From contig NZ_BCYX01000009.1 of assembly GCF_001598415.1 (NCBI RefSeq), forward strand, positions 1-64,000: a DNA stretch of 64,000 bases, read 5' to 3'. The notes under the pieces were generated by a model. It was given only the letters and a program-made list of their open reading frames with translations, did not search any database and was not told the DNA's origin. Each line of letters opens with the position of its first letter. Position 1 is the first letter of the stretch. This document shows, piece after piece, positions 1-64,000 of this stretch. The stretch comes from Sphingomonas mali NBRC 15500. GTDB lineage: Bacteria > Pseudomonadota > Alphaproteobacteria > Sphingomonadales > Sphingomonadaceae. The position numbers were made by a program, and so were the translations under genes.

Positions 1-11
1 AGCGGTGGGAA

Positions 12-103
12 GGTGAGGGTCTTTTTTCTTCTTTTTGACGATCCCTCGCTTGGAAGAAGAAAGAAGACCCTCACCCAACCCTCTCCCGCAAGCGGGAGAG
101 GGG
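12..103. repeat. Compound inverted repeat at the window start
   Basis: Two foldbacks lie side by side. The first has 22-base arms at 12-33 and 54-75 with one mismatch and carries T-rich/A-rich tracts. The second is a perfect 11-base stem at 79-89/92-102 of the type CTCTCCCGC-AA-GCGGGAGAG. The second type recurs near 6.1, 56.1, 58.3 and 59.6 kb, so it is a dispersed intergenic repeat. It may also act as a terminator for a gene to the left, which is outside the window. Confidence 0.6.
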
Positions 104-175
104 ATATCTAATGACCTGATTTCGCCGGTAACCTTGGCGCGCGGCGGCTGGTGTGCTTTGAAGCGGAGCATGCCG

Positions 176-2503
176 ATGCTCCTCCCCCGCCGTCTGCCCG
201 CCATGCTTGCCGCATGGGGGCTGGTTTTCTCGCCGATCGCCCAGGCCGCGCCGTCGGGCGCCGTTGCGGCGGTCGATCCGTTCATCGGGACGGGAGGAGA
301 GGGGCACACGTTCCCGGGCGCGGTGTCGCCGTTCGGGATGATGCAGGTGTCGCCCGATACCGACGCGACCTGCGTGATCCGTACCTGTTACGGCCATGCC
401 GCGGGCTATCGCTATGACGATCCGACCATCCAGGGGTTCAGCCAGACGCATTTCTCGGGATCGGGCCATTCCGACCTCGGCGATTTCCTCGTCATGCCGG
501 TGTCGGGCGATGCCGTGCCGCTCGAGCCGGGCGATCCCGCAAAGCCGGGCAGCGGCTACCGCTCGCGCTTCACCCATCAAGGCGAGGTCGCGTCGCCGGG
601 TTATTACGCGGTCAACCTGACCGATGCCGGCGTCCGCGCCGAGCTGACCGCGGGGGCGCGGATCGGCGTGCATCGCTATACGTTCGAGGTGGGCAAGCCC
701 GCCCACCTCGTGTTCGACCTGCGCTCCAGCCTGTACAATTATCCCGGCAAGGTGTCCTGGTCCTCGGTTCGCCTCCGCGCCGACGGCACGCTGACCGGCG
801 GGCGCGAGACGCGCGGCTGGGCGCCGGGGCGCAAATTGTTCTTCGCGATGCGCTTCTCGCGCCCGCTCACCGGGCACGAATTCGTCAATCGCGAGACCGA
901 CATCCCGTACAAGGGCTTCAAGGGCCCCGGCCGCACCGGTAGCGACATCGCCGAGATCAAGGGCAGGGCGCTGGTCGCGCGGCTCGATTTCGGCCGGCTC
1001 GATGCCCCGCTCGAGGTCAGGGTAGCGATCTCCAGCGTCGATGAGGACGGCGCGATCCGCAACCTCGACAGCGAGCCCGGCGGCTTCGACGCGATCCGCG
1101 CGAAGACCGAGGCGGCCTGGGCCAAAGCGCTGGGCGCGGTCGACATTCAGGCCGAGCCGGGCATCCGCAAGTCGGTCTATACCGCGCTCTATCATGCGAT
1201 GATGGCGCCGAGCATCGCGGGCGATGCCGACGGCCGCTATCGCGGGCCCGACGATCAGGTCCACAAGGCCGAGGGCTTCACCTTCCGCTCGACCTTTTCG
1301 CTGTGGGATACGTTCCGCGCCGAGCACCCGCTGCTGACGATCATCCAGCCGCAACAGACCTCGACCGACGTCGTCCGCTCGCTGCTCGCGAGCCGCGACC
1401 AAAGCCCGTACGGCATCTTGCCCGTCTGGCAGTTCCAGGGGCAGGAGACGTGGTGCATGATCGGCTATCACGCCGTGCCGGTCATCGCTGACGCGTATCT
1501 GAAGGGCATCAAGGGGTTCGATGCCAACAAGGCGCTCGATGCGATGGTCGCGAGCGCGACTTATGCGCCTTATGGCGGGCTCGGCGACTATATGAAGCTC
1601 GGCTACGTGCCGATCGACCGTGAGCCCGAAGCGGCGTCGAAGACGGTCGAATATGCGTTTGACGACTGGACGATCGCGCGAATGGCGCGAAAGCTCGGTC
1701 GCAACGATGTGGCGGAGACGTTCGAGAAGCGCGCTGCCTTCTGGCGCAACAGCTTCGACACCCAGACGGGGTGGCTGCGCGCGCGCAAGGCCGACGGCAG
1801 CTATCGCACCCCGTTCGATCCAACCGCGATCAACTACGGATCGGACTATACCGAAGGCAATGCCTGGCAATATTCCTGGTTCATGCCGCATGATCAGGGC
1901 GGACTGATCAAGCTGCTCGGCGGCGATGCGGCAACCGTGAAGAAGCTCGACGCGATGTTCGACTTCGACAATTCGAAGGTCGATTACAGCCATGCCGAGG
2001 ATATCGCCGGGCTGATCGGGCAGTACATCCATGGCAACGAGCCGAGCCACCATGTTGCCTATCTCTATGCCTATGCCGGCGCGCCATGGCGGACGCAGGA
2101 GCGGCTCAAGCAGATCGTCGACAGCCAGTACAAGCCGACGCCGGATGGGCTCGCGGGCAATGACGATCTCGGCCAGATGTCGGCTTGGCTGGTATTCACG
2201 TCGCTCGGTTTCTACCCGGTGGCGCCGGGCAGCGGGCAATATGTGATCGGCCGTCCGTTCGTCGACCGCGCGACGCTCAACCTGCCCAATGGCAAGCGCT
2301 TCACCATCACCGCCGACGGTCTGTCGCCGGCCAACCGCTATGTCGGCGCGGTAACGCTCAACGGCAAACCGCTCGACCGCGTGTGGATCGGGCATGACGA
2401 GATCATGCGCGGCGGCACGCTGCGCTTCACCATGAGCGCGACGCCCAACAAGGCCTGGGGCACCAGCACCGCCTCCCGGCCTTATTCGATGAGCGGCTAT
2501 TGA
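176..2503 (+). CDS. GH92 family glycosyl hydrolase (alpha-mannosidase type)
   Basis: Secreted or periplasmic exo-acting glycosidase of family GH92, whose known members are calcium-dependent alpha-mannosidases. The protein is about 775 residues, the usual family length. A signal peptide (MLLPRRLPAMLAAWG, cleavage near AQA) is followed at once by the family N-terminus VDPFIGTGGEGHTFPGA. The hallmark C-terminal-half motifs GNEPSHHVAYLY and GNDDLGQMSAWLVFTSLGFYP are intact. The reading frame is open upstream to position 35, but that part translates a dispersed repeat. ATG 176 has GGAG at 165-168 with 7-base spacing, whereas ATG 170 is too close to it. Substrate is inferred from family only; high-mannose or other mannosides are likely. 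It stands alone, without neighbouring SusC/D-type or sugar-uptake genes. Confidence 0.9.
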   Translation: MLLPRRLPAMLAAWGLVFSPIAQAAPSGAVAAVDPFIGTGGEGHTFPGAVSPFGMMQVSPDTDATCVIRTCYGHAAGYRYDDPTIQGFSQTHFSGSGHSDLGDFLVMPVSGDAVPLEPGDPAKPGSGYRSRFTHQGEVASPGYYAVNLTDAGVRAELTAGARIGVHRYTFEVGKPAHLVFDLRSSLYNYPGKVSWSSVRLRADGTLTGGRETRGWAPGRKLFFAMRFSRPLTGHEFVNRETDIPYKGFKGPGRTGSDIAEIKGRALVARLDFGRLDAPLEVRVAISSVDEDGAIRNLDSEPGGFDAIRAKTEAAWAKALGAVDIQAEPGIRKSVYTALYHAMMAPSIAGDADGRYRGPDDQVHKAEGFTFRSTFSLWDTFRAEHPLLTIIQPQQTSTDVVRSLLASRDQSPYGILPVWQFQGQETWCMIGYHAVPVIADAYLKGIKGFDANKALDAMVASATYAPYGGLGDYMKLGYVPIDREPEAASKTVEYAFDDWTIARMARKLGRNDVAETFEKRAAFWRNSFDTQTGWLRARKADGSYRTPFDPTAINYGSDYTEGNAWQYSWFMPHDQGGLIKLLGGDAATVKKLDAMFDFDNSKVDYSHAEDIAGLIGQYIHGNEPSHHVAYLYAYAGAPWRTQERLKQIVDSQYKPTPDGLAGNDDLGQMSAWLVFTSLGFYPVAPGSGQYVIGRPFVDRATLNLPNGKRFTITADGLSPANRYVGAVTLNGKPLDRVWIGHDEIMRGGTLRFTMSATPNKAWGTSTASRPYSMSGY

Positions 2504-2553
2504 GTGGGGCAGGGGGCGGACCCATCTGACCGGCAGTCCCAAGGAGGATCGCC

Positions 2554-2940
2554 ATGTCCGATACCGCCACTGCCCGCCGCACGCTGATTCCGGGCCCCGA
2601 CCACCCGATCACCGTCACGGCCAACCCGAAGCGCGTCGTTGTCAGCGCCGGCGACAAGGTGATCGCCGACACGCGCAACGCCTTGACGCTCAAGGAAGCG
2701 AGCTATCCCGCGGTGCAATATATTCCGCGCGCCGATGCCGATCTGGCGGCGCTCGAGCGGAGCGATCATCACAGCTGGTGCCCGTATAAAGGCGAGGCGT
2801 CCTATTTCTCGATTCCCGGCATCGATCGCGGCGACAATGCGATTTGGACCTATGAGCAACCGCATGAGGCGGTAGCCGGCATCCGCAGTCACCTTGCTTT
2901 CTACCCCGACCGCGTAGTGATCGAGGAACGCGACGACTGA
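2554..2940 (+). CDS. DUF427 domain-containing protein
   Basis: A 128-residue soluble protein that matches the DUF427 family over its whole length: a central SDHHSWCPYKGEASYFS segment and a C-terminal HLAFYPDRVVIEE strand are characteristic. DUF427 proteins are small beta-rich proteins of unsettled function. The start ATG has a strong ribosome-binding site (AAGGAGG, 2540-2546). It lies 50 bases after the GH92 gene on the same strand and could be cotranscribed, but no functional link is apparent. Confidence 0.85.
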   Translation: MSDTATARRTLIPGPDHPITVTANPKRVVVSAGDKVIADTRNALTLKEASYPAVQYIPRADADLAALERSDHHSWCPYKGEASYFSIPGIDRGDNAIWTYEQPHEAVAGIRSHLAFYPDRVVIEERDD

Positions 2941-2989
2941 CGCTTCCGGGCCGCCGGATAACACATTTTGCCCCTAGGTTCTTGCTGCA

Positions 2990-3352
2990 ATGCAGCATTT
3001 CCGCTATGGCCGAGTCATGTACCTCGCTGAGAAAACCGAGCCCGCGCCGAATGGCGGTCCCCCCGTCATCCTGGAAGGGATCGTGCGCAAGAAGTGCGTC
3101 GCGGCGACCTATAACCGCATGGCGGTGATCCTGGCGCCGCATGCCTTGTTCACCAAGAACGACGCGCTCTACGTCGCCGCGGTGACCATCGAGCGCGAGG
3201 GGCAGCGCCCGCGCGAGGAAAAGGTCGGTCTGTTCAAGCTCGACGGCCTGGTCGGCCTGCGTCTCGAAGAGCGCGATTTCGTGACCAGCTCGGTCTATGA
3301 GCCCGAGGACGAACGCTTCGTCGGCTCGACGCTGATGGCGGTAGAAGCCTGA
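2990..3352 (+). CDS. Conserved hypothetical protein, WYL-like fold possible
   Basis: A 120-residue protein not firmly recognised. The segment RKKCVAATYNRMAVILAPHAL followed by LYVAAVTIERE and VGLFKLDGLVGL resembles the WYL-type beta-barrel pattern (a basic N-terminus, a P-H-x-L step, then an F-x-L-D-x-[IV] strand), seen here without any DNA-binding domain. This is a weak resemblance from pattern only. Start is uncertain: ATG 3017 (MYLAEKTEP) would give 111 residues and neither start has a clear ribosome-binding site. No signal peptide or membrane segment. Confidence 0.6.
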   Translation: MQHFRYGRVMYLAEKTEPAPNGGPPVILEGIVRKKCVAATYNRMAVILAPHALFTKNDALYVAAVTIEREGQRPREEKVGLFKLDGLVGLRLEERDFVTSSVYEPEDERFVGSTLMAVEA

Positions 3353-3416
3353 CCTGAGCCGTTCTCCTGCGGCAACTCCAATACGCTTCGAGCGTAGTGC
3401 CGAGAGGAGAATGCCG

Positions 3417-3788
3417 ATGCCACTGACCGGCCGATGCCATTGCGGGCGTAATGCGTTCGAGATCGATGGCGACCTGCCCGAGGCGCTGACCCGCTGCACC
3501 TGTTCGTTCTGTGCGAAGCGCGGGCACCTCTACGCTTACTACCCGCCCGAGCGGTTCAAGGTCACGCTGGCGGACAGCGACGCGATCTATCGATGGAACA
3601 CCCGGACGGTGCACAACCATTTCTGCTCGGCGTGTGGGTGCGATCTCTATGCCGACAGTCCCGCTTTTCAGCGTGACGGCAGTTGGGACGGCAAGACGCG
3701 GCGGATCGCGGTCAACGCGCGGCTGCTCGACGATTTCGAAGCGGCCGACTGGCCGGTGATGGTCATCGACGGCAAGAATTTATGGTGA
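3417..3788 (+). CDS. GFA family (glutathione-dependent formaldehyde-activating-like) protein
   Basis: A 123-residue zinc-binding protein of the GFA/CENP-V fold. Zinc ligands are visible: CHC near residues 7-9, CTCSFC near residues 29-34 and FCSACGC in the second half. Founding members were proposed to speed glutathione adduct formation with formaldehyde, but most homologues have no assigned substrate. ATG 3417 is preferred over ATG 3411 because AGGAG at 3405-3409 then sits 7 bases upstream. The gene is followed by a strong terminator shared with the convergent gene. Confidence 0.85.
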   Translation: MPLTGRCHCGRNAFEIDGDLPEALTRCTCSFCAKRGHLYAYYPPERFKVTLADSDAIYRWNTRTVHNHFCSACGCDLYADSPAFQRDGSWDGKTRRIAVNARLLDDFEAADWPVMVIDGKNLW

Positions 3789-3792
3789 AACG

Positions 3793-3824
3793 AAAAAGGG
3801 GCGACCAACTGGCCGCCCCTTTTT
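3793..3824. terminator. Bidirectional intrinsic terminator
   Basis: Perfect 11-base stem AAAAAGGGGCG (3793-3803) / CGCCCCTTTTT (3814-3824) with a 10-base loop. It has a T-run on each strand and sits between the convergent GFA and RcnB-like genes, so it can end both transcripts. Confidence 0.85.
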
Positions 3825-3830
3825 GTTCAT

Positions 3831-4190
3831 TCAGCGCCAGTTGCGGCGGCCGCAGACGCGCACCCAGCGGCCATGGCGGCGTTCGTTGTGGCAACGGCGA
3901 GCATTCCAGCCCCAGCGATTGCCGCGACCATTGTTCCAGCGGTCCTGGCGATTGTCGCGGCGGCCATTGTCCCAACGGTCCCCACGGCGGTCGTCGCGAC
4001 GATCCATCCGGCGGTCGCCGCGATCATCGCGCCGATCCATTCCGCGGTCATCGCGCTGATTATCACGCCAGTCGCCGCGCGACTGCGGAGCTTCGATCCC
4101 CGGCGCGTTGCCCGCGACGGGCGCTGCAACCGCTGGTGTAACGCCCAGCATGGTGGCCATCAGGCCAGCCGCTATCAGGAACGTTTTCAT
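3831..4190 (-). CDS. Small secreted Arg/Asp-rich protein, RcnB-like
   Basis: A 119-residue exported protein. A signal peptide (MKTFLIAAGLMATMLGVTPAVA) is followed by a low-complexity stretch of D-R-R-D-D-R-G units from about residue 45 to 95, then a conserved-looking C-terminus with two cysteines (RRCHNERRHGRWVRVCGRR). Periplasmic proteins of this kind are often labelled RcnB family or basic repeat proteins; role here is unknown, with envelope stress or metal homeostasis being guesses. The start is fixed by AGGAGAGG just upstream. The frame stays open far upstream through the ChrA gene, but that extension is not coding. The codons repeat at DNA level, so copy number may vary between strains. 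Confidence 0.75.
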   Translation of the reverse strand: MKTFLIAAGLMATMLGVTPAVAAPVAGNAPGIEAPQSRGDWRDNQRDDRGMDRRDDRGDRRMDRRDDRRGDRWDNGRRDNRQDRWNNGRGNRWGWNARRCHNERRHGRWVRVCGRRNWR

Positions 4191-4228
4191 GTAACCTCTC
4201 CTGGCCCGATATGAGCCGTTCCCAACGC

Positions 4229-4253
4229 TACGATTCGCAGCCGTTATGGTTCC
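4229..4253 (-). promoter_or_regulatory. Possible EcfG-type stress promoter
   Basis: On the minus strand GGAAC (4249-4253) is followed after 16 bases by CGTA (4229-4232). The alphaproteobacterial general-stress sigma factor EcfG recognises GGAAC-N16/17-CGTT. One base of the -10 element is off and no experiment supports it. It lies about 40 bases upstream of the RcnB-like start. Confidence 0.25.
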
Positions 4254-4288
4254 TGAACGAGCCGTCTCTGACAGGTTCACATTCCCCC

Positions 4289-4639
4289 TCAGAGCTGGAT
4301 GCCCAGCCGCGGCGCGATCGCGGTCATGCCGAGATAGAGGATCACGGTCAGCACGCAGCCGAGCGCGAGCGCGAGGTGGAATTGCACGCCGGCGCGCAAC
4401 ATCGCCGGAATCGCCAGGAACATCGGCAGCGACGGCAGCACGTACCAGAAGGTCGCCTGGGCATGCGCCGCCATGTTGCCGGCATCGGGCTTCTCGCTCC
4501 ACAGCCACAGCATTCCGAGCACCGAGACGAGCGGGAGCGAGGCGATCAGCGCGCCGAAGCCGGGATAGCGCTTGGCGAGGGTCGAGGCGGCGGCGATCAG
4601 GATGCCGGAGATCGCGGCTTTTAGGGCAAGCTGGAGCAT
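4289..4639 (-). CDS. DUF3147 family membrane protein
   Basis: A 116-residue protein with four hydrophobic segments (around residues 5-20, 28-47, 60-80 and 88-110), matching DUF3147 in length and pattern (ALIASLPLVSVLGMLWLW). Function unknown. It begins only 9 bases after the chrA stop, so the two are one operon, and it may assist or accompany chromate or other anion export. Confidence 0.8.
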   Translation of the reverse strand: MLQLALKAAISGILIAAASTLAKRYPGFGALIASLPLVSVLGMLWLWSEKPDAGNMAAHAQATFWYVLPSLPMFLAIPAMLRAGVQFHLALALGCVLTVILYLGMTAIAPRLGIQL

Positions 4640-4648
4640 GGTCCCCCT

Positions 4649-5962
4649 CTACGCCGCGACCGCGCCGATCCCAAGCCCGGCCGCGGCGCAGATCGCGAGC
4701 GTTCCGAGCAATCCCAGCCGCGTTCGAAACAGCAGCATCGCGGCAAGGGCAGCGAGCGCGACGGCGGCAAGGTTCACGCTCGCCCAGTCGGGCAGCAGCA
4801 ATCGGATGGGGCCTGCGTCGAGCGGCGCGGTGCGACGAAACAGCACGTGGAGCGCGAACCAAAGGCTCAAATTGGCGATCACCCCGACCACCGCCGCCGT
4901 GATCGCGGCAAGCCCGCCTTTCAGTCGCGTCGCGTTGCGCGCGCGGTCGATCCACGGCGCCAGCGCGAAGATCCACAGGAAGCACGGCGCGAACGTCACC
5001 CAGATCGTCAGGCCGGCACCCAGCACGCCCGCGACGAACGGCGTGAACGGGGCCGGCGCGCGAAACGCGGCGAGATAGCCGACGAACTGCGTCACCAGGA
5101 TCAGCGGCCCGGGCGTGGTCTCTGCCAGGCCCAGCCCGTCGGCCATCTCGCCCGGCAGCAGCCAGCCCTGCGTCTGAACCGCCTGCTGCGCCATATAGGC
5201 GAGCACCGCATAGGCCCCCCCGAACGTCACCACTGCCAGCCGCGAGAAGAACAGGCCGATCTTCCACAGCACATGGCCGGGGCCGAGCAGGACGAGCACG
5301 ACCACCATCGGCGCTGCCCAGATCGCCAGCCACAGGATCACCGTCCGCACCGTCCGCCAGATCGGCAAGGGCGTGCGCGCCGCGTCACCCTCCGCCGATG
5401 GCGCCAGGGCGAGCAGCGCCGGCCGCCATGCCGCGACGGCAATGCCGATCGCGCCGGCGCCCAGCACGACGAGCGGGAAGGGGGCGTTGATCGCGAACAA
5501 AGCGAGGAATGCCGCCACGGCGATGCCGCGCTTGAACCCGGTATCGAGCGCGCGGCGCCCGATCCGGATCAGCGCCTGGACGACGATCGCCAGCACCGCC
5601 GCCTTGATGCCGAGGAACAAGGCCGCGAACCAGGCCAGCCCGGCCGCCGCGGCATAAAGCGCCGACAGAACGAGCATGACGAACGCGCCGGGCAGGACGA
5701 ACAACAGCCCCGCCGCCAGCCCGCCGCGGGCGCCGTGCAGCCGCCAGCCGATCCAGGTCGCGAGCTGCTGCGCCTCCGGCCCGGGCAGCAGCATGCAGAC
5801 GTTGAGCGCGTGGAGATACGAGTCCTCATCGACCCAGCGTTTTTGTTCGACGATCTCGCGATGCATCAGCGCGATCTGTCCGGCCGGGCCGCCAAAGCTG
5901 AGGCATCCGATCCGCGCGAAGGTGCGCACCAGCTCGGCGAAGGTCGGGCTCGGCTCGGTCAC
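4649..5962 (-). CDS. chrA: Chromate efflux transporter ChrA (CHR family)
   Basis: A 437-residue inner-membrane transporter of the long-chain, bidomain CHR family, which exports chromate in exchange for or driven by proton flow. Both half-domains are visible: the N-terminal CLSFGGPAGQIALMHRE and LPGPEAQQLATWIGW, and the C-terminal VTFGGAYAVLAY and GLAETTPGPLILVTQFVGY. About ten to twelve hydrophobic segments are present. The start is GTG with a purine-rich AGGGGAAG upstream. It leads a two-gene operon with the DUF3147 gene. No chrB regulator is next to it. Confidence 0.92.
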   Translation of the reverse strand: MTEPSPTFAELVRTFARIGCLSFGGPAGQIALMHREIVEQKRWVDEDSYLHALNVCMLLPGPEAQQLATWIGWRLHGARGGLAAGLLFVLPGAFVMLVLSALYAAAAGLAWFAALFLGIKAAVLAIVVQALIRIGRRALDTGFKRGIAVAAFLALFAINAPFPLVVLGAGAIGIAVAAWRPALLALAPSAEGDAARTPLPIWRTVRTVILWLAIWAAPMVVVLVLLGPGHVLWKIGLFFSRLAVVTFGGAYAVLAYMAQQAVQTQGWLLPGEMADGLGLAETTPGPLILVTQFVGYLAAFRAPAPFTPFVAGVLGAGLTIWVTFAPCFLWIFALAPWIDRARNATRLKGGLAAITAAVVGVIANLSLWFALHVLFRRTAPLDAGPIRLLLPDWASVNLAAVALAALAAMLLFRTRLGLLGTLAICAAAGLGIGAVAA

Positions 5963-6063
5963 GGCGATGTCTTCCCCTCGGCGCGGATCAGGTTGCCAGG
6001 ATCATGCCGGCCCGGATCGGCTGCGTCTCCGTAATTTTGCTTGGCCAGAGGATGCTTCTAACT

Positions 6064-6219
6064 CCCCTCCCTACTTGCAGGGAGGGGCTGGGGGTGGGTG
6101 CGCGCGCCCGCGCGCCCTCTAAAGACTCGATGGCCGACCGACAAAACAGCGCCGGACGAGGCATCGAGCCCCGTCCGGCGCTCAACCCACCCCTTGATCC
6201 CCTCCCTTGCAGGGAGGGG
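6064..6219. repeat. Nested foldback repeat between chrA and the small membrane gene
   Basis: The interval 5963-6250 holds no gene. It contains CCCCTCCCT/AGGGAGGGG hairpins at 6064-6087 and 6199-6219, plus an inner 15-base stem at 6148-6162/6168-6182 with one mismatch. The blocks next to the hairpins (CTGGGGGTGGGT and ACCCACCCC) also pair, so the whole 156 bases can fold into one branched structure. It is related in style to the repeats near 0.1, 58.3 and 59.6 kb. Confidence 0.6.
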
Positions 6220-6250
6220 AAATCTGGAAGTCGACCGCTCAGTCGCTCCA

Positions 6251-6436
6251 TCACCCCTCCGTCGGCAACCGCCGCAGCAATACGATCGCCCAGATCGCCA
6301 TCCCGAGCGCGGCGAGCGACGCCATTACGAAATCGGGCTCGATGAGCAGGCGCGTTCCCTCCGCAACCACGCGCGCGACGTGCGCGCCCAGGATCAGGAC
6401 GAAGATGGCGGCGGAGACGATCAGATAGCGTCGCAT
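6251..6436 (-). CDS. Small two-helix membrane protein
   Basis: A 61-residue protein with two hydrophobic helices (YLIVSAAIFVLILGAHVAR and FVMASLAALGMAIWAIVLLRR) separated by a short acidic loop EGTRLLIEPD. The pattern is that of small conserved sphingomonad inner-membrane proteins without known function. Its start ATG at 6434-6436 follows GGGGGA. It is divergent from the PAP2 gene, with 75 bases between starts. The longer in-frame extension upstream runs through the PAP2 gene and is rejected. Confidence 0.65.
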   Translation of the reverse strand: MRRYLIVSAAIFVLILGAHVARVVAEGTRLLIEPDFVMASLAALGMAIWAIVLLRRLPTEG

Positions 6437-6511
6437 CGGCAGATCCCCCAAGGTCGCGACAGTCTGGCACGGATCCCGGGACCGTGCGAGAGTTCGCGCG
6501 TTGGAGGGGCG

Positions 6512-7234
6512 ATGACCGAACCAGACAGCATCGAAGCGATTGTGGCGCCGGCGCGGCGCGGCGGCTGGGCATGGCCGGCGCTCGTCCTGTTCGCAGTGTC
6601 GCTGGTGTTGTTGGGCGTGCACCTGGCCGACGAGCTGATCGAAGGGGAAGGGTTCTCCTTCGACACTCGCCTGCTGCTCGCGCTCCGCGTGCCGGGGCAT
6701 CCGCAGACCCCGATCGGGCCGTCCTGGCTGCTACAGTCGGCGGTCGATATCAGCGCGCTCGGCGGTTACACCTTGCTGTGGCTGTTCGGCGTGGCCGGCA
6801 TCGCCTGGCTGATCGGCGCGGGCAAAAGGTCGGAGGCGGCGGGGATCGCGCTGTCGCTGATCGGCAGTTCGGTGATCGACGGCCTGCTCAAGAACTGGAT
6901 CGCCCGCCCGCGCCCCGAGCTCGTCCCGCATCTGGTCCAGGTGACCCATGCCAGCTTCCCCAGCGGCCACGCGATGATCTCGTCCGCGGTCTATCTGACG
7001 CTCGCGCTGATGCTGGCGGAAGGCATGCCGCGCGATGGCTGGCGCGGCCGGGCGGGGCGCGTCGCGGTGGTCGCGTTCTTCAGCCTGATCGCCGTGCTGA
7101 TCGGGATGAGCCGGGTGTATCTTGGCGTGCATTGGCCGAGCGACGTGCTGGCGGGCTGGTGCTTCGGGACGGCCTGGGCGTTGCTGGTGTGGATGGGGGA
7201 TCGGTGGTTGGGGCGGCGGCACCGGAGTTTCTAG
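6512..7234 (+). CDS. PAP2 family phosphatase, membrane
   Basis: A 240-residue integral membrane phosphatase of the PAP2 superfamily, acting on lipid phosphates such as phosphatidic acid or undecaprenyl pyrophosphate at the periplasmic face. All three catalytic motifs are intact: KNWIARPRP (K-x6-RP), FPSGHA (PSGH, phosphate-binding and catalytic His) and SRVYLGVHWPSD (SR-x5-H-x3-D). About five to six hydrophobic segments. ATG 6512 follows GGAGGGG at 6503-6509. The substrate cannot be told from sequence. Confidence 0.9.
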   Translation: MTEPDSIEAIVAPARRGGWAWPALVLFAVSLVLLGVHLADELIEGEGFSFDTRLLLALRVPGHPQTPIGPSWLLQSAVDISALGGYTLLWLFGVAGIAWLIGAGKRSEAAGIALSLIGSSVIDGLLKNWIARPRPELVPHLVQVTHASFPSGHAMISSAVYLTLALMLAEGMPRDGWRGRAGRVAVVAFFSLIAVLIGMSRVYLGVHWPSDVLAGWCFGTAWALLVWMGDRWLGRRHRSF

Positions 7235-7292
7235 TCATGGGAGTGGTGAGCGCATCGGTGGTCGAGGTTTCGCAAGTTGGTTAGCAGAGGCG

Positions 7293-7322
7293 TTTTCGCG
7301 AACCAGCCGACGTGCTTATACT
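7293..7322 (+). promoter_or_regulatory. Possible promoter of the FRG gene
   Basis: TATACT at 7317-7322 is a good -10 element, with a weak TTTTCG at 7293-7298 as -35 and 18-base spacing. It lies 33 bases before the GTG start of the FRG gene. The -35 is poor. Confidence 0.3.
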
Positions 7323-7354
7323 GAATGCAACAATTGTGATCGGGGGGCGTAAGA

Positions 7355-8461
7355 GTGGAAGGTCAATGGATCGGGGTGACCGATGGAGACACAGTTGGGC
7401 GTCTAATCGTCGACATAGATGATTGCTTTTCTCACTATGAAGGCATGGCTCGTTTGTTGGCTAAAGGTGAGCCGGGCATAGTGTGTCAGATCGTTACGTC
7501 AGATCGTTCAGATTCTTGTAAGCTGCAGGCTATTCCACTCGCCTGGCTTGAAGAGGGGCAAACCGTCCTGTTGGGGAGGGAAAATATCTCTGCGAAGTAC
7601 CCCGACATATCGTTTCCCGAGACCGCCGACGTCGAAATGGAAAAGCAGGGCGACACCCTTAAAGTGTCGTGGAAGTCCAGTGTCGGTACGAGAGGAAGCG
7701 CTTTTCTTAAGCGAAGCGACGGAGGCTCTCCGTCTGACTTAAAACCGATTGCTACGGTAAAAACGTGGGATACTTTCAAAGAATTTGCTCTCGGGCAAAG
7801 TCCAGGAAAATACGTTTTTCGAGGACAGCCGGAGGCGTTCAAATTGCGGACTGCATTTCACAGATCACATCGAAAAGATCTGGTACGATACACCGTGAAA
7901 GATATTCCGGTTGCTCATAGGCTCCTAACGGCTAGGACGCGGCATATTTTCGATCTGTCGCGCCCAGACGAGCAAGGGGCTTTCTGGAACTTACTGCAGC
8001 ATCACGGTTACCCTACACCACTACTCGACTGGACATACTCTCCTTTTGTTGCCGCTTTTTTTGCCTATAGAAGACGACAAGGCGCAAACTCGCCTAGCGA
8101 TATGGTCAGAATATTCGCTTTTGACAAAGATCAGTGGGAGTCTGATTTTAATCAGATTCAGGCAATTAATTTTGCCGATATACATTTCTCGTTTCTTGAA
8201 GCTTTAGCAATAGAAAATCCCAGAGCTATTCCCCAGCAGGCCCTCTCGACCTTGGCAAATACTGATGACATCGAATCGTACATTCGTTTCCGTGAATCGG
8301 AAAAAGGAAAAACGTATCTTTACGCAATTGACTTACCCGCTTCTTCCCGTCGCGAAATAATGATCGAACTGAGCTTTATGGGAATAACGGCAGGGTCGCT
8401 CTTTCCCGGCTTGGACGGGGCCTGCGAGGACTTGAGGGGACGAATGTTCCACCAACAGTAA
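7355..8461 (+). CDS. FRG domain-containing protein
   Basis: A 368-residue cytoplasmic protein carrying an FRG domain from about residue 135 onward. The defining F-R-G is in YVFRGQPEAF, and HHGYPTPLLDWTYSPFVAAFFA is the family's second hallmark. The first 125 residues form a separate beta-rich domain of unknown kind, with no recognisable relatives. FRG proteins have no settled biochemical role and are often found in accessory and defence-linked regions. GTG 7355 follows GGGGGG with 7-base spacing. The gene is clearly more AT-rich, with A/T-ending codons, than anything around it, which suggests horizontal acquisition between the PAP2 and helicase genes. It ends two bases before the convergent helicase stop. 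No second gene accompanies it. Confidence 0.85.
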   Translation: MEGQWIGVTDGDTVGRLIVDIDDCFSHYEGMARLLAKGEPGIVCQIVTSDRSDSCKLQAIPLAWLEEGQTVLLGRENISAKYPDISFPETADVEMEKQGDTLKVSWKSSVGTRGSAFLKRSDGGSPSDLKPIATVKTWDTFKEFALGQSPGKYVFRGQPEAFKLRTAFHRSHRKDLVRYTVKDIPVAHRLLTARTRHIFDLSRPDEQGAFWNLLQHHGYPTPLLDWTYSPFVAAFFAYRRRQGANSPSDMVRIFAFDKDQWESDFNQIQAINFADIHFSFLEALAIENPRAIPQQALSTLANTDDIESYIRFRESEKGKTYLYAIDLPASSRREIMIELSFMGITAGSLFPGLDGACEDLRGRMFHQQ

Positions 8462-8463
8462 GA

Positions 8464-10839
8464 TTAACCCACCGTCACAAAGCTATCCATCACCCGCTTC
8501 CGCCCGGCCTGCTCGAAATCGATCTCCAGCTTATTTCCCTCGATCTCCGCAATCTCACCATAACCGAACTTCTGGTGGAACACGCGCATGCCGACCGACA
8601 GGTCGCTGCGTCCCTTATTCCCCAAACTCACCGCACTCGCACGGCTCTCCACCACTCGTGCGGGCTCGCGCGTGAACGTCCGGCTCTGCCATTCGCCACC
8701 CGGCTTGGCCGCGTTGAGCGTGCCCGCCGCCCTCTGCCACCCAGGCCCGCGCCCGGTCCCACGTCCGACATCGGCGAACGGATCGCTCCGCTCGCTCCAG
8801 TTCGCGCGCCACAGGCTTTCGCCGCCCGACATGCTGCTTTCGCTGTCGATATGTGCTTGCGGAAGTTCGCCGACGAAGCGGCTGGGGATGCTCGACGTCC
8901 ATTGGCCGTAGATGCGGCGGTTGGCGGCGTGGATGATGATCGCGCGGCGCCGGGCGCGGGTGATCGCGACATAGGCGAGGCGGCGTTCTTCCTCGAGGCT
9001 GGTCAGCCCGCCTTCGTCGAGCGCGCGTTGCGAGGGGAACAGGCCTTCTTCCCAGCCGACCAGGAACACGGTGTCGAATTCGAGGCCCTTGGCGGCGTGG
9101 ATGGTCATGATCGTGACCTTGGCCTCATCCGCCTGCGCCTCATTGTCCATGACGAGGCTGACATGTTCGAGGAACGCGCCGAGCGTTTCATATTCCTCCA
9201 TCGCACGGACGAGTTCGCTCAGGTTCTCGAGGCGGCCGGCGGCGTCGGCGGATTTCTCGGCTTGCCACATGGCGGTGTAGCCGCTCTCGTCCAGGATGAC
9301 TCTCGCGAGTTCGGAGTGAGGCACGCCCCCTCCGCCAGTCAGCTCCGTTAGCTGGTCCCCGTCTCCACGTTCTGGGGAGGAATTTAGCATGCTCCGCCAA
9401 CGCATGATGTCGGTGACCAAATTGCCGAGCGCGCGACGAGCTTGCGGGGTGAGTTCGTCGGTGTCGAGGATGCGCGCCGCGGCGGTGGTCAGCGGGACCT
9501 GTTCTGCACGGGCGAGCTGGTGGACCTTGGCCAACGCCTTGTCGCCGAGACCACGCTTGGGGGTGTTGACGATGCGCTCGAACGCCAGGTCGTCGGCGGG
9601 CTGGGCGACGACGCGGAGATAGGCGAGCGCGTCGCGGATTTCCTGCCGCTCGTAGAAGCGGAAACCGCCGACGATGCGATAGGGCATGCCGATCGAGATG
9701 AAGCGGTCTTCGAACTCGCGCGTCTGATGCTGCGCGCGGACCAGGATGGCGATGTCGTCTAGGCTGGCGCCGCGGATCTGTTGCGCCGCCTCGATCTCGT
9801 CGCCGACACGGCGCGCTTCCTCGGGACCGTCCCAGACGCCGAGCACCTTCACCTTCTCGCCCTCGTTATGCTCGGTCCACAGCGTCTTGCCGAGCCGGCC
9901 CGAATTGTTGGCGATCACCCCCGACGCGGCGGCGAGGATGTGCGGGGTCGAGCGATAATTCTGTTCGAGCCGGATCACCTTGGCGCCGGGGAAGTCCTTC
10001 TCGAACTTCAGGATGTTTTCGACCTGCGCGCCGCGCCACGAATAGATCGACTGGTCGTCGTCACCGACGCAGCAGATATTCTTGCGTTCCTGGGCGAGCA
10101 GGCGGAGCCACAGATATTGGACGCTGTTGGTGTCCTGATACTCGTCCACCATGATGTAGCGAAAGCGCTGCTGGTATTCCTGCAGCACTTCGCGATGCGT
10201 TTTCAGGACGGTGAGCATGTGGAGCAGCAGGTCGCCGAAATCGCAGGCGTTCAGCGCGCGCAATCGCTCCTGATAGGCGGCATAAAGCTGCGCGCCGCGG
10301 CCATTGGCGTAGCGTTCGCCTTCGCCGGCATCGACATCCTTGGGCGTCAGGCCCTTGTTCTTCCACTCGTCGATCAGCCCGGCGAGTTGCCGCGCCGGCC
10401 AGCGCTTCTCGTCGAGATCCTCGGCCTGGATCAATTGCTTGAGCAGGCGGAGCTGGTCGTCAGTGTCGAGGATGGTGAAATTGGGGTGCAGCCCGACCAG
10501 CTCGGCATGGCGGCGCAGCATCTTGGCGCCGATCGCGTGGAAGGTGCCGAGCCACGGCATCCCCTCGACCGCGTCGCCGACCAGGCGGCCGACGCGCTCC
10601 TTCATCTCGCGCGCGGCGCGATTGGTGAAGGTGACGCTGAGGATTTCGGACGGATAGGCCTTGCGCGTCCAGAGGAGGTGCGCGAGCCGTGCGGTCAGTG
10701 CCGCCGTCTTGCCCGTGCCCGCGCCGGCCAGCACCAGCACTGGGCCGTCGGTGGTCAGCACCGCTTCACGCTGCGGCGGATTGAGGCCGCGCAGATAAGG
10801 CGGATCGTCGGGAAGAGAGGCGGGGGCAGGGTCGGTCAC
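8464..10839 (-). CDS. uvrD: UvrD/PcrA-type superfamily 1 DNA helicase
   Basis: A 791-residue 3'-5' DNA helicase for nucleotide-excision and mismatch repair and for stripping RecA or stalled polymerases. SF1 motifs in order: Q-motif LNPPQREAV, Walker A GAGTGKTAALT, motif II VDEYQDTN, motif III GDDDQSIYSWRGA, motif IV EQNYRST, motif V TIHAAKGLEFD and motif VI EERRLAYVAITRAR. The C-terminus ends in a Tudor-like PcrA/UvrD tail (VGMRVFHQKFGYGEI). GTG 10839 is chosen because VTDP...DDPPYLRGLNP fits the usual N-terminus; a TTG at 10875 would add 12 residues. It lies directly downstream of the methyltransferase gene on the same strand. Confidence 0.93.
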   Translation of the reverse strand: MTDPAPASLPDDPPYLRGLNPPQREAVLTTDGPVLVLAGAGTGKTAALTARLAHLLWTRKAYPSEILSVTFTNRAAREMKERVGRLVGDAVEGMPWLGTFHAIGAKMLRRHAELVGLHPNFTILDTDDQLRLLKQLIQAEDLDEKRWPARQLAGLIDEWKNKGLTPKDVDAGEGERYANGRGAQLYAAYQERLRALNACDFGDLLLHMLTVLKTHREVLQEYQQRFRYIMVDEYQDTNSVQYLWLRLLAQERKNICCVGDDDQSIYSWRGAQVENILKFEKDFPGAKVIRLEQNYRSTPHILAAASGVIANNSGRLGKTLWTEHNEGEKVKVLGVWDGPEEARRVGDEIEAAQQIRGASLDDIAILVRAQHQTREFEDRFISIGMPYRIVGGFRFYERQEIRDALAYLRVVAQPADDLAFERIVNTPKRGLGDKALAKVHQLARAEQVPLTTAAARILDTDELTPQARRALGNLVTDIMRWRSMLNSSPERGDGDQLTELTGGGGVPHSELARVILDESGYTAMWQAEKSADAAGRLENLSELVRAMEEYETLGAFLEHVSLVMDNEAQADEAKVTIMTIHAAKGLEFDTVFLVGWEEGLFPSQRALDEGGLTSLEEERRLAYVAITRARRRAIIIHAANRRIYGQWTSSIPSRFVGELPQAHIDSESSMSGGESLWRANWSERSDPFADVGRGTGRGPGWQRAAGTLNAAKPGGEWQSRTFTREPARVVESRASAVSLGNKGRSDLSVGMRVFHQKFGYGEIAEIEGNKLEIDFEQAGRKRVMDSFVTVG

Positions 10840-10878
10840 GCGTGAACACTTAGGGAACGGTGCCCGGCGGGGCAACCG

Positions 10879-12276
10879 TCAGGACGCGCGAGTGAGCGTC
10901 ATCCGATACATCCCCGCGAAGGTGGACGGGTGGCCCATTTCATAGGCATGCCATGCGGCGACATCGCGGTGCAGCGGATCGTGTGGGGCGAGCTCGCGAT
11001 ATCGCGCGGCGTCTTCCGGTGTCGGCAGCCCGAAGCGCAGCAATTTCAGGCCGAGCGCATCGATCGCCCGCTCGATCCGGGGCACGTCGAAACAATCCTC
11101 ATGGACGTGGAACAGCAGGTCGTGGACGCCGGCGGTGCTGAAGAAATCGCGCGAGTCGGTCACGCTCGGCACCGGCGCGGCGATCAGCTGACGCCGCGCG
11201 GCGCGGATCAGATCGTCGCTGACCGGCTCGCGCATCAGCGCGCCCAGCCGCATCCGCGCGGCGGCGACCGGCAATCGCGCGATCCGGCTGTATAGCGCGA
11301 CTTGCATCGCGCCGCGGGGCGCCAGCACCCCGACCAGCGCCGCCCATCCGGCCTCGGGATCGGGCAGGTGGTGAAGTACGCCCGAGCAGACGATATAGTC
11401 GAACCGCTGGCCAAGCTCGGCGACGGCATGGAGATCATGGCGCAGCAAATGCAGATTGGCTTGCCCGGCGCAGCGCGCCCGCGCGACGGTGAGCGAGGTG
11501 TCGCTGAGCTCGATCGCGGTCACCGTCGCATCTGGCGCCAGGCGGGCCAGCGTCATCGCCTCGCGGCCCGTGCCGCAACCGGCGACCAGGATATTGGGTC
11601 GATCGGGCAGGACCGGCGCGTCGGAGCCGCACGCGCGCAACGTCTCGGCAAGCGATCGCAGCGTGACGGCGTTCGCCCGCTGCCACACCGGATAAGGCCA
11701 GCGGCCATATTGCGCGGCGACCGCGCGCGTCACTGGCGCATCGAAATCCGCACCGGCAGCGTCCGGTGGCGCCGGCAAATAGGCGGCAAGGAAATCGGGC
11801 GTGGCGGGAAGCGCGGCGCGTTCTTCCGCATCGAACGGCCAGGCCCCGCCATTGATCGCCGCTTGCCGGACCAACGCTGCCGCGAGGCGGGGGAAAGCGC
11901 CCGTTTTGCGGTCGAGCAACAGCCAGCGGCGTACCGCGCTTAGCACGCGCTCGGCGGCGGCATCGGCGACCTGGGTTTCCTCGATCAGCGCGATCGCAAG
12001 ATCGTGGCGGTCGAGCCAGAGCGCTGCGGCCTGCGGATCGGCGGGATCGGGCAGCGCCGGACCGAGCGCGACCCAGCCCGCGCGTTCGAATTGGGCGGGA
12101 TCGATCTCCGGATCGCGGATCATCGCTGCGATCGCCGGCAGGTGGGATGCATCGGCCAGATCGGGCCGACGCGACAGCTGGACCGCCAGCCGGGTACGCA
12201 CGGCTGCATCGTCGGCCGCCGCCCGCCAGGCGCTGGTCGCGGCGGCGAGGCGCTTGACGGAGGGTGTGTCGGTCAT
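10879..12276 (-). CDS. Class I SAM-dependent methyltransferase
   Basis: A 465-residue protein with a methyltransferase domain in its second half: motif I NILVAGCGTGREA, an acidic strand end TAIELSD, and motif IV region DYIVCSGVLHHLPDP. The N-terminal 150 residues are helical and of unknown role. Substrate unknown; the arrangement resembles large methyltransferases that carry a helical or TPR-like N-terminal part. ATG 12276 (MTDTPSVKR) is preferred; ATG 12288 is a four-residue alternative. It starts 116 bases from the divergent amidohydrolase and ends next to the helicase start, so methyltransferase and helicase may be cotranscribed. Confidence 0.8.
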   Translation of the reverse strand: MTDTPSVKRLAAATSAWRAAADDAAVRTRLAVQLSRRPDLADASHLPAIAAMIRDPEIDPAQFERAGWVALGPALPDPADPQAAALWLDRHDLAIALIEETQVADAAAERVLSAVRRWLLLDRKTGAFPRLAAALVRQAAINGGAWPFDAEERAALPATPDFLAAYLPAPPDAAGADFDAPVTRAVAAQYGRWPYPVWQRANAVTLRSLAETLRACGSDAPVLPDRPNILVAGCGTGREAMTLARLAPDATVTAIELSDTSLTVARARCAGQANLHLLRHDLHAVAELGQRFDYIVCSGVLHHLPDPEAGWAALVGVLAPRGAMQVALYSRIARLPVAAARMRLGALMREPVSDDLIRAARRQLIAAPVPSVTDSRDFFSTAGVHDLLFHVHEDCFDVPRIERAIDALGLKLLRFGLPTPEDAARYRELAPHDPLHRDVAAWHAYEMGHPSTFAGMYRMTLTRAS

Positions 12277-12392
12277 CGTTGCGACCATGGCGCGGCGGCC
12301 GCCGGGCGGCAAGGCGGCCATAGGGCGCGATTGCCTTGCGCCGCCGAACATCGCATCGTTCGCCTGACGCCGGTTTTGGGAAGGCAAGAACG

Positions 12393-13880
12393 ATGCGACC
12401 ACTGATTCCGCTGACCGCCTTGCTGCTTGCCGCCGCGCCTGCCGAGAAAGTCGACATGGCCGCGGCGATCCTGCCGCCGCGCGCGGTGCCGGGCAAAGCG
12501 GTGCAGCCTTTCGTCAAGCTCGGCGACGCCAGGATCGCGCTCGCACATGTCCGGATCATCGACGGCACCGGCGCGCCCGCGCAGGACGACCGGCTGCTGC
12601 TGATCGACGGCGGCAAGATCGTGGGGATCGGCGCAGGCGGCGATCCCGTGCCGGCGGGATATCGCGTCATCGACGCGACCGGGCAAACCGTGTTGCCCGG
12701 CATCGTCGGCATGCACGACCATATGTATTATGCCGCACGGCCCAATCTGACCTCCGAGGGCAAGTCGGAACCGCCGATCATGGTGCCCGAAATGGCGTTC
12801 AGCTCGCCCCGTATGTATCTGGCGGCGGGCGTCACCACGATGCGGACGACGGGCGCGGTCGAGCCGGCAACCGACGTCAATATCAAGCGCGCGATCGATC
12901 GCGGCGATCTGCCCGGCCCGCATATGGACGTGACCGGCCCGTATCTAGAAGGGGCGAGCAGCCCGTTCATCCAGATGCAGCGGTTGAAGGATGCCGACGA
13001 TGCCCGCCGCGTCGTCGCCTTCTGGGCGGATCATGGCGTGACCTCGTTCAAAGCGTACATGAACATCACCCGCGACGAGCTCAAGGCGGCGATCGACGAG
13101 GCGCATCGTCGTGGGCTGAAGCTCACCGGGCATCTGTGTTCGGTGACCTATCCCGAGGCGGCGGCGCTGGGGATCGACGATCTGGAGCACGGCTTCTTCG
13201 TCAATACGCAGCTCGACCCGGGCAAGTCACCGGACAAATGCCCGGACAGCGGCGGCGACCCCACCTTGACCGCGATGACGCCCGGCAGTGCTGCGGGTGC
13301 TGCGTTGATAAAGATATTGGTCGACCGTCATGTGGCGGTGACCTCGACCTTGCCGGTGTTCGAGGATGCGTCACCTGCCTACAAGATCCTTCCTCCGCGC
13401 CAGTTGGAGTTGCTGACGGCGGAGGCGCGCACAGCCTATCTTTACGGCTTTGCCCGGGTCGGCCGCCGCAGCGACGCCGCGCGGGCGGAACTTGCGACAC
13501 TCTGGACCAATGAGCTTGCCATGGAGCGCGCCTTCGTCGCGGCGGGCGGTCTGTTGCTGGCCGGACCGGATCCCACCGGCGACGGCCATGTGTTGCCCGG
13601 ATTCGGCGACCAGCGCGCGATCGAATTGCTGGTCGATGCCGGGTTCACCCCGCTCGAGGCGATTCGCATCGGCACGTTCAACGGCGCTACCTATCTGGGG
13701 CTGGCCGATCGCATCGGCTCGATCGCGGTCGGCAAGCACGCCGATCTGCTGCTCGTCCGTGGCGATCCGTCGCGGCGCATCGCCGACATCGAGAATGTCG
13801 AGACGGTGTTCAAGGATGGCGTCGGTTATGATCCGGCGGCGCTGCTGGCATCGGTGCGAGGGCGCTACGGCCAATATTGA
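12393..13880 (+). CDS. Secreted amidohydrolase family protein
   Basis: A 495-residue metal-dependent hydrolase of the amidohydrolase superfamily (imidazolonepropionase/prolidase-like subgroup). An N-terminal signal peptide (MRPLIPLTALLLAAAPA) points to the periplasm. The metal-binding H-x-H is in GMHDHMYY; further ligands are probably H in KLTGHLC and LEHGF, and D in LAGPDPTGDG. The C-terminal GKHADLLLVRGDP strand closes the small beta-sandwich typical of the family. Substrate unknown; members hydrolyse cyclic amides or peptides. ATG 12393 follows AAGG at 12381-12384. The C-terminus is followed by the structured RNA region. Confidence 0.87.
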   Translation: MRPLIPLTALLLAAAPAEKVDMAAAILPPRAVPGKAVQPFVKLGDARIALAHVRIIDGTGAPAQDDRLLLIDGGKIVGIGAGGDPVPAGYRVIDATGQTVLPGIVGMHDHMYYAARPNLTSEGKSEPPIMVPEMAFSSPRMYLAAGVTTMRTTGAVEPATDVNIKRAIDRGDLPGPHMDVTGPYLEGASSPFIQMQRLKDADDARRVVAFWADHGVTSFKAYMNITRDELKAAIDEAHRRGLKLTGHLCSVTYPEAAALGIDDLEHGFFVNTQLDPGKSPDKCPDSGGDPTLTAMTPGSAAGAALIKILVDRHVAVTSTLPVFEDASPAYKILPPRQLELLTAEARTAYLYGFARVGRRSDAARAELATLWTNELAMERAFVAAGGLLLAGPDPTGDGHVLPGFGDQRAIELLVDAGFTPLEAIRIGTFNGATYLGLADRIGSIAVGKHADLLLVRGDPSRRIADIENVETVFKDGVGYDPAALLASVRGRYGQY

Positions 13881-13882
13881 CC

Positions 13883-13919
13883 CCGAAAAGACGGGGCGGT
13901 TCCGGGAAGAACCGCCCCG
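13883..13919 (-). terminator. Intrinsic terminator of RNA copy 1
   Basis: Minus-strand stem CGGGGCGGTTC / GAACCGCCCCG (13909-13919 with 13892-13902), 6-base loop, then GTCTTTT. The T-tract is on the minus strand only, so it does not serve the upstream plus-strand amidohydrolase gene. Confidence 0.6.
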
Positions 13920-14012
13920 CAGTTCGGGAAGAGCCGGCACATGGGGATGGACCGGCGCTCGCGGTCAGCAAGGGGCCTTCCGCGAGCGGCGCTCTGGGCG
14001 CGATTTGTCGCA
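13883..14012 (-). ncRNA. Structured small RNA candidate, copy 1
   Basis: Minus-strand transcript candidate with three hairpins in 5'-3' order: a perfect 9-base stem (13980-13988/13956-13964), a 5-base stem (13952-13956/13933-13937) and a perfect 11-base terminator stem (13909-13919/13892-13902) followed by GTCTTTT. Loops are C-rich on the RNA strand (AAGGCCCCUUGCUGA; UCCAUCCCCAUG), complementary to Shine-Dalgarno-type sequences. The layout is shared with copy 2, 215 bases upstream, including a TGCGACAAA block before hairpin 1 (14004-14012). TTGACA (minus strand, 14019-14024) could be a -35 element, but no good -10 was found. No reading frame here looks coding. Confidence 0.55.
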
Positions 14013-14097
14013 CGCGCGTGTCAATCTTGTATCAAAATGTCGCAACGCGAAAAAAGAGCGCGATCATCGGCGGGCCTCGTTCGCGGCCATGCCGGGC

Positions 14098-14133
14098 AAA
14101 AAAAGGGGGGCGGTCCGCAGGTGGAACCGCCCC
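14098..14133 (-). terminator. Intrinsic terminator of RNA copy 2
   Basis: Minus-strand stem GGGGCGGT/ACCGCCCC (14126-14133 with 14107-14114), then a C-run and seven T (14098-14104 on the opposite strand as A). A textbook factor-independent terminator on the minus strand. Confidence 0.75.
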
Positions 14134-14240
14134 GTAGTTCAGGGAGGACCGGCCCACAGGGGGAGGGGGCCGGTACAAACCGCGGCAAGCAAGGGGAAGA
14201 ACTCTCCGCGGCAAGGCATAGGTAGGCGCACTTTGTCGCA
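14098..14240 (-). ncRNA. Structured small RNA candidate, copy 2
   Basis: Minus-strand candidate homologous in layout to copy 1. Hairpin 1 has CCGCGG arms (14206-14211/14180-14185) with loop AGAGUUCUUCCCCUUGCUUG. Hairpin 2 has perfect 8-base arms (14167-14174/14148-14155) with loop CCUCCCCCUGU, a strong anti-Shine-Dalgarno sequence. Hairpin 3 (14126-14133/14107-14114, extended past one bulge) is followed by seven T. The blocks GAACT-CGGGGCGG and CCCCTTGCT are shared with copy 1, as is TGCGACAAA (14232-14240). C-rich exposed loops on tandem three-hairpin RNAs recall the alphaproteobacterial CcsR/'cuckoo' RNAs; that link is inference. Confidence 0.6.
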
Positions 14241-14291
14241 GCGCAATGTCGCAATTGTTGCAAATTGTCGCAGGCTGCGTGCAGTGGGCGC

Positions 14292-15539
14292 ATGCACCCG
14301 ATCATCGCCAATCGCCGCATCCTGCTCGCCGCCCTGGTTGGCACCTCGGTCGAGTTTTACGACTTCTATATCTACGCGACCGCCGCCGCTCTGGTGCTCG
14401 GGCCGCTGTTTTTCCCCTCGTCATCCGACACCGCGCAATTGCTGTCGGCTTATGCCAGCTTCGGGCTCGCCTTCGTCGCGCGCCCGGTCGGGGCCGCGGT
14501 GTTCGGCCATTTCGGCGACCGGATCGGGCGCAAATCGACCCTGGTCGCCAGCCTGATGCTGATGGGTGCGTCGACATTGCTGATCGCCTTCCTGCCGACT
14601 TATCAGCAGATCGGCTGGTGGGCGCCGTTATTGCTGTGCGTGCTCCGCTTCGGCCAGGGGTTCGGCCTCGGCGGCGAGTGGGGCGGGGCGGCGCTGCTTG
14701 CGGTCGAGAACGCGCCTGACGGCTGGCGCGGCCGGTTCGGCACCGCGCCGCAAATGGGCGCGCCGATCGGGTTCATCGCGGCGAACGGCCTGTTCCTGAT
14801 CCTGGGCGTGACGTTGACGCCCGAGCAGTTTCGCGACTGGGGATGGCGGCTGCCGTTCCTGGCAAGCGCGATCCTCGTCGGACTAGGACTGTGGGTGCGG
14901 CTCAAGGTGAGCGAGACTCCGGCATTCAAGCGCGTGCTCGCAGAGGGGCCGCCGCCGAGCGTTCCGCTGGGCGAAATGGCGCGCGATCATCTCGGCGCGG
15001 TGGTGCGCGGGACGCTAGCGGTGGTGGCGTGTTTCGCGATCTTCTACATCGCGACCGCGTTCGCACTCGGGTACGGCACGACCAAGCTCGGACACGCCAA
15101 ACAAGCGTTCCTCGGCGTCCAGCTCGTCGCCATCCTGTTCATGGCCGCGGGCATCGCGATCGCCGGCTGGTGGAGCGACCGGTCGAACCCGCGGACGGTG
15201 CTGATGTGGGGATGCGCAGGGACGGTGGCCGCGGGCATGCTGTTGGCGCCGTTGATGGCCGGGCCGCTCGCGCTGGCCGGCCTGTTCCTGGCCTTCGCGC
15301 TGTTCGTAATGGGGTTTGTCTATGGGCCGGTCGGGGCTTGGTTGCCCGATCAGTTCCCGGCGCGCGTGCGCTATACCGGGGCGTCGATCGCGTTCAATGT
15401 CGGCGGCGTGATCGGCGGCGCGTTAACTCCGTTCGCGGCGCAGGCGTTGTCGGCGCGCGGTCTTGGCTGGGTCGGTCTGTATCTGGCGGCGGCCGGCGTA
15501 CTGAGCTGGATTGGGCTCGCGGTGTCGCGCCGCCGCTAA
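14292..15539 (+). CDS. MFS transporter, metabolite:H+ symporter (MHS) family
   Basis: A 415-residue inner-membrane symporter with 12 predicted helices. The N-terminal VGTSVEFYDFYIYATAAALVLGPLFFP is typical of the MHS family (KgtP, ProP, ShiA relatives), which import organic acids, betaines or shikimate with protons. The MFS signature between helices 2 and 3 is GHFGDRIGRKSTL, and RFGQGFGLGGEWGGAALL marks helix 4. Substrate cannot be assigned. ATG 14292 is chosen; the frame is open a few codons upstream. It ends directly against the convergent small gene. Confidence 0.88.
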   Translation: MHPIIANRRILLAALVGTSVEFYDFYIYATAAALVLGPLFFPSSSDTAQLLSAYASFGLAFVARPVGAAVFGHFGDRIGRKSTLVASLMLMGASTLLIAFLPTYQQIGWWAPLLLCVLRFGQGFGLGGEWGGAALLAVENAPDGWRGRFGTAPQMGAPIGFIAANGLFLILGVTLTPEQFRDWGWRLPFLASAILVGLGLWVRLKVSETPAFKRVLAEGPPPSVPLGEMARDHLGAVVRGTLAVVACFAIFYIATAFALGYGTTKLGHAKQAFLGVQLVAILFMAAGIAIAGWWSDRSNPRTVLMWGCAGTVAAGMLLAPLMAGPLALAGLFLAFALFVMGFVYGPVGAWLPDQFPARVRYTGASIAFNVGGVIGGALTPFAAQALSARGLGWVGLYLAAAGVLSWIGLAVSRRR

Positions 15540-15830
15540 TCAAAACAAGGCGGGGCGACGGGTCGGAGAATCTGTCGTCGGCGTCGCGGAGGGAGCGCCG
15601 CTCGCCGCGGGATCATCATATTGGACCGGCGCCATCGGTTCGGGCGCCGGGGTCGAGGGTGAGGGAGCCGAAGGCGCCACGCTGGCGCTGACATTGGCGT
15701 CCGGCGAGGCACCCGCTGGGGCCGCCGACTGGGCGCCCTTGCCGCTAACGCCGAACGCGAACAATCCGATCATCACGCCTGACATGACCACAAGCACCAG
15801 CGCGATCATGAATGACCTGTTCTCCTTCAT
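15540..15830 (-). CDS. Small single-pass membrane protein with Pro/Ala-rich tail
   Basis: A 96-residue protein: a short basic N-terminus (MKENRSF), one hydrophobic helix (MIALVLVVMSGVMIGLFAFGV) and a low-complexity A/P/S/T-rich tail of about 65 residues, probably periplasmic. Not a recognised family. Start ATG 15830 follows GAGGGA. Its stop abuts that of the MHS transporter. The divergent phosphate transporter starts 132 bases away. Confidence 0.6.
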   Translation of the reverse strand: MKENRSFMIALVLVVMSGVMIGLFAFGVSGKGAQSAAPAGASPDANVSASVAPSAPSPSTPAPEPMAPVQYDDPAASGAPSATPTTDSPTRRPALF

Positions 15831-15961
15831 GCGCGTCCCTCGGCGAATCGATGTCGACCGGAGGCGGCTTAGGCGCGCGACTATGAAGAAATCGGCAATG
15901 TCGGCCCGCAATGGGACGGGGCTGTAACAAGCCTGTCACACGATCCGTGCAGGGCGGCGAC

Positions 15962-17617
15962 ATGGCTACCGATTTAACGGCTGATTCCGGCCAAGTGCTT
16001 CTTGCGGCCGAGTCTGACCCGACGCCGCGAGGCCGGCGTCTCGATCAGCCCAACCACCCGATCGCGAAGTTCGTGTTCGCCGCGCTGATCGTCGGCGCGC
16101 TGGGTTATGCCGGTTATTCGATCCTGGTCGACACCAACCATGTCGGCGAACAGATGGCGACGCACGTCTTCGCGTTCCTGATCGTCGCCCTGGTCATCGC
16201 GCTGGGATTCGAATTCGTGAATGGCTTTCACGACACCGCCAACGCGGTCGCGACGGTCATCTACACCAACTCGATGCCGGCCCCGCTCGCGGTAATGTGG
16301 TCGGGAGCGTTCAATTTCCTCGGTGTGCTGCTGTCCTCGGGCGCGGTCGCCTATACGATCGTGACATTGTTGCCGGTCGACCTGATCCTGCATGTCGGAT
16401 CCAACGCCGGCTACGCGATGATTTTCGCCCTGTTGCTGGCGGCAGTGCTGTGGAACCTCGCGACCTGGTATGTCGGGCTGCCCAATTCGTCGAGCCATAC
16501 GCTGATTGGGTCGGTGCTCGGCGTCGGTCTCGCCAATCAGCTGATTTCCTCGGGCTCGAAAGGCGGCACCGCCGGCGTGGATTGGAGCCAGGCCTATGGC
16601 GTGCTGTCCGGGCTGTTCTGGAGCCCGTTGATCGGTTTCGTCTGCGCCTTCCTGTTGCTCTCGCTGATGAAAAAGGTGATCCGTACGCCCAGCCTCTACG
16701 AGGCACCCCAAGGCGACGCGCCGCCGCCGGGGCCGGTCCGCGCGCTGCTGATCTTCACTTGTACGTTGGTCAGCTTCTTCCACGGCTCGAACGACGGGCA
16801 GAAGGGGATGGGGCTGATCATGCTCATCTTGATCGGCTGCGCGCCGACGGCTTATGCGCTCAACCGCACGATGCCCGCGAGCGCGAGCGCGGCGTTCATC
16901 GAGACGGCGAAGACCGGGGTGGCGCCGTTCACGGCCCGCGCCGGCATTGCCGATCCAAACGCCGATCATGCCCGCGCGACATTGGTTACCGCGCTGCAGC
17001 AGCGCAAGGCGGACGACGCGCGCGTCTATGGCGCGATCACCATCTTGTCGGCCGATATCAGCCAGCGCATCCAGGGCTATGGCACCATTTCCAACATTCC
17101 GGCGGCGGCGACCGGAAACCTGCGCAACGACATGTATCTGGTGCTCGACACGTCGAAGCTGATCACCAAGGCGAAGGACGCTGGTACGCGCTTCCGGCCC
17201 GCCGAGTTGAAGGCGATCGACGGCTATCAGAAGAACCTCGAGCTGGGCACGCGCTATATCCCGATCTGGGTGAAGCTGGCGGTCGCGGTCGCGCTCGGGC
17301 TCGGCACAATGGTCGGCTGGCGGCGCATCGTGAAGACCGTGGGCGAGCGGATCGGCAAGACTCACCTGACCTACGGTATGGGCGCAGCGGCCGAACTGGT
17401 CGCGGGTCTGACAATCGCGTTCGCGGACAGGATGGCGGTGCCGGTGTCGACTACGCACATCCTCACCTCCGGTGTGGCGGGGGCCAGTCTCGCCAATCGC
17501 GCCGGCCTGCAATTCCGGACGATACGGAACATGGTGCTGGCCTGGGTGTTGACCCTGCCGGCGGCAATGATCCTGTCGGGCGGGCTGTACTGGATTCTAT
17601 TGCAATTCGTCAGTTGA
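15962..17617 (+). CDS. PiT family inorganic phosphate transporter
   Basis: A 551-residue low-affinity phosphate (metal-phosphate):H+ symporter. Two PiT signature copies are visible: FVNGFHDTANAVATVIYT in the first half and FFHGSNDGQKGMG in the second, with the matching helices LPNSSSHTLIGSVLG and VSTTHILTSGVAGA. Between the halves lies a hydrophilic insert of about 130 residues (roughly residues 305-430, from SASAAFIETA to KNLELGTRY), probably an extramembrane loop, which makes the protein longer than the classical 490-500 residues. The start ATG 15962 lies after a purine-rich GGGCGGCGA. No PhoU-like gene is adjacent. Confidence 0.9.
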   Translation: MATDLTADSGQVLLAAESDPTPRGRRLDQPNHPIAKFVFAALIVGALGYAGYSILVDTNHVGEQMATHVFAFLIVALVIALGFEFVNGFHDTANAVATVIYTNSMPAPLAVMWSGAFNFLGVLLSSGAVAYTIVTLLPVDLILHVGSNAGYAMIFALLLAAVLWNLATWYVGLPNSSSHTLIGSVLGVGLANQLISSGSKGGTAGVDWSQAYGVLSGLFWSPLIGFVCAFLLLSLMKKVIRTPSLYEAPQGDAPPPGPVRALLIFTCTLVSFFHGSNDGQKGMGLIMLILIGCAPTAYALNRTMPASASAAFIETAKTGVAPFTARAGIADPNADHARATLVTALQQRKADDARVYGAITILSADISQRIQGYGTISNIPAAATGNLRNDMYLVLDTSKLITKAKDAGTRFRPAELKAIDGYQKNLELGTRYIPIWVKLAVAVALGLGTMVGWRRIVKTVGERIGKTHLTYGMGAAAELVAGLTIAFADRMAVPVSTTHILTSGVAGASLANRAGLQFRTIRNMVLAWVLTLPAAMILSGGLYWILLQFVS

Positions 17618-17639
17618 AGACCGGCTGAGTTCGGGGAGG

Positions 17640-17669
17640 GGAGAGCGGATTTCCGCTCTCCTTTCATTT
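17640..17669 (+). terminator. Terminator after the phosphate transporter
   Basis: Stem GGAGAGCGGA (17640-17649) / TCCGCTCTCC (17652-17661) followed by TTTCATTTA. It separates the transporter from the efflux operon. Confidence 0.75.
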
Positions 17670-17680
17670 ATGGGTTGATT

Positions 17681-17696
17681 GTTCGTTCGAACGAAC
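17681..17696. promoter_or_regulatory. Palindromic operator upstream of the TetR gene
   Basis: GTTCGTTCGAACGAAC is a perfect 16-base palindrome, ending 13 bases before the regulator start. TetR-family repressors bind such short palindromes next to their own gene, so autoregulation of the efflux operon is likely. The very short leader suggests that the start codon lies close to the transcription start. Confidence 0.7.
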
Positions 17697-17709
17697 TAAT
17701 GGGCTGCCC

Positions 17710-18342
17710 ATGGTCCAGCAGCGACTCCTAGACATTGCCGTAGATGCCTTCGGAAAGCATGGACTCGAGGGCGCCAGCACCCGCGAAATCGCAGCGGCGG
17801 CGGGGACCGCGATGTCCTCGATCACTTATCATTATGGCGGCAAGGAAGGGCTCTATCTCGCCGCCGCCGACCATATCTCCAGCCGCATGGCGGAGGGGAT
17901 GTCTTCGGCTCTTCTGGTCGAAGTTGGGGATGGCGACGCGGCCGGCGCGCGTCGGGCTGTGCACGGAATGCTGGACGCGTTGTTCGACAAGATGATCGCG
18001 CAACAGAGCGAAAGCTGGAGCCTGTTCATCGTCCGTGAACAGATGCGCCCGACGGCCGCGTTCGCGCGGTTGTTTGACGGGCCGATGGGACAAATGATGC
18101 GGAAATTGATCCGCTTCATTTGCATCGCCACCGGGATCGAGGACGACGAGGACGCGCGCGTCACTGGCCTGACACTGTTCGGGCAAGTCCTGGTCCTGCG
18201 GTCGGCCCGCGCCTCGGCGCTTCGGCTGTTCGAAATCGAAACGATCGGCGACGAGCTGGCGCAGCGCATCCGCGCCCGCATCCACGCCAACACCAACGCC
18301 ATTCTCGATGCCCTGACGGCGGAAGCAAAGGAAACGCGATGA
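17710..18342 (+). CDS. TetR/AcrR family regulator, CecR (YbiH)-like
   Basis: A 210-residue repressor. The N-terminal TetR helix-turn-helix (STREIAAAAGTAMSSITYHYGGKEGLYLAA) is complete. The C-terminal ligand domain matches the CecR/DUF1956 type (WSLFIVREQMRPTAAFARLF). E. coli CecR controls an HlyD/ABC exporter and responds to antibiotics, so a drug-responsive role is reasonable here. It is the first gene of an operon with HlyD adaptor, DHA2 permease and outer-membrane factor, and its stop overlaps the adaptor start by 4 bases (ATGA). ATG 17710 has a poor ribosome-binding site, but no other start exists upstream in frame. Confidence 0.9.
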   Translation: MVQQRLLDIAVDAFGKHGLEGASTREIAAAAGTAMSSITYHYGGKEGLYLAAADHISSRMAEGMSSALLVEVGDGDAAGARRAVHGMLDALFDKMIAQQSESWSLFIVREQMRPTAAFARLFDGPMGQMMRKLIRFICIATGIEDDEDARVTGLTLFGQVLVLRSARASALRLFEIETIGDELAQRIRARIHANTNAILDALTAEAKETR

Positions 18343-19466
18343 GCGACGATACCCAGCCACCGGCGGCCCCCGATCAGCCCGAAGCAGGGGACGAGGCCAG
18401 GGAAAATGCCAAGGCCAAGGACGCCACGCCGATCTATCGCCGGCCGTTCTTCTGGGTGCTGATCCTCGTCGCGGGGGTCGCGGTGGTAGGCGGGACGCTC
18501 TACTACCTGCATTCGCGCCAGTTCGAAGCGACCGACGATGCATTCGTCGACGCGCACATCGTGCGAATTGCGCCTGAAGTGGCGGGCACGCTGATCGATG
18601 TCGCCGATCTCGACAACCGCCACGTCAATGCCGGTCAGTTGCTCGCGGTGATCAAGCCCACAGGCCCCGAAGCGCAGCTCGCCGAAGCCAGTGCCGGCGT
18701 GGATCAGGCTATCGCGCAGCTGCAACAGGCGCAGGCGCAGGTCAGCAGCGCGATCGCCACGCGCAATCAGTCGGCGGCGGAAGCGCAAGCCCCGCTGGCC
18801 GCCGCAATCAAGGCCGCGCAGGATCTCGCCCGTTATCAGAATTTGGCGAGGATCGATCGCTCGGCGGTCGCCTCGACTCAGCTCGACCAAGCGCGTGCCA
18901 ACGCCAATTCGACCCGGGCGCAGGCCGATGCCGCCCGGCGCCAGATCGCGAGCGCCGACGCGCAGATCGCGGTCGCGCGCAAGCAGGTCGACGCGGCCGG
19001 CGCGGTGATCGCCGCCAAGCGTGCCCAGGTTGCCCAGGCCAATGTCACCTTGGGCAATCTCCGCCTCGTCGCGCCGGTGTCGGGTCAGGTGGTCAATCGC
19101 CAGGTCAACAAGGGATCGTACGTTGCGCCGGGCAGCCAATTGCTGGCGATCGTGCCCGACACGATGTGGGTCACCGCGAACTTCAAGGAAACCCAGCTCA
19201 AGAACATGCGCATCGGCCAGCCGGTATCGATCAAGGTCGACGCCTATCCCGATATCGAGTTCAAGGGTCGGGTCGATTCGATCCAGCGCGGCGCCGGCCA
19301 GGCCTTCGCCATTCTGCCGCCGCAGAATGCGACGGGCAATTACGTGAAAGTGGTCCAGCGCGTGCCGGTGCGGATCACCTTCGTCACCGGCAACGGCAAT
19401 CCGGACCCGCGCAATTACCCGATCGGCCCCGGCATGTCGGTGACGCCGTCGGTCAAGGTCCGCTGA
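18339..19466 (+). CDS. HlyD family efflux adaptor (EmrA-like)
   Basis: A 375-residue periplasmic adaptor anchored by one N-terminal helix (FFWVLILVAGVAVVGGTLYYL). The half-lipoyl segments are EATDDAFVDAHIVRIAPEVAG and LRLVAPVSGQVVNRQVNKGSYV, flanking a long alpha-hairpin (about residues 110-240) rich in A/Q that would contact the outer-membrane channel. The size and the TDDAFVDAH motif fit the EmrA/FarA group that pairs with DHA2 permeases. It overlaps the regulator gene by 4 bases and is followed after one base by the permease. Confidence 0.92.
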   Translation: MSDDTQPPAAPDQPEAGDEARENAKAKDATPIYRRPFFWVLILVAGVAVVGGTLYYLHSRQFEATDDAFVDAHIVRIAPEVAGTLIDVADLDNRHVNAGQLLAVIKPTGPEAQLAEASAGVDQAIAQLQQAQAQVSSAIATRNQSAAEAQAPLAAAIKAAQDLARYQNLARIDRSAVASTQLDQARANANSTRAQADAARRQIASADAQIAVARKQVDAAGAVIAAKRAQVAQANVTLGNLRLVAPVSGQVVNRQVNKGSYVAPGSQLLAIVPDTMWVTANFKETQLKNMRIGQPVSIKVDAYPDIEFKGRVDSIQRGAGQAFAILPPQNATGNYVKVVQRVPVRITFVTGNGNPDPRNYPIGPGMSVTPSVKVR

Positions 19467-19467
19467 G

Positions 19468-21093
19468 GTGGCGAGCGCCGCGGTGCCGGCCGGCGCGGCG
19501 AAGCCCGCGCGGAGCGAGGACGGCTGGGATGACGCGAGGTCGGCGGCGGGGCGGTTCAATCCCTGGCTGATCGTCGCGATCATCTCGCTGCCGACCTTCA
19601 TGGAGGTGCTCGACACCTCGATCGCCAATGTCAGCCTCGACCATATCGCCGGCGGCCTGTCGATCACCATCGATCAGGCGACCTGGGTGCTGACCAGCTA
19701 TCTGGTCGCCAACGCGATCGTCATTCCGATCTCGGGCTGGCTGTCCGATGCGATCGGGCGCAAACGCTATTTCCTGATCTCGATCGCGCTGTTCACGATC
19801 TCCTCGTTCGTCTGCGGCATCGCGCCCAACCTGACGACCCTGGTCATCGCACGCGTGTTCCAGGGGATAGGCGGGGGCGGGCTGGCACCGGTCGAGCAAT
19901 CGATGCTGGTCGACACGTTCCCGCCCCGACAGCGCGGCATGGCGATGGCGGCCTTCGCGATCGTCGTCGTGGTCGGTCCGGTGCTCGGCCCGACGCTCGG
20001 TGGCTGGATCACCGAGACGTCGAGCTGGCATTGGGTGTTCCTGATCAATGTGCCGATCGGCATCGGCGCATGGATCCTGGCCGACCTGTTCGTCGACGAG
20101 CCCAAGCAGGTGAAGCAGGATCGCGCGAAGCGGCTCGAGGGTGGCCTTCGCATCGACTATATCGGCGTGATCCTGGTTGCACTTGGTCTGGGCTTCTTCG
20201 AACTGACGCTCGACCGCGGCGAGCGCGAGGACTGGTTCGCCAGCGGCCTGATCGTCGCCACGGCGACGATCTCGGCGGTGTCGCTGGTCGCGCTGGTCTT
20301 CTGGGAGCTCAACCACAAGGATCCGGTGGTCGACCTCAAATTGTTCAAGAACCGCAGTTTCGCGATCACCACGTTGATCATGGGCATCACCGGGCTGATC
20401 CTGTTCGGCACGACCCAATTGATCCCGCAGATGCTGCAGCAAGTGATGGGCTACAGCTCGTTCGATGCCGGGCTGGCGCTGACGCTGGGCGGCCTCGCGA
20501 CATTGGTCGCAGTACCATTCGCCGGGCGCATGGTCGGCAAGGTCGATGCCCGGATTCTGCTCGGCGGAGCGTTGCTCGTGCAGGCGGCGGCATTGTGGAA
20601 CATGTCGCATTTCAGCCCCGATATCAGCTTCGCCGACGCCGCGATGGGGCGGCTCTATCAGGCGATGGCGCTGCCCTTCCTGTTCGTGCCGATCAACGCG
20701 GTCGCCTATCAGGGGCTGCCGCGCAACAAGACCGCGCAAGCGTCGAGCCTGCTCAACGTCGCGCGCAATTTGGGCGGATCGATCGGCATTTCGGCGGCGC
20801 AATCGATGCTGGCCGGCTCGATGCAACGGCACCAGACGGAGCTGGTCCAGAAACTCAACCCGCTCGACCCCAATTATACCGACTGGCTCGCCAAGGCTAA
20901 GGGCGCGTTCGCCGGGTTGGGCGATCCGACCATGCTGCCCCAGGCGGTCCTCTACCAACAAGTGCAGCGGCAGGCGGCGATGCTCGGGTTCCTCGACGTC
21001 TTCCGGTCGCTGATGGTGCTGATCCTGATCTTGCTGCCGGTGGTCTTCTTCATGAACTCGGGCAAGGGCGCGAGCGGCGGAATGGGACATTAG
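19468..21093 (+). CDS. DHA2 family MFS drug efflux permease (EmrB/QacA-like)
   Basis: A 541-residue inner-membrane proton-driven exporter with 14 predicted helices. Family motifs: FMEVLDTSIANVSLDHIAG in helix 1, WLSDAIGRKRYF (motif A) and RVFQGIGGGGLAP (motif B), and VGPVLGPTLGGWI (motif C, antiporter motif). It forms a tripartite pump with the preceding HlyD adaptor and the outer-membrane factor that follows. Start is GTG 19468, one base after the adaptor stop. The stop codon TAG overlaps the first base of the foldback element at 21093. Confidence 0.93.
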   Translation: MASAAVPAGAAKPARSEDGWDDARSAAGRFNPWLIVAIISLPTFMEVLDTSIANVSLDHIAGGLSITIDQATWVLTSYLVANAIVIPISGWLSDAIGRKRYFLISIALFTISSFVCGIAPNLTTLVIARVFQGIGGGGLAPVEQSMLVDTFPPRQRGMAMAAFAIVVVVGPVLGPTLGGWITETSSWHWVFLINVPIGIGAWILADLFVDEPKQVKQDRAKRLEGGLRIDYIGVILVALGLGFFELTLDRGEREDWFASGLIVATATISAVSLVALVFWELNHKDPVVDLKLFKNRSFAITTLIMGITGLILFGTTQLIPQMLQQVMGYSSFDAGLALTLGGLATLVAVPFAGRMVGKVDARILLGGALLVQAAALWNMSHFSPDISFADAAMGRLYQAMALPFLFVPINAVAYQGLPRNKTAQASSLLNVARNLGGSIGISAAQSMLAGSMQRHQTELVQKLNPLDPNYTDWLAKAKGAFAGLGDPTMLPQAVLYQQVQRQAAMLGFLDVFRSLMVLILILLPVVFFMNSGKGASGGMGH

Positions 21094-21360
21094 GGTCCGC
21101 ATGCAGTTGGAACGAGCATCGTGATCGCCCGGAGAAGCCCGTTGGCTAGTAACGCAGCGCAGTCGCGTAGCTATAGCTACGCGCAAGTAAGTGACGACGT
21201 CCGGCGGGCTTCTCCGGGCGACCCCTTCGGGGCGGGCCGATTTTGGCGTGGGGCGGCGTCGCCGCGTCGGTCACGATGCTTCAGCATCGCTCCCTCCTTG
21301 CTTCTTGCCCAACACCAGAATCGGCTCCGTCACGAGCTCGTTCCAACTACATGCGGACCC
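21093..21360. mobile_element. 268-bp foldback (MITE-like) element between permease and OMF
   Basis: Terminal inverted repeats of 25 bases (21093-21117 and 21336-21360, one mismatch; outer sequence GGGTCCGCATG). TTA occurs directly outside each end, which could be a 3-base target duplication. Inside are a perfect 17-base stem (21125-21141/21205-21221) enclosing a perfect 20-base palindrome (21164-21183), a CCCCTTCGGGG hairpin (21222-21232), and an 11-base stem (21236-21246/21315-21325) enclosing CGATGCT-TC-AGCATCG. No coding capacity. Lack of a transposase and the complete terminal repeats fit a non-autonomous element; a purely structural intergenic repeat is the alternative. Confidence 0.55.
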
Positions 21361-21365
21361 TTATA

Positions 21366-22838
21366 ATGCTGAAGAAACCGATCCTGCTCGTCTCGATGCT
21401 GGCGCTCGCCGCCTGCACCGTCGGTCCGAATTACACCAAGCCCGATCTGGCCGTGCCCGCGACCTATGCCGGCCCGCAAGGCGCGCCGCCTCCCGGCCAG
21501 GCAATCGATCCGGCGCATTGGTGGGAGGCGTTCAACGATCCCAAGCTGACCGATCTGATCGGACGCGCGCTCAAGGACAATCCCGATATGGCGGCGGCCG
21601 CGAGCCGAGTGCGCCAGGCGCGGTTGGGCGAAATCCAGGCGCGCGCGCAGTACAAGCCGGTGGTCAACACCGACGCCAACGCGACCGACGTCAAGTTCAG
21701 CAAGAATGCCGGCTTCGCGACCCTGGCGCGCGCCTTTTCGGGAGGCGGTAACAGCGGACCGCCTTCCGGCGTCGCTTTGCCCGGCGACAGCATCAAGACC
21801 TTCGCGGTGGGCTTCGACGCGAGCTGGGAGCTCGACGTCTTCGGCGGCGGCCGGCGCGGCGTCGAGGCGGCCCTGGCGCGCACCGAGGCGGCCGAGTGGA
21901 ACCGGCGCGACGCCGCGGTGACGCTCGCGGCCGAAGTCGCCGACGCTTATTTCGCGCTTCGCCTCGATCAGGAACAGATCGCGGTGATCGAAAGCGAGAT
22001 CGAACGGCAGAGCAGGGCGCTGCAGATCGCCTCCAACATCGCCAAGGTCGGGCTGACGCCGTCGATCGATGTCACCCGCCAGAACGGCAACATCACCGCG
22101 ACGCGGGCGCGATTGGAACCGCTCAAGGCCGATCTCGACGTGCGCAAACACGCGCTAGGCGTCCTGGTCGGACAACCGCCAGAGGCTCTGATGGGCGAAT
22201 TGTCCGGGCCGTTGCCCGCATTGGTCCCGACGCCGGAAATCCCGGCCGGGTTGCCCAGCGACCTGCTGCGCCGCCGCCCAGATATTCGCGCCGCCGAACG
22301 CAATCTGGCCGCGTCGACCGCCGATATCGGGGTCGCCGTCGCCGATCTCTACCCGAAGTTCAGCCTGACCGGGATGGCGCAACTCATTTCGACCACGCTG
22401 GGCAGCCTGTTTGCGGGCGATAGCCTGCAACTGACCGGCACCGGACAGGCGACGTTTCCGCTGTTGGATTGGGGAAAGCGCAAGGCGACGGTGAGCATCC
22501 GCAAGGAGCAGCGCGAGCAAGCGTATCAGGATTATCGCCTGACGGTGCTGCAGGCACTGCGCGACGTCGAGGATCCGTTGAGCAGAATCGACGCCGAACG
22601 CCGCCGCAATGCGCTGCTCCGCCAGGCGTTGGCCGATGCCGACCGCACCGCTGCCGCCGATCAGGCGCGATACCAGGCAGGCCTGGTCGCGCAGGATACG
22701 GTCATCAACACGCAAGTGGACGTCCTGCGCGCGAGGGAAAACCTGGCGGACAGCGACGCGCAACTGCGGCAGCTATCGGTTGCCTTGTTCAAGGCGATTG
22801 GTGGCGGCTGGTCGGAAGGCACCCCGAGCGCCGGTTAA
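21366..22838 (+). CDS. Outer-membrane factor lipoprotein (NodT/OprM family)
   Basis: A 490-residue TolC-like outer-membrane channel of the lipoprotein NodT/OprM group. Signal peptide with lipobox LALAAC at residues 13-18, then the family N-terminus TVGPNYTKPDL. Two OEP repeats follow, with LPSDLLRRRPDIRAAERNLAASTADIGVA as the standard mid-protein motif. It completes the tripartite pump with the DHA2 permease and HlyD adaptor. ATG 21366 (MLKKPILL) is preferred; ATG 21351 lies inside the right arm of the foldback element. Neither has a recognisable ribosome-binding site, which is unusual and may be a consequence of the element. Confidence 0.9.
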   Translation: MLKKPILLVSMLALAACTVGPNYTKPDLAVPATYAGPQGAPPPGQAIDPAHWWEAFNDPKLTDLIGRALKDNPDMAAAASRVRQARLGEIQARAQYKPVVNTDANATDVKFSKNAGFATLARAFSGGGNSGPPSGVALPGDSIKTFAVGFDASWELDVFGGGRRGVEAALARTEAAEWNRRDAAVTLAAEVADAYFALRLDQEQIAVIESEIERQSRALQIASNIAKVGLTPSIDVTRQNGNITATRARLEPLKADLDVRKHALGVLVGQPPEALMGELSGPLPALVPTPEIPAGLPSDLLRRRPDIRAAERNLAASTADIGVAVADLYPKFSLTGMAQLISTTLGSLFAGDSLQLTGTGQATFPLLDWGKRKATVSIRKEQREQAYQDYRLTVLQALRDVEDPLSRIDAERRRNALLRQALADADRTAAADQARYQAGLVAQDTVINTQVDVLRARENLADSDAQLRQLSVALFKAIGGGWSEGTPSAG

Positions 22839-22841
22839 CGA

Positions 22842-22875
22842 GCGCGCTGGGCAAACGCGCAGACCATTTTTCTTT
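22842..22875 (+). terminator. Possible terminator after the efflux operon
   Basis: GCGCG (22842-22846) and CGCGC (22856-22860) form a short stem, followed by ACCATTTTTCTTTT. The stem is only 5 bases, so support is moderate. Confidence 0.45.
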
Positions 22876-23285
22876 TCGCGCGGGGTTGCCACGGCGCGTA
22901 ATGGTTAGCGGCCGATTCGGAAAAGTTAATAAAAGGTTAATTTAGCGCGACTTTCGGCCGCAACGGCAGTGCCGCAAGAGAACGATCCGGCCAGACACAG
23001 AGCGACCCGCCTCCACCGCCAACTTGTTGAATCAACAAGTCAATCGGTGGGAAGCGGGCCGTCTAGAATCGCTTTACCAGGGACGAATGGTTTCGCCGTG
23101 GACGAGCGCAATGAGAAACGCGAGCATTGCTTTACTCCTAATGCGCCCACCCCGGGCACGAGCAAATTCTTAATGGGTTTTTAACTTAAAAGCAATCGCG
23201 ATTCCGGACGGTTACGTGTTTTCCCTGAGGTTCGGGCTTGGGAGCTTAAGAGTTCTTTCAGGCCCTTGGGGGTAGCAGGGCGACG
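22876..23285. other. Gene-free interval with a compound hairpin
   Basis: No convincing gene in these 410 bases. The centre holds a nested palindrome: ACTTGTTGA-A-TCAACAAGT (23022-23040), enclosed by CCACCG/CGGTGG (23013-23018/23045-23050) and CCCGC/GCGGG (23006-23010/23054-23058). It could be an RNA leader structure of the EAL gene or a protein-binding site. A 71-codon reading frame at 22969-23184 crosses it and lacks coding character. Confidence 0.5.
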
Positions 23286-24644
23286 ATGGCGCGCGACCAC
23301 ACCCCGATCAGCCCGGTCGAAGAACCGGTTGGCCAATCCGGCCTTTCGTCGACATCGCGGAGTCGTATGCGCGGTGCTGCGACGCCGTTCGCGCAGGTTT
23401 CCGCCGCGAAACCCTGGGCTGTTCAGGCGCTTGCGCAAATGACCAACCAGGCATTCCTGCGCCGGCATCTCGGCGTCGCACGGTCGAACGACATCGCATT
23501 CGACATCGCCGACCGAATCGCGGGCGCGATGCCCGGCGTCGTGGCGACGGTGATCGGCCGCTGGACAGTCGAGGTCGAAACCTGCGTCGCTGATGCCAGC
23601 CAACTTCAACAATTCTCCGATAGCCTGACCGAGGCATTGGCCGAGCCGTTCGACCTTGACGGTGAACGTCATCATATCGACCTCGCGATCGGTATCGCTG
23701 CCGGCCCCCCAGGCACGCTGGATGACGTTCGCCTGGCAGAGGAGGCCGAGGACGCGCTGGTTCAGTCGCGCAACGAGAATCAATTGGTGCTTCGCGATCT
23801 GTCGCTGGTTGACCCGATGATCGACAAGCAGGCGTTGAAGCGCGAGCTCAAGGGCGCGATCGATCGCGGCGAGCTGTTCCTGCAATATCAGCCCAAGGTG
23901 CATGTCCGCCGCCAGGAGATTGCCAGCGCCGAGGCATTGGTGCGCTGGCGTCACCCTACGCGCGGATTGATACTGCCGAGCGACTTCATTCCGCTGGCCG
24001 AGGCCTCGCGCGATATCGATCGGCTGACGCTATGGACGATCGAACAGGTCATCACCGACCAGCATTATCTCCGCGCCGACGGGCAGGAGATCACGATTTT
24101 CGTCAACATCTCTGGCCAATTGCTGAGCAATGCCTTGTTCGTGAAGCGCGCTTGCGAGATGGTCAGCAACTCAGGCGTCCCGTTTGGTTTCGAGATCACT
24201 GAGACCTCGGTGATTCGCGACCCGGTCAGCGCTATCGCCAATCTGAATATCTTCGCTGATCATGGCATTGCGATCGCCATCGACGATTACGGCGCGGGGC
24301 TGTCGAGCCTAGCCTATCTCAAGCAGCTGCCGGCGCGCGAGCTCAAGATCGACAAGATGTTCGTTCTGCAGCTGACGAGCAGCAACCGCGACCCGCTGAT
24401 CGTCCGATCGACCATCGACCTTGCCCACGCGCTGGAAATGGAAGTGACAGCCGAGGGGGTCGAGACACCGGCGGCACTCGCCCTGCTCAGCGTCATGGGA
24501 TGCGACATGATCCAGGGGTATCTGATCAGCCGTCCGATCGAGATCGAGGCGTTCCGTCAGTTCCTGCGCGATCACAAGGATGCCGCGCTGGTGGATTCGG
24601 CGCGGGCGAGCTTCCGCGCCGCTGCTTTTCGCCGTCTCGCCTGA
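23286..24644 (+). CDS. EAL domain c-di-GMP phosphodiesterase with degenerate GGDEF-like N-terminus
   Basis: A 452-residue soluble protein. The EAL domain occupies about residues 190-435 and keeps the residues needed for c-di-GMP hydrolysis: EALVRW, N in NISGQLL, E in FEITETS, the DD pair in IDDYGAGLSSL, K in LKIDKMF, E in AEGVET and Q in QGYLISRP. The N-terminal 170 residues look like a diminished GGDEF domain (LAIGIAAGP ... AEEAEDALVQSRN) that lacks the signature G-G-D-E-F, so it is not a cyclase and may sense or regulate. No membrane segment. It precedes the TPR kinase and response regulator on the same strand, 56 bases apart, so the three may form a signalling unit. Confidence 0.9.
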   Translation: MARDHTPISPVEEPVGQSGLSSTSRSRMRGAATPFAQVSAAKPWAVQALAQMTNQAFLRRHLGVARSNDIAFDIADRIAGAMPGVVATVIGRWTVEVETCVADASQLQQFSDSLTEALAEPFDLDGERHHIDLAIGIAAGPPGTLDDVRLAEEAEDALVQSRNENQLVLRDLSLVDPMIDKQALKRELKGAIDRGELFLQYQPKVHVRRQEIASAEALVRWRHPTRGLILPSDFIPLAEASRDIDRLTLWTIEQVITDQHYLRADGQEITIFVNISGQLLSNALFVKRACEMVSNSGVPFGFEITETSVIRDPVSAIANLNIFADHGIAIAIDDYGAGLSSLAYLKQLPARELKIDKMFVLQLTSSNRDPLIVRSTIDLAHALEMEVTAEGVETPAALALLSVMGCDMIQGYLISRPIEIEAFRQFLRDHKDAALVDSARASFRAAAFRRLA

Positions 24645-24700
24645 TCGGTCGTGTCGACCTTAGCGCGGTTTTAACGTCGCACGTTCATTCTGGCCACGTC

Positions 24701-27115
24701 ATGACTCGGTGGATCCTGCGCGCGTGCACGTTGTTTGCGATTCTCGTCGCGGCGCCTTGCGTGGCGCAGGTCGACGGGACGCAAGTCGACAAGGCCCAAG
24801 TCGACAAGGCGTTGGGCGACGCCAAGGCGACCATGGGCGTCAATCCGCAACTGACCGTGGAGAAGGCAATCGCGGCGCGCAAGCTCGCGGAGCGCATGGC
24901 GGGACCCGATCGCGACGTCGAGATCGCCACCGCACTGTGGCTGCAGGGTGTCGCGTCCAATTTCAGCGGCAAGCCGGCCGCTGCGGGCCAATTATTGGCG
25001 CAAGCGTTGAGCATCACTGAACGCGTGGCGAAGGGCAGCAAGCTGAATGCCGATATCTTGCTCGCCCGGGGCAGTTGGAATGCCGACAAGGCCAACATCG
25101 CCAGTGCATTGCATGACTATCAGGCGGCGCACGACCTCTATCGCGGGATCGGCGATACGACCGGCCAGGCCAAGGCGTTGATCGGCATTGCCGGGATCTA
25201 CCTCGATGCCAACGACTTCGACGGCGCGATCAAGAATAGCGACAAGGCGCTCGCGGTTGGCAGCGCCGATTCTCAATTGTTGAGCACGATTCACGGCAAC
25301 CGAGGCGACGCTCTGCGCGAGCTGCGCAGATATGACGAAGCTGAGGTCGAATTTCAGAAGGCGCTCAAGTTCGCGCGGCGGAGCCAGAATCCGGCCCTCG
25401 AAGCGATGGTATTGCGCAATCTGGCGCGGAACGAATTGTGGGCCGGCAAGCTTGATGAAGCCGAACGGACGATCGCGCAGGGCTTCAGCCTGACCGATAG
25501 CTCCTCGCGCGACGATGTGGCCCAGCTCTGGGCGCTTGCCGCCAAGGCCGCGTTCGAGCGTCGTAAGTTGACCGAGGCACGCTCAAAGATCGAACGAGCC
25601 TTTGCTTTGGCGGGTGGCGCGGTCGACACCGTGGCTTTTTGGCAGGCACACACGACCGCCTATGATATTTACAAGCAGCTGGGCGACAAGCCGCAAGCGC
25701 TGCACGAGCTCGAGGTGATTCGAGCGATCGACGAAAAAACGACGACGACCGCGCGATCGAACAACACCGCGCTGATGAGCGCGAAGTTCGACTTCGCCAA
25801 TCAAGAGCTTCAGATCGCCAAGCTACAGGCCGACGAGGCGAAGAGGCGCGCCGATGCGCAATTCTGGATATTCGTCGCGACATCGGTGGTTTCGGTCATC
25901 GTGTTCGGTATGTTGAGCTTCGGGCTCATCACGATCCGTAAGAGCCGCAACCAAGTGCGCGCGGCGAACATCGATCTCGAAGCGAGCAACGCGGCCCTGG
26001 GCAAGGCGCTGGCCGCCAAAACCGAATTCCTGGCCACGACCAGTCACGAGATCCGCACGCCGCTCAATGGCATTCTGGGGATGACCCAGGTCATGCTGGC
26101 CGATCGACGGCTCGACCCCGCGATGCGCGACCGGATCGGCGTGGTGCATGGCGCCGGCGTATCGATGCGCGCGTTGGTCGACGATATCCTAGACGTCGCC
26201 AAGATGGAGACGGGCAATCTGACGATCGAGCGCGCGCCGGTCGACCTCGCCGCGATGCTGCGCGACGTGTCTCGCATGTGGCAGGAGCAGGCAGCGGCCA
26301 AGGGCGTCGAATTCGCGCTCGACGTGAGCGAGGCGCCGCCCTTGATCGAAAGCGATCCGGCGCGTTTACGACAAATCGCGTTCAACCTACTTTCCAATGC
26401 GCTGAAATTCACCCAGAATGGACATATTCACGTCCGGTCGGGGGTGATTCAGGGGGCCGACGGCGAGCAGGTGACCATCGAAATCCGCGATACCGGGATT
26501 GGCATCCCTCCGGACAAGCTCGAACTCATCTTCGAGTCGTTCCGTCAGGCTGACGCCGGCACAACGCGTCAGTTCGGCGGCACCGGCCTGGGCTTGGCGA
26601 TCTGTCGCAACATCGCGCGGGCGATGGGCGGCGACGTCACGGTGGCGAGCGTTCCCGGGGAGGGGTCGACGTTTACCGTGGCCGTTCCGCTGGTTCGCGT
26701 CGAGGAGGATAAAGCCGCGGCGGTCGAGAACGAGCATGGCAAGGCACTGCTCATCGTCGACAAGAACCCAATCAGCCGCGCAATGCTGAAGACCTTGTTC
26801 GCGCCGCGTTTCCCGGCGCTGATCGCGGTCGGCTCGATCGACGAAGCGGCGGAGATGATCGAAGCAGGCGGCGTCCAGCGGATCGTCACCGATGAGGCGA
26901 CGATTGCGATGGACGGCGATGTGGAAGCGGCGATCGGGCGCCTCGCCGGCGCGCCGATGTCTCTACTCTGGACAAACCCGGATGTGGCTGACCGCACCCG
27001 GTTAACCACGGCAGGCGTAGATCAACTGATTGCCAAGCCGATTGCCGGGGCGGCACTGGTTCAGACGATCGTTTCGGTAGCGCAAAATGAAGATGTTGAT
27101 AGTCGGGCTGCATAA
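24701..27115 (+). CDS. Hybrid-type sensor histidine kinase with periplasmic TPR domain
   Basis: An 804-residue membrane kinase. Order: signal-like N-terminus (WILRACTLFAILVAAPCVAQ), TPR repeats over about residues 70-370, one transmembrane helix (FWIFVATSVVSVIVFGMLSFGLI, near 390-412), HisKA with phospho-acceptor in FLATTSHEIRTPLNGILG, HATPase_c with N-box NLLSNALKFTQ, G1 IRDTGIGIP and G2 FGGTGLGLAI. A receiver-like tail follows (about residues 685-800) in which the acidic pair reads VDKNP rather than VDDNP and the phospho-site position is RIVTDEA; a KP remains. It may therefore be a weakened receiver. The stand-alone receiver encoded just after it is the likely partner. Confidence 0.88.
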   Translation: MTRWILRACTLFAILVAAPCVAQVDGTQVDKAQVDKALGDAKATMGVNPQLTVEKAIAARKLAERMAGPDRDVEIATALWLQGVASNFSGKPAAAGQLLAQALSITERVAKGSKLNADILLARGSWNADKANIASALHDYQAAHDLYRGIGDTTGQAKALIGIAGIYLDANDFDGAIKNSDKALAVGSADSQLLSTIHGNRGDALRELRRYDEAEVEFQKALKFARRSQNPALEAMVLRNLARNELWAGKLDEAERTIAQGFSLTDSSSRDDVAQLWALAAKAAFERRKLTEARSKIERAFALAGGAVDTVAFWQAHTTAYDIYKQLGDKPQALHELEVIRAIDEKTTTTARSNNTALMSAKFDFANQELQIAKLQADEAKRRADAQFWIFVATSVVSVIVFGMLSFGLITIRKSRNQVRAANIDLEASNAALGKALAAKTEFLATTSHEIRTPLNGILGMTQVMLADRRLDPAMRDRIGVVHGAGVSMRALVDDILDVAKMETGNLTIERAPVDLAAMLRDVSRMWQEQAAAKGVEFALDVSEAPPLIESDPARLRQIAFNLLSNALKFTQNGHIHVRSGVIQGADGEQVTIEIRDTGIGIPPDKLELIFESFRQADAGTTRQFGGTGLGLAICRNIARAMGGDVTVASVPGEGSTFTVAVPLVRVEEDKAAAVENEHGKALLIVDKNPISRAMLKTLFAPRFPALIAVGSIDEAAEMIEAGGVQRIVTDEATIAMDGDVEAAIGRLAGAPMSLLWTNPDVADRTRLTTAGVDQLIAKPIAGAALVQTIVSVAQNEDVDSRAA

Positions 27116-27181
27116 GCGGATAGGGGACCCAACCATGCTACCTGATACGCTTTGCCCGACGGCCTGGATGGGGTCGCTGCG

Positions 27182-27568
27182 ATGAATGTGCTGTTCATCG
27201 AGGACGATCCGATGAATCGGCGCGTCGTCGCCGACATGCTCGATGTGGCGGGCGCGGCAATGACCGAGGCGGAAAGCGCGGAGATCGGTTTGAAACTGAT
27301 CGACGAGCGCGATTTCGACATGGCGCTGGTCGACCTGCGCATGCCGGGGATGGATGGCATCACCGCGATCGAGCGCATTCGCGCGCGGCCCGATGCCAAG
27401 GCAAAACTGCCGATCATCGTCGTCACCGCGGATACCGCGATCGATCTGCGCGAACGCTGCATCGCGGCGGGCGCCAATGAGGTATTGTTCAAGCCAGTGG
27501 CGATGGATGCTCTGTTCGAGGCGATGGGCCGCATTCTCGCGGGCGGCGAGGGCGACGTGATCCTTTAG
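27182..27568 (+). CDS. Single-domain response regulator
   Basis: A 128-residue CheY-like receiver domain with no output domain. Acidic pair in FIEDDPMNRR, phospho-acceptor Asp in ALVDLRMPGMDG, conserved Thr in VVTADT and Lys in LFKPVAMD are all present. ATG 27182 begins MNVLFIEDD; a longer start at 27152 lacks family support. Its position 66 bases after the TPR kinase suggests it receives phosphate from it and passes it on or acts by protein contact. Confidence 0.88.
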   Translation: MNVLFIEDDPMNRRVVADMLDVAGAAMTEAESAEIGLKLIDERDFDMALVDLRMPGMDGITAIERIRARPDAKAKLPIIVVTADTAIDLRERCIAAGANEVLFKPVAMDALFEAMGRILAGGEGDVIL

Positions 27569-27607
27569 CCATTTCCGCTCGCTCACGCTCGTGGCAAGAG
27601 CGCTGCC

Positions 27608-28498
27608 ATGATCGAACATCTCTCCACTGAATCACGGCCGCTCGGCAAAAGCGGCATTCTCGTCTCGCCTATCGCCTGGGGCATGTGGCGGCTTCGCGGT
27701 GACGACGTCGCCGGCGCCCGCGCGCTGATCGAGGCAGCGCTCGACAGCGGGATCACGCTCTTCGATACGGCCGATATCTATGGCTTCGACGGCACCGGCG
27801 GATTCGGCGATGCCGAAGCGGCGCTCGGCCACGTGCTAGGCGAGGCGCCCGAATTGCGCGCTCGCATGGTGGTGGCGACCAAGGGCGGAATCATTCCCGG
27901 TGTGCCGTACGATTCGAGTCCGGCCTATCTCGAGCGCGCTCTCGACGCATCGCTACGACGCCTGGGCGTCGAACAGGTCGACCTTTGGCAGGTTCATCGC
28001 CCCGACTTGCTCGCCCACCCGCAGGAATTGGCAGCGACGCTCGAGAAGATGATCGCCAGTGGGAAGACGCGCGCGATCGGTGTGTCCAACTTCACGCCGG
28101 CGCAGGTTGCGGCGCTGGAAAGCTTTCTCTCGATTCCGTTGGTGAGCACGCAGCCCGAATTCTCGCCGCTCCACACGGATCCCCTGTGGGACGGCACGCT
28201 CGACCTGGCGATGGCACGCGACCACGCCGTCCTTGCCTGGTCGCCACTGGGTGGAGGGCGACTGGGCCAGGACGGGCCGGTTGCCGCGCTGCTGGCGGAG
28301 AAGGGCGCGCACTATGGCGTTTCCGTGGCGGCCGCGACCTATGCGTGGCTGATGGCGCACCCGGCGCGGGTCATTCCGATCGTCGGCAGTCAGCGCGTCG
28401 AGCGAATTCGTGAGGCGCGCGATGCCTTCAAGGTCGAATGGACGCGCGCCGAATGGTATGCGGTTCTGCAGGCGTCGATGGGGAAAAAACTACCCTGA
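27608..28498 (+). CDS. Aldo/keto reductase
   Basis: A 296-residue NAD(P)H-dependent oxidoreductase with the (beta/alpha)8 fold. Tetrad elements: D in LFDTADIYG with Y, K in VVATKGGI, and H in LWQVHRPD. The C-terminal cofactor segment is PIVGSQRVERIREARDA. The length and motifs fit the YdhF/oxidoreductase subgroup (RRLGVEQVDLWQVHRPD). Substrate unknown. It lies just before the tRNA-Cys gene, which is on the opposite strand. Confidence 0.88.
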   Translation: MIEHLSTESRPLGKSGILVSPIAWGMWRLRGDDVAGARALIEAALDSGITLFDTADIYGFDGTGGFGDAEAALGHVLGEAPELRARMVVATKGGIIPGVPYDSSPAYLERALDASLRRLGVEQVDLWQVHRPDLLAHPQELAATLEKMIASGKTRAIGVSNFTPAQVAALESFLSIPLVSTQPEFSPLHTDPLWDGTLDLAMARDHAVLAWSPLGGGRLGQDGPVAALLAEKGAHYGVSVAAATYAWLMAHPARVIPIVGSQRVERIREARDAFKVEWTRAEWYAVLQASMGKKLP

Positions 28499-28523
28499 TC
28501 GCTTGGCCGGAAAGGCGCGATGA

Positions 28524-28597
28524 TGGAGGCCCGTGCCGGAATCGAACCGGCGTAAACGGATTTGCAGTCCGGTGCGTAACCACTCCGCCAACGGGCC
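28524..28597 (-). tRNA. tRNA-Cys (anticodon GCA)
   Basis: A 74-nt cloverleaf on the minus strand. Acceptor arm GGCCCGT/ACGGGCC with discriminator U and encoded CCA, as expected for tRNA-Cys. D-arm GGCGGAGTGGTTACGC, anticodon arm GGACT-GCA-AATCC, and T-arm GCCGG-TTCGATT-CCGGC are all regular. Confidence 0.97.
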
Positions 28598-28644
28598 CCG
28601 TAGGCGTGGTAAGGCGCGGGGCTTTGCGCATAGGACCGCCTCAA

Positions 28645-28675
28645 GTCAACAGTGGCTTCATATGACGTGTATAAT
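28645..28675 (+). promoter_or_regulatory. Possible promoter of the PCMT/tolC/popZ genes
   Basis: TATAAT at 28670-28675 is a consensus -10 element in the 182-base gap after tRNA-Cys. A weak -35 (GTCAAC, 28645-28650) lies 19 bases upstream. It would drive the methyltransferase gene 105 bases downstream. Confidence 0.35.
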
Positions 28676-28779
28676 TTAATACGCTATTGCGGGTTGGCGT
28701 GCGGCGCGGCGCGCCATATAGCAGCCGAGCGGCACGAAGTGTGTTGCATACGTAAAACAGTTATGCGATTGGGCGGGCT

Positions 28780-29460
28780 ATGAGCAACTTGGCGCCAGAA
28801 ACGACCGGCGAGGACATCAGCTTCGAGACGATGCGCCATGCCATGGTGCAGAGCCAGTTGCGTACCAACGCGGTCAACGACCCGCGCGTGGTTACCGCAA
28901 TGGGCAGAGTGCCACGCGAAGCGTTCGTGCCGGAAGGCGCGCGTCGGCTGGCCTATCGCGATACCGCCGTGGCGATCGGCAACGGCCGCTATCTCAATCT
29001 GCCGATCGCTACCGGCAAGCTGTTGACCGAGGCCTATCTGGAGCCGACTGACCGGGTGCTGCTAATCGGCGCAGCCGGTGGCTATACCGCCGCGGTGCTT
29101 TCCGGCCTGGTGCGCTCGGTCGTCGCGGTCGAAAGCGATGCGGACCTTGCCGCGCACGCCCGCGCTGCGCTGGCGGGGTACGGCAATGTCGAGTTGGTGG
29201 AGGGACCGCTCGGTCAGGGCCATCAAGCGGGCGCGCCCTACGACGTGTTGATCGTCGATGGCTGTGTCGAGGCACTGCCCGAATCGCTGGTTGGCCAGGT
29301 TGCCCCCGGAGGGCGTGTGGTGACCGGGCTGCGTGAACGTGGCGTATCGCGCCTGGCGTCGGGGCGCACGATCAAGGGCGCGTTCGGGCTGCGCGCGTTC
29401 GCCGACGTGGATTGCGTCGAGCTGCCCGGTTTTTCGACGCCGCGGGGCTTCGCCTTTTGA
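28780..29460 (+). CDS. Protein-L-isoaspartate O-methyltransferase family protein
   Basis: A 226-residue SAM-dependent methyltransferase of the PCMT family, which repairs isoaspartyl residues in damaged proteins. The N-terminal RHAMVQSQLRTNAVNDPRVVTAMGRVPREAFVP is characteristic. Motif I reads VLLIGAAGGYTAAVL instead of the usual V-L-E-I-G-T-G-S-G-Y-Q, so SAM binding or activity could differ from classical Pcm. It directly precedes the TolC gene, a linkage often seen in sphingomonads, with 34 bases between them. Confidence 0.85.
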   Translation: MSNLAPETTGEDISFETMRHAMVQSQLRTNAVNDPRVVTAMGRVPREAFVPEGARRLAYRDTAVAIGNGRYLNLPIATGKLLTEAYLEPTDRVLLIGAAGGYTAAVLSGLVRSVVAVESDADLAAHARAALAGYGNVELVEGPLGQGHQAGAPYDVLIVDGCVEALPESLVGQVAPGGRVVTGLRERGVSRLASGRTIKGAFGLRAFADVDCVELPGFSTPRGFAF

Positions 29461-29494
29461 AAGAAATGGGCGTTTTAGAAGAAATGGGGATTTG

Positions 29495-31000
29495 ATGCGC
29501 GTTTCCGTCCTACTCGCTGGTGTCGCCATGGTGGCCATCGCCGCCGTGCCGGCCGCCGCCGACACGCTGCGCGAAGCGCTCGTCAAAGCGTACAACACCA
29601 ATCCGGGACTGGCTGCCGAGCGCGCCAATGTCCGCGCGTCCGATGAGAACGTCCCGATCGCCAAGGCGCAGGGACGTCCGAATGCCGGCGTCACCGGCAA
29701 TTATACCGAGAATGCGCTGAACAGCAGCCAGAACAGCTTGCTGTCGCCCGACCGCCAGCTTCAGGCGAGCGCGCAAGTCTCGGTCCCGGTGTATAGCGGC
29801 GGCCGCGTCCGCAACTCGATCAAGGGCGCCGAAACGCGCGTCGAGGCAAGCCGCATGCAGTTGCGCGGCACCGAATCGGATACATTCGTCGGCGTGGTCG
29901 GCGCCTATATGGACGTGATCCGCGACGAGGCGATCGTCGGGCTGAACAAGGAAAACGTGAAGGTGCTGGAGGTCAACCTCCAGGCTGCCAAGGATCGTTT
30001 CCAGGTGGGCGACCTGACGCGTACCGACGTTGCGCAGTCCGATGCGCGCCTGTCGGTCGCGCGCGGCCAGCTCGAACAGGCTCAGGCGCAGCTCATCTCG
30101 AGCAAGGAAAGCTACATTCGGGTGGTCGGTTCGCCTCCCGGGCAGCTGGAAGATCCTCCCGCTTTGCCGAACCTGCCCAATGCGCCCGACGACGCTGTCG
30201 ACGTCGCGTTGAAGAACAACCCGGTACTGCTCGCGGCGCAGCGGAACAGCGACGCGACGCGCTTCGACATCAACGCGGCCAAGGGTGCGCGCCTGCCTAC
30301 ATTGAGCGGTGTCGTCGGCGGCAATTATTTCAACTATCTCGGTTCCTACGGCGCCGGCACCAGCCCCAAGCCGGGCCAGACCGGGTCGGCGGGCACGGTC
30401 GGTCTGCAATTCTCGGTCCCGCTCTATCAAGGCGGCGGCCCGTCGGCGCAGGTGCGCCAGGCGCAGGCGCGCCGGGCCCAGGCGCTCGAGCAGACGACGG
30501 ATACCGAACGCGGCGTGATCGCGCAGACGCGCTCGGCCTATGCCATCTGGAAGTCTTCGCTCGAGGTGATCGCCTCGTCGCAGCGTGCGGTCGAAGCCAA
30601 CAAACTGAGCCTGGAGGGTGTCCGCGCCGAGAACAGCGTCGGCAACCGCACCATCCTCGACATCCTGAATGCCGAGCAGGAATTGCTCAACAGCCAGGTG
30701 ACCCTGGTGACCGCGCAGCGCGACGCTTATGTCGCCGGTTTCGCATTGCTCGCGGCGATGGGGCAGGCCGAGGCGCGTGACCTCGGTCTCGAGGGTGGCG
30801 CGCTCTACGATCCGCTGACCAACTACAAGCGCGTCAAGGGCAAATGGAGCGACTGGGACATCGATCCAACATATAAACCGATCGGTACCAGCACCCGCGA
30901 TACGCCGTCGCAGGACTCGTCGCAAAAGCGTCCGCTCGACCCTCAGTTGAATGCCCCGGTTGACACGGCCCCCGATCGTCCCGCAAACGAGTCCAAATAG
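29495..31000 (+). CDS. tolC: TolC family outer-membrane exporter
   Basis: A 501-residue trimeric outer-membrane channel for type I secretion and drug efflux. Signal peptide MRVSVLLAGVAMVAIAAVPAAA is followed by DTLREALVKAYNTNPGLAAERANVRA, the TolC N-terminus. Two OEP repeats are present, with QAKDRFQVGDLTRTDVAQSDARL-type equatorial segments and VGNRTILDILNAEQELLNSQV in the second. The last 60 residues are a hydrophilic, periplasmic tail. Unlike the OMF at 21.4 kb it has no lipobox. It lies between the PCMT and PopZ genes on the same strand. Confidence 0.92.
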   Translation: MRVSVLLAGVAMVAIAAVPAAADTLREALVKAYNTNPGLAAERANVRASDENVPIAKAQGRPNAGVTGNYTENALNSSQNSLLSPDRQLQASAQVSVPVYSGGRVRNSIKGAETRVEASRMQLRGTESDTFVGVVGAYMDVIRDEAIVGLNKENVKVLEVNLQAAKDRFQVGDLTRTDVAQSDARLSVARGQLEQAQAQLISSKESYIRVVGSPPGQLEDPPALPNLPNAPDDAVDVALKNNPVLLAAQRNSDATRFDINAAKGARLPTLSGVVGGNYFNYLGSYGAGTSPKPGQTGSAGTVGLQFSVPLYQGGGPSAQVRQAQARRAQALEQTTDTERGVIAQTRSAYAIWKSSLEVIASSQRAVEANKLSLEGVRAENSVGNRTILDILNAEQELLNSQVTLVTAQRDAYVAGFALLAAMGQAEARDLGLEGGALYDPLTNYKRVKGKWSDWDIDPTYKPIGTSTRDTPSQDSSQKRPLDPQLNAPVDTAPDRPANESK

Positions 31001-31046
31001 CTCGCGATTTGCGCGGGTTCGTGCGTCGTCAGGAAGCAGGCCGCCT

Positions 31047-31511
31047 ATGGGGGATGTAAGCGCCGAACCGTCGATGGAGGACATCCTGTCCTCGATCAAA
31101 CGGATCATCGCCGAGGATGTCGAGACCAGCGGGGCGTCGCGCGCGCGTCGTCGTCCGTCGCCGCAGCCGATTCCGGTCGAGGCGGCTGAAGAGGATGACG
31201 TGCTCGAATTGAACGAGCCCGCGCCCGATTCGGATGTGCCGTCGATGGCGGCACCCGTTGCCGCTTCGCCCGCGTCTGCCGCGCCCGCCGAAAAGATCAT
31301 CTCCGATGAGGCAGCCGAAGTCAGCCGCGCGCGGCTCGCCAGCCTGTCGCGGCTCGTCATCAAGCCCGAAGTCGCGGGGAGCGACACGCTCGAGGGGCTG
31401 GTCCGCGAGATGCTGAAGCCGATGCTGCGCGACTGGCTCGACGCGAACCTGCCCGATCTGGTCGAAACCATGGTCGCCAAGGAAATCGCGCGGATCACCG
31501 GTCAGCGCTAG
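31047..31511 (+). CDS. popZ: PopZ family polar organising protein (DUF2497)
   Basis: A 154-residue protein with the PopZ layout: an N-terminal helix EPSMEDILSSIKRIIAED that recruits client proteins, a Pro/acid-rich disordered linker (about residues 30-90), and a C-terminal self-assembly region GLVREMLKPMLRDWLDANLPDLVETMVAKEI. In Caulobacter PopZ forms polar condensates that tether the chromosome origin via ParB. ATG 31047 follows AGGAAGCAGG. In many alphaproteobacteria this gene sits before valS; here an S9 peptidase follows instead. Confidence 0.9.
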   Translation: MGDVSAEPSMEDILSSIKRIIAEDVETSGASRARRRPSPQPIPVEAAEEDDVLELNEPAPDSDVPSMAAPVAASPASAAPAEKIISDEAAEVSRARLASLSRLVIKPEVAGSDTLEGLVREMLKPMLRDWLDANLPDLVETMVAKEIARITGQR

Positions 31512-31581
31512 CCGAGACGAAGCGAGTTTTCGGTACGACGGGTAGTTGCTCGCGCAACCACCTTCTGCTCTATCTCGCGCC

Positions 31582-33630
31582 ATGAAGAAGCTCCTCCTCG
31601 CGAGCGTCGCGCTCGCTTCGTTCGCTTTCCCTGCAACCGCGCGCCAACTGACCATCGAGGATGTGACGATGTTCAGTCGCGTCTCGTCGCCGGCCGTGTC
31701 GCCCGACGGCCGTTGGCTGGTCTGGCAGCAGCGCGAGACCGATCTGGCGGGCGACAGGGGGCGCTACGATTTGTGGCGGCTCGACCTGACCGCCAAGGGC
31801 GCCAAGCCTGAAAAGCTGATCGGCGAATGGGCGGTCAACGAAACCAGCCCGCAATTCTCGCATGATGGCAAGACAATCTGGTTCCAGTCCGACAAAGGCG
31901 GCGAGGACAATGTCTGGGCGATCGCGGTCACCGGCGGCGCACCGACCCAGGTCACCGACCTCAAGGGCGGGATCGGCGGGTTCAAGGTCGCGCCGACCGA
32001 GGACAAAATGCTGATCTGGGCCGATCGCCTGCCCGGCGCGCCGTCGAGCGAGCCGGCGATGGTCAAGAAGCGCGACGATGCCGGCAACGGCCGCACGTTC
32101 GACCAGATGTTCATCCGCCATTGGGCAAGCTGGTCGGACGGCACGCGATCGCAGCTGTTCGTGCTGCCGATGGCGAACGGCAAGGCCGCTGGCTACGGCA
32201 AGGCGATCGAAGGAGGACTGGTTGGCGATTCTCCGTCCAAGCCGTTCGGCGGCGGCGAGGAAGTGTCGTGGTCGGCCGACGGCAAGACGGTGTTCTTCGC
32301 GCTGCGCGAGGCAGGCCGGATCGAGCCGCTATCGACCAATCTCGACATCTTCGCGGCACCCGCCGACGGATCGGCCGCGCCGACCAACCTGACCGATGCC
32401 AATGACGGCATGGACAATCTGCCCACCGCGTCGCCCGACGGCAAATATCTCGCCTGGTTCGCGATGAAGCGCCCGGGCTACGAAGCCGACCGTCAGGTGC
32501 TGATGGTTCGCGATCTGGCAAGCGGCCAGGTGCGGGCGCTGACCGAAAGCTGGGACCGGTCGGTCGGGTCGATCGCGTGGAGCGAGGACAGCAAGACGAT
32601 CTACGTCACCGCCGAGGACACGCAGGAAGTCCCGATCTTCGCGATCGACCTCAAGTCGGGCAAGCCGATGCGGCTGACTCAGGAAGGATCGGTTTCAGCG
32701 GTGGTGCCGACCGCCAAGGGCTTGGTCTATGCGATGAACTCGCTGACCGCGCCCGACGACTTCTACTGGCTGGCGGGCAAGAAGAGCGCGCGGCTGACCA
32801 GCGTCAATGCCGACAAATTCGCCGGGATCGACATGCCGACGGTCACGCGGTTCAGCTTCACCGGCGCCAATAACGACAAGGTCTGGGGCTATGCGGTCAA
32901 GCCGGCCGGCCTCGCCGCGGGTGCCAAGGCGCCGGTCGCGTTCATGGTCCATGGCGGCCCGCAAGGGTCGAGCAACAATAGCTGGTCGTACCGCTGGAAC
33001 CCTGCTTTGTTCGCCGGCGCAGGCTATGGCCTGGTCGCGGTCGATTTCCACGGCTCGACCGGGTACGGCCAGGGCTTCACCGACGCGATCCGCAACAATT
33101 GGGGCGGCTGGCCGCTCGAAGACCTGAAAAAAGGCCTCAACGCCGCGACGACCAAGTTCACCTGGCTCGACGGCAACAACGCCTGCGCGCTGGGTGCGTC
33201 CTATGGCGGCTATATGATGAACTGGATCGAGGGCAATTGGCCCGACCGCTTCAAGTGTATCGTCCAGCATGACGGCGTGTTCGACGCGCGGGCGATGGCG
33301 TACGAGACCGAAGAACTCTGGTTCGACGAATGGGAGCATGGCGGGCATCCTTATTACGAGGACCCCGCCGCGTTCGAGAAATGGAATCCGGTCAACCTGG
33401 TCGACAAGTGGAAGACGCCGCAGCTCGTGATCACCAGTGAGGGCGATTACCGCATTCCCTATACCCAGGGCATCGCGGCCTTCACTGCGCTCCAGCGCCG
33501 CAACATCCCGTCGCGCCTCATCGTCTTCCCGGGCGGCAGCCATTGGGTGCTCAACCCCAAGGAAAGCCGTCAATGGTACCGCGAAGTGCTCGGCTGGATG
33601 GGCAAGTGGACGGGGAAGGGCGCCAACTAG
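31582..33630 (+). CDS. S9 family prolyl oligopeptidase, secreted
   Basis: A 682-residue serine peptidase of family S9 (dipeptidyl/acylaminoacyl peptidase-like). A signal peptide (MKKLLLASVALASFAFPATA) indicates export to the periplasm. An N-terminal beta-propeller (about 40-410) guards the active site. The catalytic domain shows HGGPQGSSNN, nucleophile Ser in GASYGGYMM, acid Asp in SEGDYRIPY and catalytic His in GGSHWVLNP. It probably trims short peptides. ATG 31582 begins the signal peptide. Confidence 0.92.
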   Translation: MKKLLLASVALASFAFPATARQLTIEDVTMFSRVSSPAVSPDGRWLVWQQRETDLAGDRGRYDLWRLDLTAKGAKPEKLIGEWAVNETSPQFSHDGKTIWFQSDKGGEDNVWAIAVTGGAPTQVTDLKGGIGGFKVAPTEDKMLIWADRLPGAPSSEPAMVKKRDDAGNGRTFDQMFIRHWASWSDGTRSQLFVLPMANGKAAGYGKAIEGGLVGDSPSKPFGGGEEVSWSADGKTVFFALREAGRIEPLSTNLDIFAAPADGSAAPTNLTDANDGMDNLPTASPDGKYLAWFAMKRPGYEADRQVLMVRDLASGQVRALTESWDRSVGSIAWSEDSKTIYVTAEDTQEVPIFAIDLKSGKPMRLTQEGSVSAVVPTAKGLVYAMNSLTAPDDFYWLAGKKSARLTSVNADKFAGIDMPTVTRFSFTGANNDKVWGYAVKPAGLAAGAKAPVAFMVHGGPQGSSNNSWSYRWNPALFAGAGYGLVAVDFHGSTGYGQGFTDAIRNNWGGWPLEDLKKGLNAATTKFTWLDGNNACALGASYGGYMMNWIEGNWPDRFKCIVQHDGVFDARAMAYETEELWFDEWEHGGHPYYEDPAAFEKWNPVNLVDKWKTPQLVITSEGDYRIPYTQGIAAFTALQRRNIPSRLIVFPGGSHWVLNPKESRQWYREVLGWMGKWTGKGAN

Positions 33631-33673
33631 CCCTTTCCTATCCTCGATAGCGGCGGATCAAGACCGAGTAGCG

Positions 33674-34546
33674 TTATCGCTTCATCGCCAGCAGTGCCTG
33701 GGCGCGCTTCAGATGCGGCATGTCGAGCATCGCGCCGTCGAGACCCACGGTCCCGGCGCCGGGATTGGCGTCGAACGCGGCGAGGACCTTCTCGGCATGG
33801 GCGATTTCATCGGGCGAGGGGGTGAAGGCGGCGTTGATCACCGGGACCTGATCGGGATGGATCGCCAGCATCCCGCGAAAGCCTGCGCGTCGCGCGCGGC
33901 GGGCCATTTTCTCCAGGCCCTCGGAATCGCGGAAATCGCCATGGATCGTCTCGATCGCGCTGACCGAGGCGGCAGCGGCGCCGGTCAGGCAGAGCGCGCG
34001 GAACAGCTGATAAGGGAAGTCGTACTCGCCATTGTCGTCGCGGTTGTTGGTCGCGCCGAGTGCCGTGGCGCTGTCCTCCGCGCCCCAGCTCAAGGCGGCG
34101 AGGCGCGGGCAGCCGGCATAATTGCCGACGTCGAACACGCCCGCGGGGGTCTCGGTCGCGAGGACGAACACCGGAATGCCGCCGATCGGAAGGCCGGCGG
34201 CCGCCTCGAGCGCGGTCAGATAATGGTTGAGCCGCTCGGCATCGGCACGGGTCGCCTTGGGCAGCATGATGCCATCGGGACGCGCTGGCACGATCGCTGC
34301 AAGGTCGGGCAATGCATGCGACGTATCGAGCGGATTGATCCGTACCCAGTGCGGTTGGCGGCGGTGCGTCGTCTTGAGGTGGCCGGCGACCGCCTTGCGC
34401 GCATCGGGCTTGGCGCTTTCGGCGACCGCGTCTTCCAGGTCGATGATCACCAGGTCGGCGGCACTCAGCCCGGCCTTTTCGAGCTTGCGGGGCGAATCGC
34501 CGGGGGCGAACAGGAGCGAGCGGGCAGCGAGCGGAGTGGTCGTCAT
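33674..34546 (-). CDS. HpcH/HpaI aldolase, CitE-like CoA-ester lyase
   Basis: A 290-residue TIM-barrel enzyme of the citrate lyase beta/CitE-like family, which cleaves or hydrolyses acyl-CoA esters such as citramalyl-CoA, malyl-CoA or related compounds. SLLFAPGDSPRKLEKA, VIIDLEDAVAESAK (metal-binding acid), HWVRINPLD and GFRGMLAIHPDQV are family signatures. It is divergent from the thiolase gene, with 105 bases between starts. The two could share a role in acyl-CoA metabolism, but no more can be said. Confidence 0.88.
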   Translation of the reverse strand: MTTTPLAARSLLFAPGDSPRKLEKAGLSAADLVIIDLEDAVAESAKPDARKAVAGHLKTTHRRQPHWVRINPLDTSHALPDLAAIVPARPDGIMLPKATRADAERLNHYLTALEAAAGLPIGGIPVFVLATETPAGVFDVGNYAGCPRLAALSWGAEDSATALGATNNRDDNGEYDFPYQLFRALCLTGAAAASVSAIETIHGDFRDSEGLEKMARRARRAGFRGMLAIHPDQVPVINAAFTPSPDEIAHAEKVLAAFDANPGAGTVGLDGAMLDMPHLKRAQALLAMKR

Positions 34547-34651
34547 GGCGGCGTTCTGGCGCAGGTGAGGGGCGTGCGCCAGCCCTCTCGCTTTTCGCGT
34601 TCCGTGAGGTTAAGCGCCATACCCGATATTCGATAAATGAGAGGACAGGTC

Positions 34652-35851
34652 ATGCGCGAAGCCGTCATCGTCTCCACCGCCCGCACCGGTATCGGCAAGG
34701 CCAATCGCGGCTATTTCAACATCACCGAAGCACCGGTGATCGGCGCACATGTGATGAATGCCGCGGTCGAACGCGCCGGCATCGATCCGTCGCGGATCGA
34801 CGACGTGTTCTACGGCGCCGGCAACGAATGGGGGACGCAGGGCTATAACGTCGCGCGCAACACGATCTTCGCCGCTGGCCTGCCGACCGAGGTGCCGGCG
34901 TTCACGCTCGATCGCAAATGCGGATCGGGTCTGACCGCGATCGCGCTCGCCGCGCGCGGGATCATGTGCGACGAGCTCGACGTCGCGCTCGCCGGCGGGA
35001 TGGAATCGATTACCTTGACCGCCAAACAGGCAGGCAAGCCGTATCAGAACCAGTCGGTGATCGCGAAGAAGCCTTATGCCTATATGCCGATGATCGAGAC
35101 CGCCGAGGTGGTCGCCGAGCGCTACGGGATCAGCCGAGAAGCACAGGACGAGTTCGGCGCGATGAGCCAACAGCGCGCCTATGACGGGCTGCAAAAAGGC
35201 GCGTTCGCCGAAGAGATCGTGCCGATCACGGTCGAAAAGGCGACCTTCGACAAGGAAGGCAACCAGACCGGCACCGAGCAGGTCACCGTCACCCAGGACG
35301 AGGGCATTCGCGGCGGTACGACGGCGGAAATCCTGTCGGGCCTACGCACCGTGTTCAAGGACGGCATGGTGATCAAGGAAGGCAAGTACATCACCGCGGG
35401 TAACGCCAGCCAGCTGTCCGACGGCGCCGCGGCGCAGATCCTGATGGAGCGCAAGGCAGCCGAGGCGGAAGGCAAGGACATCCTCGGCATCTATCGCGGT
35501 TTCCAGGTCGCGGGATGCGAGCCCGACGAAATGGGCATCGGCCCGGTCTTCGCGATCCCCAAGCTGCTCAAGCGCGCCGGGCTCAAGATCGAGGATATCG
35601 GCCTGTGGGAGATCAACGAGGCGTTCGCCTCGCAATGCCTCTATTGCCGCGACACGCTGGGGATCGATCCCGGTAAGCTCAACGTCAATGGCGGCGCGAT
35701 CGCGGTCGGGCATCCGTTCGGGATGACGGGCTCGCGACTGGCGGGCCACGCCCTGATCGAGGGGCGCAAGCGCGGGGTGAAGTACGTCGTGGTGTCGATG
35801 TGCACCGCGGGCGGCATGGGCGCGGCGGGATTGTTCGAAATTCCGGGCTGA
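34652..35851 (+). CDS. Acetyl-CoA C-acyltransferase (thiolase)
   Basis: A 399-residue thiolase for acyl-CoA chain cleavage or condensation in beta-oxidation. Catalytic residues are present: nucleophile Cys in [11 protein letters not shown], His in [17 protein letters not shown] and the second Cys in [12 protein letters not shown]. Length and motifs fit the degradative FadA-like group. ATG 34652 ([13 protein letters not shown]) is the family start. It is followed by a REP pair and the convergent esterase gene. Confidence 0.92.
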
Positions 35852-35872
35852 CGAGCGAAACAAGGCGCCTTC

Positions 35873-35962
35873 GTCACCCCGGACTTGTTCCGGGGTCCAA
35901 CCTTCCACAACGGAAATCCGACGGTTGTTGCCCGTTGGATGCCGGAACAAGTCCGGCATGAC
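35873..35962. repeat. REP pair (BIME-like), copy A
   Basis: Two inverted REP units, 35873-35899 (GTCACCCCGGACTTG...) and 35936-35962 (...CAAGTCCGGCATGAC), each a hairpin on its own and facing each other. Same design as the pairs at 40.5 and 54.1 kb. The pair sits between convergent genes and may limit read-through. Confidence 0.75.
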
Positions 35963-35989
35963 GGTTGGCTTTCCCCAGTGCTGGCTCAC

Positions 35990-37060
35990 TCATCGCCTAT
36001 CTCGACCAGCCAAATCCCAATTCGGGGAAGGGCTATCGGCGTTCGCTGATCGCGCCTGCAGCATCCCGATCTGCGTCATCCAGTGCTCGACCAGTTGCGG
36101 CCAGATCCCGACCGGCTCGTTCTTCTTGCGCAATCCGAAGGCGTGGCCGCCCTTGGCGAACAGGTGCATTTCGGTGGACACGCCGACTTTATCGAGCGCA
36201 GCGGCATACATCAGGCTGTTGCAGATCGGGTCGATCGGGTCGTTCCACGCCTGGGCGATGAAGGTCGGCGGCGCGATCTTGATGATCGGCAGGGTCGGGT
36301 CGAACTTGCCGCCGCCACGGCAGATATGGCCGGGATAGAGCGCGACGGCGAAGTCGGGGCGGCTGCTGACCGTGTCGATGGCGTCGACCGGCTTATAGGT
36401 CGGCGTGAGGATGTTGCTGGTCTGCGCAACCAGATAGCCACCCGCCGAAAAGCCCATCACGCCGATCTTGTTGGGGTCGATGTTCAGCTCTTTCGCCTTC
36501 GAGCGAACCAGCCGGATCGTCCGCTGCGCGTCCTGCAGCGCGCGCATGATCTTCGGCGTGATGTGGCGCTGGAGCCCGTCGTCCCAATATTCATTGCCGC
36601 CGGGCGCGCGGTATTTCGACACGATGCATGTAATCCCCTTGGTGGTCAGCCAGTCGCAGATCTCGGTGCCTTCGAGGGTGATGAACACCTTCTGAAATCC
36701 GCCGCCGGGAAAGACGATGACGGCGGTACCAGTGTTGCGGCCCTTGGGCGGGATGATCGTCATCGTCGGAATGGCGATGTCGAGCACCGCTTCGGACTTG
36801 CCGCCGAACTCGGGCGGTTCCTTGTACGTATCCACGCTTTCGGGCGGCTGCGGCCGGAGCGTGCCATCGGGCGGATTGCCGGGCCAGATCGGTAGCTGCG
36901 TCAGCCCCGCCGCGGGTTGCCAGACGCCGCTGGTGCGCACCGGCGGCGCGTCCTTTGCGGGAGCAGGCTGTTTGTCCGCCTGCGGCGCACTCTGCGCGCT
37001 GCAGGCGAGGCTGGTCAGGGTCAGCGCACAGAGAATCGGCAATCCGAGACGTAGCACCAT
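35990..37060 (-). CDS. Alpha/beta hydrolase, exported esterase-like
   Basis: A 356-residue exported hydrolase of the acetyl-esterase/BD-FAE type. An N-terminal hydrophobic segment (MVLRLGLPILCALTLTSLACSAQ) is a signal peptide; the SLAC cysteine is an imperfect lipobox, so lipid attachment is uncertain. Oxyanion region VIVFPGGGFQ, nucleophile Ser in GFSAGGYL, Asp in AQAWNDPIDP and His in KGGHAFGLR complete the triad. Members often remove acetyl groups from plant polysaccharides. ATG 37060 follows GCGGGGAA. The 5' end is divergent from trxB. Confidence 0.85.
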   Translation of the reverse strand: MVLRLGLPILCALTLTSLACSAQSAPQADKQPAPAKDAPPVRTSGVWQPAAGLTQLPIWPGNPPDGTLRPQPPESVDTYKEPPEFGGKSEAVLDIAIPTMTIIPPKGRNTGTAVIVFPGGGFQKVFITLEGTEICDWLTTKGITCIVSKYRAPGGNEYWDDGLQRHITPKIMRALQDAQRTIRLVRSKAKELNIDPNKIGVMGFSAGGYLVAQTSNILTPTYKPVDAIDTVSSRPDFAVALYPGHICRGGGKFDPTLPIIKIAPPTFIAQAWNDPIDPICNSLMYAAALDKVGVSTEMHLFAKGGHAFGLRKKNEPVGIWPQLVEHWMTQIGMLQARSANADSPSPNWDLAGRDRR

Positions 37061-37206
37061 CACGTTCCCCGCTCGACAAATGATTGGTTCTGCATCCTGC
37101 GGCGCTTGGAGCGGTGCAAGCTTTTCTCTCCATCCACGCAGCTTGTTGTGGATAAATCCCAACCCATGTTTGCGCCAAAGGGCCCTTCGCCCTTAGGACG
37201 TCCCGC

Positions 37207-38175
37207 ATGACTACGCATACCACCCGCATGCTCATCCTCGGTTCGGGCCCGGCCGGCCTGTCGGCCGCGATCTACGGCGCGCGCGCCGGGATGGAGCCGA
37301 TCGTCGTCCAGGGCATCCAGCCCGGCGGCCAGCTGACCACCACCACCGATGTCGAGAATTATCCCGGCTTCCGTGAGGTGATCCAGGGCCCCTGGCTGAT
37401 GCAGGAGATGCAGGCCCAGGCCGAACATGTCGGCACGCGGATGATGTGGGATACGATCGTCGAGGTCGACCTGACCCGGCGCCCGTTCCGGTTGATCGGC
37501 GATAGCGGCGAGATCTATGTCGGTGACGTGCTGGTGATCGCGACCGGTGCGCAGGCCAAGTGGCTCGGGCTCGACAGCGAGGAAGCGCTGAAGGGCAAGG
37601 GCGTCAGCGCCTGCGCGACCTGCGACGGCTTCTTCTATCGCGGCAAGAAGGTCGCGGTGATCGGCGGCGGCAATACCGCGGTCGAGGAAGCGCTCTACCT
37701 CACCAATCACTCACCCGACGTGACTCTGATCCATCGCCGCGATTCGTTTCGGGCAGAAAAGATCCTGCAGCAGCGCCTGTTCGCCAACGAGCGGATCAAG
37801 GTGTTGTGGAACAAGGAAGTCGAAACCTTCGTCGATGGCGGCGGCATCGCCGGTCTGGTCGCGCTCGAGCTGCGCGACACGGTGACCGGCGAGCTCTCGC
37901 GGCTGGATGTCGAGGGCGGGTTCGTCGCGATCGGCCATCATCCGGCAACCGAACTGTTTCGCGGGCACCTCGAACTCGACGCCGACCATTATATCAAGGT
38001 CGAGACCGGCACGACGCGTACCAGCGTCCCGGGCGTGTTCGCGTGCGGCGATGTGATGGACAAAGTGTATCGGCAGGCGGTCACCGCCGCCGGCACCGGC
38101 TGCATGGCCGCGCTCGACGCCGAGCGCTTCCTGGCAGAGGCCGATTTCGAGAAGGTCGCCGAAGCCGCCGAGTGA
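37207..38175 (+). CDS. trxB: Thioredoxin-disulfide reductase
   Basis: A 322-residue FAD-dependent enzyme that reduces thioredoxin with NADPH. FAD-binding [14 protein letters not shown], redox-active pair in [10 protein letters not shown] (C-A-T-C), NADPH-binding [14 protein letters not shown] and C-terminal [22 protein letters not shown] are all intact. Length is standard. It converges on the SnoaL-like gene, the two stop codons being 2 bases apart. Confidence 0.96.
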
Positions 38176-38177
38176 CG

Positions 38178-38564
38178 TCAGGCGCTTGCCGGCTCTTTTT
38201 TAGGGTCGGCATGCTGGCCCTCGGCGACGTCGTGAGGGACGTTCCAGCCGAAGTAGACCTCGGCCTCGACAATCTTGCGGTCGTGCAGAGTGTGAACTTC
38301 CGTATTGCGGAATCGCCGCCCGCGCATCGTGCCGATATAGGTGACGAACACCGTGTCCCCGTCAGAGGCCATGCGGACGATCTCAAAATCATCCATGTTC
38401 CGGCTGCTGGGCCAACAAAGGCGGAAATAGGCGTCGCGGTCGATCCGGTTGTCGAGGGGGCTGGAGAAATGGAAGTTCTCGGCGATCAACTGCTCGATCG
38501 CCTCGCGGTCCTTGTCGACATAGGCCTGCAGCGTACCGCGGACGACATCTTGGTCGGAAATCAT
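38178..38564 (-). CDS. SnoaL-like / NTF2-fold protein
   Basis: A 128-residue protein with the NTF2-like fold (nuclear transport factor 2/ketosteroid-isomerase shape): LQAYVDKDREAIEQLIAENFHFSSPLDNRIDRDAYF at the N-terminus and FRNTEVHTLHDRKIVEAEVYFGW strands later. Such proteins bind or isomerise small hydrophobic molecules; the substrate is unknown. It follows hydrolase 1 of the XrtA locus on the same strand with a 57-base gap, so it may belong to that transcript. Confidence 0.82.
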   Translation of the reverse strand: MISDQDVVRGTLQAYVDKDREAIEQLIAENFHFSSPLDNRIDRDAYFRLCWPSSRNMDDFEIVRMASDGDTVFVTYIGTMRGRRFRNTEVHTLHDRKIVEAEVYFGWNVPHDVAEGQHADPKKEPASA

Positions 38565-38621
38565 GAGGGCAGCTCCCGTAGCGTCTCGCGCAAACGCGAG
38601 GGCGCACCGGGCGTTCCCGCG

Positions 38622-39392
38622 TCAGGCGCTCCGGATCGCCGTCAAGACCTCCTCGCGCAGCCAGTCGCCATCCCCCGGCCGCGCGAAGCTGTGGCTGTCG
38701 GTTTCGCGATAGTGGATCGGATCTGGCTCGCGCCAGGCATGCTCGAAGCGGATCGCGGTATTGTCGCGCCGGGCGAGCAGAATCGTGCGCGGCGTACCGA
38801 TCATGGCCACTGCCATCCGCGCCGCAATCGGATTTGCAGCTTCTTTCGATTTGGTAGAAGCCTTGCGTAACCCCTTGATCGCTTTTCCGATATTTATCCC
38901 ACCGGACAGGGCGCGAAGCCATTGGCGTGGATCGCGCGCGCGGTCCGCATAATGCGACCGGATGGCGGAGGCGGGGGGCAGAGCATCGTCTTCGTCTCCG
39001 ACCCAGGGGTTGGCGAGGACCAGCGCGTCGATCCCGGCATCGCGATGGAACAAGGCGAGCGCGGTCGCGGCATCGCAATTGCCGAAGCCGACCACGCGCT
39101 TCATGTGCGGCGCGAGCGTACGAAAGGTGCATGCCGCGGCCGCGATGTCGGGCCCGCTATCCTGATAGCCGTGATTGGCACCGTCCGAATCGCCGATGCC
39201 GCGCCGGTCGAAGCGGAACACCGGAATGCCGGTGGCGGCCAAATCAGCGGCGAGCAGCGCCATGCCGCGATGCGCGCCGCAGCGCAGTTCGTTACCGCCC
39301 GACACGATCAGCAGCCCGGTCGTGCCCGGCGCATCGTCGAGCGTACCGATCAGCGTGTCGCCATCGCAGGGAAAGGTTGTCAGCTCGCGCAT
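38622..39392 (-). CDS. Hydrolase 1, exosortase A system-associated
   Basis: A 256-residue alpha/beta hydrolase of the XrtA-linked 'hydrolase 1' type. N-terminal LLIVSGGNELRCGAHRGMALLAADLAATGIPVFRFDRRGIGDSDG is characteristic. The nucleophile elbow reads GFGNCDAATA, with Cys in place of the usual Ser. Its role in the exosortase A polysaccharide pathway is not known; it probably acts on an acyl or glycolipid intermediate. It overlaps hydrolase 2 by 13 bases. ATG 39392 is the correct start; the longer frame is not coding. Confidence 0.85.
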   Translation of the reverse strand: MRELTTFPCDGDTLIGTLDDAPGTTGLLIVSGGNELRCGAHRGMALLAADLAATGIPVFRFDRRGIGDSDGANHGYQDSGPDIAAAACTFRTLAPHMKRVVGFGNCDAATALALFHRDAGIDALVLANPWVGDEDDALPPASAIRSHYADRARDPRQWLRALSGGINIGKAIKGLRKASTKSKEAANPIAARMAVAMIGTPRTILLARRDNTAIRFEHAWREPDPIHYRETDSHSFARPGDGDWLREEVLTAIRSA

Positions 39393-40078
39393 TGCGCGAT
39401 CCAGTCGGCTATATCGTCCGCGAGCAGGTCGGCGAGCGCGGGATCGTCGCCCGGCTCGCTCTGCCGCCATAGCGGCGCGCCGGCGACCTTGCGATCAGCG
39501 ACCGCGGGATCGGTTTCGAGGCGGACGACGCGGACCGCGCCATCGCGCACGCAATCGGCGGCGTTGAGATCGCGGAGCAATGTTCGCGACAGTGCGTTGC
39601 CGGCGATCGTTACCGGATTGCCCTCGTCATTGTAATTGCCGAGGTCGATCTCGATCCGCTCACCCGCGGCCGCACTGGTGCGTAGCAATTCGCGGACCAG
39701 CGCCTCGCCTTTCGCCGGAGCGAGTTGCCAGCGCGATGCCGCCTTGACGTCATGATCGAGTAACGCCCCGCCGCGACAGGATAAAATATGAATGGGGCGC
39801 CCGTCTGCGGCGGCGGTCGCGGCAGACGCCAATGCCGTGCGCCAGCCAGCGAGCATGGCGTTTTCGGTGGGCACCAGGCTCTCGCCTTGCCCGGGAAGGT
39901 CGGGAAGCGCGCTTGAGATATGGCGGTCGGCGAGGCGCCGCAGCACGCCGGTCAGGAAGGTGCGCGTTCGATTGGCTTCTTCGAACAACGGCAGCACCGC
40001 GACCACGACCGGGCCCGTACTGGGGCCGAAGCGGATCATCGCCTCTCGCCCCCCGGCCCAGTCGTAGTGATCGATCAT
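39380..40078 (-). CDS. Alpha/beta hydrolase, exosortase A system (hydrolase 2-like)
   Basis: A 232-residue alpha/beta hydrolase related to XrtA-system 'hydrolase 2', though more divergent. VVAVLPLFEEANRTRTFL resembles the typical VHPFAEEMNKSRR start of that group, and LPDLPGQGES takes the place of the D-L-x-G-x-G-[DE]-S strand. The nucleophile position reads ILSCRGGALL, again Cys. The hydrolytic role is thus unproven. It lies between the acyl carrier protein and hydrolase 1, with overlaps of 4 and 13 bases, so the three are translated together. Confidence 0.7.
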   Translation of the reverse strand: MIDHYDWAGGREAMIRFGPSTGPVVVAVLPLFEEANRTRTFLTGVLRRLADRHISSALPDLPGQGESLVPTENAMLAGWRTALASAATAAADGRPIHILSCRGGALLDHDVKAASRWQLAPAKGEALVRELLRTSAAAGERIEIDLGNYNDEGNPVTIAGNALSRTLLRDLNAADCVRDGAVRVVRLETDPAVADRKVAGAPLWRQSEPGDDPALADLLADDIADWIAQCAS

Positions 40079-40362
40079 GCGTCCTTCTTAGCGTGGACCT
40101 TGGCTTCAGCGAAACGGCGGAGCGCACCGAAGCTCTCAAGCATCTCTCCGTCCACCTCGTCATCCTCGATCAGGATGTGCAGCCGGTCCTCGATTTCGGT
40201 CAGCACGCCGGCGACCGCCATCGAATCGAGCTCGGGCAGGGCGCCGAACAACGCGGTGTCGTCGTCGAACGCGGCGACGCGATCGGCGTCGAGCGCCAGG
40301 ACATCCTTGAGAACGGCGCGCACGGTCTGGTCGACCGTCGACGGAGCGTGGTGCGTGGTCAT
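40075..40362 (-). CDS. Acyl carrier protein, exosortase A system
   Basis: A 95-residue acyl carrier protein. The phosphopantetheine-attachment Ser is in ELDSMAVAG, followed by an acidic helix LTEIEDRLHILIEDDEV that would contact partner enzymes. Among XrtA loci it is normally paired with the acyl-CoA ligase, which is divergent here across 255 bases. It probably carries an acyl or amino-acyl group used to modify the polysaccharide. It is first of the leftward arm, overlapping the next gene by 4 bases. Confidence 0.85.
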   Translation of the reverse strand: MTTHHAPSTVDQTVRAVLKDVLALDADRVAAFDDDTALFGALPELDSMAVAGVLTEIEDRLHILIEDDEVDGEMLESFGALRRFAEAKVHAKKDA

Positions 40363-40452
40363 CGTTTCGGCGCGTTACCGATAGGGAAGCGGCTTGGGAA
40401 GGGTCAGGTCGCAGCGGCGAGAGACGAAGGCCCATTGCAATGCGTCGAAGTC

Positions 40453-40541
40453 GTCATGCCGGGCTTGTCCCGGCATCCACCGTGCAACAGGACGCGACAG
40501 GAGCGGTTGCGCGGTGGACCCCGGCACAAGGCCGGGGTCAC
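40453..40541. repeat. REP pair (BIME-like), copy B
   Basis: Inverted units 40453-40479 (GTCATGCCGGGCTTGTCCC...) and 40515-40541 (...CAAGGCCGGGGTCAC) in the 255-base divergent region between the acyl carrier protein and acyl-CoA ligase genes, so it sits in the promoter zone of both arms of the XrtA locus. Confidence 0.75.
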
Positions 40542-40617
40542 GGAGTAGGGAGGCTTGGCCGAAGAAACACTCGAGCGAAACCTTGGGTGAAGCACCCGAC
40601 CCCGCTATCAGGGCCTC

Positions 40618-42102
40618 ATGGTCCCACTCGATCCCGCGCCGCGGCCGCTCGACCACCTGACGTTGCGTGGGCGCGCGGGCGATCCGGCGCTGGCGACGCG
40701 CGACGGCGTGCTCGATTTCGCCGGTCTGGAAGCGGCGGTCGGGGCACTGGCTGGCTGGTTGGCGGGGCAGGGACTGGCTTCGGGCGACCGGGTCGCCACT
40801 TGGCTCCCCAAGACGCGCACCGCTTGTCTGATGCCGTTGGCGGCGGCGCGCGCTGGTTTCGTCCATGTTCCGGTAAATCCCCAGCTCAAACACTTGCAGG
40901 TACAGCATATTCTATCCGACAGCGATGCGCGCCTGCTGATCACCCAGGCAACTCGCGCTGAGACGCTGGAGATGGAGGGAGTGAGGATCGTGACGGACGA
41001 TCCACCGCTCGTCGGCCCTGCCTTGCCGCCCTCCGACGCCGATCCCGGCGCCTTGGCGGCACTCCTCTACACGTCGGGATCGACCGGGCGGCCCAAGGGC
41101 GTGATGCTGAGCCACACCAATCTGTGGCTCGGCGCGATCAGCGTCGCGCATTATCTGGGGCTGGACCATGCCGATCGCGTGCTCGGCGTGCTGCCGCTCA
41201 GTTTCGATTACGGGCAGAACCAGCTCTTCTCGACCTGGGCGGCGGGGGCGTGTGTGGTGCCGTTCGACTATCTGCTGCCGCGCGACGTCTATCGCGCGAT
41301 CGAGCGCGAGCGGATCACGACGCTGGCCGGTGTGCCGCCGCTCTGGGCGCAGTTACTTGATATCGACCCTCAGGAAATCGACACAAGCACTCTGAAAAGA
41401 ATTACGAATTCTGGTGGTGCGCTGACCCGGCGGCTGATTGACGGGCTGCGCGAACGATTCCCGCAGGCCGATATCTATCCAATGTACGGGCTGACCGAGG
41501 CATTCCGCTCGACTTATCTCGACCCCGCCTTGGTCGCGGACCATCCCGACTCGATTGGCCACGCGATTCCCTTCGCCGAGATCATGATCGTGCGGCCCGA
41601 CGGCGCCCAGGCTGCAGCTGGCGAACCCGGCGAACTGGTCCACGCCGGTCCGCTCGTGGCGCAAGGCTATTGGCAGGATCCCGAACGGACCGCGGCGCGC
41701 TTCCGGCCGGCACCGGCATGGTCGCAGGCGGGCGGCATGGCAGTGTGGTCGGGCGATACGGCGGTAGCGGACGCCGATGGGCTGCTGCGCTTCGTCGGTC
41801 GTGATGACGAGATGATCAAATCGGCCGGCAACCGCATCAGTCCCAACGAAATCGAGGAAGCGATCACCGCCGGCGGCGAGACGGGTGAGGCGGTCGCGAT
41901 CGGCGTTCCCGACGAGCGCCAAGGCCAGGCAATCGTGGTGGTGGCGAAGGGCGACGGATCCGCCGAACCGGCCTTGCGGGAGCGCCTGCGCCGCGATTTA
42001 CCCAATTTCATGCAGCCGGCGCGCTATGTCTGGCTGGCCGAGCTGCCTCGCAACGCCAACGGCAAGCTCGACCGCGCGGGATTGAGGGGGATGATGTCAT
42101 GA
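40618..42102 (+). CDS. Acyl-CoA ligase (AMP-forming), exosortase A system-associated
   Basis: A 494-residue ANL-superfamily enzyme that activates a carboxylic acid as the adenylate and loads it on CoA or on the nearby acyl carrier protein. P-loop ALLYTSGSTGRPKGVMLSH, YGLTEAFRSTY, GDTAVADADGLLRFVGRDDEMIKSAGNRISPNEIEE and the C-terminal lysine in LPRNANGKLDR are all in order. The family fits the XrtA-linked ligase. Its 3' end overlaps the PLP decarboxylase by 4 bases. Confidence 0.93.
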   Translation: MVPLDPAPRPLDHLTLRGRAGDPALATRDGVLDFAGLEAAVGALAGWLAGQGLASGDRVATWLPKTRTACLMPLAAARAGFVHVPVNPQLKHLQVQHILSDSDARLLITQATRAETLEMEGVRIVTDDPPLVGPALPPSDADPGALAALLYTSGSTGRPKGVMLSHTNLWLGAISVAHYLGLDHADRVLGVLPLSFDYGQNQLFSTWAAGACVVPFDYLLPRDVYRAIERERITTLAGVPPLWAQLLDIDPQEIDTSTLKRITNSGGALTRRLIDGLRERFPQADIYPMYGLTEAFRSTYLDPALVADHPDSIGHAIPFAEIMIVRPDGAQAAAGEPGELVHAGPLVAQGYWQDPERTAARFRPAPAWSQAGGMAVWSGDTAVADADGLLRFVGRDDEMIKSAGNRISPNEIEEAITAGGETGEAVAIGVPDERQGQAIVVVAKGDGSAEPALRERLRRDLPNFMQPARYVWLAELPRNANGKLDRAGLRGMMS

Positions 42103-43286
42103 AGCCGATGGGCGCGATCCCCCTGGAGTTCCAATCGGTTCCGCTTGTCATTGGCGGCCGGTCGGTGGCGGAACTGCTCACATCGTCGCCCCTGTTCGTC
42201 TATGACATGGCAGTGGTCAGCAGCCGGATAGCACGGTTCCGGTCGGCGTTTCCCGGTGTCGACCTCCATTATGCCGTGAAGGCCAATCCCTTCGCTCCGT
42301 TGCTCGCGGCGATGGCGCCGCTGGTCGACGGGTTCGATGTCGCGTCGGCGGGCGAACTGGCGCGCGTTGTCGGCCTCGACAAGGCGGTGAGCTTTGCCGG
42401 ACCCGGCAAGGCCGATGCCGAGCTCGACGCCGCAATCGCCGCCGGGGTGACGATCAATCTCGAGAGCGAGAACGAGGCGGATCGCGCGCTCGCCATTGCG
42501 GAACGGCGCGGCGAGACTCCGCGACTCGCGGTCCGCGTGAACCCCGAATTCGAGCTGCGCGGGTCGGGCATGCGGATGGGTGGGCGCGCCTCACCATTCG
42601 GGATCGATGCCGAAGGCGTCCCGGCGCTGGTGAAGCGCATCCTGGCAGCGGGCGCCGAATGGCGCGGTTTCCACATCTTCGCAGGATCGCAAGCACTCGA
42701 TCCGTCCGCGATCATCGACAGCCAGGCGCATACGCTCGACCTTGCCGTCCGGCTGGCCGAGAAGGCGGGGGCATCGCCGCCGCTCGTCAATCTCGGCGGC
42801 GGATTTGGCATTCCCTATTTCCCGGGCGAGCAGGTGCTTGATATCGAAGCGATCGGTGCCGCGCTGACGCCAAGCCTAAGCGTGCTGCCCAACACGCGGT
42901 TCGCGATCGAACTGGGGCGCTGGCTGGTAGGCGAAGCCGGCGTTTATCTGGCTCGCATTGTCGACCGCAAGGAAAGCCGGGGCGAGATCTTCCTGGTGTG
43001 TGACGGCGGCCTCAACCACCAACTCGCCGCCACGGGTAACCTGGGCACGGTGGTACGCCGCAACTACCCCGTCGCCGTCGCCACGGCTGCGCCAGACGCA
43101 CCGCGCGAAACGGTAAGCGTCGTCGGCCCGCTCTGCACCCCGCTCGATCGCCTCGCCGATCAGGTCGACCTGCCGGTGGCGGGCACCGGTGACGTCATCG
43201 CGATCTTCATGGCCGGAGCGTATGGACTTACTGCCAGTCCGTGGGAGTTCCTGGGCCATTCCAGACCCGCGGAAATCCTCGTCTGA
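42099..43286 (+). CDS. PLP-dependent decarboxylase, exosortase A system-associated
   Basis: A 395-residue fold-type III PLP enzyme related to diaminopimelate and ornithine decarboxylases. PLP lysine in LHYAVKANPFAPL, and the glycine loop in NLGGGFGIPY. The specific variant is the one linked to exosortase A. It overlaps the acyl-CoA ligase by 4 bases, so the ligase, decarboxylase and acyl carrier protein probably make and load one amino-acid-derived group. The substrate is not known. Confidence 0.92.
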   Translation: MKPMGAIPLEFQSVPLVIGGRSVAELLTSSPLFVYDMAVVSSRIARFRSAFPGVDLHYAVKANPFAPLLAAMAPLVDGFDVASAGELARVVGLDKAVSFAGPGKADAELDAAIAAGVTINLESENEADRALAIAERRGETPRLAVRVNPEFELRGSGMRMGGRASPFGIDAEGVPALVKRILAAGAEWRGFHIFAGSQALDPSAIIDSQAHTLDLAVRLAEKAGASPPLVNLGGGFGIPYFPGEQVLDIEAIGAALTPSLSVLPNTRFAIELGRWLVGEAGVYLARIVDRKESRGEIFLVCDGGLNHQLAATGNLGTVVRRNYPVAVATAAPDAPRETVSVVGPLCTPLDRLADQVDLPVAGTGDVIAIFMAGAYGLTASPWEFLGHSRPAEILV

Positions 43287-43396
43287 CTTTTACTCCTAAC
43301 GCAATCTTTACCCCCGCGACCCCATAGCCAAGCCCGAAGTCTGCGCGTGCCGGAATGACGTCACCGGTCCAGCCGTGCGCAGACGGGAGGCTGATT

Positions 43397-44038
43397 ATGA
43401 GTTTCGTTAAGTTTTCCAAGGCCTTGATGCTCGTCGGTGCGAGCGCCAGCGTGCTGACGGGATGTGCCGGCGGCGGCGGTGCTCAATTGCCGCCCGCATC
43501 GTTCGTCGGGTCGCGCGAGCAGCCGAGCGAGGAATATGTGATCGGTCCGATGGACCAGCTCAACATCTTCGTGTGGCGCAACCCCGAATTGTCGGCGAAG
43601 GTCCAGGTGCGCCCCGACGGCCGTATCACCACCCCCTTGGTCAACGACATGCCCGCGGTCGGCAAGACCCCGGCGATGCTCGCCGACGACATGAAGCTGG
43701 CGCTGTCGACCTATATCAAGGACCCGATCGTCTCGGTCATCGTCGAGAGCCCGCAGAGCACCTATAGCCAGTCGATCCGCATCGTCGGCGCGACCGAAAA
43801 GCCGGCATCGATTCCGTATCGTGCCAACATGACTCTGCTCGACGCGATGATCGCGGTCGGCGGGCTCAATCAATATGCGGCGGGTAACCGGGCGCGGCTG
43901 GTGCGTCAGGACCGCAATACCGGCCAGCAGCGCCAGTATAACGTCAAGCTCGGCAAGCTGCTCAAGGACGGCGACCCGTCGGCGAACGTCAAGCTCGAGC
44001 CGGGCGACGTCATCATCATCCCCGAATCGATGTTCTGA
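43397..44038 (+). CDS. Polysaccharide export lipoprotein, XrtA system (Wza-like)
   Basis: A 213-residue outer-membrane lipoprotein of the polysaccharide export family. Signal peptide with lipobox LTGC at residues 19-22. The export domain starts at EEYVIGPMDQLNIFVWRNPELS, followed by a SLBB-type segment (IRIVGATEKPASIPYRANMTLLDAMIAVGG) and a final PGDVIIIPESMF. It forms the outer-membrane part of a Wza-type secretion channel. ATG 43397 follows GGGAGG. It opens the main export operon. Confidence 0.93.
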   Translation: MSFVKFSKALMLVGASASVLTGCAGGGGAQLPPASFVGSREQPSEEYVIGPMDQLNIFVWRNPELSAKVQVRPDGRITTPLVNDMPAVGKTPAMLADDMKLALSTYIKDPIVSVIVESPQSTYSQSIRIVGATEKPASIPYRANMTLLDAMIAVGGLNQYAAGNRARLVRQDRNTGQQRQYNVKLGKLLKDGDPSANVKLEPGDVIIIPESMF

Positions 44039-44053
44039 CGGAGGCCTGGAACG

Positions 44054-45574
44054 GTGAACGGCCTCTATGACGAAGTTCGCATCGCGCTCCACGCGATCTG
44101 GAACCGCCGCTGGATTGCTCTGGCGGCGGCCTGGGTCGTCGCGATCCTGGGCTGGCTGGCGGTCAGCCAGATGCCCAACCGCTACGAATCGAAAGCGCGC
44201 GTGTTCGTCCAGATGGGGCAGGTGCTGCCGTCCAAGATCGGCATCAGCGCGGCCGAACAGCAGAACGATATCGACACGATCCGCCAGACGCTGACCAGCG
44301 CGGTCAACCTGGAAAAGGTCGTGCGCGGCACCGACCTCGCCAATACCGTCTCGACCCCGCAGGAAATCGCCGATCGCGTCGCCGGCCTGCAGCAGGCCGT
44401 CAAGATCGTCGCGCAGCAGAACAATCTGTTCGAGATCAGCGTGACCGCGTCGAGCCCCAAGCTTGCCGCACAGATCAACCAGAAATTGATCTCGATCTTC
44501 GTCGACCAGAATCTGGCCGATTCCCGAACCGATACGCAGACCACGTTGCGCTTCCTCGACAGCCAGGTCGAGGATCTGCAGCGCCGGCTGGGCGATGCCG
44601 ATGCCAAGCGCGCGCAGTTCCAGACCCAATATCTCGGATCTCTGCCGGGTACCGGCTCGCTGTCCGACCGCATGTCGGCGGCGCGTACTCAGATGGCGCA
44701 GATTGACGGCGATCTCGCCGCCGCGCAGACCAGCCTGGCGTCGATCAACGGGCAGATGTCGGGCATTGCACCGACCATTCCGGGGGTTGGCGGCGCCGGC
44801 AGCGCCGGACCGGCGCGCGCGCGCCTCGCCGCGATCGAGGGCCAGCTCGCCGATGCGCGGGCCAAGGGCTATACCGACAGGCATCCCGACGTGATCGCGC
44901 TCAACAGCCAGCTCGGCGCCGCGCGCGCCGCGGCGGCACGCGAGCCGGCGGTCGGCAGCTATGCCGGCAATGGCCAGCCCAATCCGCAATATCTCTCGCT
45001 CAAGTCGATGCAGGCGGACAAACAATCGCAGGTCGCGGCCTTGTCGGCGCGCAAGCAGCAGTTGCAGCACGACATGGACGCGATCACCGGCAAGCTGAAC
45101 GGCGATCCCGCGGCGGCCAACGAGCAGAGCCAGATCGACCGCGACTATCAGGTGCTCAAGGACCAGTACGACAAGCTATTGAGCGACCGCGAGGACGTCC
45201 GCGTGCGCGCCCAGGCGCAGGCGCAGACCGACTCGATCAAGTTCAAGGTCATCGATCCGCCGGTGGCGCCACGCGCGCCGACGGCGCCCAATCGCCCGCT
45301 GTTGCTGACGGGCGTGCTGCTCGCGGCGATCTTCGGCGGGATTGGCGGGGCGTTCGCCCTGTCGCAGCTCAAGGCGACCTATGCCACCGCAGGGCGCCTC
45401 GAAAAGGCGACCGGGCTGCCGGTGATCGGGTCGATCAGCGAGCGCGTGTCGAGGGCGGAAGTCGAATTGAGGAAACGCAAGCTGCGCATGTTCGCGGGCG
45501 CCGCGGCCGCGTTGCCGGTCGCGTTCGTCGGCCTGCTAGGCGTGGAGATGCTGATGCGGGGGCTCGCGGCATGA
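44054..45574 (+). CDS. XrtA system polysaccharide chain-length determinant (Wzz/GumC-like)
   Basis: A 506-residue inner-membrane protein that controls chain length and couples export to the tyrosine kinase. N-terminal membrane helix IALAAAWVVAILGWLAV with the Wzz domain QMPNRYESKARVFVQ, a long periplasmic coiled coil (residues about 100-400), and a C-terminal helix pair (LLLTGVLLAAIFGGIGGAFAL and AAALPVAFVGLLGVEML) around PVAPRAPTAPNRP. Start GTG 44054 follows GGAGGCC. The stop overlaps the kinase start by 4 bases. Confidence 0.93.
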   Translation: MNGLYDEVRIALHAIWNRRWIALAAAWVVAILGWLAVSQMPNRYESKARVFVQMGQVLPSKIGISAAEQQNDIDTIRQTLTSAVNLEKVVRGTDLANTVSTPQEIADRVAGLQQAVKIVAQQNNLFEISVTASSPKLAAQINQKLISIFVDQNLADSRTDTQTTLRFLDSQVEDLQRRLGDADAKRAQFQTQYLGSLPGTGSLSDRMSAARTQMAQIDGDLAAAQTSLASINGQMSGIAPTIPGVGGAGSAGPARARLAAIEGQLADARAKGYTDRHPDVIALNSQLGAARAAAAREPAVGSYAGNGQPNPQYLSLKSMQADKQSQVAALSARKQQLQHDMDAITGKLNGDPAAANEQSQIDRDYQVLKDQYDKLLSDREDVRVRAQAQAQTDSIKFKVIDPPVAPRAPTAPNRPLLLTGVLLAAIFGGIGGAFALSQLKATYATAGRLEKATGLPVIGSISERVSRAEVELRKRKLRMFAGAAAALPVAFVGLLGVEMLMRGLAA

Positions 45575-46575
45575 ACAAGCCGATCATCACCAAGCAGGGA
45601 TCGCTGCTCGAGCGCGCGGCCGAAGTCTACGACTTCTCGGCCCGCCTGAACGCACGCGCGATTCCCGAAAGCGACTTGCAGGCACCCCCGGTGCTCAAGC
45701 CGGTCGCGCCCGCGACCGTCGTTGAGACACCGAAGCCGGTGGAAACGCCGAGCGCGGCCGCGGCGCCGGTGGAAACACGTGCCGCTCCCATCGCTCGACC
45801 GGCCCCTGTGCCGCCGGTGGCTTTGCCCGTGGCGGGTCGCCAGGCCAAGATCGACCGCGACCTGCTGGCCGAAAACCAGTTGCTCGTCCCCGGTGCCGCC
45901 ATCGGCGTGCTGGCCGAGGAATTCCGCCTCGCCAAGCGGCATCTGCTGCTGACCGCGCGTCAGCTCAACAAGCACGAGCCCGACAAGGCGCGAACCATCC
46001 TGGTCTGTTCGGCCAAACCTGGTGACGGCAAGACCTATTGCGCGATCAACCTGGCGATCTCGATGGCCGCGGAGCGTGAGACGCGCGTACTGCTGGTCGA
46101 TGCCGATTTCGCCAAGCCGGGGATCATGGAGCGGCTCGGAGTCGCCGATGGACCCGGTCTGCTCGACGCGCTGGCCGATCCGTCGATCGATATCGAGAAG
46201 TGCGTGGTCGGGACCGACATTCCGAATCTCAGCCTGCTGCCCGCCGGCGCCCGGACCAATGCCGATGTCGAGCTGGTCGCGAGCGGACGCACGCCGGACC
46301 TGATCGCGCGGCTGCTTGCCGCCGATCCGGAGCGCGTCGTGATTTTCGATTCGCCGCCGGCCCTGTCGGCGTCGCCCGCTTCGGTCCTGGCGCTGCATGT
46401 CGGCCAGGTCATGCTCGTCGTCCGCGCCGACAAGACGTCGGAAGGCGAAATCCGCGACACGGTGCAGCGGCTCGAGGGCTGCGAGCACATCCAGCTTTTG
46501 TTGAACAGCGTAGCGTTCGCCCCGGGGGGGGCTCGTTTCGGCAGTTATTACGGCCAGGAGGACGAGGGCCAATGA
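45571..46575 (+). CDS. XrtA-associated tyrosine autokinase (BY-kinase)
   Basis: A 334-residue cytoplasmic bacterial tyrosine kinase that works with the chain-length determinant. Walker A CSAKPGDGKTYCAINLA, Walker A' LLVDADFAKPGIMERLG and Walker B VVIFDSPP are intact. The N-terminal 100 residues are a Pro/Ala-rich linker. The C-terminal Tyr cluster is minimal (FGSYYGQEDEGQ). The start overlaps the preceding gene by 4 bases, and its stop overlaps the next start (ATGA). Confidence 0.93.
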   Translation: MNKPIITKQGSLLERAAEVYDFSARLNARAIPESDLQAPPVLKPVAPATVVETPKPVETPSAAAAPVETRAAPIARPAPVPPVALPVAGRQAKIDRDLLAENQLLVPGAAIGVLAEEFRLAKRHLLLTARQLNKHEPDKARTILVCSAKPGDGKTYCAINLAISMAAERETRVLLVDADFAKPGIMERLGVADGPGLLDALADPSIDIEKCVVGTDIPNLSLLPAGARTNADVELVASGRTPDLIARLLAADPERVVIFDSPPALSASPASVLALHVGQVMLVVRADKTSEGEIRDTVQRLEGCEHIQLLLNSVAFAPGGARFGSYYGQEDEGQ

Positions 46576-48206
46576 TGCGCGTTATTTCCGCGGGGGTCGC
46601 GCTTGCGACGCTGCTGGCAGCGATGCCGGCGGCGGCGCAGGATGATAACGGCGATGGGGGCAAGAGCCGGGGCAGGGACCGCAAGGTGGCGATCGCTCCC
46701 TATATCGAACTGAGCCAGGTGCTTACCGCCGACGTCCAGTCGGGCGACGTGCTGACCTACAGCTCGGCCGCGGCTGGGGTCGACGCCTCGGTCGAGACGC
46801 GGCGCGTGTCGGTCAACCTGTCGGCGCGCTACGAGCATCAGTTCGCCTGGGACAAGAATAGCGGCGACGCCGATGTCGTCACGGGTCTCGCCAATGCGCA
46901 GGTGCGCGTGGCGCGCGGCCTGTCGCTGGACGCCGGCGGCATCGCCACGCGCTCGCGCAACGACATTCGCGGTGCGGCGCCGGTCTTCTTCGGCAACGAT
47001 CGCGACAATGTCAGCAACGTCTATTCGGGCTATGTCGGCCCGACGCTGACCACCGGCAGCGGCCCGATCGCGATCAACGCGGCCTACCGCTTCGCTTATA
47101 CCAAGGTGACCGAGCCGGGCCCGACCGGCGTCGCCCCGGGCAGCCCGCGGCTCGACTATTTCGATGATTCGAAGACACAGATCGCGACCGCCTCGGTCGG
47201 CTTCAAATCGGGCACGGTGGCGCCGTTCGGCCTCACCGCCAGCGGTGGCTGGACGCGCGACGATCAGAGCCAGCTCGGCAACCGCTTCGACGATCTCTAT
47301 GGCCGCGTCGACGCGGTGATGCCGCTGTCGGCTAATATCGCGGTCGTCGGTGGCGTCGGCTATGAAAAGCTGACCTCAAGCGCGCGCGATCCGTTGCTCG
47401 ATAGTGCTGGGGTGCCGGTCACCGACAGCCGTGGCCGCTTCGTGACCGATCCCAACTCCCCGCGCCGTATCGCGTACCAGACCGATGGCATTTATTGGGA
47501 TGCCGGCGTCGTGTGGCGCCCGAGCCCGCGCACGGCGCTGGAGGCGCATGTCGGCCGTCGTTACGGATCGTGGAGCTATACCGGCTCGCTCAGCTATGCT
47601 CCGACCAGGAGCGTCGGCGTCCAGGTCGGCGTCTACGATACGGTCGAGACTTTCGGAAGCCAGTTGCAGCGCAGCTTGCGCGGGCTTCCCGCCCAGTTCA
47701 CCGCGACGCGCGATCTCCTGGCCCAGCAATTCAGCGGCTGCACCTTCGGTACGACCGGCGGCAGCGCAGCGGGCGCATGCATGAATTCGGTGTTCCAGTC
47801 GGTGTCGACCGCGACCTACCGCTCACGTGGCGTCGATGCCGTGGTAAGCCTGACTCGCGGCTCCTCGACGCTCGGCTTTGGTGCCGGCTATTCGAACCGC
47901 AAATTCTACGCGCCCAACAGCCCGGGCGTGGTGATCATCGGCACCAGCGACGAAAGCTATTACGCTCAGTTGTTCTACTCGACGTCGATCGGCCAGCACA
48001 CGTCGTTCAATGCCGATCTGTTCGCCAATTATTTCGACAGCGGCCTTGCGCCGGGCATCTACAGTCTGGGCGCGACCGGGTCGGTCTCGCGCAGCTTTGG
48101 CCGCCTCGGCACGACCGTCTCGCTTGGCGCCTATACCTTCAGCCAGAAGGGACAGGAGGACCAGACGACGGCGCAAGCGTTGCTGGGCGCGCGTTACCAA
48201 TTCTGA
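46572..48206 (+). CDS. XrtA/PEP-CTERM system-associated outer-membrane protein
   Basis: A 544-residue beta-barrel protein of the exosortase-associated outer-membrane family. Signal peptide MMRVISAGVALATLLAAMPAAAQ, then a long series of alternating strands (VSVNLSARYEHQ, LSLDAGGIATRSRND, TVSLGAYTFSQKGQ) ending in ALLGARYQF with a terminal Phe, the Bam signal. The barrel probably forms part of the export route or modulates the envelope. ATG 46572 overlaps the kinase stop. Confidence 0.9.
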   Translation: MMRVISAGVALATLLAAMPAAAQDDNGDGGKSRGRDRKVAIAPYIELSQVLTADVQSGDVLTYSSAAAGVDASVETRRVSVNLSARYEHQFAWDKNSGDADVVTGLANAQVRVARGLSLDAGGIATRSRNDIRGAAPVFFGNDRDNVSNVYSGYVGPTLTTGSGPIAINAAYRFAYTKVTEPGPTGVAPGSPRLDYFDDSKTQIATASVGFKSGTVAPFGLTASGGWTRDDQSQLGNRFDDLYGRVDAVMPLSANIAVVGGVGYEKLTSSARDPLLDSAGVPVTDSRGRFVTDPNSPRRIAYQTDGIYWDAGVVWRPSPRTALEAHVGRRYGSWSYTGSLSYAPTRSVGVQVGVYDTVETFGSQLQRSLRGLPAQFTATRDLLAQQFSGCTFGTTGGSAAGACMNSVFQSVSTATYRSRGVDAVVSLTRGSSTLGFGAGYSNRKFYAPNSPGVVIIGTSDESYYAQLFYSTSIGQHTSFNADLFANYFDSGLAPGIYSLGATGSVSRSFGRLGTTVSLGAYTFSQKGQEDQTTAQALLGARYQF

Positions 48207-48243
48207 CCGGAGAGGCGGGGGGCCCCGCCCGGAGACGAAGACG

Positions 48244-49374
48244 ATGTATGACGACCATTACGGATTGAGCGGACGCCCGTTCGCGCTGACGCCCGATCCG
48301 AAATTCTGGTTCGATACCGCCACCCACCGCAAGGCGATGGCGTATCTCGGCTATGGCCTGAGCCAGGGGGAGGGCTTCATCGTCATCACCGGCGATGTCG
48401 GCGCGGGCAAGACCACGCTCGTCGGCCATTTGATGGCGACGATCGATCGCGAGCGGCTGCACGTGATCAAATTGGTGTCCAGCCAGGTCGATGGCGACGA
48501 TTTGTTGCGCATCGTCGCGACCGGGCTGGGGGTCGAGACCGCGGGCCTGATGAAGGCGCAATTGCTCGTCGCGATCGAGCGCGGGCTGCATTCGGTCGCG
48601 CGCTCGGGCCGCCGCACCTTGCTGATCGTCGACGAAGCGCAGGCGCTGCACACCGGCGCGCTCGAAGAATTGCGCATGCTGTCCAATTTCCAGGCCGGCG
48701 GCCATGCGCTGCTGCAGATCTTCCTGCTTGGCCAGCCGGAATTCCGCGCTGCGCTCCATGGCGGCGACCGGCTCGAACAGCTCCGCCAGCGCGTGATCGC
48801 GATGCACCATCTCGACCCGATGGGCGCCGAAGAGGTCGAGCCCTATGTGCTGCACCGCATGTCATTGGTTGGCTGGAATGGCCGTCCTAAATTCACTGCC
48901 GATGCTTTCGCCGCGCTCTATCGCGGATCCGACGGCGTGCCGCGCCGGCTCAACCAGCTGGCGGGGCGCGTCTTGTTGTTCGGCGCGATCGAGCAGGTCG
49001 ACGTAATCGACGCCAAGGTGGTCGATGCTGTGATCGCCGACATCACCGGCGACATGCCTGCTCCCAGCGCGCCTGCGCAATGGCCGGTCGTTGCCGCGCC
49101 TGAGCCTAAGCCTGAGCCCGAAATCGTCGCGGCGCCGGAGCCGATCAAGGCCCCAGAGCCGGTCGCGATGCGCGAACCTCTCGCGGCGGTCGAACCGGCG
49201 GCGGCCGCCAACGATCCCAAGCCTGCGCCGATCGAGATCGCGCATGACCGTTTCGCGGCGATCGAGGCGCGGCTCGAGGAACAGGATGCGGCGTTGCGCC
49301 GGGTGCTGGCATTGCTGGTTGACTGGGTCGAGGGTAACGAGGCCGCGGCAGCGCGCGGTGGCCGCGCGGCCTGA
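48244..49374 (+). CDS. XrtA system-associated AAA ATPase (ExeA-like)
   Basis: A 376-residue ATPase resembling ExeA/GspA. Family N-terminus YDDHYGLSGRPFALTPDPKFWF, Walker A TGDVGAGKTTLVGH, Walker B LLIVDEAQALH and sensor VPRRLNQLAGRVLL. The C-terminal 100 residues are Pro/Ala/Glu-rich and end in a coiled coil (IEARLEEQDAALRRVLALL). It may energise assembly of the outer-membrane export apparatus. ATG 48244 is chosen at the family start. Confidence 0.92.
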   Translation: MYDDHYGLSGRPFALTPDPKFWFDTATHRKAMAYLGYGLSQGEGFIVITGDVGAGKTTLVGHLMATIDRERLHVIKLVSSQVDGDDLLRIVATGLGVETAGLMKAQLLVAIERGLHSVARSGRRTLLIVDEAQALHTGALEELRMLSNFQAGGHALLQIFLLGQPEFRAALHGGDRLEQLRQRVIAMHHLDPMGAEEVEPYVLHRMSLVGWNGRPKFTADAFAALYRGSDGVPRRLNQLAGRVLLFGAIEQVDVIDAKVVDAVIADITGDMPAPSAPAQWPVVAAPEPKPEPEIVAAPEPIKAPEPVAMREPLAAVEPAAAANDPKPAPIEIAHDRFAAIEARLEEQDAALRRVLALLVDWVEGNEAAAARGGRAA

Positions 49375-49394
49375 CGCGCGACGGGAGCGGCATC

Positions 49395-50237
49395 ATGCGC
49401 AACGGCCTGTCGGTCGACGTCGAGGAGTGGTTTCAGGTCGGCGCCTTCGAACGCGTGATCGCCAAGGCCGATTGGGACGGTCTGGACAGCCGCGTCGCCT
49501 ACAATACCGGCAAGGTGCTCGACCTGTTCGGCGAGACGGGGGTCAAGGCGACCTTCTTCACGCTGGGCTGGGTGGCCGAGCGAAACCCTGCGCTGATCCG
49601 CCGCATCGCCAATGAGGGGCATGAGGTTGCCAGCCATGGCTGGGACCATGACCGCGTTTTCACGATGAGCGCCGACGCCTTTCGCGCCGATCTGAAGCGC
49701 GCCCGGGCCGCGCTGGAAGATGCATCGGGCCAACGCGTGACCGGGTATCGTGCCCCGAGCTTTTCGATCGACCAGCGCACGCCCTGGGCGCATCAGGTGC
49801 TGGCCGAGGAAGGCTATGCCTATTCGTCGAGCGTCGCCCCGCTGATCCACGACCATTATGGCTGGGCCGACGCGCCCAGGCATGCCTATCGCCCGGTCAC
49901 CGGATCTGACTTGATCGAGCTGCCGATCACGCTCGCCGATGTCGCTGGGCGCAAGATCACTACTGGCGGCGGGTTCTTCCGCTTGTTTCCGGCGGCGATT
50001 ACCGATCGCGCGGTGACGCGCGCCAATCGCGACGAGCATCGCCCGGCGGTGTTCTATTTCCATCCCTGGGAGGTCGATCCCGATCAACCGCGTGTCGCGC
50101 GCGCGCCGATCAAGTCGCGATTGCGCCATTACAGCCGACTCGGTGCGATGGCGGGCAAATTGCGTGGGCTGGTGAAGCGCCACGATTGGGGTCGCGTCGA
50201 TGCGGTCGTCGCCGTCGAAGCGGAGCGCCTGCAATGA
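49395..50237 (+). CDS. XrtA system polysaccharide deacetylase
   Basis: A 280-residue NodB-type deacetylase of the XrtA-linked group. Motif 1 SVDVEEWFQ, motif 2 EVASHGWDHDRVF (metal-binding H-x3-H), motif 3 TGYRAPSFSI and a C-terminal YFHPWEVD His are present. It would remove N-acetyl groups from the exopolysaccharide. It overlaps the FemAB gene by 4 bases. Confidence 0.93.
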   Translation: MRNGLSVDVEEWFQVGAFERVIAKADWDGLDSRVAYNTGKVLDLFGETGVKATFFTLGWVAERNPALIRRIANEGHEVASHGWDHDRVFTMSADAFRADLKRARAALEDASGQRVTGYRAPSFSIDQRTPWAHQVLAEEGYAYSSSVAPLIHDHYGWADAPRHAYRPVTGSDLIELPITLADVAGRKITTGGGFFRLFPAAITDRAVTRANRDEHRPAVFYFHPWEVDPDQPRVARAPIKSRLRHYSRLGAMAGKLRGLVKRHDWGRVDAVVAVEAERLQ

Positions 50238-51307
50238 CGATGCCGTTGGTCTCGACTCCGGTAGCGATCAGCGCCGCCGATCTGGCTCAGGCTGGCGAGC
50301 GTGCGCGGATCGATGCCTATGTCCGCGCGCATGCCGACGCGACACCGTTCCATCTCACGGGCTGGAATGTGGCGGTCGCGCGCGCCTGTGGGCAAACCGC
50401 GCATTGCCTGATCGCCGAATATGCCGACGGCACGATCGCCGGCATGTTGCCGTTGACCGAGATCCGCTCGCCCTTGTTCGGCAAGGCGCTCGTGTCGGCC
50501 GGCTTCGCGGTCGATGGCGGTATCCTGACCAGCCGCGACGCTGTGGCCGACGCGCTCGCCGCCTCGGCCTGGGCGCTGGCTGAGAGGCTCGGTTGTCCCA
50601 GCCTCGAGCTGCGCGGCGGACCCGCACCGGGCGAGGGCTGGATCGTCGACGAGACGACATACCTGGGCTTTGCGCGCGATCTCGCCCAGGACGACGAGGC
50701 CGAACTGCTAGCGATCCCGCGCAAGCAGCGCGCCGATGTCCGCAAGTCGCTCGACGCAGATCTGGAGATCGCGATCGGCAGCACGCCGCGCGATCTGGCG
50801 ATGCATTATGCGGTGTTTTCGGAATCGGTGCGCAATCTCGGCACGCCGGTATTCCCGGCCAAATTGTTTCGCGAGGTTGCCGCCGAATTGAGCGAGCACG
50901 CCGATGTCGTGACCGTGTCCAAAGACGGCAAGCCCCACGCCAGCGTATTCAGCCTCTACCTCAACGGCACTGTCTATCCCTTTTGGGGCGGCGGCACGCG
51001 CGAGGCGCGGTCGCTCAAGGCCAATGACCGGCTCTATTACGAGCTCATGCGCCATGCCCGTGGACGCGGCTGCACGCGCTACGATTTCGGGCGCTCGAAG
51101 GCGGGGACCGGCGTTGCCGCGTTCAAGAAGAATTGGGGATTCGAGGGCGTGCCGCTGCGCTATGCCAAGCGCGTGGCCGCCGGCCAGACGCCGCGCGAGA
51201 TGAACCCGATGAGCCCGAAATATCGGCTGCAGGTCGTGGTTTGGAAGAAGCTGCCCCTGTGGCTCGCCAATGCGATGGGACCGGTGATCGCCAAAGGCCT
51301 CGGCTGA
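50234..51307 (+). CDS. FemAB family protein, XrtA/PEP-CTERM system-associated
   Basis: A 357-residue GNAT-fold aminoacyl- or acyl-transferase-like protein of the FemAB group found in XrtA loci. Typical segments: ATPFHLTGWNVAVARACG, RKQRADVRKSLDADLEI, YPFWGGGTREARSLKANDRLYYELM and RYDFGRSKAGTGVAAFKKNWGF. The substrate is unknown; it may attach an amino acid, possibly provided by the ligase/ACP pair, to the polysaccharide. Overlaps: 4 bases with the deacetylase, 1 base with the glycosyltransferase. Confidence 0.92.
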   Translation: MTMPLVSTPVAISAADLAQAGERARIDAYVRAHADATPFHLTGWNVAVARACGQTAHCLIAEYADGTIAGMLPLTEIRSPLFGKALVSAGFAVDGGILTSRDAVADALAASAWALAERLGCPSLELRGGPAPGEGWIVDETTYLGFARDLAQDDEAELLAIPRKQRADVRKSLDADLEIAIGSTPRDLAMHYAVFSESVRNLGTPVFPAKLFREVAAELSEHADVVTVSKDGKPHASVFSLYLNGTVYPFWGGGTREARSLKANDRLYYELMRHARGRGCTRYDFGRSKAGTGVAAFKKNWGFEGVPLRYAKRVAAGQTPREMNPMSPKYRLQVVVWKKLPLWLANAMGPVIAKGLG

Positions 51308-52530
51308 TGGGCGACATCCTATTCCTCGCGCATCGATCGCCATTCCCGCCCGATCGCGGCGACAAGATTCGCGCGTTCAACGTGCTCAAACACCTTGCCG
51401 CGCGACATCGCGTGCACCTCGTTGCGTTCGCCGACGATCCTCGCGACCTCAAGGCGAAGAAGGGGCTGGTGGCGTTCACCGCGAGCCGGTCGATCCTGTG
51501 GCGCGGCAAGTCGCGACCACGGGCGTTGCTGGAGGCGTTGGCGCAGCGCCGTCCAGCCTCGCTGACCGCGTTCGACAATCACGCCATGCACGACGTCGTC
51601 GCCGACCTGTTGGACCGCCGCTCGATCGATACGATTTACGTCTTTTCGGGTCAGATGGCACAGTATGTGCCGGCCAAAACCCGCGCCCGCGTCATCATGG
51701 ACTTTTGCGACATGGATTCGCTCAAGTTCGCCGACTACGCCAAGGCTTCACACTGGCCGATGCGCTGGCTAATGCAGCGCGAGGCGAACTTGTTGTTCCA
51801 GTTCGAGCGCCGGGTCGCGCGGCGCGTCGACGCCAGCCTGTTCGTCAGCGACGCCGAAGCAGAGCTGTTCCGCAAGCGCACTGGCGCCGCCAATGTCCAG
51901 GTGGTTGAGAACGGCATCGACACCGACTTCTTCGATCCCGCAGCGGCGTTTCGCCGGATCGATACCACCGGAAAGCTGATCGTGTTCACCGGCCAGATGG
52001 ACTATCGCCCCAATGTCGAGGCAGTGACATGGTTCGCCGAAACCGTGCTGCCGCATATCCGCGTCGTCCATCCCGATGCCGTTTTCGTCATCGTCGGCCG
52101 TAACCCGACGGCTGCGGTCACCGCGCTGGCGAATCAGGATGGAATTCGCGTGACTGGCGAAGTTGCGGACGTCCGGCCGTGGCTGGACGCCGCCGCCTGC
52201 GTGGTCGCCCCACTCAAGATCGCGCGAGGCATCCAGAACAAGGTCCTCGAAGCCATGGCGATGGCGCGCCCGGTGGTGGCGAGCGGGCCTGCCGCCGAGG
52301 GGATCGACCATGACGGCACGATCCTGAGTGGCGACACCGTGGCGGAGGTTTCGGATGCGGTGAACGGGTTGTTGTCGGATGCGCACGACGCGGCCGCGAT
52401 GGGGCGCAAGGCGCGCGAGCGGGTACAGGCACGCTACGGCTGGAGCGCCCGGCTCGCGCCGCTCGACGCCTTGATCGGATGGGGCACTAAGGGCGTGCCG
52501 CCAAAAGCCAAGGGACGGGTGGCGGCATGA
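51307..52530 (+). CDS. XrtA system glycosyltransferase (GT4-type)
   Basis: A 407-residue glycosyltransferase of the XrtA-linked PEP-CTERM group. N-terminal FLAHRSPFPPDRGDKIRAFNVLKHL, the mid-protein NGIDTDFFDP and FTGQMDYRPNVEAVTWFA, and the C-terminal donor-binding KIARGIQNKVLEAMAMARPVVAS are typical. It adds one sugar to the repeating unit at the cytoplasmic face. It overlaps the exosortase start by 4 bases. Confidence 0.93.
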   Translation: MGDILFLAHRSPFPPDRGDKIRAFNVLKHLAARHRVHLVAFADDPRDLKAKKGLVAFTASRSILWRGKSRPRALLEALAQRRPASLTAFDNHAMHDVVADLLDRRSIDTIYVFSGQMAQYVPAKTRARVIMDFCDMDSLKFADYAKASHWPMRWLMQREANLLFQFERRVARRVDASLFVSDAEAELFRKRTGAANVQVVENGIDTDFFDPAAAFRRIDTTGKLIVFTGQMDYRPNVEAVTWFAETVLPHIRVVHPDAVFVIVGRNPTAAVTALANQDGIRVTGEVADVRPWLDAAACVVAPLKIARGIQNKVLEAMAMARPVVASGPAAEGIDHDGTILSGDTVAEVSDAVNGLLSDAHDAAAMGRKARERVQARYGWSARLAPLDALIGWGTKGVPPKAKGRVAA

Positions 52531-54062
52531 CCAGCATTGCGGGCTCCGCGCCTCGTCCCGGGCTGGTGATCGCCCCCGCCTGGCGACGTCCGCTGGCGGC
52601 GCTCGCGGCGGCGATGGCGGTGATCCTGTTGATGTTCCGGCATGATGTCGCGGCACTGGCCGAGCTCTATTGGACCAACACCACGTTCGGGCATTGCCTG
52701 TTCATCGCGCCGGTGGTCGGCTGGCTGGTGTGGATCCGGCGCGGCGAACTCGCGCAACTCAAGCCTCAAGCCTGGGCGCCTGGACTCGCGCTGGTCGCGG
52801 CCGGCGGATTTGGCTGGCTGCTCGGCGATGCCGGGGGCGTCTCGTTCGCGCGGCATCTGGGCGTGGTGATGATGCTGCAGGGCGCGGTGGTGACGGTACT
52901 CGGCCCCAATGTCTCGCGCGGGCTGCTCTTCCCGATCGCCTATGCGCTGTTTCTGGTGCCGTTCGGCGAATTCCTCGAGCCGCCACTCCAGACGATCACC
53001 GTATGGATCACGATGCATCTGCTCCATCTGGTCGGCGTCGCGGCAACGGTCGATGGCGTGCTGATCACTGCGGGGGACAAATATTTCGAAGTGGCGGAGG
53101 CATGCTCCGGCTCCAAGTTCGTGATCGCGATGATCGCTTATGGCGTGCTGGTCGCGAACCTTTGCTATCGCACCTGGCCGCGACGGATCGCGTTCATGAC
53201 GATGGCGGTCATCGTGCCGGTGCTGGCCAATGGCGTGCGCGCGTTCGGGACGATCTATGCCGCGGTGCTGACCAGCGTCGAACAGGCGACGGGGTACGAC
53301 CATATCGTGTTCGGCTGGGTGTTCTTCGGGCTGGTGATGGCGGCGGTCCTGGCGATCGGCTGGAAATGGTTCGACCGCGCGCCCGACGCGCCGGCATTCG
53401 ATCCGGCGCGACTGCAGGGGCCGGTCCGCTGGCCGCTCGACACGATCGTCGCGGCGCTACTGGTGCTCGCGGTCGCGGCGGCTTTCCCCGGATGGTCGAC
53501 GGCGATCGCCAGCCGCGCACAGATACTGCCCCAGCATATCGACTTGCCGCAGGTGGCGGGCTGGAAACGCGCGCCGGTCAGCACCCGCGCGCCCTGGGCA
53601 CCGACCTATCCTGGCGCCGACCATCAATTGTTCGGCCGCTATGTCGATGGTGCGGGCAATGCCGTCGATCTGGCGATCGCGGTCTATGGCAGCCAGCATC
53701 AGGGCAAGGAGATTGTCGGCTTCGGCATCGGCATCATGCAGCAGGATGATCGCTGGGTTCGGGTCGAAGACCTCGACGATCTCAACGGCGGCAGCGTCAT
53801 GCGGATCACCGCACCGGGACCGGTGGAGCGTCAGGTCGCGACGTGGTACCGGATCGGCAATGTCCTTACGTCCGATCCCAAAATCGTGAAGCTCGAAACG
53901 CTCAAGGCCAAGCTGCTGGGTGGACCGCAGCGCGCGGTCGCGATTCATGTTTCAGCCGAAACGCTGCCCGGCCACGACCCGCGCGCGGCGATGGCGACGT
54001 TCCTCGCGGCTTTGGGGCCGCTCGACCGATTGGCGGATCGCAGCGCGGGGATGGCCCGGTGA
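52527..54062 (+). CDS. xrtA: Exosortase A fused to an EpsI domain
   Basis: A 511-residue membrane cysteine peptidase/transpeptidase thought to cut PEP-CTERM sorting signals and attach the proteins to surface polymer. Catalytic Cys193 (AEACSG), Arg238 (ANGVRAFG) and His259 (GYDHIVFGW) are all present in membrane-embedded segments. Eight or so hydrophobic helices fill residues 20-340. The last 170 residues are an EpsI (DUF3485) domain (LFGRYVDGAGNAVDLAIAVYGSQHQGKEI), fused here as in many sphingomonads. It overlaps the glycosyltransferase gene by 4 bases. Confidence 0.95.
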   Translation: MTSIAGSAPRPGLVIAPAWRRPLAALAAAMAVILLMFRHDVAALAELYWTNTTFGHCLFIAPVVGWLVWIRRGELAQLKPQAWAPGLALVAAGGFGWLLGDAGGVSFARHLGVVMMLQGAVVTVLGPNVSRGLLFPIAYALFLVPFGEFLEPPLQTITVWITMHLLHLVGVAATVDGVLITAGDKYFEVAEACSGSKFVIAMIAYGVLVANLCYRTWPRRIAFMTMAVIVPVLANGVRAFGTIYAAVLTSVEQATGYDHIVFGWVFFGLVMAAVLAIGWKWFDRAPDAPAFDPARLQGPVRWPLDTIVAALLVLAVAAAFPGWSTAIASRAQILPQHIDLPQVAGWKRAPVSTRAPWAPTYPGADHQLFGRYVDGAGNAVDLAIAVYGSQHQGKEIVGFGIGIMQQDDRWVRVEDLDDLNGGSVMRITAPGPVERQVATWYRIGNVLTSDPKIVKLETLKAKLLGGPQRAVAIHVSAETLPGHDPRAAMATFLAALGPLDRLADRSAGMAR

Positions 54063-54070
54063 CAACTCCC

Positions 54071-54144
54071 GTCATCCCAGCGAAAGCTGGGATCTCTAGA
54101 GTTATGGCGACATTGCCTGAGACCCCAGCTTGCGCTGGGGTGAC
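54071..54144. repeat. REP pair (BIME-like), copy C
   Basis: Inverted units 54071-54095 (GTCATCCCAGCGAAAGCTGGGATC) and 54119-54144 (GACCCCAGCTTGCGCTGGGGTGAC). The pair interrupts the otherwise overlapping XrtA operon between exosortase and amidotransferase. The loop bases differ from those of copies A and B, so it is a second subtype of the same design. Confidence 0.75.
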
Positions 54145-54173
54145 GAGCACGAATACGGGGGTCGGTCGGTAAC

Positions 54174-56054
54174 ATGTGCGGTATCGCCGGGATCTATCAC
54201 CCCGGAACTCCCAAACCAGTCGATCGCGCCCGCGTGCTGGCGATGGCCGATGCCCAGGCGCATCGCGGCCCCGATGGTGCTGGCGTATGGACCGCATCGG
54301 GCGTCGGCCTGTCGCACCGCCGTCTGGCGATCATCGACGTCGCGGGCAGCCCACAGCCGATGCACGACGGCGATCTGACCGTCACCTATAATGGCGAGAT
54401 CTACAATTTCGCCGAGATCCGTGCCGAGCTCCAGGCGATGGGGGCGCGGTTCGTCACCAATGGCGATACCGAAGTGCTGCTCCATGGCTGGCGGCAATGG
54501 GGCCCGGCTATGCTCGATCGCCTCAACGGCATGTTCGCCTTCGCGCTGCACGATGCCGGACGACAATGCCTGTTCCTGGCGCGCGACCGGCTGGGGGTGA
54601 AGCCGCTCCATTATGTCGTGCTGTCCGACGGGTCGGTGGCGTTCGCGTCGGAGTTGAAGGGCTTGCTGGTGCACCCGCTGCTCCGTCGCGCGCCCGACCT
54701 CGCCGCGATCGAGGATTTCATGGGGTTGGGCTATGTTCCCGACGATGCCTGCGTCGTCGCCGGCGTGAGGAAACTGCCTGCCGCGCACTATCTGATGCTC
54801 GAACGCGGGCGACCGGTGCCGGCGCCGCGACGCTGGTGGGATCTCGACTTCACCAACCGCGCGAGCGGATCGCTCAAGGACCTCGAGGCCGAATTGGTCG
54901 ACCGCATGCGCGCCGCGGTGAAGCTGCGGATGGTGTCCGACGTGCCGCTTGGCGCGTTCCTTTCTGGCGGGGTCGATAGCTCGGCAGTGGTCGCGCTGAT
55001 GGCCGAATTGTCGAAGGGCGCGGTCAAAACGTGCACGATCGGCTTCCGGGAAGCCGGACATGACGAGCGCGCTTATGCCGAGGCGATCGCGCAACGCTAT
55101 CACACCGATCATCGCGAGCGTGTCGTCGCCGCGGACGATTTCGCGCTGCTCGACCGGCTGACCAGCGCGTTCGACGAGCCTTTCGCCGATGCCTCCGCGC
55201 TGGCGACGTTCCGCGTCTGCGAACTGGCCCGCGAGCAGGTAACGGTGGCACTGTCGGGCGACGGCGCCGACGAGGCGTTTGCGGGTTATAGACGCTACAA
55301 ATTCCAGGCAGCCGAAGAACGCGTGCGCTCGCTCTTGCCGCGCGAAATGTCCGCTAATGTATTCGGAACATTGGGACGGCTCTATCCGAAGGCCGACTGG
55401 GCGCCGCGCCCGTTGCGCGCCAAGACGACCTTGCTCGCTTTGGCCGAGGATGGCGCGACTGCCTATGCCCGTTCGGTGGGAGTAACGACGCCGACACTGC
55501 GCGAGAAGCTGTTCACCGCCGAGGCCTGGCGCCAGCTTGGCGGCCATCGCGCCGAGAATCGCTATATCGCGACGATGCGTGACGCGCCGGCGCGCGATGC
55601 GCTCGACCGCGCGCAATATGCCGATATCCAGCATTGGTTGACCGGCGACATCCTGACCAAGGTCGATCGCACCAGCATGGCGGTCAGCCTGGAAGCGCGT
55701 GAGCCGCTACTAGACTATAAATTGATGGAATTCGCGGCGACCCTGCCAGTGTCGATGCGGTTGCGGCGCGGGCAGGGCAAGTGGCTGATGAAGAAGGCGA
55801 TGGAGCGGTATCTGCCCGACGATATCCTCTATCGGCCCAAGATGGGGTTCGTGACGCCGATCAGCGCCTGGTTCCGAGGTGCGCTGGCCGACGAGGCGGC
55901 CGGTCTGGCGCGTTCACCGCGGCTGCTGCAATGGTTCGATAGTAGGATGATCGAACGGATCGCCGCAGAGCACAAGGCGGGCCGTGCCGAACATGGCCGC
56001 ACGCTGTGGCAATTAGTGACACTCGACCGGAGTTTGGCGCGGTTGTTCGGGTAA
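54174..56054 (+). CDS. XrtA/PEP-CTERM system-associated amidotransferase (asparagine synthetase B-like)
   Basis: A 626-residue glutamine-dependent amidotransferase of the asparagine-synthase type, XrtA-linked branch. Catalytic Cys2 opens the protein (MCGIAGIYHPG), glutaminase loop TYNGEIYNF and RGPDGAG follow, and the synthetase P-loop is FLSGGVDSSAVVALMAELS. Family role: probably amidates an acid group of the exopolysaccharide or a lipid intermediate. It is the last gene of the XrtA locus here, 111 bases after the exosortase across the REP pair. Confidence 0.92.
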   Translation: MCGIAGIYHPGTPKPVDRARVLAMADAQAHRGPDGAGVWTASGVGLSHRRLAIIDVAGSPQPMHDGDLTVTYNGEIYNFAEIRAELQAMGARFVTNGDTEVLLHGWRQWGPAMLDRLNGMFAFALHDAGRQCLFLARDRLGVKPLHYVVLSDGSVAFASELKGLLVHPLLRRAPDLAAIEDFMGLGYVPDDACVVAGVRKLPAAHYLMLERGRPVPAPRRWWDLDFTNRASGSLKDLEAELVDRMRAAVKLRMVSDVPLGAFLSGGVDSSAVVALMAELSKGAVKTCTIGFREAGHDERAYAEAIAQRYHTDHRERVVAADDFALLDRLTSAFDEPFADASALATFRVCELAREQVTVALSGDGADEAFAGYRRYKFQAAEERVRSLLPREMSANVFGTLGRLYPKADWAPRPLRAKTTLLALAEDGATAYARSVGVTTPTLREKLFTAEAWRQLGGHRAENRYIATMRDAPARDALDRAQYADIQHWLTGDILTKVDRTSMAVSLEAREPLLDYKLMEFAATLPVSMRLRRGQGKWLMKKAMERYLPDDILYRPKMGFVTPISAWFRGALADEAAGLARSPRLLQWFDSRMIERIAAEHKAGRAEHGRTLWQLVTLDRSLARLFG

Positions 56055-56060
56055 GCAATT

Positions 56061-56082
56061 CCCTTCCTGCTTGCGGGAGGGG
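56061..56082. repeat. Short foldback repeat
   Basis: CCCTTCCTGC/GCGGGAGGGG-type hairpin in the 36-base gap between the convergent amidotransferase and Myb-like genes; same family as the repeats at 0.1, 6.1, 58.3 and 59.6 kb. Confidence 0.5.
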
Positions 56083-56090
56083 AGAAACGT

Positions 56091-56270
56091 TCACCGCAAT
56101 TTCGCGATCGATAGCCCGTCTTCCTTCGCCCGCTGCTTGACCGACTCCTCGCTCCTGGTCAGCGCCTTGGCGATCGCCTTCAGCGCCATGCCTTTCTTGG
56201 CCAGTGTATGGAGTTTCTGGATTTCGTCCTGCCGCCAGGGCTGACGGTGGCGCTCGAATTTCTCAGCCAT
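56091..56270 (-). CDS. Small Myb/SANT-like DNA-binding protein
   Basis: A 59-residue basic protein. PWRQDEIQKLHTLAKKGMALKAIAKAL plus RSEESVKQRAKEDGLSI resembles a three-helix Myb/SANT or GcrA-type helix-turn-helix, with a Trp starting helix 1. Its target is unknown. ATG 56270 is the family start; the 69-codon frame is a longer alternative. It overlaps the end of the MAPEG gene by 8 bases. Confidence 0.65.
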   Translation of the reverse strand: MAEKFERHRQPWRQDEIQKLHTLAKKGMALKAIAKALTRSEESVKQRAKEDGLSIAKLR

Positions 56271-56703
56271 GATGCCAACCGAACACCGCCATCGCGGCAT
56301 GCAAAGTCAGGGCGATGAGGCACAAGGTCGCCAGCATGAAGATCGTGAAGCGGATCGAGACCTTGTTGACCGTCGCTTGCCACAGGCTGTGCGCGATGCG
56401 CAGCGCGACATAGGCCCAGGCGATCCAGGCATTGATCCCGTCACCGGTGCCGGTAAAGGCAATCACGAAGGATACCGCGTAAAAACACGTCGGTTGTTCG
56501 AACAAGTGATTGTAATTGTGCGCCTTCCATTGTGCCTGCGGAGGAAGAACGCCGTCGGCGTCGCTGCCCTTGCCGCCCTTCAACTTGGTCATGTCGATCC
56601 CGGCCGCCTTCATCGCCGGCAACCGCACCGCCATCATCCAGACGAGCATCACCAGCGTCCAGGCGATCAGGACGACGACCGGCTTCAGGATCTCGCTGTG
56701 CAT
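56263..56703 (-). CDS. MAPEG family membrane protein
   Basis: A 146-residue integral membrane protein of the MAPEG family (membrane-associated proteins in eicosanoid and glutathione metabolism). Four helices; the signature AHNYNHLFEQPTCFYAVSF is clear, as is NAWIAWAYVALRIAHSLWQ. Bacterial members may have glutathione transferase or peroxidase activity, unproven here. ATG 56703 follows GGGGGAGGCTC. Confidence 0.87.
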   Translation of the reverse strand: MHSEILKPVVVLIAWTLVMLVWMMAVRLPAMKAAGIDMTKLKGGKGSDADGVLPPQAQWKAHNYNHLFEQPTCFYAVSFVIAFTGTGDGINAWIAWAYVALRIAHSLWQATVNKVSIRFTIFMLATLCLIALTLHAAMAVFGWHHG

Positions 56704-56776
56704 GAAGAGCCTCCCCCAGACTATTGTGCCGGGAAGCTGCATCAACCGGTTCGCGATTGCAACGGATTGCGCGGGC

Positions 56777-57175
56777 TCAGCCCGGTCGTCGGGAATCGAA
56801 GGCGGCGCGCGCTGCGTCGATCCGCTCGAGATTGTCCTTCGCCCAGATCCACACGCTGCAAAACGCCTCTCCGAGCGAGAAGCCGAGATCGGTCAGGCGA
56901 TACTCGACCCGCGGCGGGATCACCGGGTGCACGGTGCGCACGACCAATCCGTCGCGTTCCATCTGACGCAGAGTCTGGGTCAGCATCTTCTGGCTGATCC
57001 CGGGTACTTCACGACCGACCTGGGTGAAGCGCAACTCGCCCTGTTCGGCGAGGACATCGAGGATCAGCATCGTCCATTTGTCCGCCACCCGACCGATCAC
57101 TTCGGTCACCAATGCTTCTACACGCGGATCGATGTCGGTCGGCCAAGGCAGATGAGGCGGGGCGGGAGCGTTCAT
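56777..57175 (-). CDS. HxlR family transcriptional regulator
   Basis: A 132-residue winged-helix regulator of the HxlR (MarR-related) family, many members of which sense redox or electrophilic stress. VADKWTMLILDVLAEQGELRFTQVGREVPGISQKMLTQTLRQMERDGLV is the DNA-binding core. There is one Cys in AFCSVW, so redox sensing is possible but not shown. ATG 57175 (MNAPAPPHLPW) is preferred, with AGAGAG upstream. It is divergent from the SDR gene, which it probably controls. Confidence 0.88.
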   Translation of the reverse strand: MNAPAPPHLPWPTDIDPRVEALVTEVIGRVADKWTMLILDVLAEQGELRFTQVGREVPGISQKMLTQTLRQMERDGLVVRTVHPVIPPRVEYRLTDLGFSLGEAFCSVWIWAKDNLERIDAARAAFDSRRPG

Positions 57176-57279
57176 CGCGTCACTCTCTTTTGGGTAAGTA
57201 TAAATCTTTTTGGTGCCTTCTTTCATGTGGAGAGTATAGGCGTACATCGCTGCCATCAACCCCAGGCAGGAGCGATCCG
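57176..57279. promoter_or_regulatory. Divergent HxlR/SDR control region
   Basis: A 104-base region between the two divergent starts. It contains two copies of AGTATA (near 57197 and 57234), AT-rich in an otherwise GC-rich setting, which may be the -10 zone and half-sites for the HxlR regulator. No precise boundary can be set. Confidence 0.35.
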
Positions 57280-58050
57280 ATGAAAAGCAGCAACAACACC
57301 ATCCTCATCACCGGCGGCGGGTCGGGCATCGGCGAAGCGCTGGCGCACCGGTTCCATGACGCGGGCAACGTCGTGATCATCGCCGGCCGGCGACAGGACG
57401 CGCTCGACGCGGCGGCGGCGGGGCGGCCCAATATCCATACGATGACGCTCGACGTCGAAAGCGCCGCAGGCGTGGCCGACTTCGCTTCACGCGTGCTCGC
57501 GAGCTTCCCGGCGCTCAACGTGCTGATCAACAATGCCGGGATCATGCGGTTCGAGGCGCTCGATCAAGGCCGCGATCTGGCTGATGCCGAGGCGACGATC
57601 ACCACCAACCTGCTCGGCCCGATCCGGCTGACCAATGCGCTGATCGATCATTTGCTCGCGCAGCCCGATGCGACGATCGTCAACGTTACCTCGGGACTGG
57701 CGTTCGTGCCGTTGGTTGCCACACCGACCTACAACGCGACCAAGGCGGCGATCCATTCCTACACCATCGCGATGCGTGCCGCGCTGGCCGGCAAGGTCGA
57801 AGTGATCGAACTGGCGCCGCCCGCGGTGCAGACCGGTCTCACGCCGGGACAGGAAACGCTTGCGGGCTATCAGCCGCTCGACGAGTTTGCCGATGAAGTA
57901 ATGGCGCTGTTCGGCCAACAGCCGACGCCGCCAGAGATCCTCGTCCAGCGCGTGGGCTTCCTGCGCAATGCCGAGCGGGAGGGGCGTTTCGATGCGACGC
58001 TCGCCCAGCTCAACGATTTCGTCAACCAGGCGCGCGAAGCGCAGAACTGA
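57280..58050 (+). CDS. SDR family oxidoreductase (DltE-like)
   Basis: A 256-residue short-chain dehydrogenase. Cofactor motif TGGGSGIG, NNAG in INNAGIMRFE, catalytic Ser in VTSGLAFVP and Y-x3-K in YNATKAAIH are all present. The C-terminal segment after the catalytic site is longer than in the classical fold, as in DltE-like enzymes. ATG 57280 follows GCAGGAG. The divergent HxlR regulator probably controls it. The tautomerase gene follows after 23 bases. Confidence 0.9.
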   Translation: MKSSNNTILITGGGSGIGEALAHRFHDAGNVVIIAGRRQDALDAAAAGRPNIHTMTLDVESAAGVADFASRVLASFPALNVLINNAGIMRFEALDQGRDLADAEATITTNLLGPIRLTNALIDHLLAQPDATIVNVTSGLAFVPLVATPTYNATKAAIHSYTIAMRAALAGKVEVIELAPPAVQTGLTPGQETLAGYQPLDEFADEVMALFGQQPTPPEILVQRVGFLRNAEREGRFDATLAQLNDFVNQAREAQN

Positions 58051-58073
58051 GACCTCGAAGAAGGGCAGACGAC

Positions 58074-58286
58074 ATGCCGTTCGCCAATTTCAAGCTGCCC
58101 GAGGCCGCGCTGTCGACCGCGCAAAAGGCCGATCTCGCCCACCGCACGACCGACATGCTGGTCGAGTTCTTCGGTGAGGGGGCTAGGGCGCATACGATGG
58201 TGTTGATCGAGGAAGTCCGCGACGGAGGTTATACCCGCGCCGACTAAGTGTTCGTGGTGCCGGAAGCGTATCGGGCGCGAGATTAA
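58074..58286 (+). pseudogene. Tautomerase-like gene with in-frame stop
   Basis: ATG 58074 opens a 57-residue product (MPFANFKLPEAALSTAQ ... RTTDMLVEFFGEGARAHTMVLIEEV) of the 4-oxalocrotonate tautomerase type, with N-terminal catalytic Pro after Met. TAA at 58245-58247 stops it at YTRAD. The same frame then continues VFVVPEAYRARD to a second TAA at 58284-58286. The stop may be a GAA-to-TAA change, as a full 70-residue protein would be a usual family length. The product could still be functional in the shorter form. It belongs with the SDR gene upstream. Confidence 0.6.
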
Positions 58287-58290
58287 CCAA

Positions 58291-58436
58291 AACTCCCTCT
58301 CCCCCTGTGGGAGAGGGAGGGAGCCGACATAGTCGGCGGAAGGGTGAGGGAGACTCTCGGAGGCACTTTCCCCCTCATCCTTCCCACTCGCTACGCGAGC
58401 GGGCCCCTTCCTTCTCCCACAAGGGGAGAAGGAGTT
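58291..58436. repeat. Nested foldback repeat
   Basis: Arms AACTCCCTCTCCCC... (from 58291) and ...AAGGGGAGAAGGAGTT (to 58436) enclose GCCGACATAGTCGGC and ACTCGCTACGCGAGCG hairpins and a CTCATCCTTCCC/GGAAGGGTGAGG pair. The whole 146 bases lies between the convergent tautomerase and DHS-like genes, and can also terminate transcription. Confidence 0.6.
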
Positions 58437-58443
58437 GGGAGCC

Positions 58444-59526
58444 TCAGGCCGCGAACAGCTTCGCCCAGCGGCGCTCCGGCCGGTCCTTCCACAGGCCGCG
58501 ATGATAGGCATCGCTCGCTAGCAGCGGCATCACCGAGCCGGCTTCGGCGAACACCATCTGCTCGATGCCGGTGTTGACCTTGCCCCAGCTCGCCGCTTCC
58601 TGCAGCGTCGAGGACGAGCAGGCGCCGTCGCGGACGTCGGCGACGGTGATCTGCACGGCATATTTGTGCACTTCGACATCCTCGTGACCGAGGATTTCGG
58701 CGCACACCACGGTGTCCTGGACGAAGTTCTTCGGCACGCCGCCGCCGATCATCAGCAGGCCGGTGGTGCCCGCCTGGATCTTGATCTCGGTCAGCTCGCG
58801 GAAATCGGCGATCGCGTCGAGCACCATATACGGCAGGCCTGCCTTGGCGCGGTCGACCTGATGCTTGACCAGCCCGAAGCCGGCCGAGGAGTCGACGAAC
58901 GCCGGGCAGAAGATCGGCACGTCATGCTCGTAAGCGAGCTTGACCAGGCTGTTGTCCTTCTTGCCGTGCTCGGCGAGATATTTGCCCATCTCGCGGATGA
59001 AGGCGCGGCTCGAATAGGGCTTTGCCTCCAGGCTGTCCGCGATCTTCAGGATCGTATGGTCGCAATCCTGGAGCTGCTCCTCGTCGATATAGGTGTCGTA
59101 GATGCGGTCGATATAGAGCGAGCGCAGCGTATCATCATCCGGGATTTCAAGCGCTTGATAGTGCTTGTGGCCAAGGCCTTCGAAGAAATCCATGTCGACG
59201 ATCGAGGCGCCGGTCGCGACGACGACGTCGACCATCTTGTTGCGGATCAGTTCGGCATAGAGGTCCATGCAGCCGCCGGCTGAAGTCGATCCGGCGATGA
59301 CCAGGACGACGGTGCAGTCCTTGTCGGCCAGCATCTGGTTGTAGATCTTGGTCGCGCGGCCGAGGTCGCGGCTGGTGAAGCTCATGTCACTCATCGCGTC
59401 GACGATCGGACGCGCGTCGAACGAGGTGATGTCGATATGCTTGACCGTCTTCGACAGCAATTCCGCCTTGCGGGTGTCGTTGATCGGCGCATTGGCGGCC
59501 GCGGTCTTGGTCAGGGTGTCGGTCAT
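58444..59526 (-). CDS. Deoxyhypusine synthase-like polyamine enzyme
   Basis: A 360-residue NAD-dependent aminobutyl transferase of the deoxyhypusine synthase family. Bacteria lack eIF5A, so such homologues make polyamines; a homospermidine synthase-like role or 1,9-bis(guanidino)-5-aza-nonane synthesis has been assigned to relatives. NAD-binding VVVATGASIVDMD, HCGTT-equivalent and active lysine in EAASWGKVNTG are visible. The neighbouring ornithine decarboxylase would supply putrescine, and sphingomonads are known for sym-homospermidine, which makes that product the most likely one. Exact reaction not proven. Confidence 0.82.
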   Translation of the reverse strand: MTDTLTKTAAANAPINDTRKAELLSKTVKHIDITSFDARPIVDAMSDMSFTSRDLGRATKIYNQMLADKDCTVVLVIAGSTSAGGCMDLYAELIRNKMVDVVVATGASIVDMDFFEGLGHKHYQALEIPDDDTLRSLYIDRIYDTYIDEEQLQDCDHTILKIADSLEAKPYSSRAFIREMGKYLAEHGKKDNSLVKLAYEHDVPIFCPAFVDSSAGFGLVKHQVDRAKAGLPYMVLDAIADFRELTEIKIQAGTTGLLMIGGGVPKNFVQDTVVCAEILGHEDVEVHKYAVQITVADVRDGACSSSTLQEAASWGKVNTGIEQMVFAEAGSVMPLLASDAYHRGLWKDRPERRWAKLFAA

Positions 59527-59586
59527 GGGTCTGTTCCCGTTTTCTCATGCCGCCGTCGTTATGGGGACGCGGAAACCCGTAAAATT

Positions 59587-59685
59587 CCCCTCCCGCCTGC
59601 GGGAGGGGTTAGGGGAGGGCGTGTCTGAGGGACGGCGCTCTCGAATAACGAGCCCTCCCCCGACCCCTCCCGCAAGCGGAAGGGG
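59587..59685. repeat. Foldback repeat between polyamine genes
   Basis: Two hairpins CCCCTCCCGC-CT-GCGGGAGGGG (59587-59608) and CCCCTCCCGCAAGCGGAAGGGG (59664-59685), with GGGGAGGGC/GCCCTCCCC pairing between them. It lies between the ODC stop and the DHS-like start on the same strand and might weaken read-through from one gene to the next. Confidence 0.6.
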
Positions 59686-59711
59686 AGAGGAAGGCCGTTA
59701 GCTTTGAGCCG

Positions 59712-60929
59712 TTACAGCTTTACGACGTTCGACGCGACCTCGCGGTCCTCGCTCATGTAGAGCGAGGCCATCGGCTCGTCGTCGACGATCACCGTCTCGT
59801 CCGATCCGAAGCCGTTGAACGCGGTGCGCATCGCAGAGCCGTACGCGCCGAGCATCCCGATTTCGAGATAGTCGCCCGCGCGCACGTCCGCCGGCAGCAT
59901 GAACGGCCCGCGCATATGGTCGAGATCGTCGCAGGTCGGGCCGTAGAAGCTGTACGCCATGTCCTTGGCGTGGCTGTCGGGCTCGCGCAGCAGCGTGACG
60001 GGGAACCGCCAGGCGATATGCGCGGCGTCGAACAACGCGCCATAGGCACCGTCGTTGATGTACAATTCGTCGCCCCGGCGCTTTTCGACGCGCACGATGA
60101 TCGAGCTATACTCGGCGCACAGCGCGCGACCCGGCTCCGCCCAGAGTTCCGCCGAATAGGAAATCGGCAGGCTCTCGAACGCGCGATGGATCGTCTCGAA
60201 ATAATGTTCGAGCGGCGGGGGCTCCATGCCGGGATAGGTCGACGGAAAGCCGCCACCGACATCGACGACGTCGACCGTGACGCCGGCCTCGACGATCGCT
60301 TGGCGCACGCGCTCCATTGCTTCGGCATAGGCCGCGGGAGTCATCGCCTGGCTGCCGACATGGAAGCAGATGCCCAAAGCGTCGGCGATCTGCCGCGCCT
60401 GGAACAGCAATTCCTTCGATTCGCCCGGCGCCACGCCGAACTTCGACGCGAGGCTGAGCTTCGAATGCTCGGACGAGACGCGCAGGCGCACGCACAGCGT
60501 CAGGTCGCTCGCGCCGTGAGTGGCGCGGACGATCTTGTCCAGTTCCTCGATCGAATCGAGGCTGAACGTCTTCACGCCATGGTTGAAATACGCCTCATGG
60601 ATCGCTTCCTCGGCCTTGACCGGGTGCATGAAGCACAAGGTCGCGTCGGGCAGCGTGCGCCGCACCAGCCGCACCTCGGCGATCGAGGCGACGTCGTAAT
60701 GCGTGATCCCGTTGTCCCAGAGGATCTGGATCAATTCGGGCGATGGATTCGCCTTGACGGCATACATCGAGCGGCCCGGAAACTTCTCAACGAAGAATCG
60801 GGCGGCGCGGGCAGCCGCATGCGGACGAATGAGCGTGACCGGAGCAACCGGCCGCTGATCAAGAGCAATCCCGCGGGCGGAATTACCAGGGGCTTTCGCT
60901 AGCCCCAGCGCGCTATGATGCTTGTGCAA
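59712..60929 (-). CDS. Ornithine decarboxylase (type III PLP fold)
   Basis: A 405-residue PLP decarboxylase of the eukaryotic-type ODC/lysine-ornithine decarboxylase family. PLP lysine in MYAVKANPSPELIQ, glycine loop VDVGGGFPSTYPG, and catalytic Cys in YGPTCDDLDHM are intact. It makes putrescine for the polyamine enzyme next door. TTG 60929 is chosen as start because GGAGGT (minus strand, 60938-60943) sits 8 bases upstream and no ATG or GTG lies near; it gives MHKHHSALGL. The frame is open further upstream into the divergent dehydratase gene. Confidence 0.88.
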   Translation of the reverse strand: MHKHHSALGLAKAPGNSARGIALDQRPVAPVTLIRPHAAARAARFFVEKFPGRSMYAVKANPSPELIQILWDNGITHYDVASIAEVRLVRRTLPDATLCFMHPVKAEEAIHEAYFNHGVKTFSLDSIEELDKIVRATHGASDLTLCVRLRVSSEHSKLSLASKFGVAPGESKELLFQARQIADALGICFHVGSQAMTPAAYAEAMERVRQAIVEAGVTVDVVDVGGGFPSTYPGMEPPPLEHYFETIHRAFESLPISYSAELWAEPGRALCAEYSSIIVRVEKRRGDELYINDGAYGALFDAAHIAWRFPVTLLREPDSHAKDMAYSFYGPTCDDLDHMRGPFMLPADVRAGDYLEIGMLGAYGSAMRTAFNGFGSDETVIVDDEPMASLYMSEDREVASNVVKL

Positions 60930-61079
60930 CTCAAGGGACCTCCAAGTGGCTTGCGCCGTACGGTGAAATGCTGCCTTGCGGTTGGAAGTCCCATGGGGCA
61001 GCGGGAAGCGGGCAGATAAGGTCCAAAGATTACCAAGTAAAGACTTTTTGGAACCGATTTTGACGAGCGGAGATGAAAA

Positions 61080-62090
61080 GTGACGATCGTAAGACAGCCG
61101 ACGCGGGCAGGGGTTCGGGACGCAGCAGCGAAGATCGCCGCGATCCTGGCGCCGACGCCACTTTTCACGCATGAAATCAATGGCGTGACGATCGCCTTCA
61201 AAGCGGAGTCGCTGCAGCCGATCGGTGCGTTCAAGCTGCGCGGGGCGTGGCACCGCCTCACCGCGTTGGATGATCATCAGCGGGCGAAAGGCGTGGTGGC
61301 TTTCTCATCGGGCAATCACGCCCAGGGAGTCGCCTGGGCGGCGAAGCGATTGGGCATCCCCGCCACGATCGTAATGCCGTCGGACGCGCCCAAGGCGAAG
61401 CGCGACGGTACGCTGGCGCTAGGGGCGGAAATCGTTCCCTATGATCGCATGAGCGAGGATCGCGTGCGGATCGCCGCGGAACTGGCCGAAGCGCGCGGCG
61501 CGGTGCTGGTGCCGAGCTTCGACGATCCCTGGATCATCGAGGGCCAGGGTAGCGCGGGGATCGAGGCGCGACGGCAGATGGAGGCGATCGGGCTGGGCGA
61601 ACCCAGCCATGTCGTGATTCCCTGCGGCGGCGGCGGGCTCGCCGCGGGAATCGCGCTTGGCCTGACTGAAGCCAGGATTACCGTGGTCGAACCCGAAGGC
61701 TGGGACGATATGCGCCGCAGCCTCGAGGCGAGCTGGATCGAACCGGTCGGCCCCAATCCGCCGCCGACCGCGTGCGACGCCCTACAAACGCCGGTCGTCT
61801 CGCCGCTGACCTTCGAAGTACTGGCACGGCGCGACGCCAAGGGCGTGGCCGTCAGTGAGGCGGAGGTTCGCGCGGCGCAGCGCTGGGCAGCGAGCAAGCT
61901 GCATCTCGTGGTCGAGCCGGGTGGAGCGGTCGGATTGGCGGCGCTGCTCGCCGGCAAGGTGGCCGCCGAGCCTGGCATGCTGGTCATCCTGTCGGGCGGC
62001 AATGTCGACATCGACGCCTATGCCAAGGCACTGGCCCCCGAACCCGCCGAGGCACCGGCTTTCCCGGCGCTGAGCGAAAGCGAATCGTGA
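61080..62090 (+). CDS. Threonine/serine dehydratase-like PLP enzyme
   Basis: A 336-residue fold-type II PLP enzyme of the threonine ammonia-lyase/serine racemase group. PLP lysine in PIGAFKLRGAWHRL, N-loop SSGNHAQGVAWA, glycine loop CGGGGLAAG and SGGNVDID C-terminal serine region are present. There is no ACT domain, so it resembles catabolic rather than biosynthetic forms. Substrate may be L-Thr, L-Ser or a hydroxyaspartate. GTG 61080 follows GGAG. The stop overlaps the following small gene by 4 bases (GTGA). Confidence 0.88.
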   Translation: MTIVRQPTRAGVRDAAAKIAAILAPTPLFTHEINGVTIAFKAESLQPIGAFKLRGAWHRLTALDDHQRAKGVVAFSSGNHAQGVAWAAKRLGIPATIVMPSDAPKAKRDGTLALGAEIVPYDRMSEDRVRIAAELAEARGAVLVPSFDDPWIIEGQGSAGIEARRQMEAIGLGEPSHVVIPCGGGGLAAGIALGLTEARITVVEPEGWDDMRRSLEASWIEPVGPNPPPTACDALQTPVVSPLTFEVLARRDAKGVAVSEAEVRAAQRWAASKLHLVVEPGGAVGLAALLAGKVAAEPGMLVILSGGNVDIDAYAKALAPEPAEAPAFPALSESES

Positions 62091-62254
62091 GCGGCATGCA
62101 GGACATGGCCTATGCCGTCGCGATGATCGCGGCGGCGATCCTGGTCTATTTCGGCGTGCGATTGAGCCTCCGGCCCGACACGCGGACCAAGGGCATGCTA
62201 ATGGTGGTAATGGCGGTGGTGCTGGTGGGGAACGTGCTGGTCTGGACGCTGTAG
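62087..62254 (+). CDS. Small two-helix membrane protein
   Basis: A 55-residue protein with two hydrophobic helices (MAYAVAMIAAAILVYFGVRLS and GMLMVVMAVVLVGNVLVW) joined by a basic loop LRPDTRTK. It starts at GTG 62087, overlapping the dehydratase stop by 4 bases, which supports translation coupling. No recognised family. Function unknown. Confidence 0.6.
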   Translation: MSGMQDMAYAVAMIAAAILVYFGVRLSLRPDTRTKGMLMVVMAVVLVGNVLVWTL

Positions 62255-62315
62255 ATCCAGTCCGGAAGAGACAGGCAGCGCTCGATTCCCCCACAAGCGA
62301 ATTCGCGAGGGAATC

Positions 62316-64000
62316 TCAGCCCACTTCCCGCCTGAGCGCGTCGATCATGCCCGGAACCGCGGTCAGGCGCGCTTCCTCTTCGTCCAGGATCGCGTGGAAC
62401 GCATTGCGCTTGATCGCGGCGACGCGCCCCGGTTTCATCCGTACGCGCGGCGGCAGCGCGGACACGATGATGTCGATCATCCGTTCGGCACCGTGCAGCC
62501 GGCCCCACAGATAGTCGTTTTCCCGATAGGCGCGGCTGAAGAACGCGCCGAAGCTGTTGAACTGGATGCCTTTCAGCGTTGCCTCGGCGCCGCCGGTGCG
62601 GATCGCCGCGGCGTCCTCCGGTGCGATGCGGTCGACCTTGATCGGATCGAATTCGTCGAGCCCTTCGCCCTGGAGCAGCGGCAAGGTCGCAACGTCGAAA
62701 AAGGGGAAGCCGAGATAGCTGAGCAGCAACGGCCGCTTCACGTCCTTGGCCATGCCGGCAAAGGCGTCGGCGAGCTTGGCGTCGGTGTCGTCATCAAGTT
62801 CTTTGAGGTTGAGCGATGCCGCCAGCTTTTCGAGCAATGGCGCGGCGTCGTTGTGCAGGCTGCGCACGTCGCGGCGCAAGGCGAGGTGCGTGTCCGTCCG
62901 CTTGGCCTCGAGATAAGCGGCGAGCGCGTCGTAGATCGCGTCGCGTGCGGCGGTCAGTTGCTCCTCCGATAGATCGTCTTCCAGTTCGGCGAGCCGGCGC
63001 GCGACCAGCCGCAGCCGGCGGATGCGGAAGCCGAGGTCGAACGAGCGCAGGAACAGGATCGCCGATTCGCTGGCTTTGCCGGCAAAAGTCAGCCCGCCAT
63101 CCCTGGCCTGCACTGCCGCTTCGACCGTCTGGCGGATGCGGATCAGGCGGTCGGCCCCGGTCTCGCCACCCACGGCGTGGAGCAGGTTGCTGATCAGGTC
63201 GATGACGCCCGCGACCTTGAGATGGCCGTAAGCAGCATAAGCATAACCCGATTTCGCGGCGGCGGCATTCTGCGCCTTGATGCGCCAGTTCTTGAGCCGC
63301 GTCGCCGTCGGCGAGTCCATGAACAGCGTATAGTCGAACAGGCTTTCGATCTGCGACTCGACCTCGGGCCGGATCGACCGCGTGATCGCGCGCATATTCT
63401 CGATCCGCTGGCTGCGTTCCTGGATTTCCTCGAGATTGTCGCGGATCGGCTGTTGCCGGGGAATTTCGGAGATCGCGCCGATAATCGTCTGGAAAAAGCC
63501 CGGTGAGGGCGCGGCGGTCGTACCGAAATGGAAACCGGCGCCAGGCGAGGGGTCGATATAGATGAACCGCCGATCGATCTCGCGCCGCGCCGGGCGTTCG
63601 CGCAGCGCGTCGATCGCCGGGCGGAACGGCGCGTTGACCAATACCGACCCATCGATCAGCACCGCACTGTCGATCGCGTTGACGGCATATTGCCGTGGCA
63701 GCGCGCGTTCCAGGAACGTCTCGCGCGTCGGCCATGTCATTTCCCGGTCGACCAACACCTTGTCGAGCTCGGCGACGGTGAAGGGTGGGAAGGCGCCGGG
63801 GAAGCTCGACGTGGCGCGGGCGGCAAAGACGAGTTCGGCGGGATCGGCGAACCCGCCCGTGCCGTGATCGGTGAACGGTATGACCAGGCGGTGTTCGGTT
63901 TCCAGCACTTCGGGCGGCGAATTGAGTTCGAGTCGTTCGGGATGGCCGCGGAAATCGGTGACGGTGACGAACAGGTCGAGCGGTTGCCCGGCCGGCAGCA
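62316..64000 (-). CDS. Patatin-like protein (partial, runs off right edge)
   Basis: The C-terminal about 560 residues of a patatin-like phospholipase-related protein with a DUF3376-type C-terminal region. The frame continues to 64000 (...LLPAGQPLDLFVTVTDFRGHPERL), so the N-terminal nucleophile motif lies outside. The catalytic Asp region is DGSVLVNAPFRPAIDALRE. A long helical middle (residues about 180-350 of the visible part) and the segment FFSRAYRENDYLWGRLHGAERMIDI are seen in the large bacterial patatin-related family. Activity on lipids is inferred. Stop at 62316. Confidence 0.85.
   Translation of the reverse strand, partial: LPAGQPLDLFVTVTDFRGHPERLELNSPPEVLETEHRLVIPFTDHGTGGFADPAELVFAARATSSFPGAFPPFTVAELDKVLVDREMTWPTRETFLERALPRQYAVNAIDSAVLIDGSVLVNAPFRPAIDALRERPARREIDRRFIYIDPSPGAGFHFGTTAAPSPGFFQTIIGAISEIPRQQPIRDNLEEIQERSQRIENMRAITRSIRPEVESQIESLFDYTLFMDSPTATRLKNWRIKAQNAAAAKSGYAYAAYGHLKVAGVIDLISNLLHAVGGETGADRLIRIRQTVEAAVQARDGGLTFAGKASESAILFLRSFDLGFRIRRLRLVARRLAELEDDLSEEQLTAARDAIYDALAAYLEAKRTDTHLALRRDVRSLHNDAAPLLEKLAASLNLKELDDDTDAKLADAFAGMAKDVKRPLLLSYLGFPFFDVATLPLLQGEGLDEFDPIKVDRIAPEDAAAIRTGGAEATLKGIQFNSFGAFFSRAYRENDYLWGRLHGAERMIDIIVSALPPRVRMKPGRVAAIKRNAFHAILDEEEARLTAVPGMIDALRREVG

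Follow-up and report, generated by a model that had tools for sequence, protein, structure and literature searches.

Two putative small RNA genes of an alphaR8-like family in Sphingomonas mali

Two neighbouring blocks on the minus strand of the Sphingomonas mali NBRC 15500 genome, situated between an amidohydrolase gene and an MFS/sugar transporter gene, have the layout of small RNAs (sRNAs), and are probably two sRNA genes of an alphaR8-like branch that has diverged and that would block ribosome-binding sites by its C-rich loops and linker. The family to which they belong is a genus-wide variant of an alphaR8-like RNA; a few species also have a second copy, in which the pairing elements are changed. 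Sphingomonas species are common in plants, soil and water, and genes such as nutrient-uptake receptors would probably be switched off by these RNAs, the C-rich loops of which are predicted to be able to cover ribosome-binding sites. According to the proposed mechanism, each block would be a separate sRNA gene of about 105–115 nt with its own promoter box and terminator, and both genes would belong to one Sphingomonas-wide family representing a diverged branch related to alphaR8 (suhB/MmgR/SisA). Two covarying hairpins would expose C-rich loops, and a single-stranded linker would expose another C/U-rich stretch; loops and linker would pair with the G/A-rich ribosome-binding sites of mRNAs and thereby block translation, with Hfq probably needed for pairing. 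Copy B would retain the pairing elements of the family, and copy A, found beside copy B in a few species, would carry changed pairing elements and probably have other targets.

At the Rfam cut-off, the only match in the window (the whole stretch of 64,000 nucleotides analysed) is a tRNA. An earlier note on this DNA, made from the letters alone, had described homologous, structured, tandem RNAs with anti-Shine-Dalgarno-like loops, and this description is supported: the two blocks lie where it put them on the minus strand (Table 1), and the stems that it quoted as well as the loop CCUCCCCCUGU are correct on checking. When compared with dinucleotide shuffles, the minus-strand folds have z-scores of -3.8 for copy B (14228-14093) and -5.7 for copy A (14009-13880), with 0 of 200 shuffles as good in either case, and the plus-strand folds are weaker (-1.4 and -3.7, respectively). 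Three C-rich stretches of copy B are mostly unpaired by partition function, and the interpretation of the loops as anti-Shine-Dalgarno elements is likely. Other parts of the description need to be modified. A terminator with a T-run had been assigned to each copy; that of copy B is flagged by a terminator scan, but that of copy A has only four consecutive T and is not. The ‘GAACT link’ does exist as a linker, but its actual sequence, in copy B as in 66 of 83 family members, is UCCCUGAACU, and as such it bears an additional C/U-rich stretch complementary to ribosome-binding sites; the linker of copy A is without the CUCCCU found in that of copy B. The TGCGACAAA block, counted as a part of the RNA, is located upstream of it, within a conserved promoter-like box. 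The core of copy A hairpin 1, GGCCCCUUGC, is kept in three relatives.

Table 1. Coordinates of the two RNA-like units and of neighbouring features in the window.
Feature	Position	Strand	Basis or composition
MFS/sugar transporter gene, divergent	14265..15539	(+)	Pfam; ORF as listed, true start possibly further in
TGCGACA/TTGCAACA repeats, farther upstream of copy B box	~14255-14272	(-)	
Copy B promoter-like box, GACA-N7-GCGACA	14234..14250	(-)	exact match; family conservation
Copy B, whole RNA	~14212 to ~14098	(-)	hairpin 1, hairpin 2, single-stranded linker, terminator hairpin
Copy B hairpin 1, C-rich loop UUCUUCCCCUUGCU	14179..14212	(-)	fold; helix 1 covariation
Copy B hairpin 2, anti-Shine-Dalgarno-like loop CCUCCCCCUGU	14148..14174	(-)	fold; helix 2 covariation, 8/8 pairs changed on both sides
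Copy B single-stranded linker CCUCCCUGAACUAC, alphaR8-like	14134..14147	(-)	suhB alignment; mostly unpaired by partition function
Copy B intrinsic terminator and T-run	14098..14133	(-)	fold; terminator scan; exact match
Copy A promoter-like box, GACA-N7-GCGACA	14006..14022	(-)	exact match; family conservation
Copy A, whole RNA	~13988 to ~13886	(-)	hairpin 1, hairpin 2, single-stranded linker, terminator hairpin
Copy A hairpin 1, loop around GGCCCCUUGCUGA	13956..13988	(-)	fold
Copy A hairpin 2, loop AUCCCCAU	13933..13956	(-)	fold; loop identical across all four copy-A sequences
Copy A linker UCUUCCCGAACUGC	13919..13932	(-)	identical across all four copy-A sequences
Copy A terminator hairpin and short T-run	13886..13918	(-)	fold; unflagged by terminator scan
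Amidohydrolase gene (Amidohydro_1), convergent; not an FGase	12336..13880	(+)	Pfam
UvrD/PcrA-type helicase gene	8464..10875	(-)	Pfam

Both copies belong to one Sphingomonas-wide RNA family. DNA search detects relatives in 5 of 40 other genomes, and a covariance-model search extends this: a model built from four relatives and including no window sequence (R1) recovers both window copies (E 5.0e-9 and 7.2e-9) and gives matches for 23 of 41 genomes of the genus, three of which rest, as judged by eye, on a chance match (G043) or on one-hairpin forms (G023, G002). Before a second model (R2) was built from 21 sequences, the window copies among them, loci without a linker (L066, L068), one overlapping another (L069, with L063) and the one-hairpin L063 and L065 were excluded. 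R2 matches at E <= 0.001 are present in 134 of 250 Sphingomonas genomes, of which 102 are below 1e-6, bearing in mind that the training genomes belong to the same draw and that the 134 include weak matches taken by score. Matches occur in 21 of 249 genomes drawn from the family, two of them from the genus itself, and in 14 of 385 drawn from the class, own genome included. The shortened relatives L063 (G023) and L065 (G002) consist of a single hairpin with a UUCCCCCUC loop, a linker CUCCCCGAACU and a terminator, and carry a similar upstream box.

The covariation analysis was based on 86 loci given to R2, which yielded 90 matches, 83 of them distinct. Among the distinct members, 92.2% of the cells at paired positions can pair vs 71.4% in shuffles, and 440 cells are changed on both sides vs 138, neither value being reached in any of 500 shuffles; two-sided changes affect 21 of 27 pairs vs a mean of 18.8, which 3 of 500 shuffles reach. 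These figures are somewhat inflated, since the alignment was fitted to the structure; when partners are shifted by 1–3 columns, only 36–48% are paired. By helix, two-sided changes are found in seven of eight pairs of helix 1, in all eight of helix 2 and in six of 11 of the terminator, the other five terminator pairs being invariant. A smaller alignment of 21 sequences is in agreement, and the compensatory change that had been read from the two copies only is thus confirmed on 83 distinct sequences. Both hairpin stems are variable, and the linker fits UCCC[UC]G[AG]ACU in 78 of the 83; CCCC is present in the loop of hairpin 1 in 74 and of hairpin 2 in 69. Information per column amounts to 1.66 bits in the linker, 0.96 in the stem of hairpin 1 and 0.63 in that of hairpin 2, and the 1.05 and 1.07 bits of the hairpin 1 and hairpin 2 loops are only modestly above the hairpin 1 stem. 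The lengths of the distinct members spread over all three classes modulo 3 (27, 40 and 16), in line with the non-coding nature proposed at the outset, and a coding explanation was dropped on these grounds.

Upstream of the RNAs lies a conserved GACA-N7-GCRACA box; with at most one mismatch, the pattern GACA-N9-RACA is found in 71 of 90 family members vs 5 of 90 shuffled upstream regions. The distance between the box and the start of the model is 17–21 bases (19 in 48 of the 71), and in those 71 members an invariant A follows the box, which may be the A of a -10 element. A consensus scan found no sigma-70-type promoter pair, which suggests an activator; the box would then function as a promoter element, probably an activator-dependent one. 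The related pattern GACAY-N6-GCRACA has 9–16 sites per genome in a scan of seven genomes vs 1–4 for the reversed pattern, and inspection of six such sites did not settle the identity of the regulator. Four published motifs, taken from the accessible parts of their sources, show no clear fit by eye: TGA-N8-TGA of CenR (PMC9275681), TTGC-N3-GCAA of Caulobacter ChvI and N-GCC-N8-GCC of Sinorhizobium (both PMC9731502), and the Sinorhizobium CenR motif (PMC9561847).

By sequence model, by layout and by the neighbour gene of hits outside the genus, the nearest known family is alphaR8/suhB, to which MmgR of Sinorhizobium and SisA-D of Caulobacter belong. The suhB model (RF00519) aligns over its full length with copy B at 29.1 bits (E 0.0006), and scores 28.7 bits with the RNAs of two relatives and 15.0 bits with copy A, the Rfam cut-off being 41 bits. 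In the accessible text of PMC12559287, alphaR8 RNAs are defined by a single-stranded 10-mer, UUUCCUCCCU, downstream of a hairpin; the gene for N-formylglutamate amidohydrolase (FGase) is their usual, though not universal, neighbour, and some genera have several copies (PMC12559287). The Sphingomonas RNAs resemble alphaR8 in a linker with a CUCCCU-like anti-Shine-Dalgarno stretch followed by GAACU, and in a G-rich terminator; the Rho-independent terminator that belongs to the alphaR8 description is found in copy B by fold and scan and in copy A by fold alone. However, they fall outside the current definition of alphaR8 in score, 10-mer and locus: none of the 83 distinct members has the strict 10-mer, CCUCCCU being present in 17, and there is no FGase gene beside the window copies, whose neighbours are the MFS and Amidohydro_1 genes, or among the neighbours in relatives, where MFS, helicase or acnA genes are found instead. 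They also differ in having both hairpin loops C-rich, a conserved box of their own and, in a few Sphingomonas species, an adjacent second copy with altered loops. Outside the genus, R2, whose training set consisted of this Sphingomonas family only, detects three-hairpin RNAs in further genera and families, with L102, L103 and L106 among the few doubtful ones. By tblastn, 10 of 19 family-level loci (L093-L111) and 7 of 13 class-level loci (L113-L125) are FGase-linked, and Pfam confirms the FGase identity of all three proteins submitted to it; several of the FGase-linked loci show a C-rich loop on a 5' hairpin, and 5 of 17 out-of-genus loci scanned with Rfam are above the suhB cut-off. Given the full-model alignment and the FGase-linked hits, the Sphingomonas family has the appearance of an alphaR8 branch that has diverged and occupies a new locus. 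Three class-level loci of one genus (L118, L119 and L123) hold another kind of three-hairpin RNA, whose linker is CUCCCUGAACUGCGGGGGG and whose loops are CUUCCUCA; no FGase neighbour was found for them, and an Rfam scan of L118 gave no match up to E 0.5.

An independent sRNA family sharing no descent with alphaR8, in which C-rich anti-Shine-Dalgarno loops, linker and terminator arose by convergence, would explain the score below cut-off and the strict 10-mer missing from all 83 members. It would also suit the presence, in the same genomes, of ordinary suhB RNAs with a different, one-hairpin structure. Such RNAs match above the cut-off in 59 of 61 genus genomes and number 0–7 per genome at E <= 0.01; among the matches listed, they have one short hairpin and a linker CAUCCUCUCCUAAAAC (n=35, as 23 and 12) and occupy other loci. 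Those listed (L014-L043, L132, L337-L348) have TTGCA-type repeats upstream; a LysR gene is their neighbour at 23 of 30 and 4 of 12 loci, and an FGase gene was found within flanks of about 1.5 kb in none of the 42. They share their genomes, a C/U-rich linker and a terminator with the family described here, but have a single hairpin and no C-rich loops. We nevertheless regard independent origin as unlikely, as the alignment to the suhB model runs full length, and the out-of-genus R2 loci include several above the suhB cut-off, many linked to FGase and some with a similar 5' C-rich hairpin. Among the texts consulted, and subscription journals may describe others, the only sphingomonad relative is the 61-nt SuhB of Sphingopyxis granuli, which acts negatively on thnR at its 5' UTR together with Hfq, according to the accessible text (PMC6563040).

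The targets proposed for a diverged alphaR8 branch follow from Caulobacter, where, in the part of the source available, the alphaR8 RNA SisA represses many mRNAs, TonB-dependent receptors being prominent and Hfq being involved; it represses a receptor mRNA by direct pairing, its anti-Shine-Dalgarno 10-mer pairing upstream of the start codon (PMC12559287). Plug-domain matches of TonB-dependent receptors number 104 in the genome of the window (G000) and 89 in another (G187). Seventy of the 104 were taken, 69 of them with a start, and compared with 49 control genes, which include some probably mis-called starts and replaced an earlier set of 39 window genes because many starts of the latter were mis-called. 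AGGGG is found upstream of 32 of 69 receptor genes vs 4 of 49 controls (p 5e-6). The hairpin 1 loop of copy B pairs better with receptor start regions than with controls (69 vs 49, p 5e-6), also after correction for general Shine-Dalgarno strength (p 5e-5) and among ATG starts with a good Shine-Dalgarno sequence alone (50 vs 24, p 4e-4; 1 of 200 shuffled loops as good). Pairing of the copy B linker is likewise stronger for receptors (corrected p 8e-4), while the weaker preference of hairpin 2 (p 0.02) loses significance on correction (p 0.075); the loops and linker of copy A have no receptor preference with the same 69 receptors and 49 controls. General Shine-Dalgarno pairing is itself slightly stronger in receptors (p 0.03), and the ordinary suhB linker of the same genome also favours receptor genes (p 4e-4). 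With 15 contiguous pairs, the best single receptor match is that at L310, and 15 of 300 shuffled loops do equally well. A search for ACAGGGGRAG-N2-10-ATG returned 19 rows from 18 distinct places in 10 genomes vs 2 for the reversed control, an excess to be expected anyway of a ribosome-binding-site-like word before ATG. Such sites number only 0–6 per genome in the ten genomes; three of the 18 precede genes for receptors with a Plug domain among four genes scanned with Pfam, the fourth being an outer-membrane barrel with CarboxypepD_reg, and one precedes a 6-codon ORF. The target signal is therefore suggestive and not specific to the Sphingomonas RNA pair. Since this preference extends to the ordinary suhB linker, the control starts are imperfect and the best match is unexceptional, TonB-dependent receptors are likely but unproven targets, perhaps shared with other alphaR8-type RNAs.

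A bolder version of the proposal, which we consider possible but doubtful, is that an alphaR8-like regulator has split into two siblings under one activator acting through the GACA-N9-RACA box, copy B being directed to receptors and copy A to different targets; one signal would in that case reshape nutrient uptake twice. The C-rich loops and linker might, instead of pairing with mRNAs, serve as a decoy that sequesters a protein or a G-rich sRNA. Several similar loops per molecule would suit this role, and Caulobacter alphaR8 RNAs pair with the sponge CrfA, as stated in the part of PMC12559287 available, but nearly all shuffled loops fit receptor start regions less well than the copy B loops, though the fit is not specific, and a decoy appears quite improbable. 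Repression by blocking of ribosome-binding sites is the mechanism that we infer.

The position of the copies in related genomes bears on whether the two blocks are separate genes or parts of one precursor. Two matches are present in 6 of 134 R2-positive genomes (G000, G147, G105, G182, G226 and G189, the second match of G189 being weak), and a single one in the other 128. The pair of G147 is laid out as in the window, but the copies are separated by about 2.2 kb with other ORFs in G105 and by a gene for an aspartyl-protease/PDZ protein in G182, and both copies retain box and terminator despite the intervening genes. With unrelated genes between them in two relatives, the copies look like two independent genes. 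As the same spacer of two sister species holds different genes (G105, L127; G182, L128), it seems to accept insertions. In G226 (L129, L130), a second, partial RNA copy lies at a contig start and is followed by an apparent helicase gene start, hinting at a further pair divided over contigs. An exploratory tree, given without support values, puts the A copies and the B copies, four of each, in separate groups, with the B copies near the single copies of relatives. As for the neighbourhood in the 86 loci, the MFS gene is upstream and divergent in 52; downstream of the RNA, a UvrD/PcrA helicase gene is found in 30, eight of them in opposite direction, and an aconitase gene (acnA), in opposite direction, in 23. 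None of five neighbour query proteins was found at six of the 86.

The overall design had led the earlier note to recall the CcsR/cuckoo RNAs (CcsR1-4) of Rhodobacter and other alphaproteobacteria, tandem copies downstream of a DUF1127 gene which have C-rich anti-Shine-Dalgarno loops as well, and an array of this type, with tandem copies cut from one precursor, would account for both of these likenesses. In the accessible text on that system, four sRNAs are cut by RNase E from one transcript shared with a DUF1127 gene, under an RpoH promoter, and the array ends in a 3' terminator (PMC10253847). Here, no DUF1127-like gene was detected in any of the 86 loci or in the window by a regular-expression search, and each copy has a terminator and a promoter-like box of its own. 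Since the copies are, in addition, separated by genes in two relatives, and 128 of 134 matching genomes have one copy, the proposed kinship is not supported, and a cuckoo-type array is very improbable. Least credible is that the blocks are nothing but terminators or a cis-acting leader, as the strong terminator hairpins and, in some genomes, a codirectional helicase gene downstream might suggest, for the downstream gene is in opposite direction in the window, as is acnA in 23 of 86 loci, and termination leaves the conserved loops and box unexplained.

Two putative sRNA genes of a diverged alphaR8-like branch are thus the preferred reading. With matches in about half of the sampled genomes of the genus and scores below the Rfam cut-off, the family would be a candidate for the global regulation of nutrient uptake. 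It would also illustrate how alphaR8 RNAs can abandon the gene neighbourhood usual for them, acquire another promoter and duplicate, and the split copies in sister species would offer a natural experiment on the divergence of sibling sRNAs.
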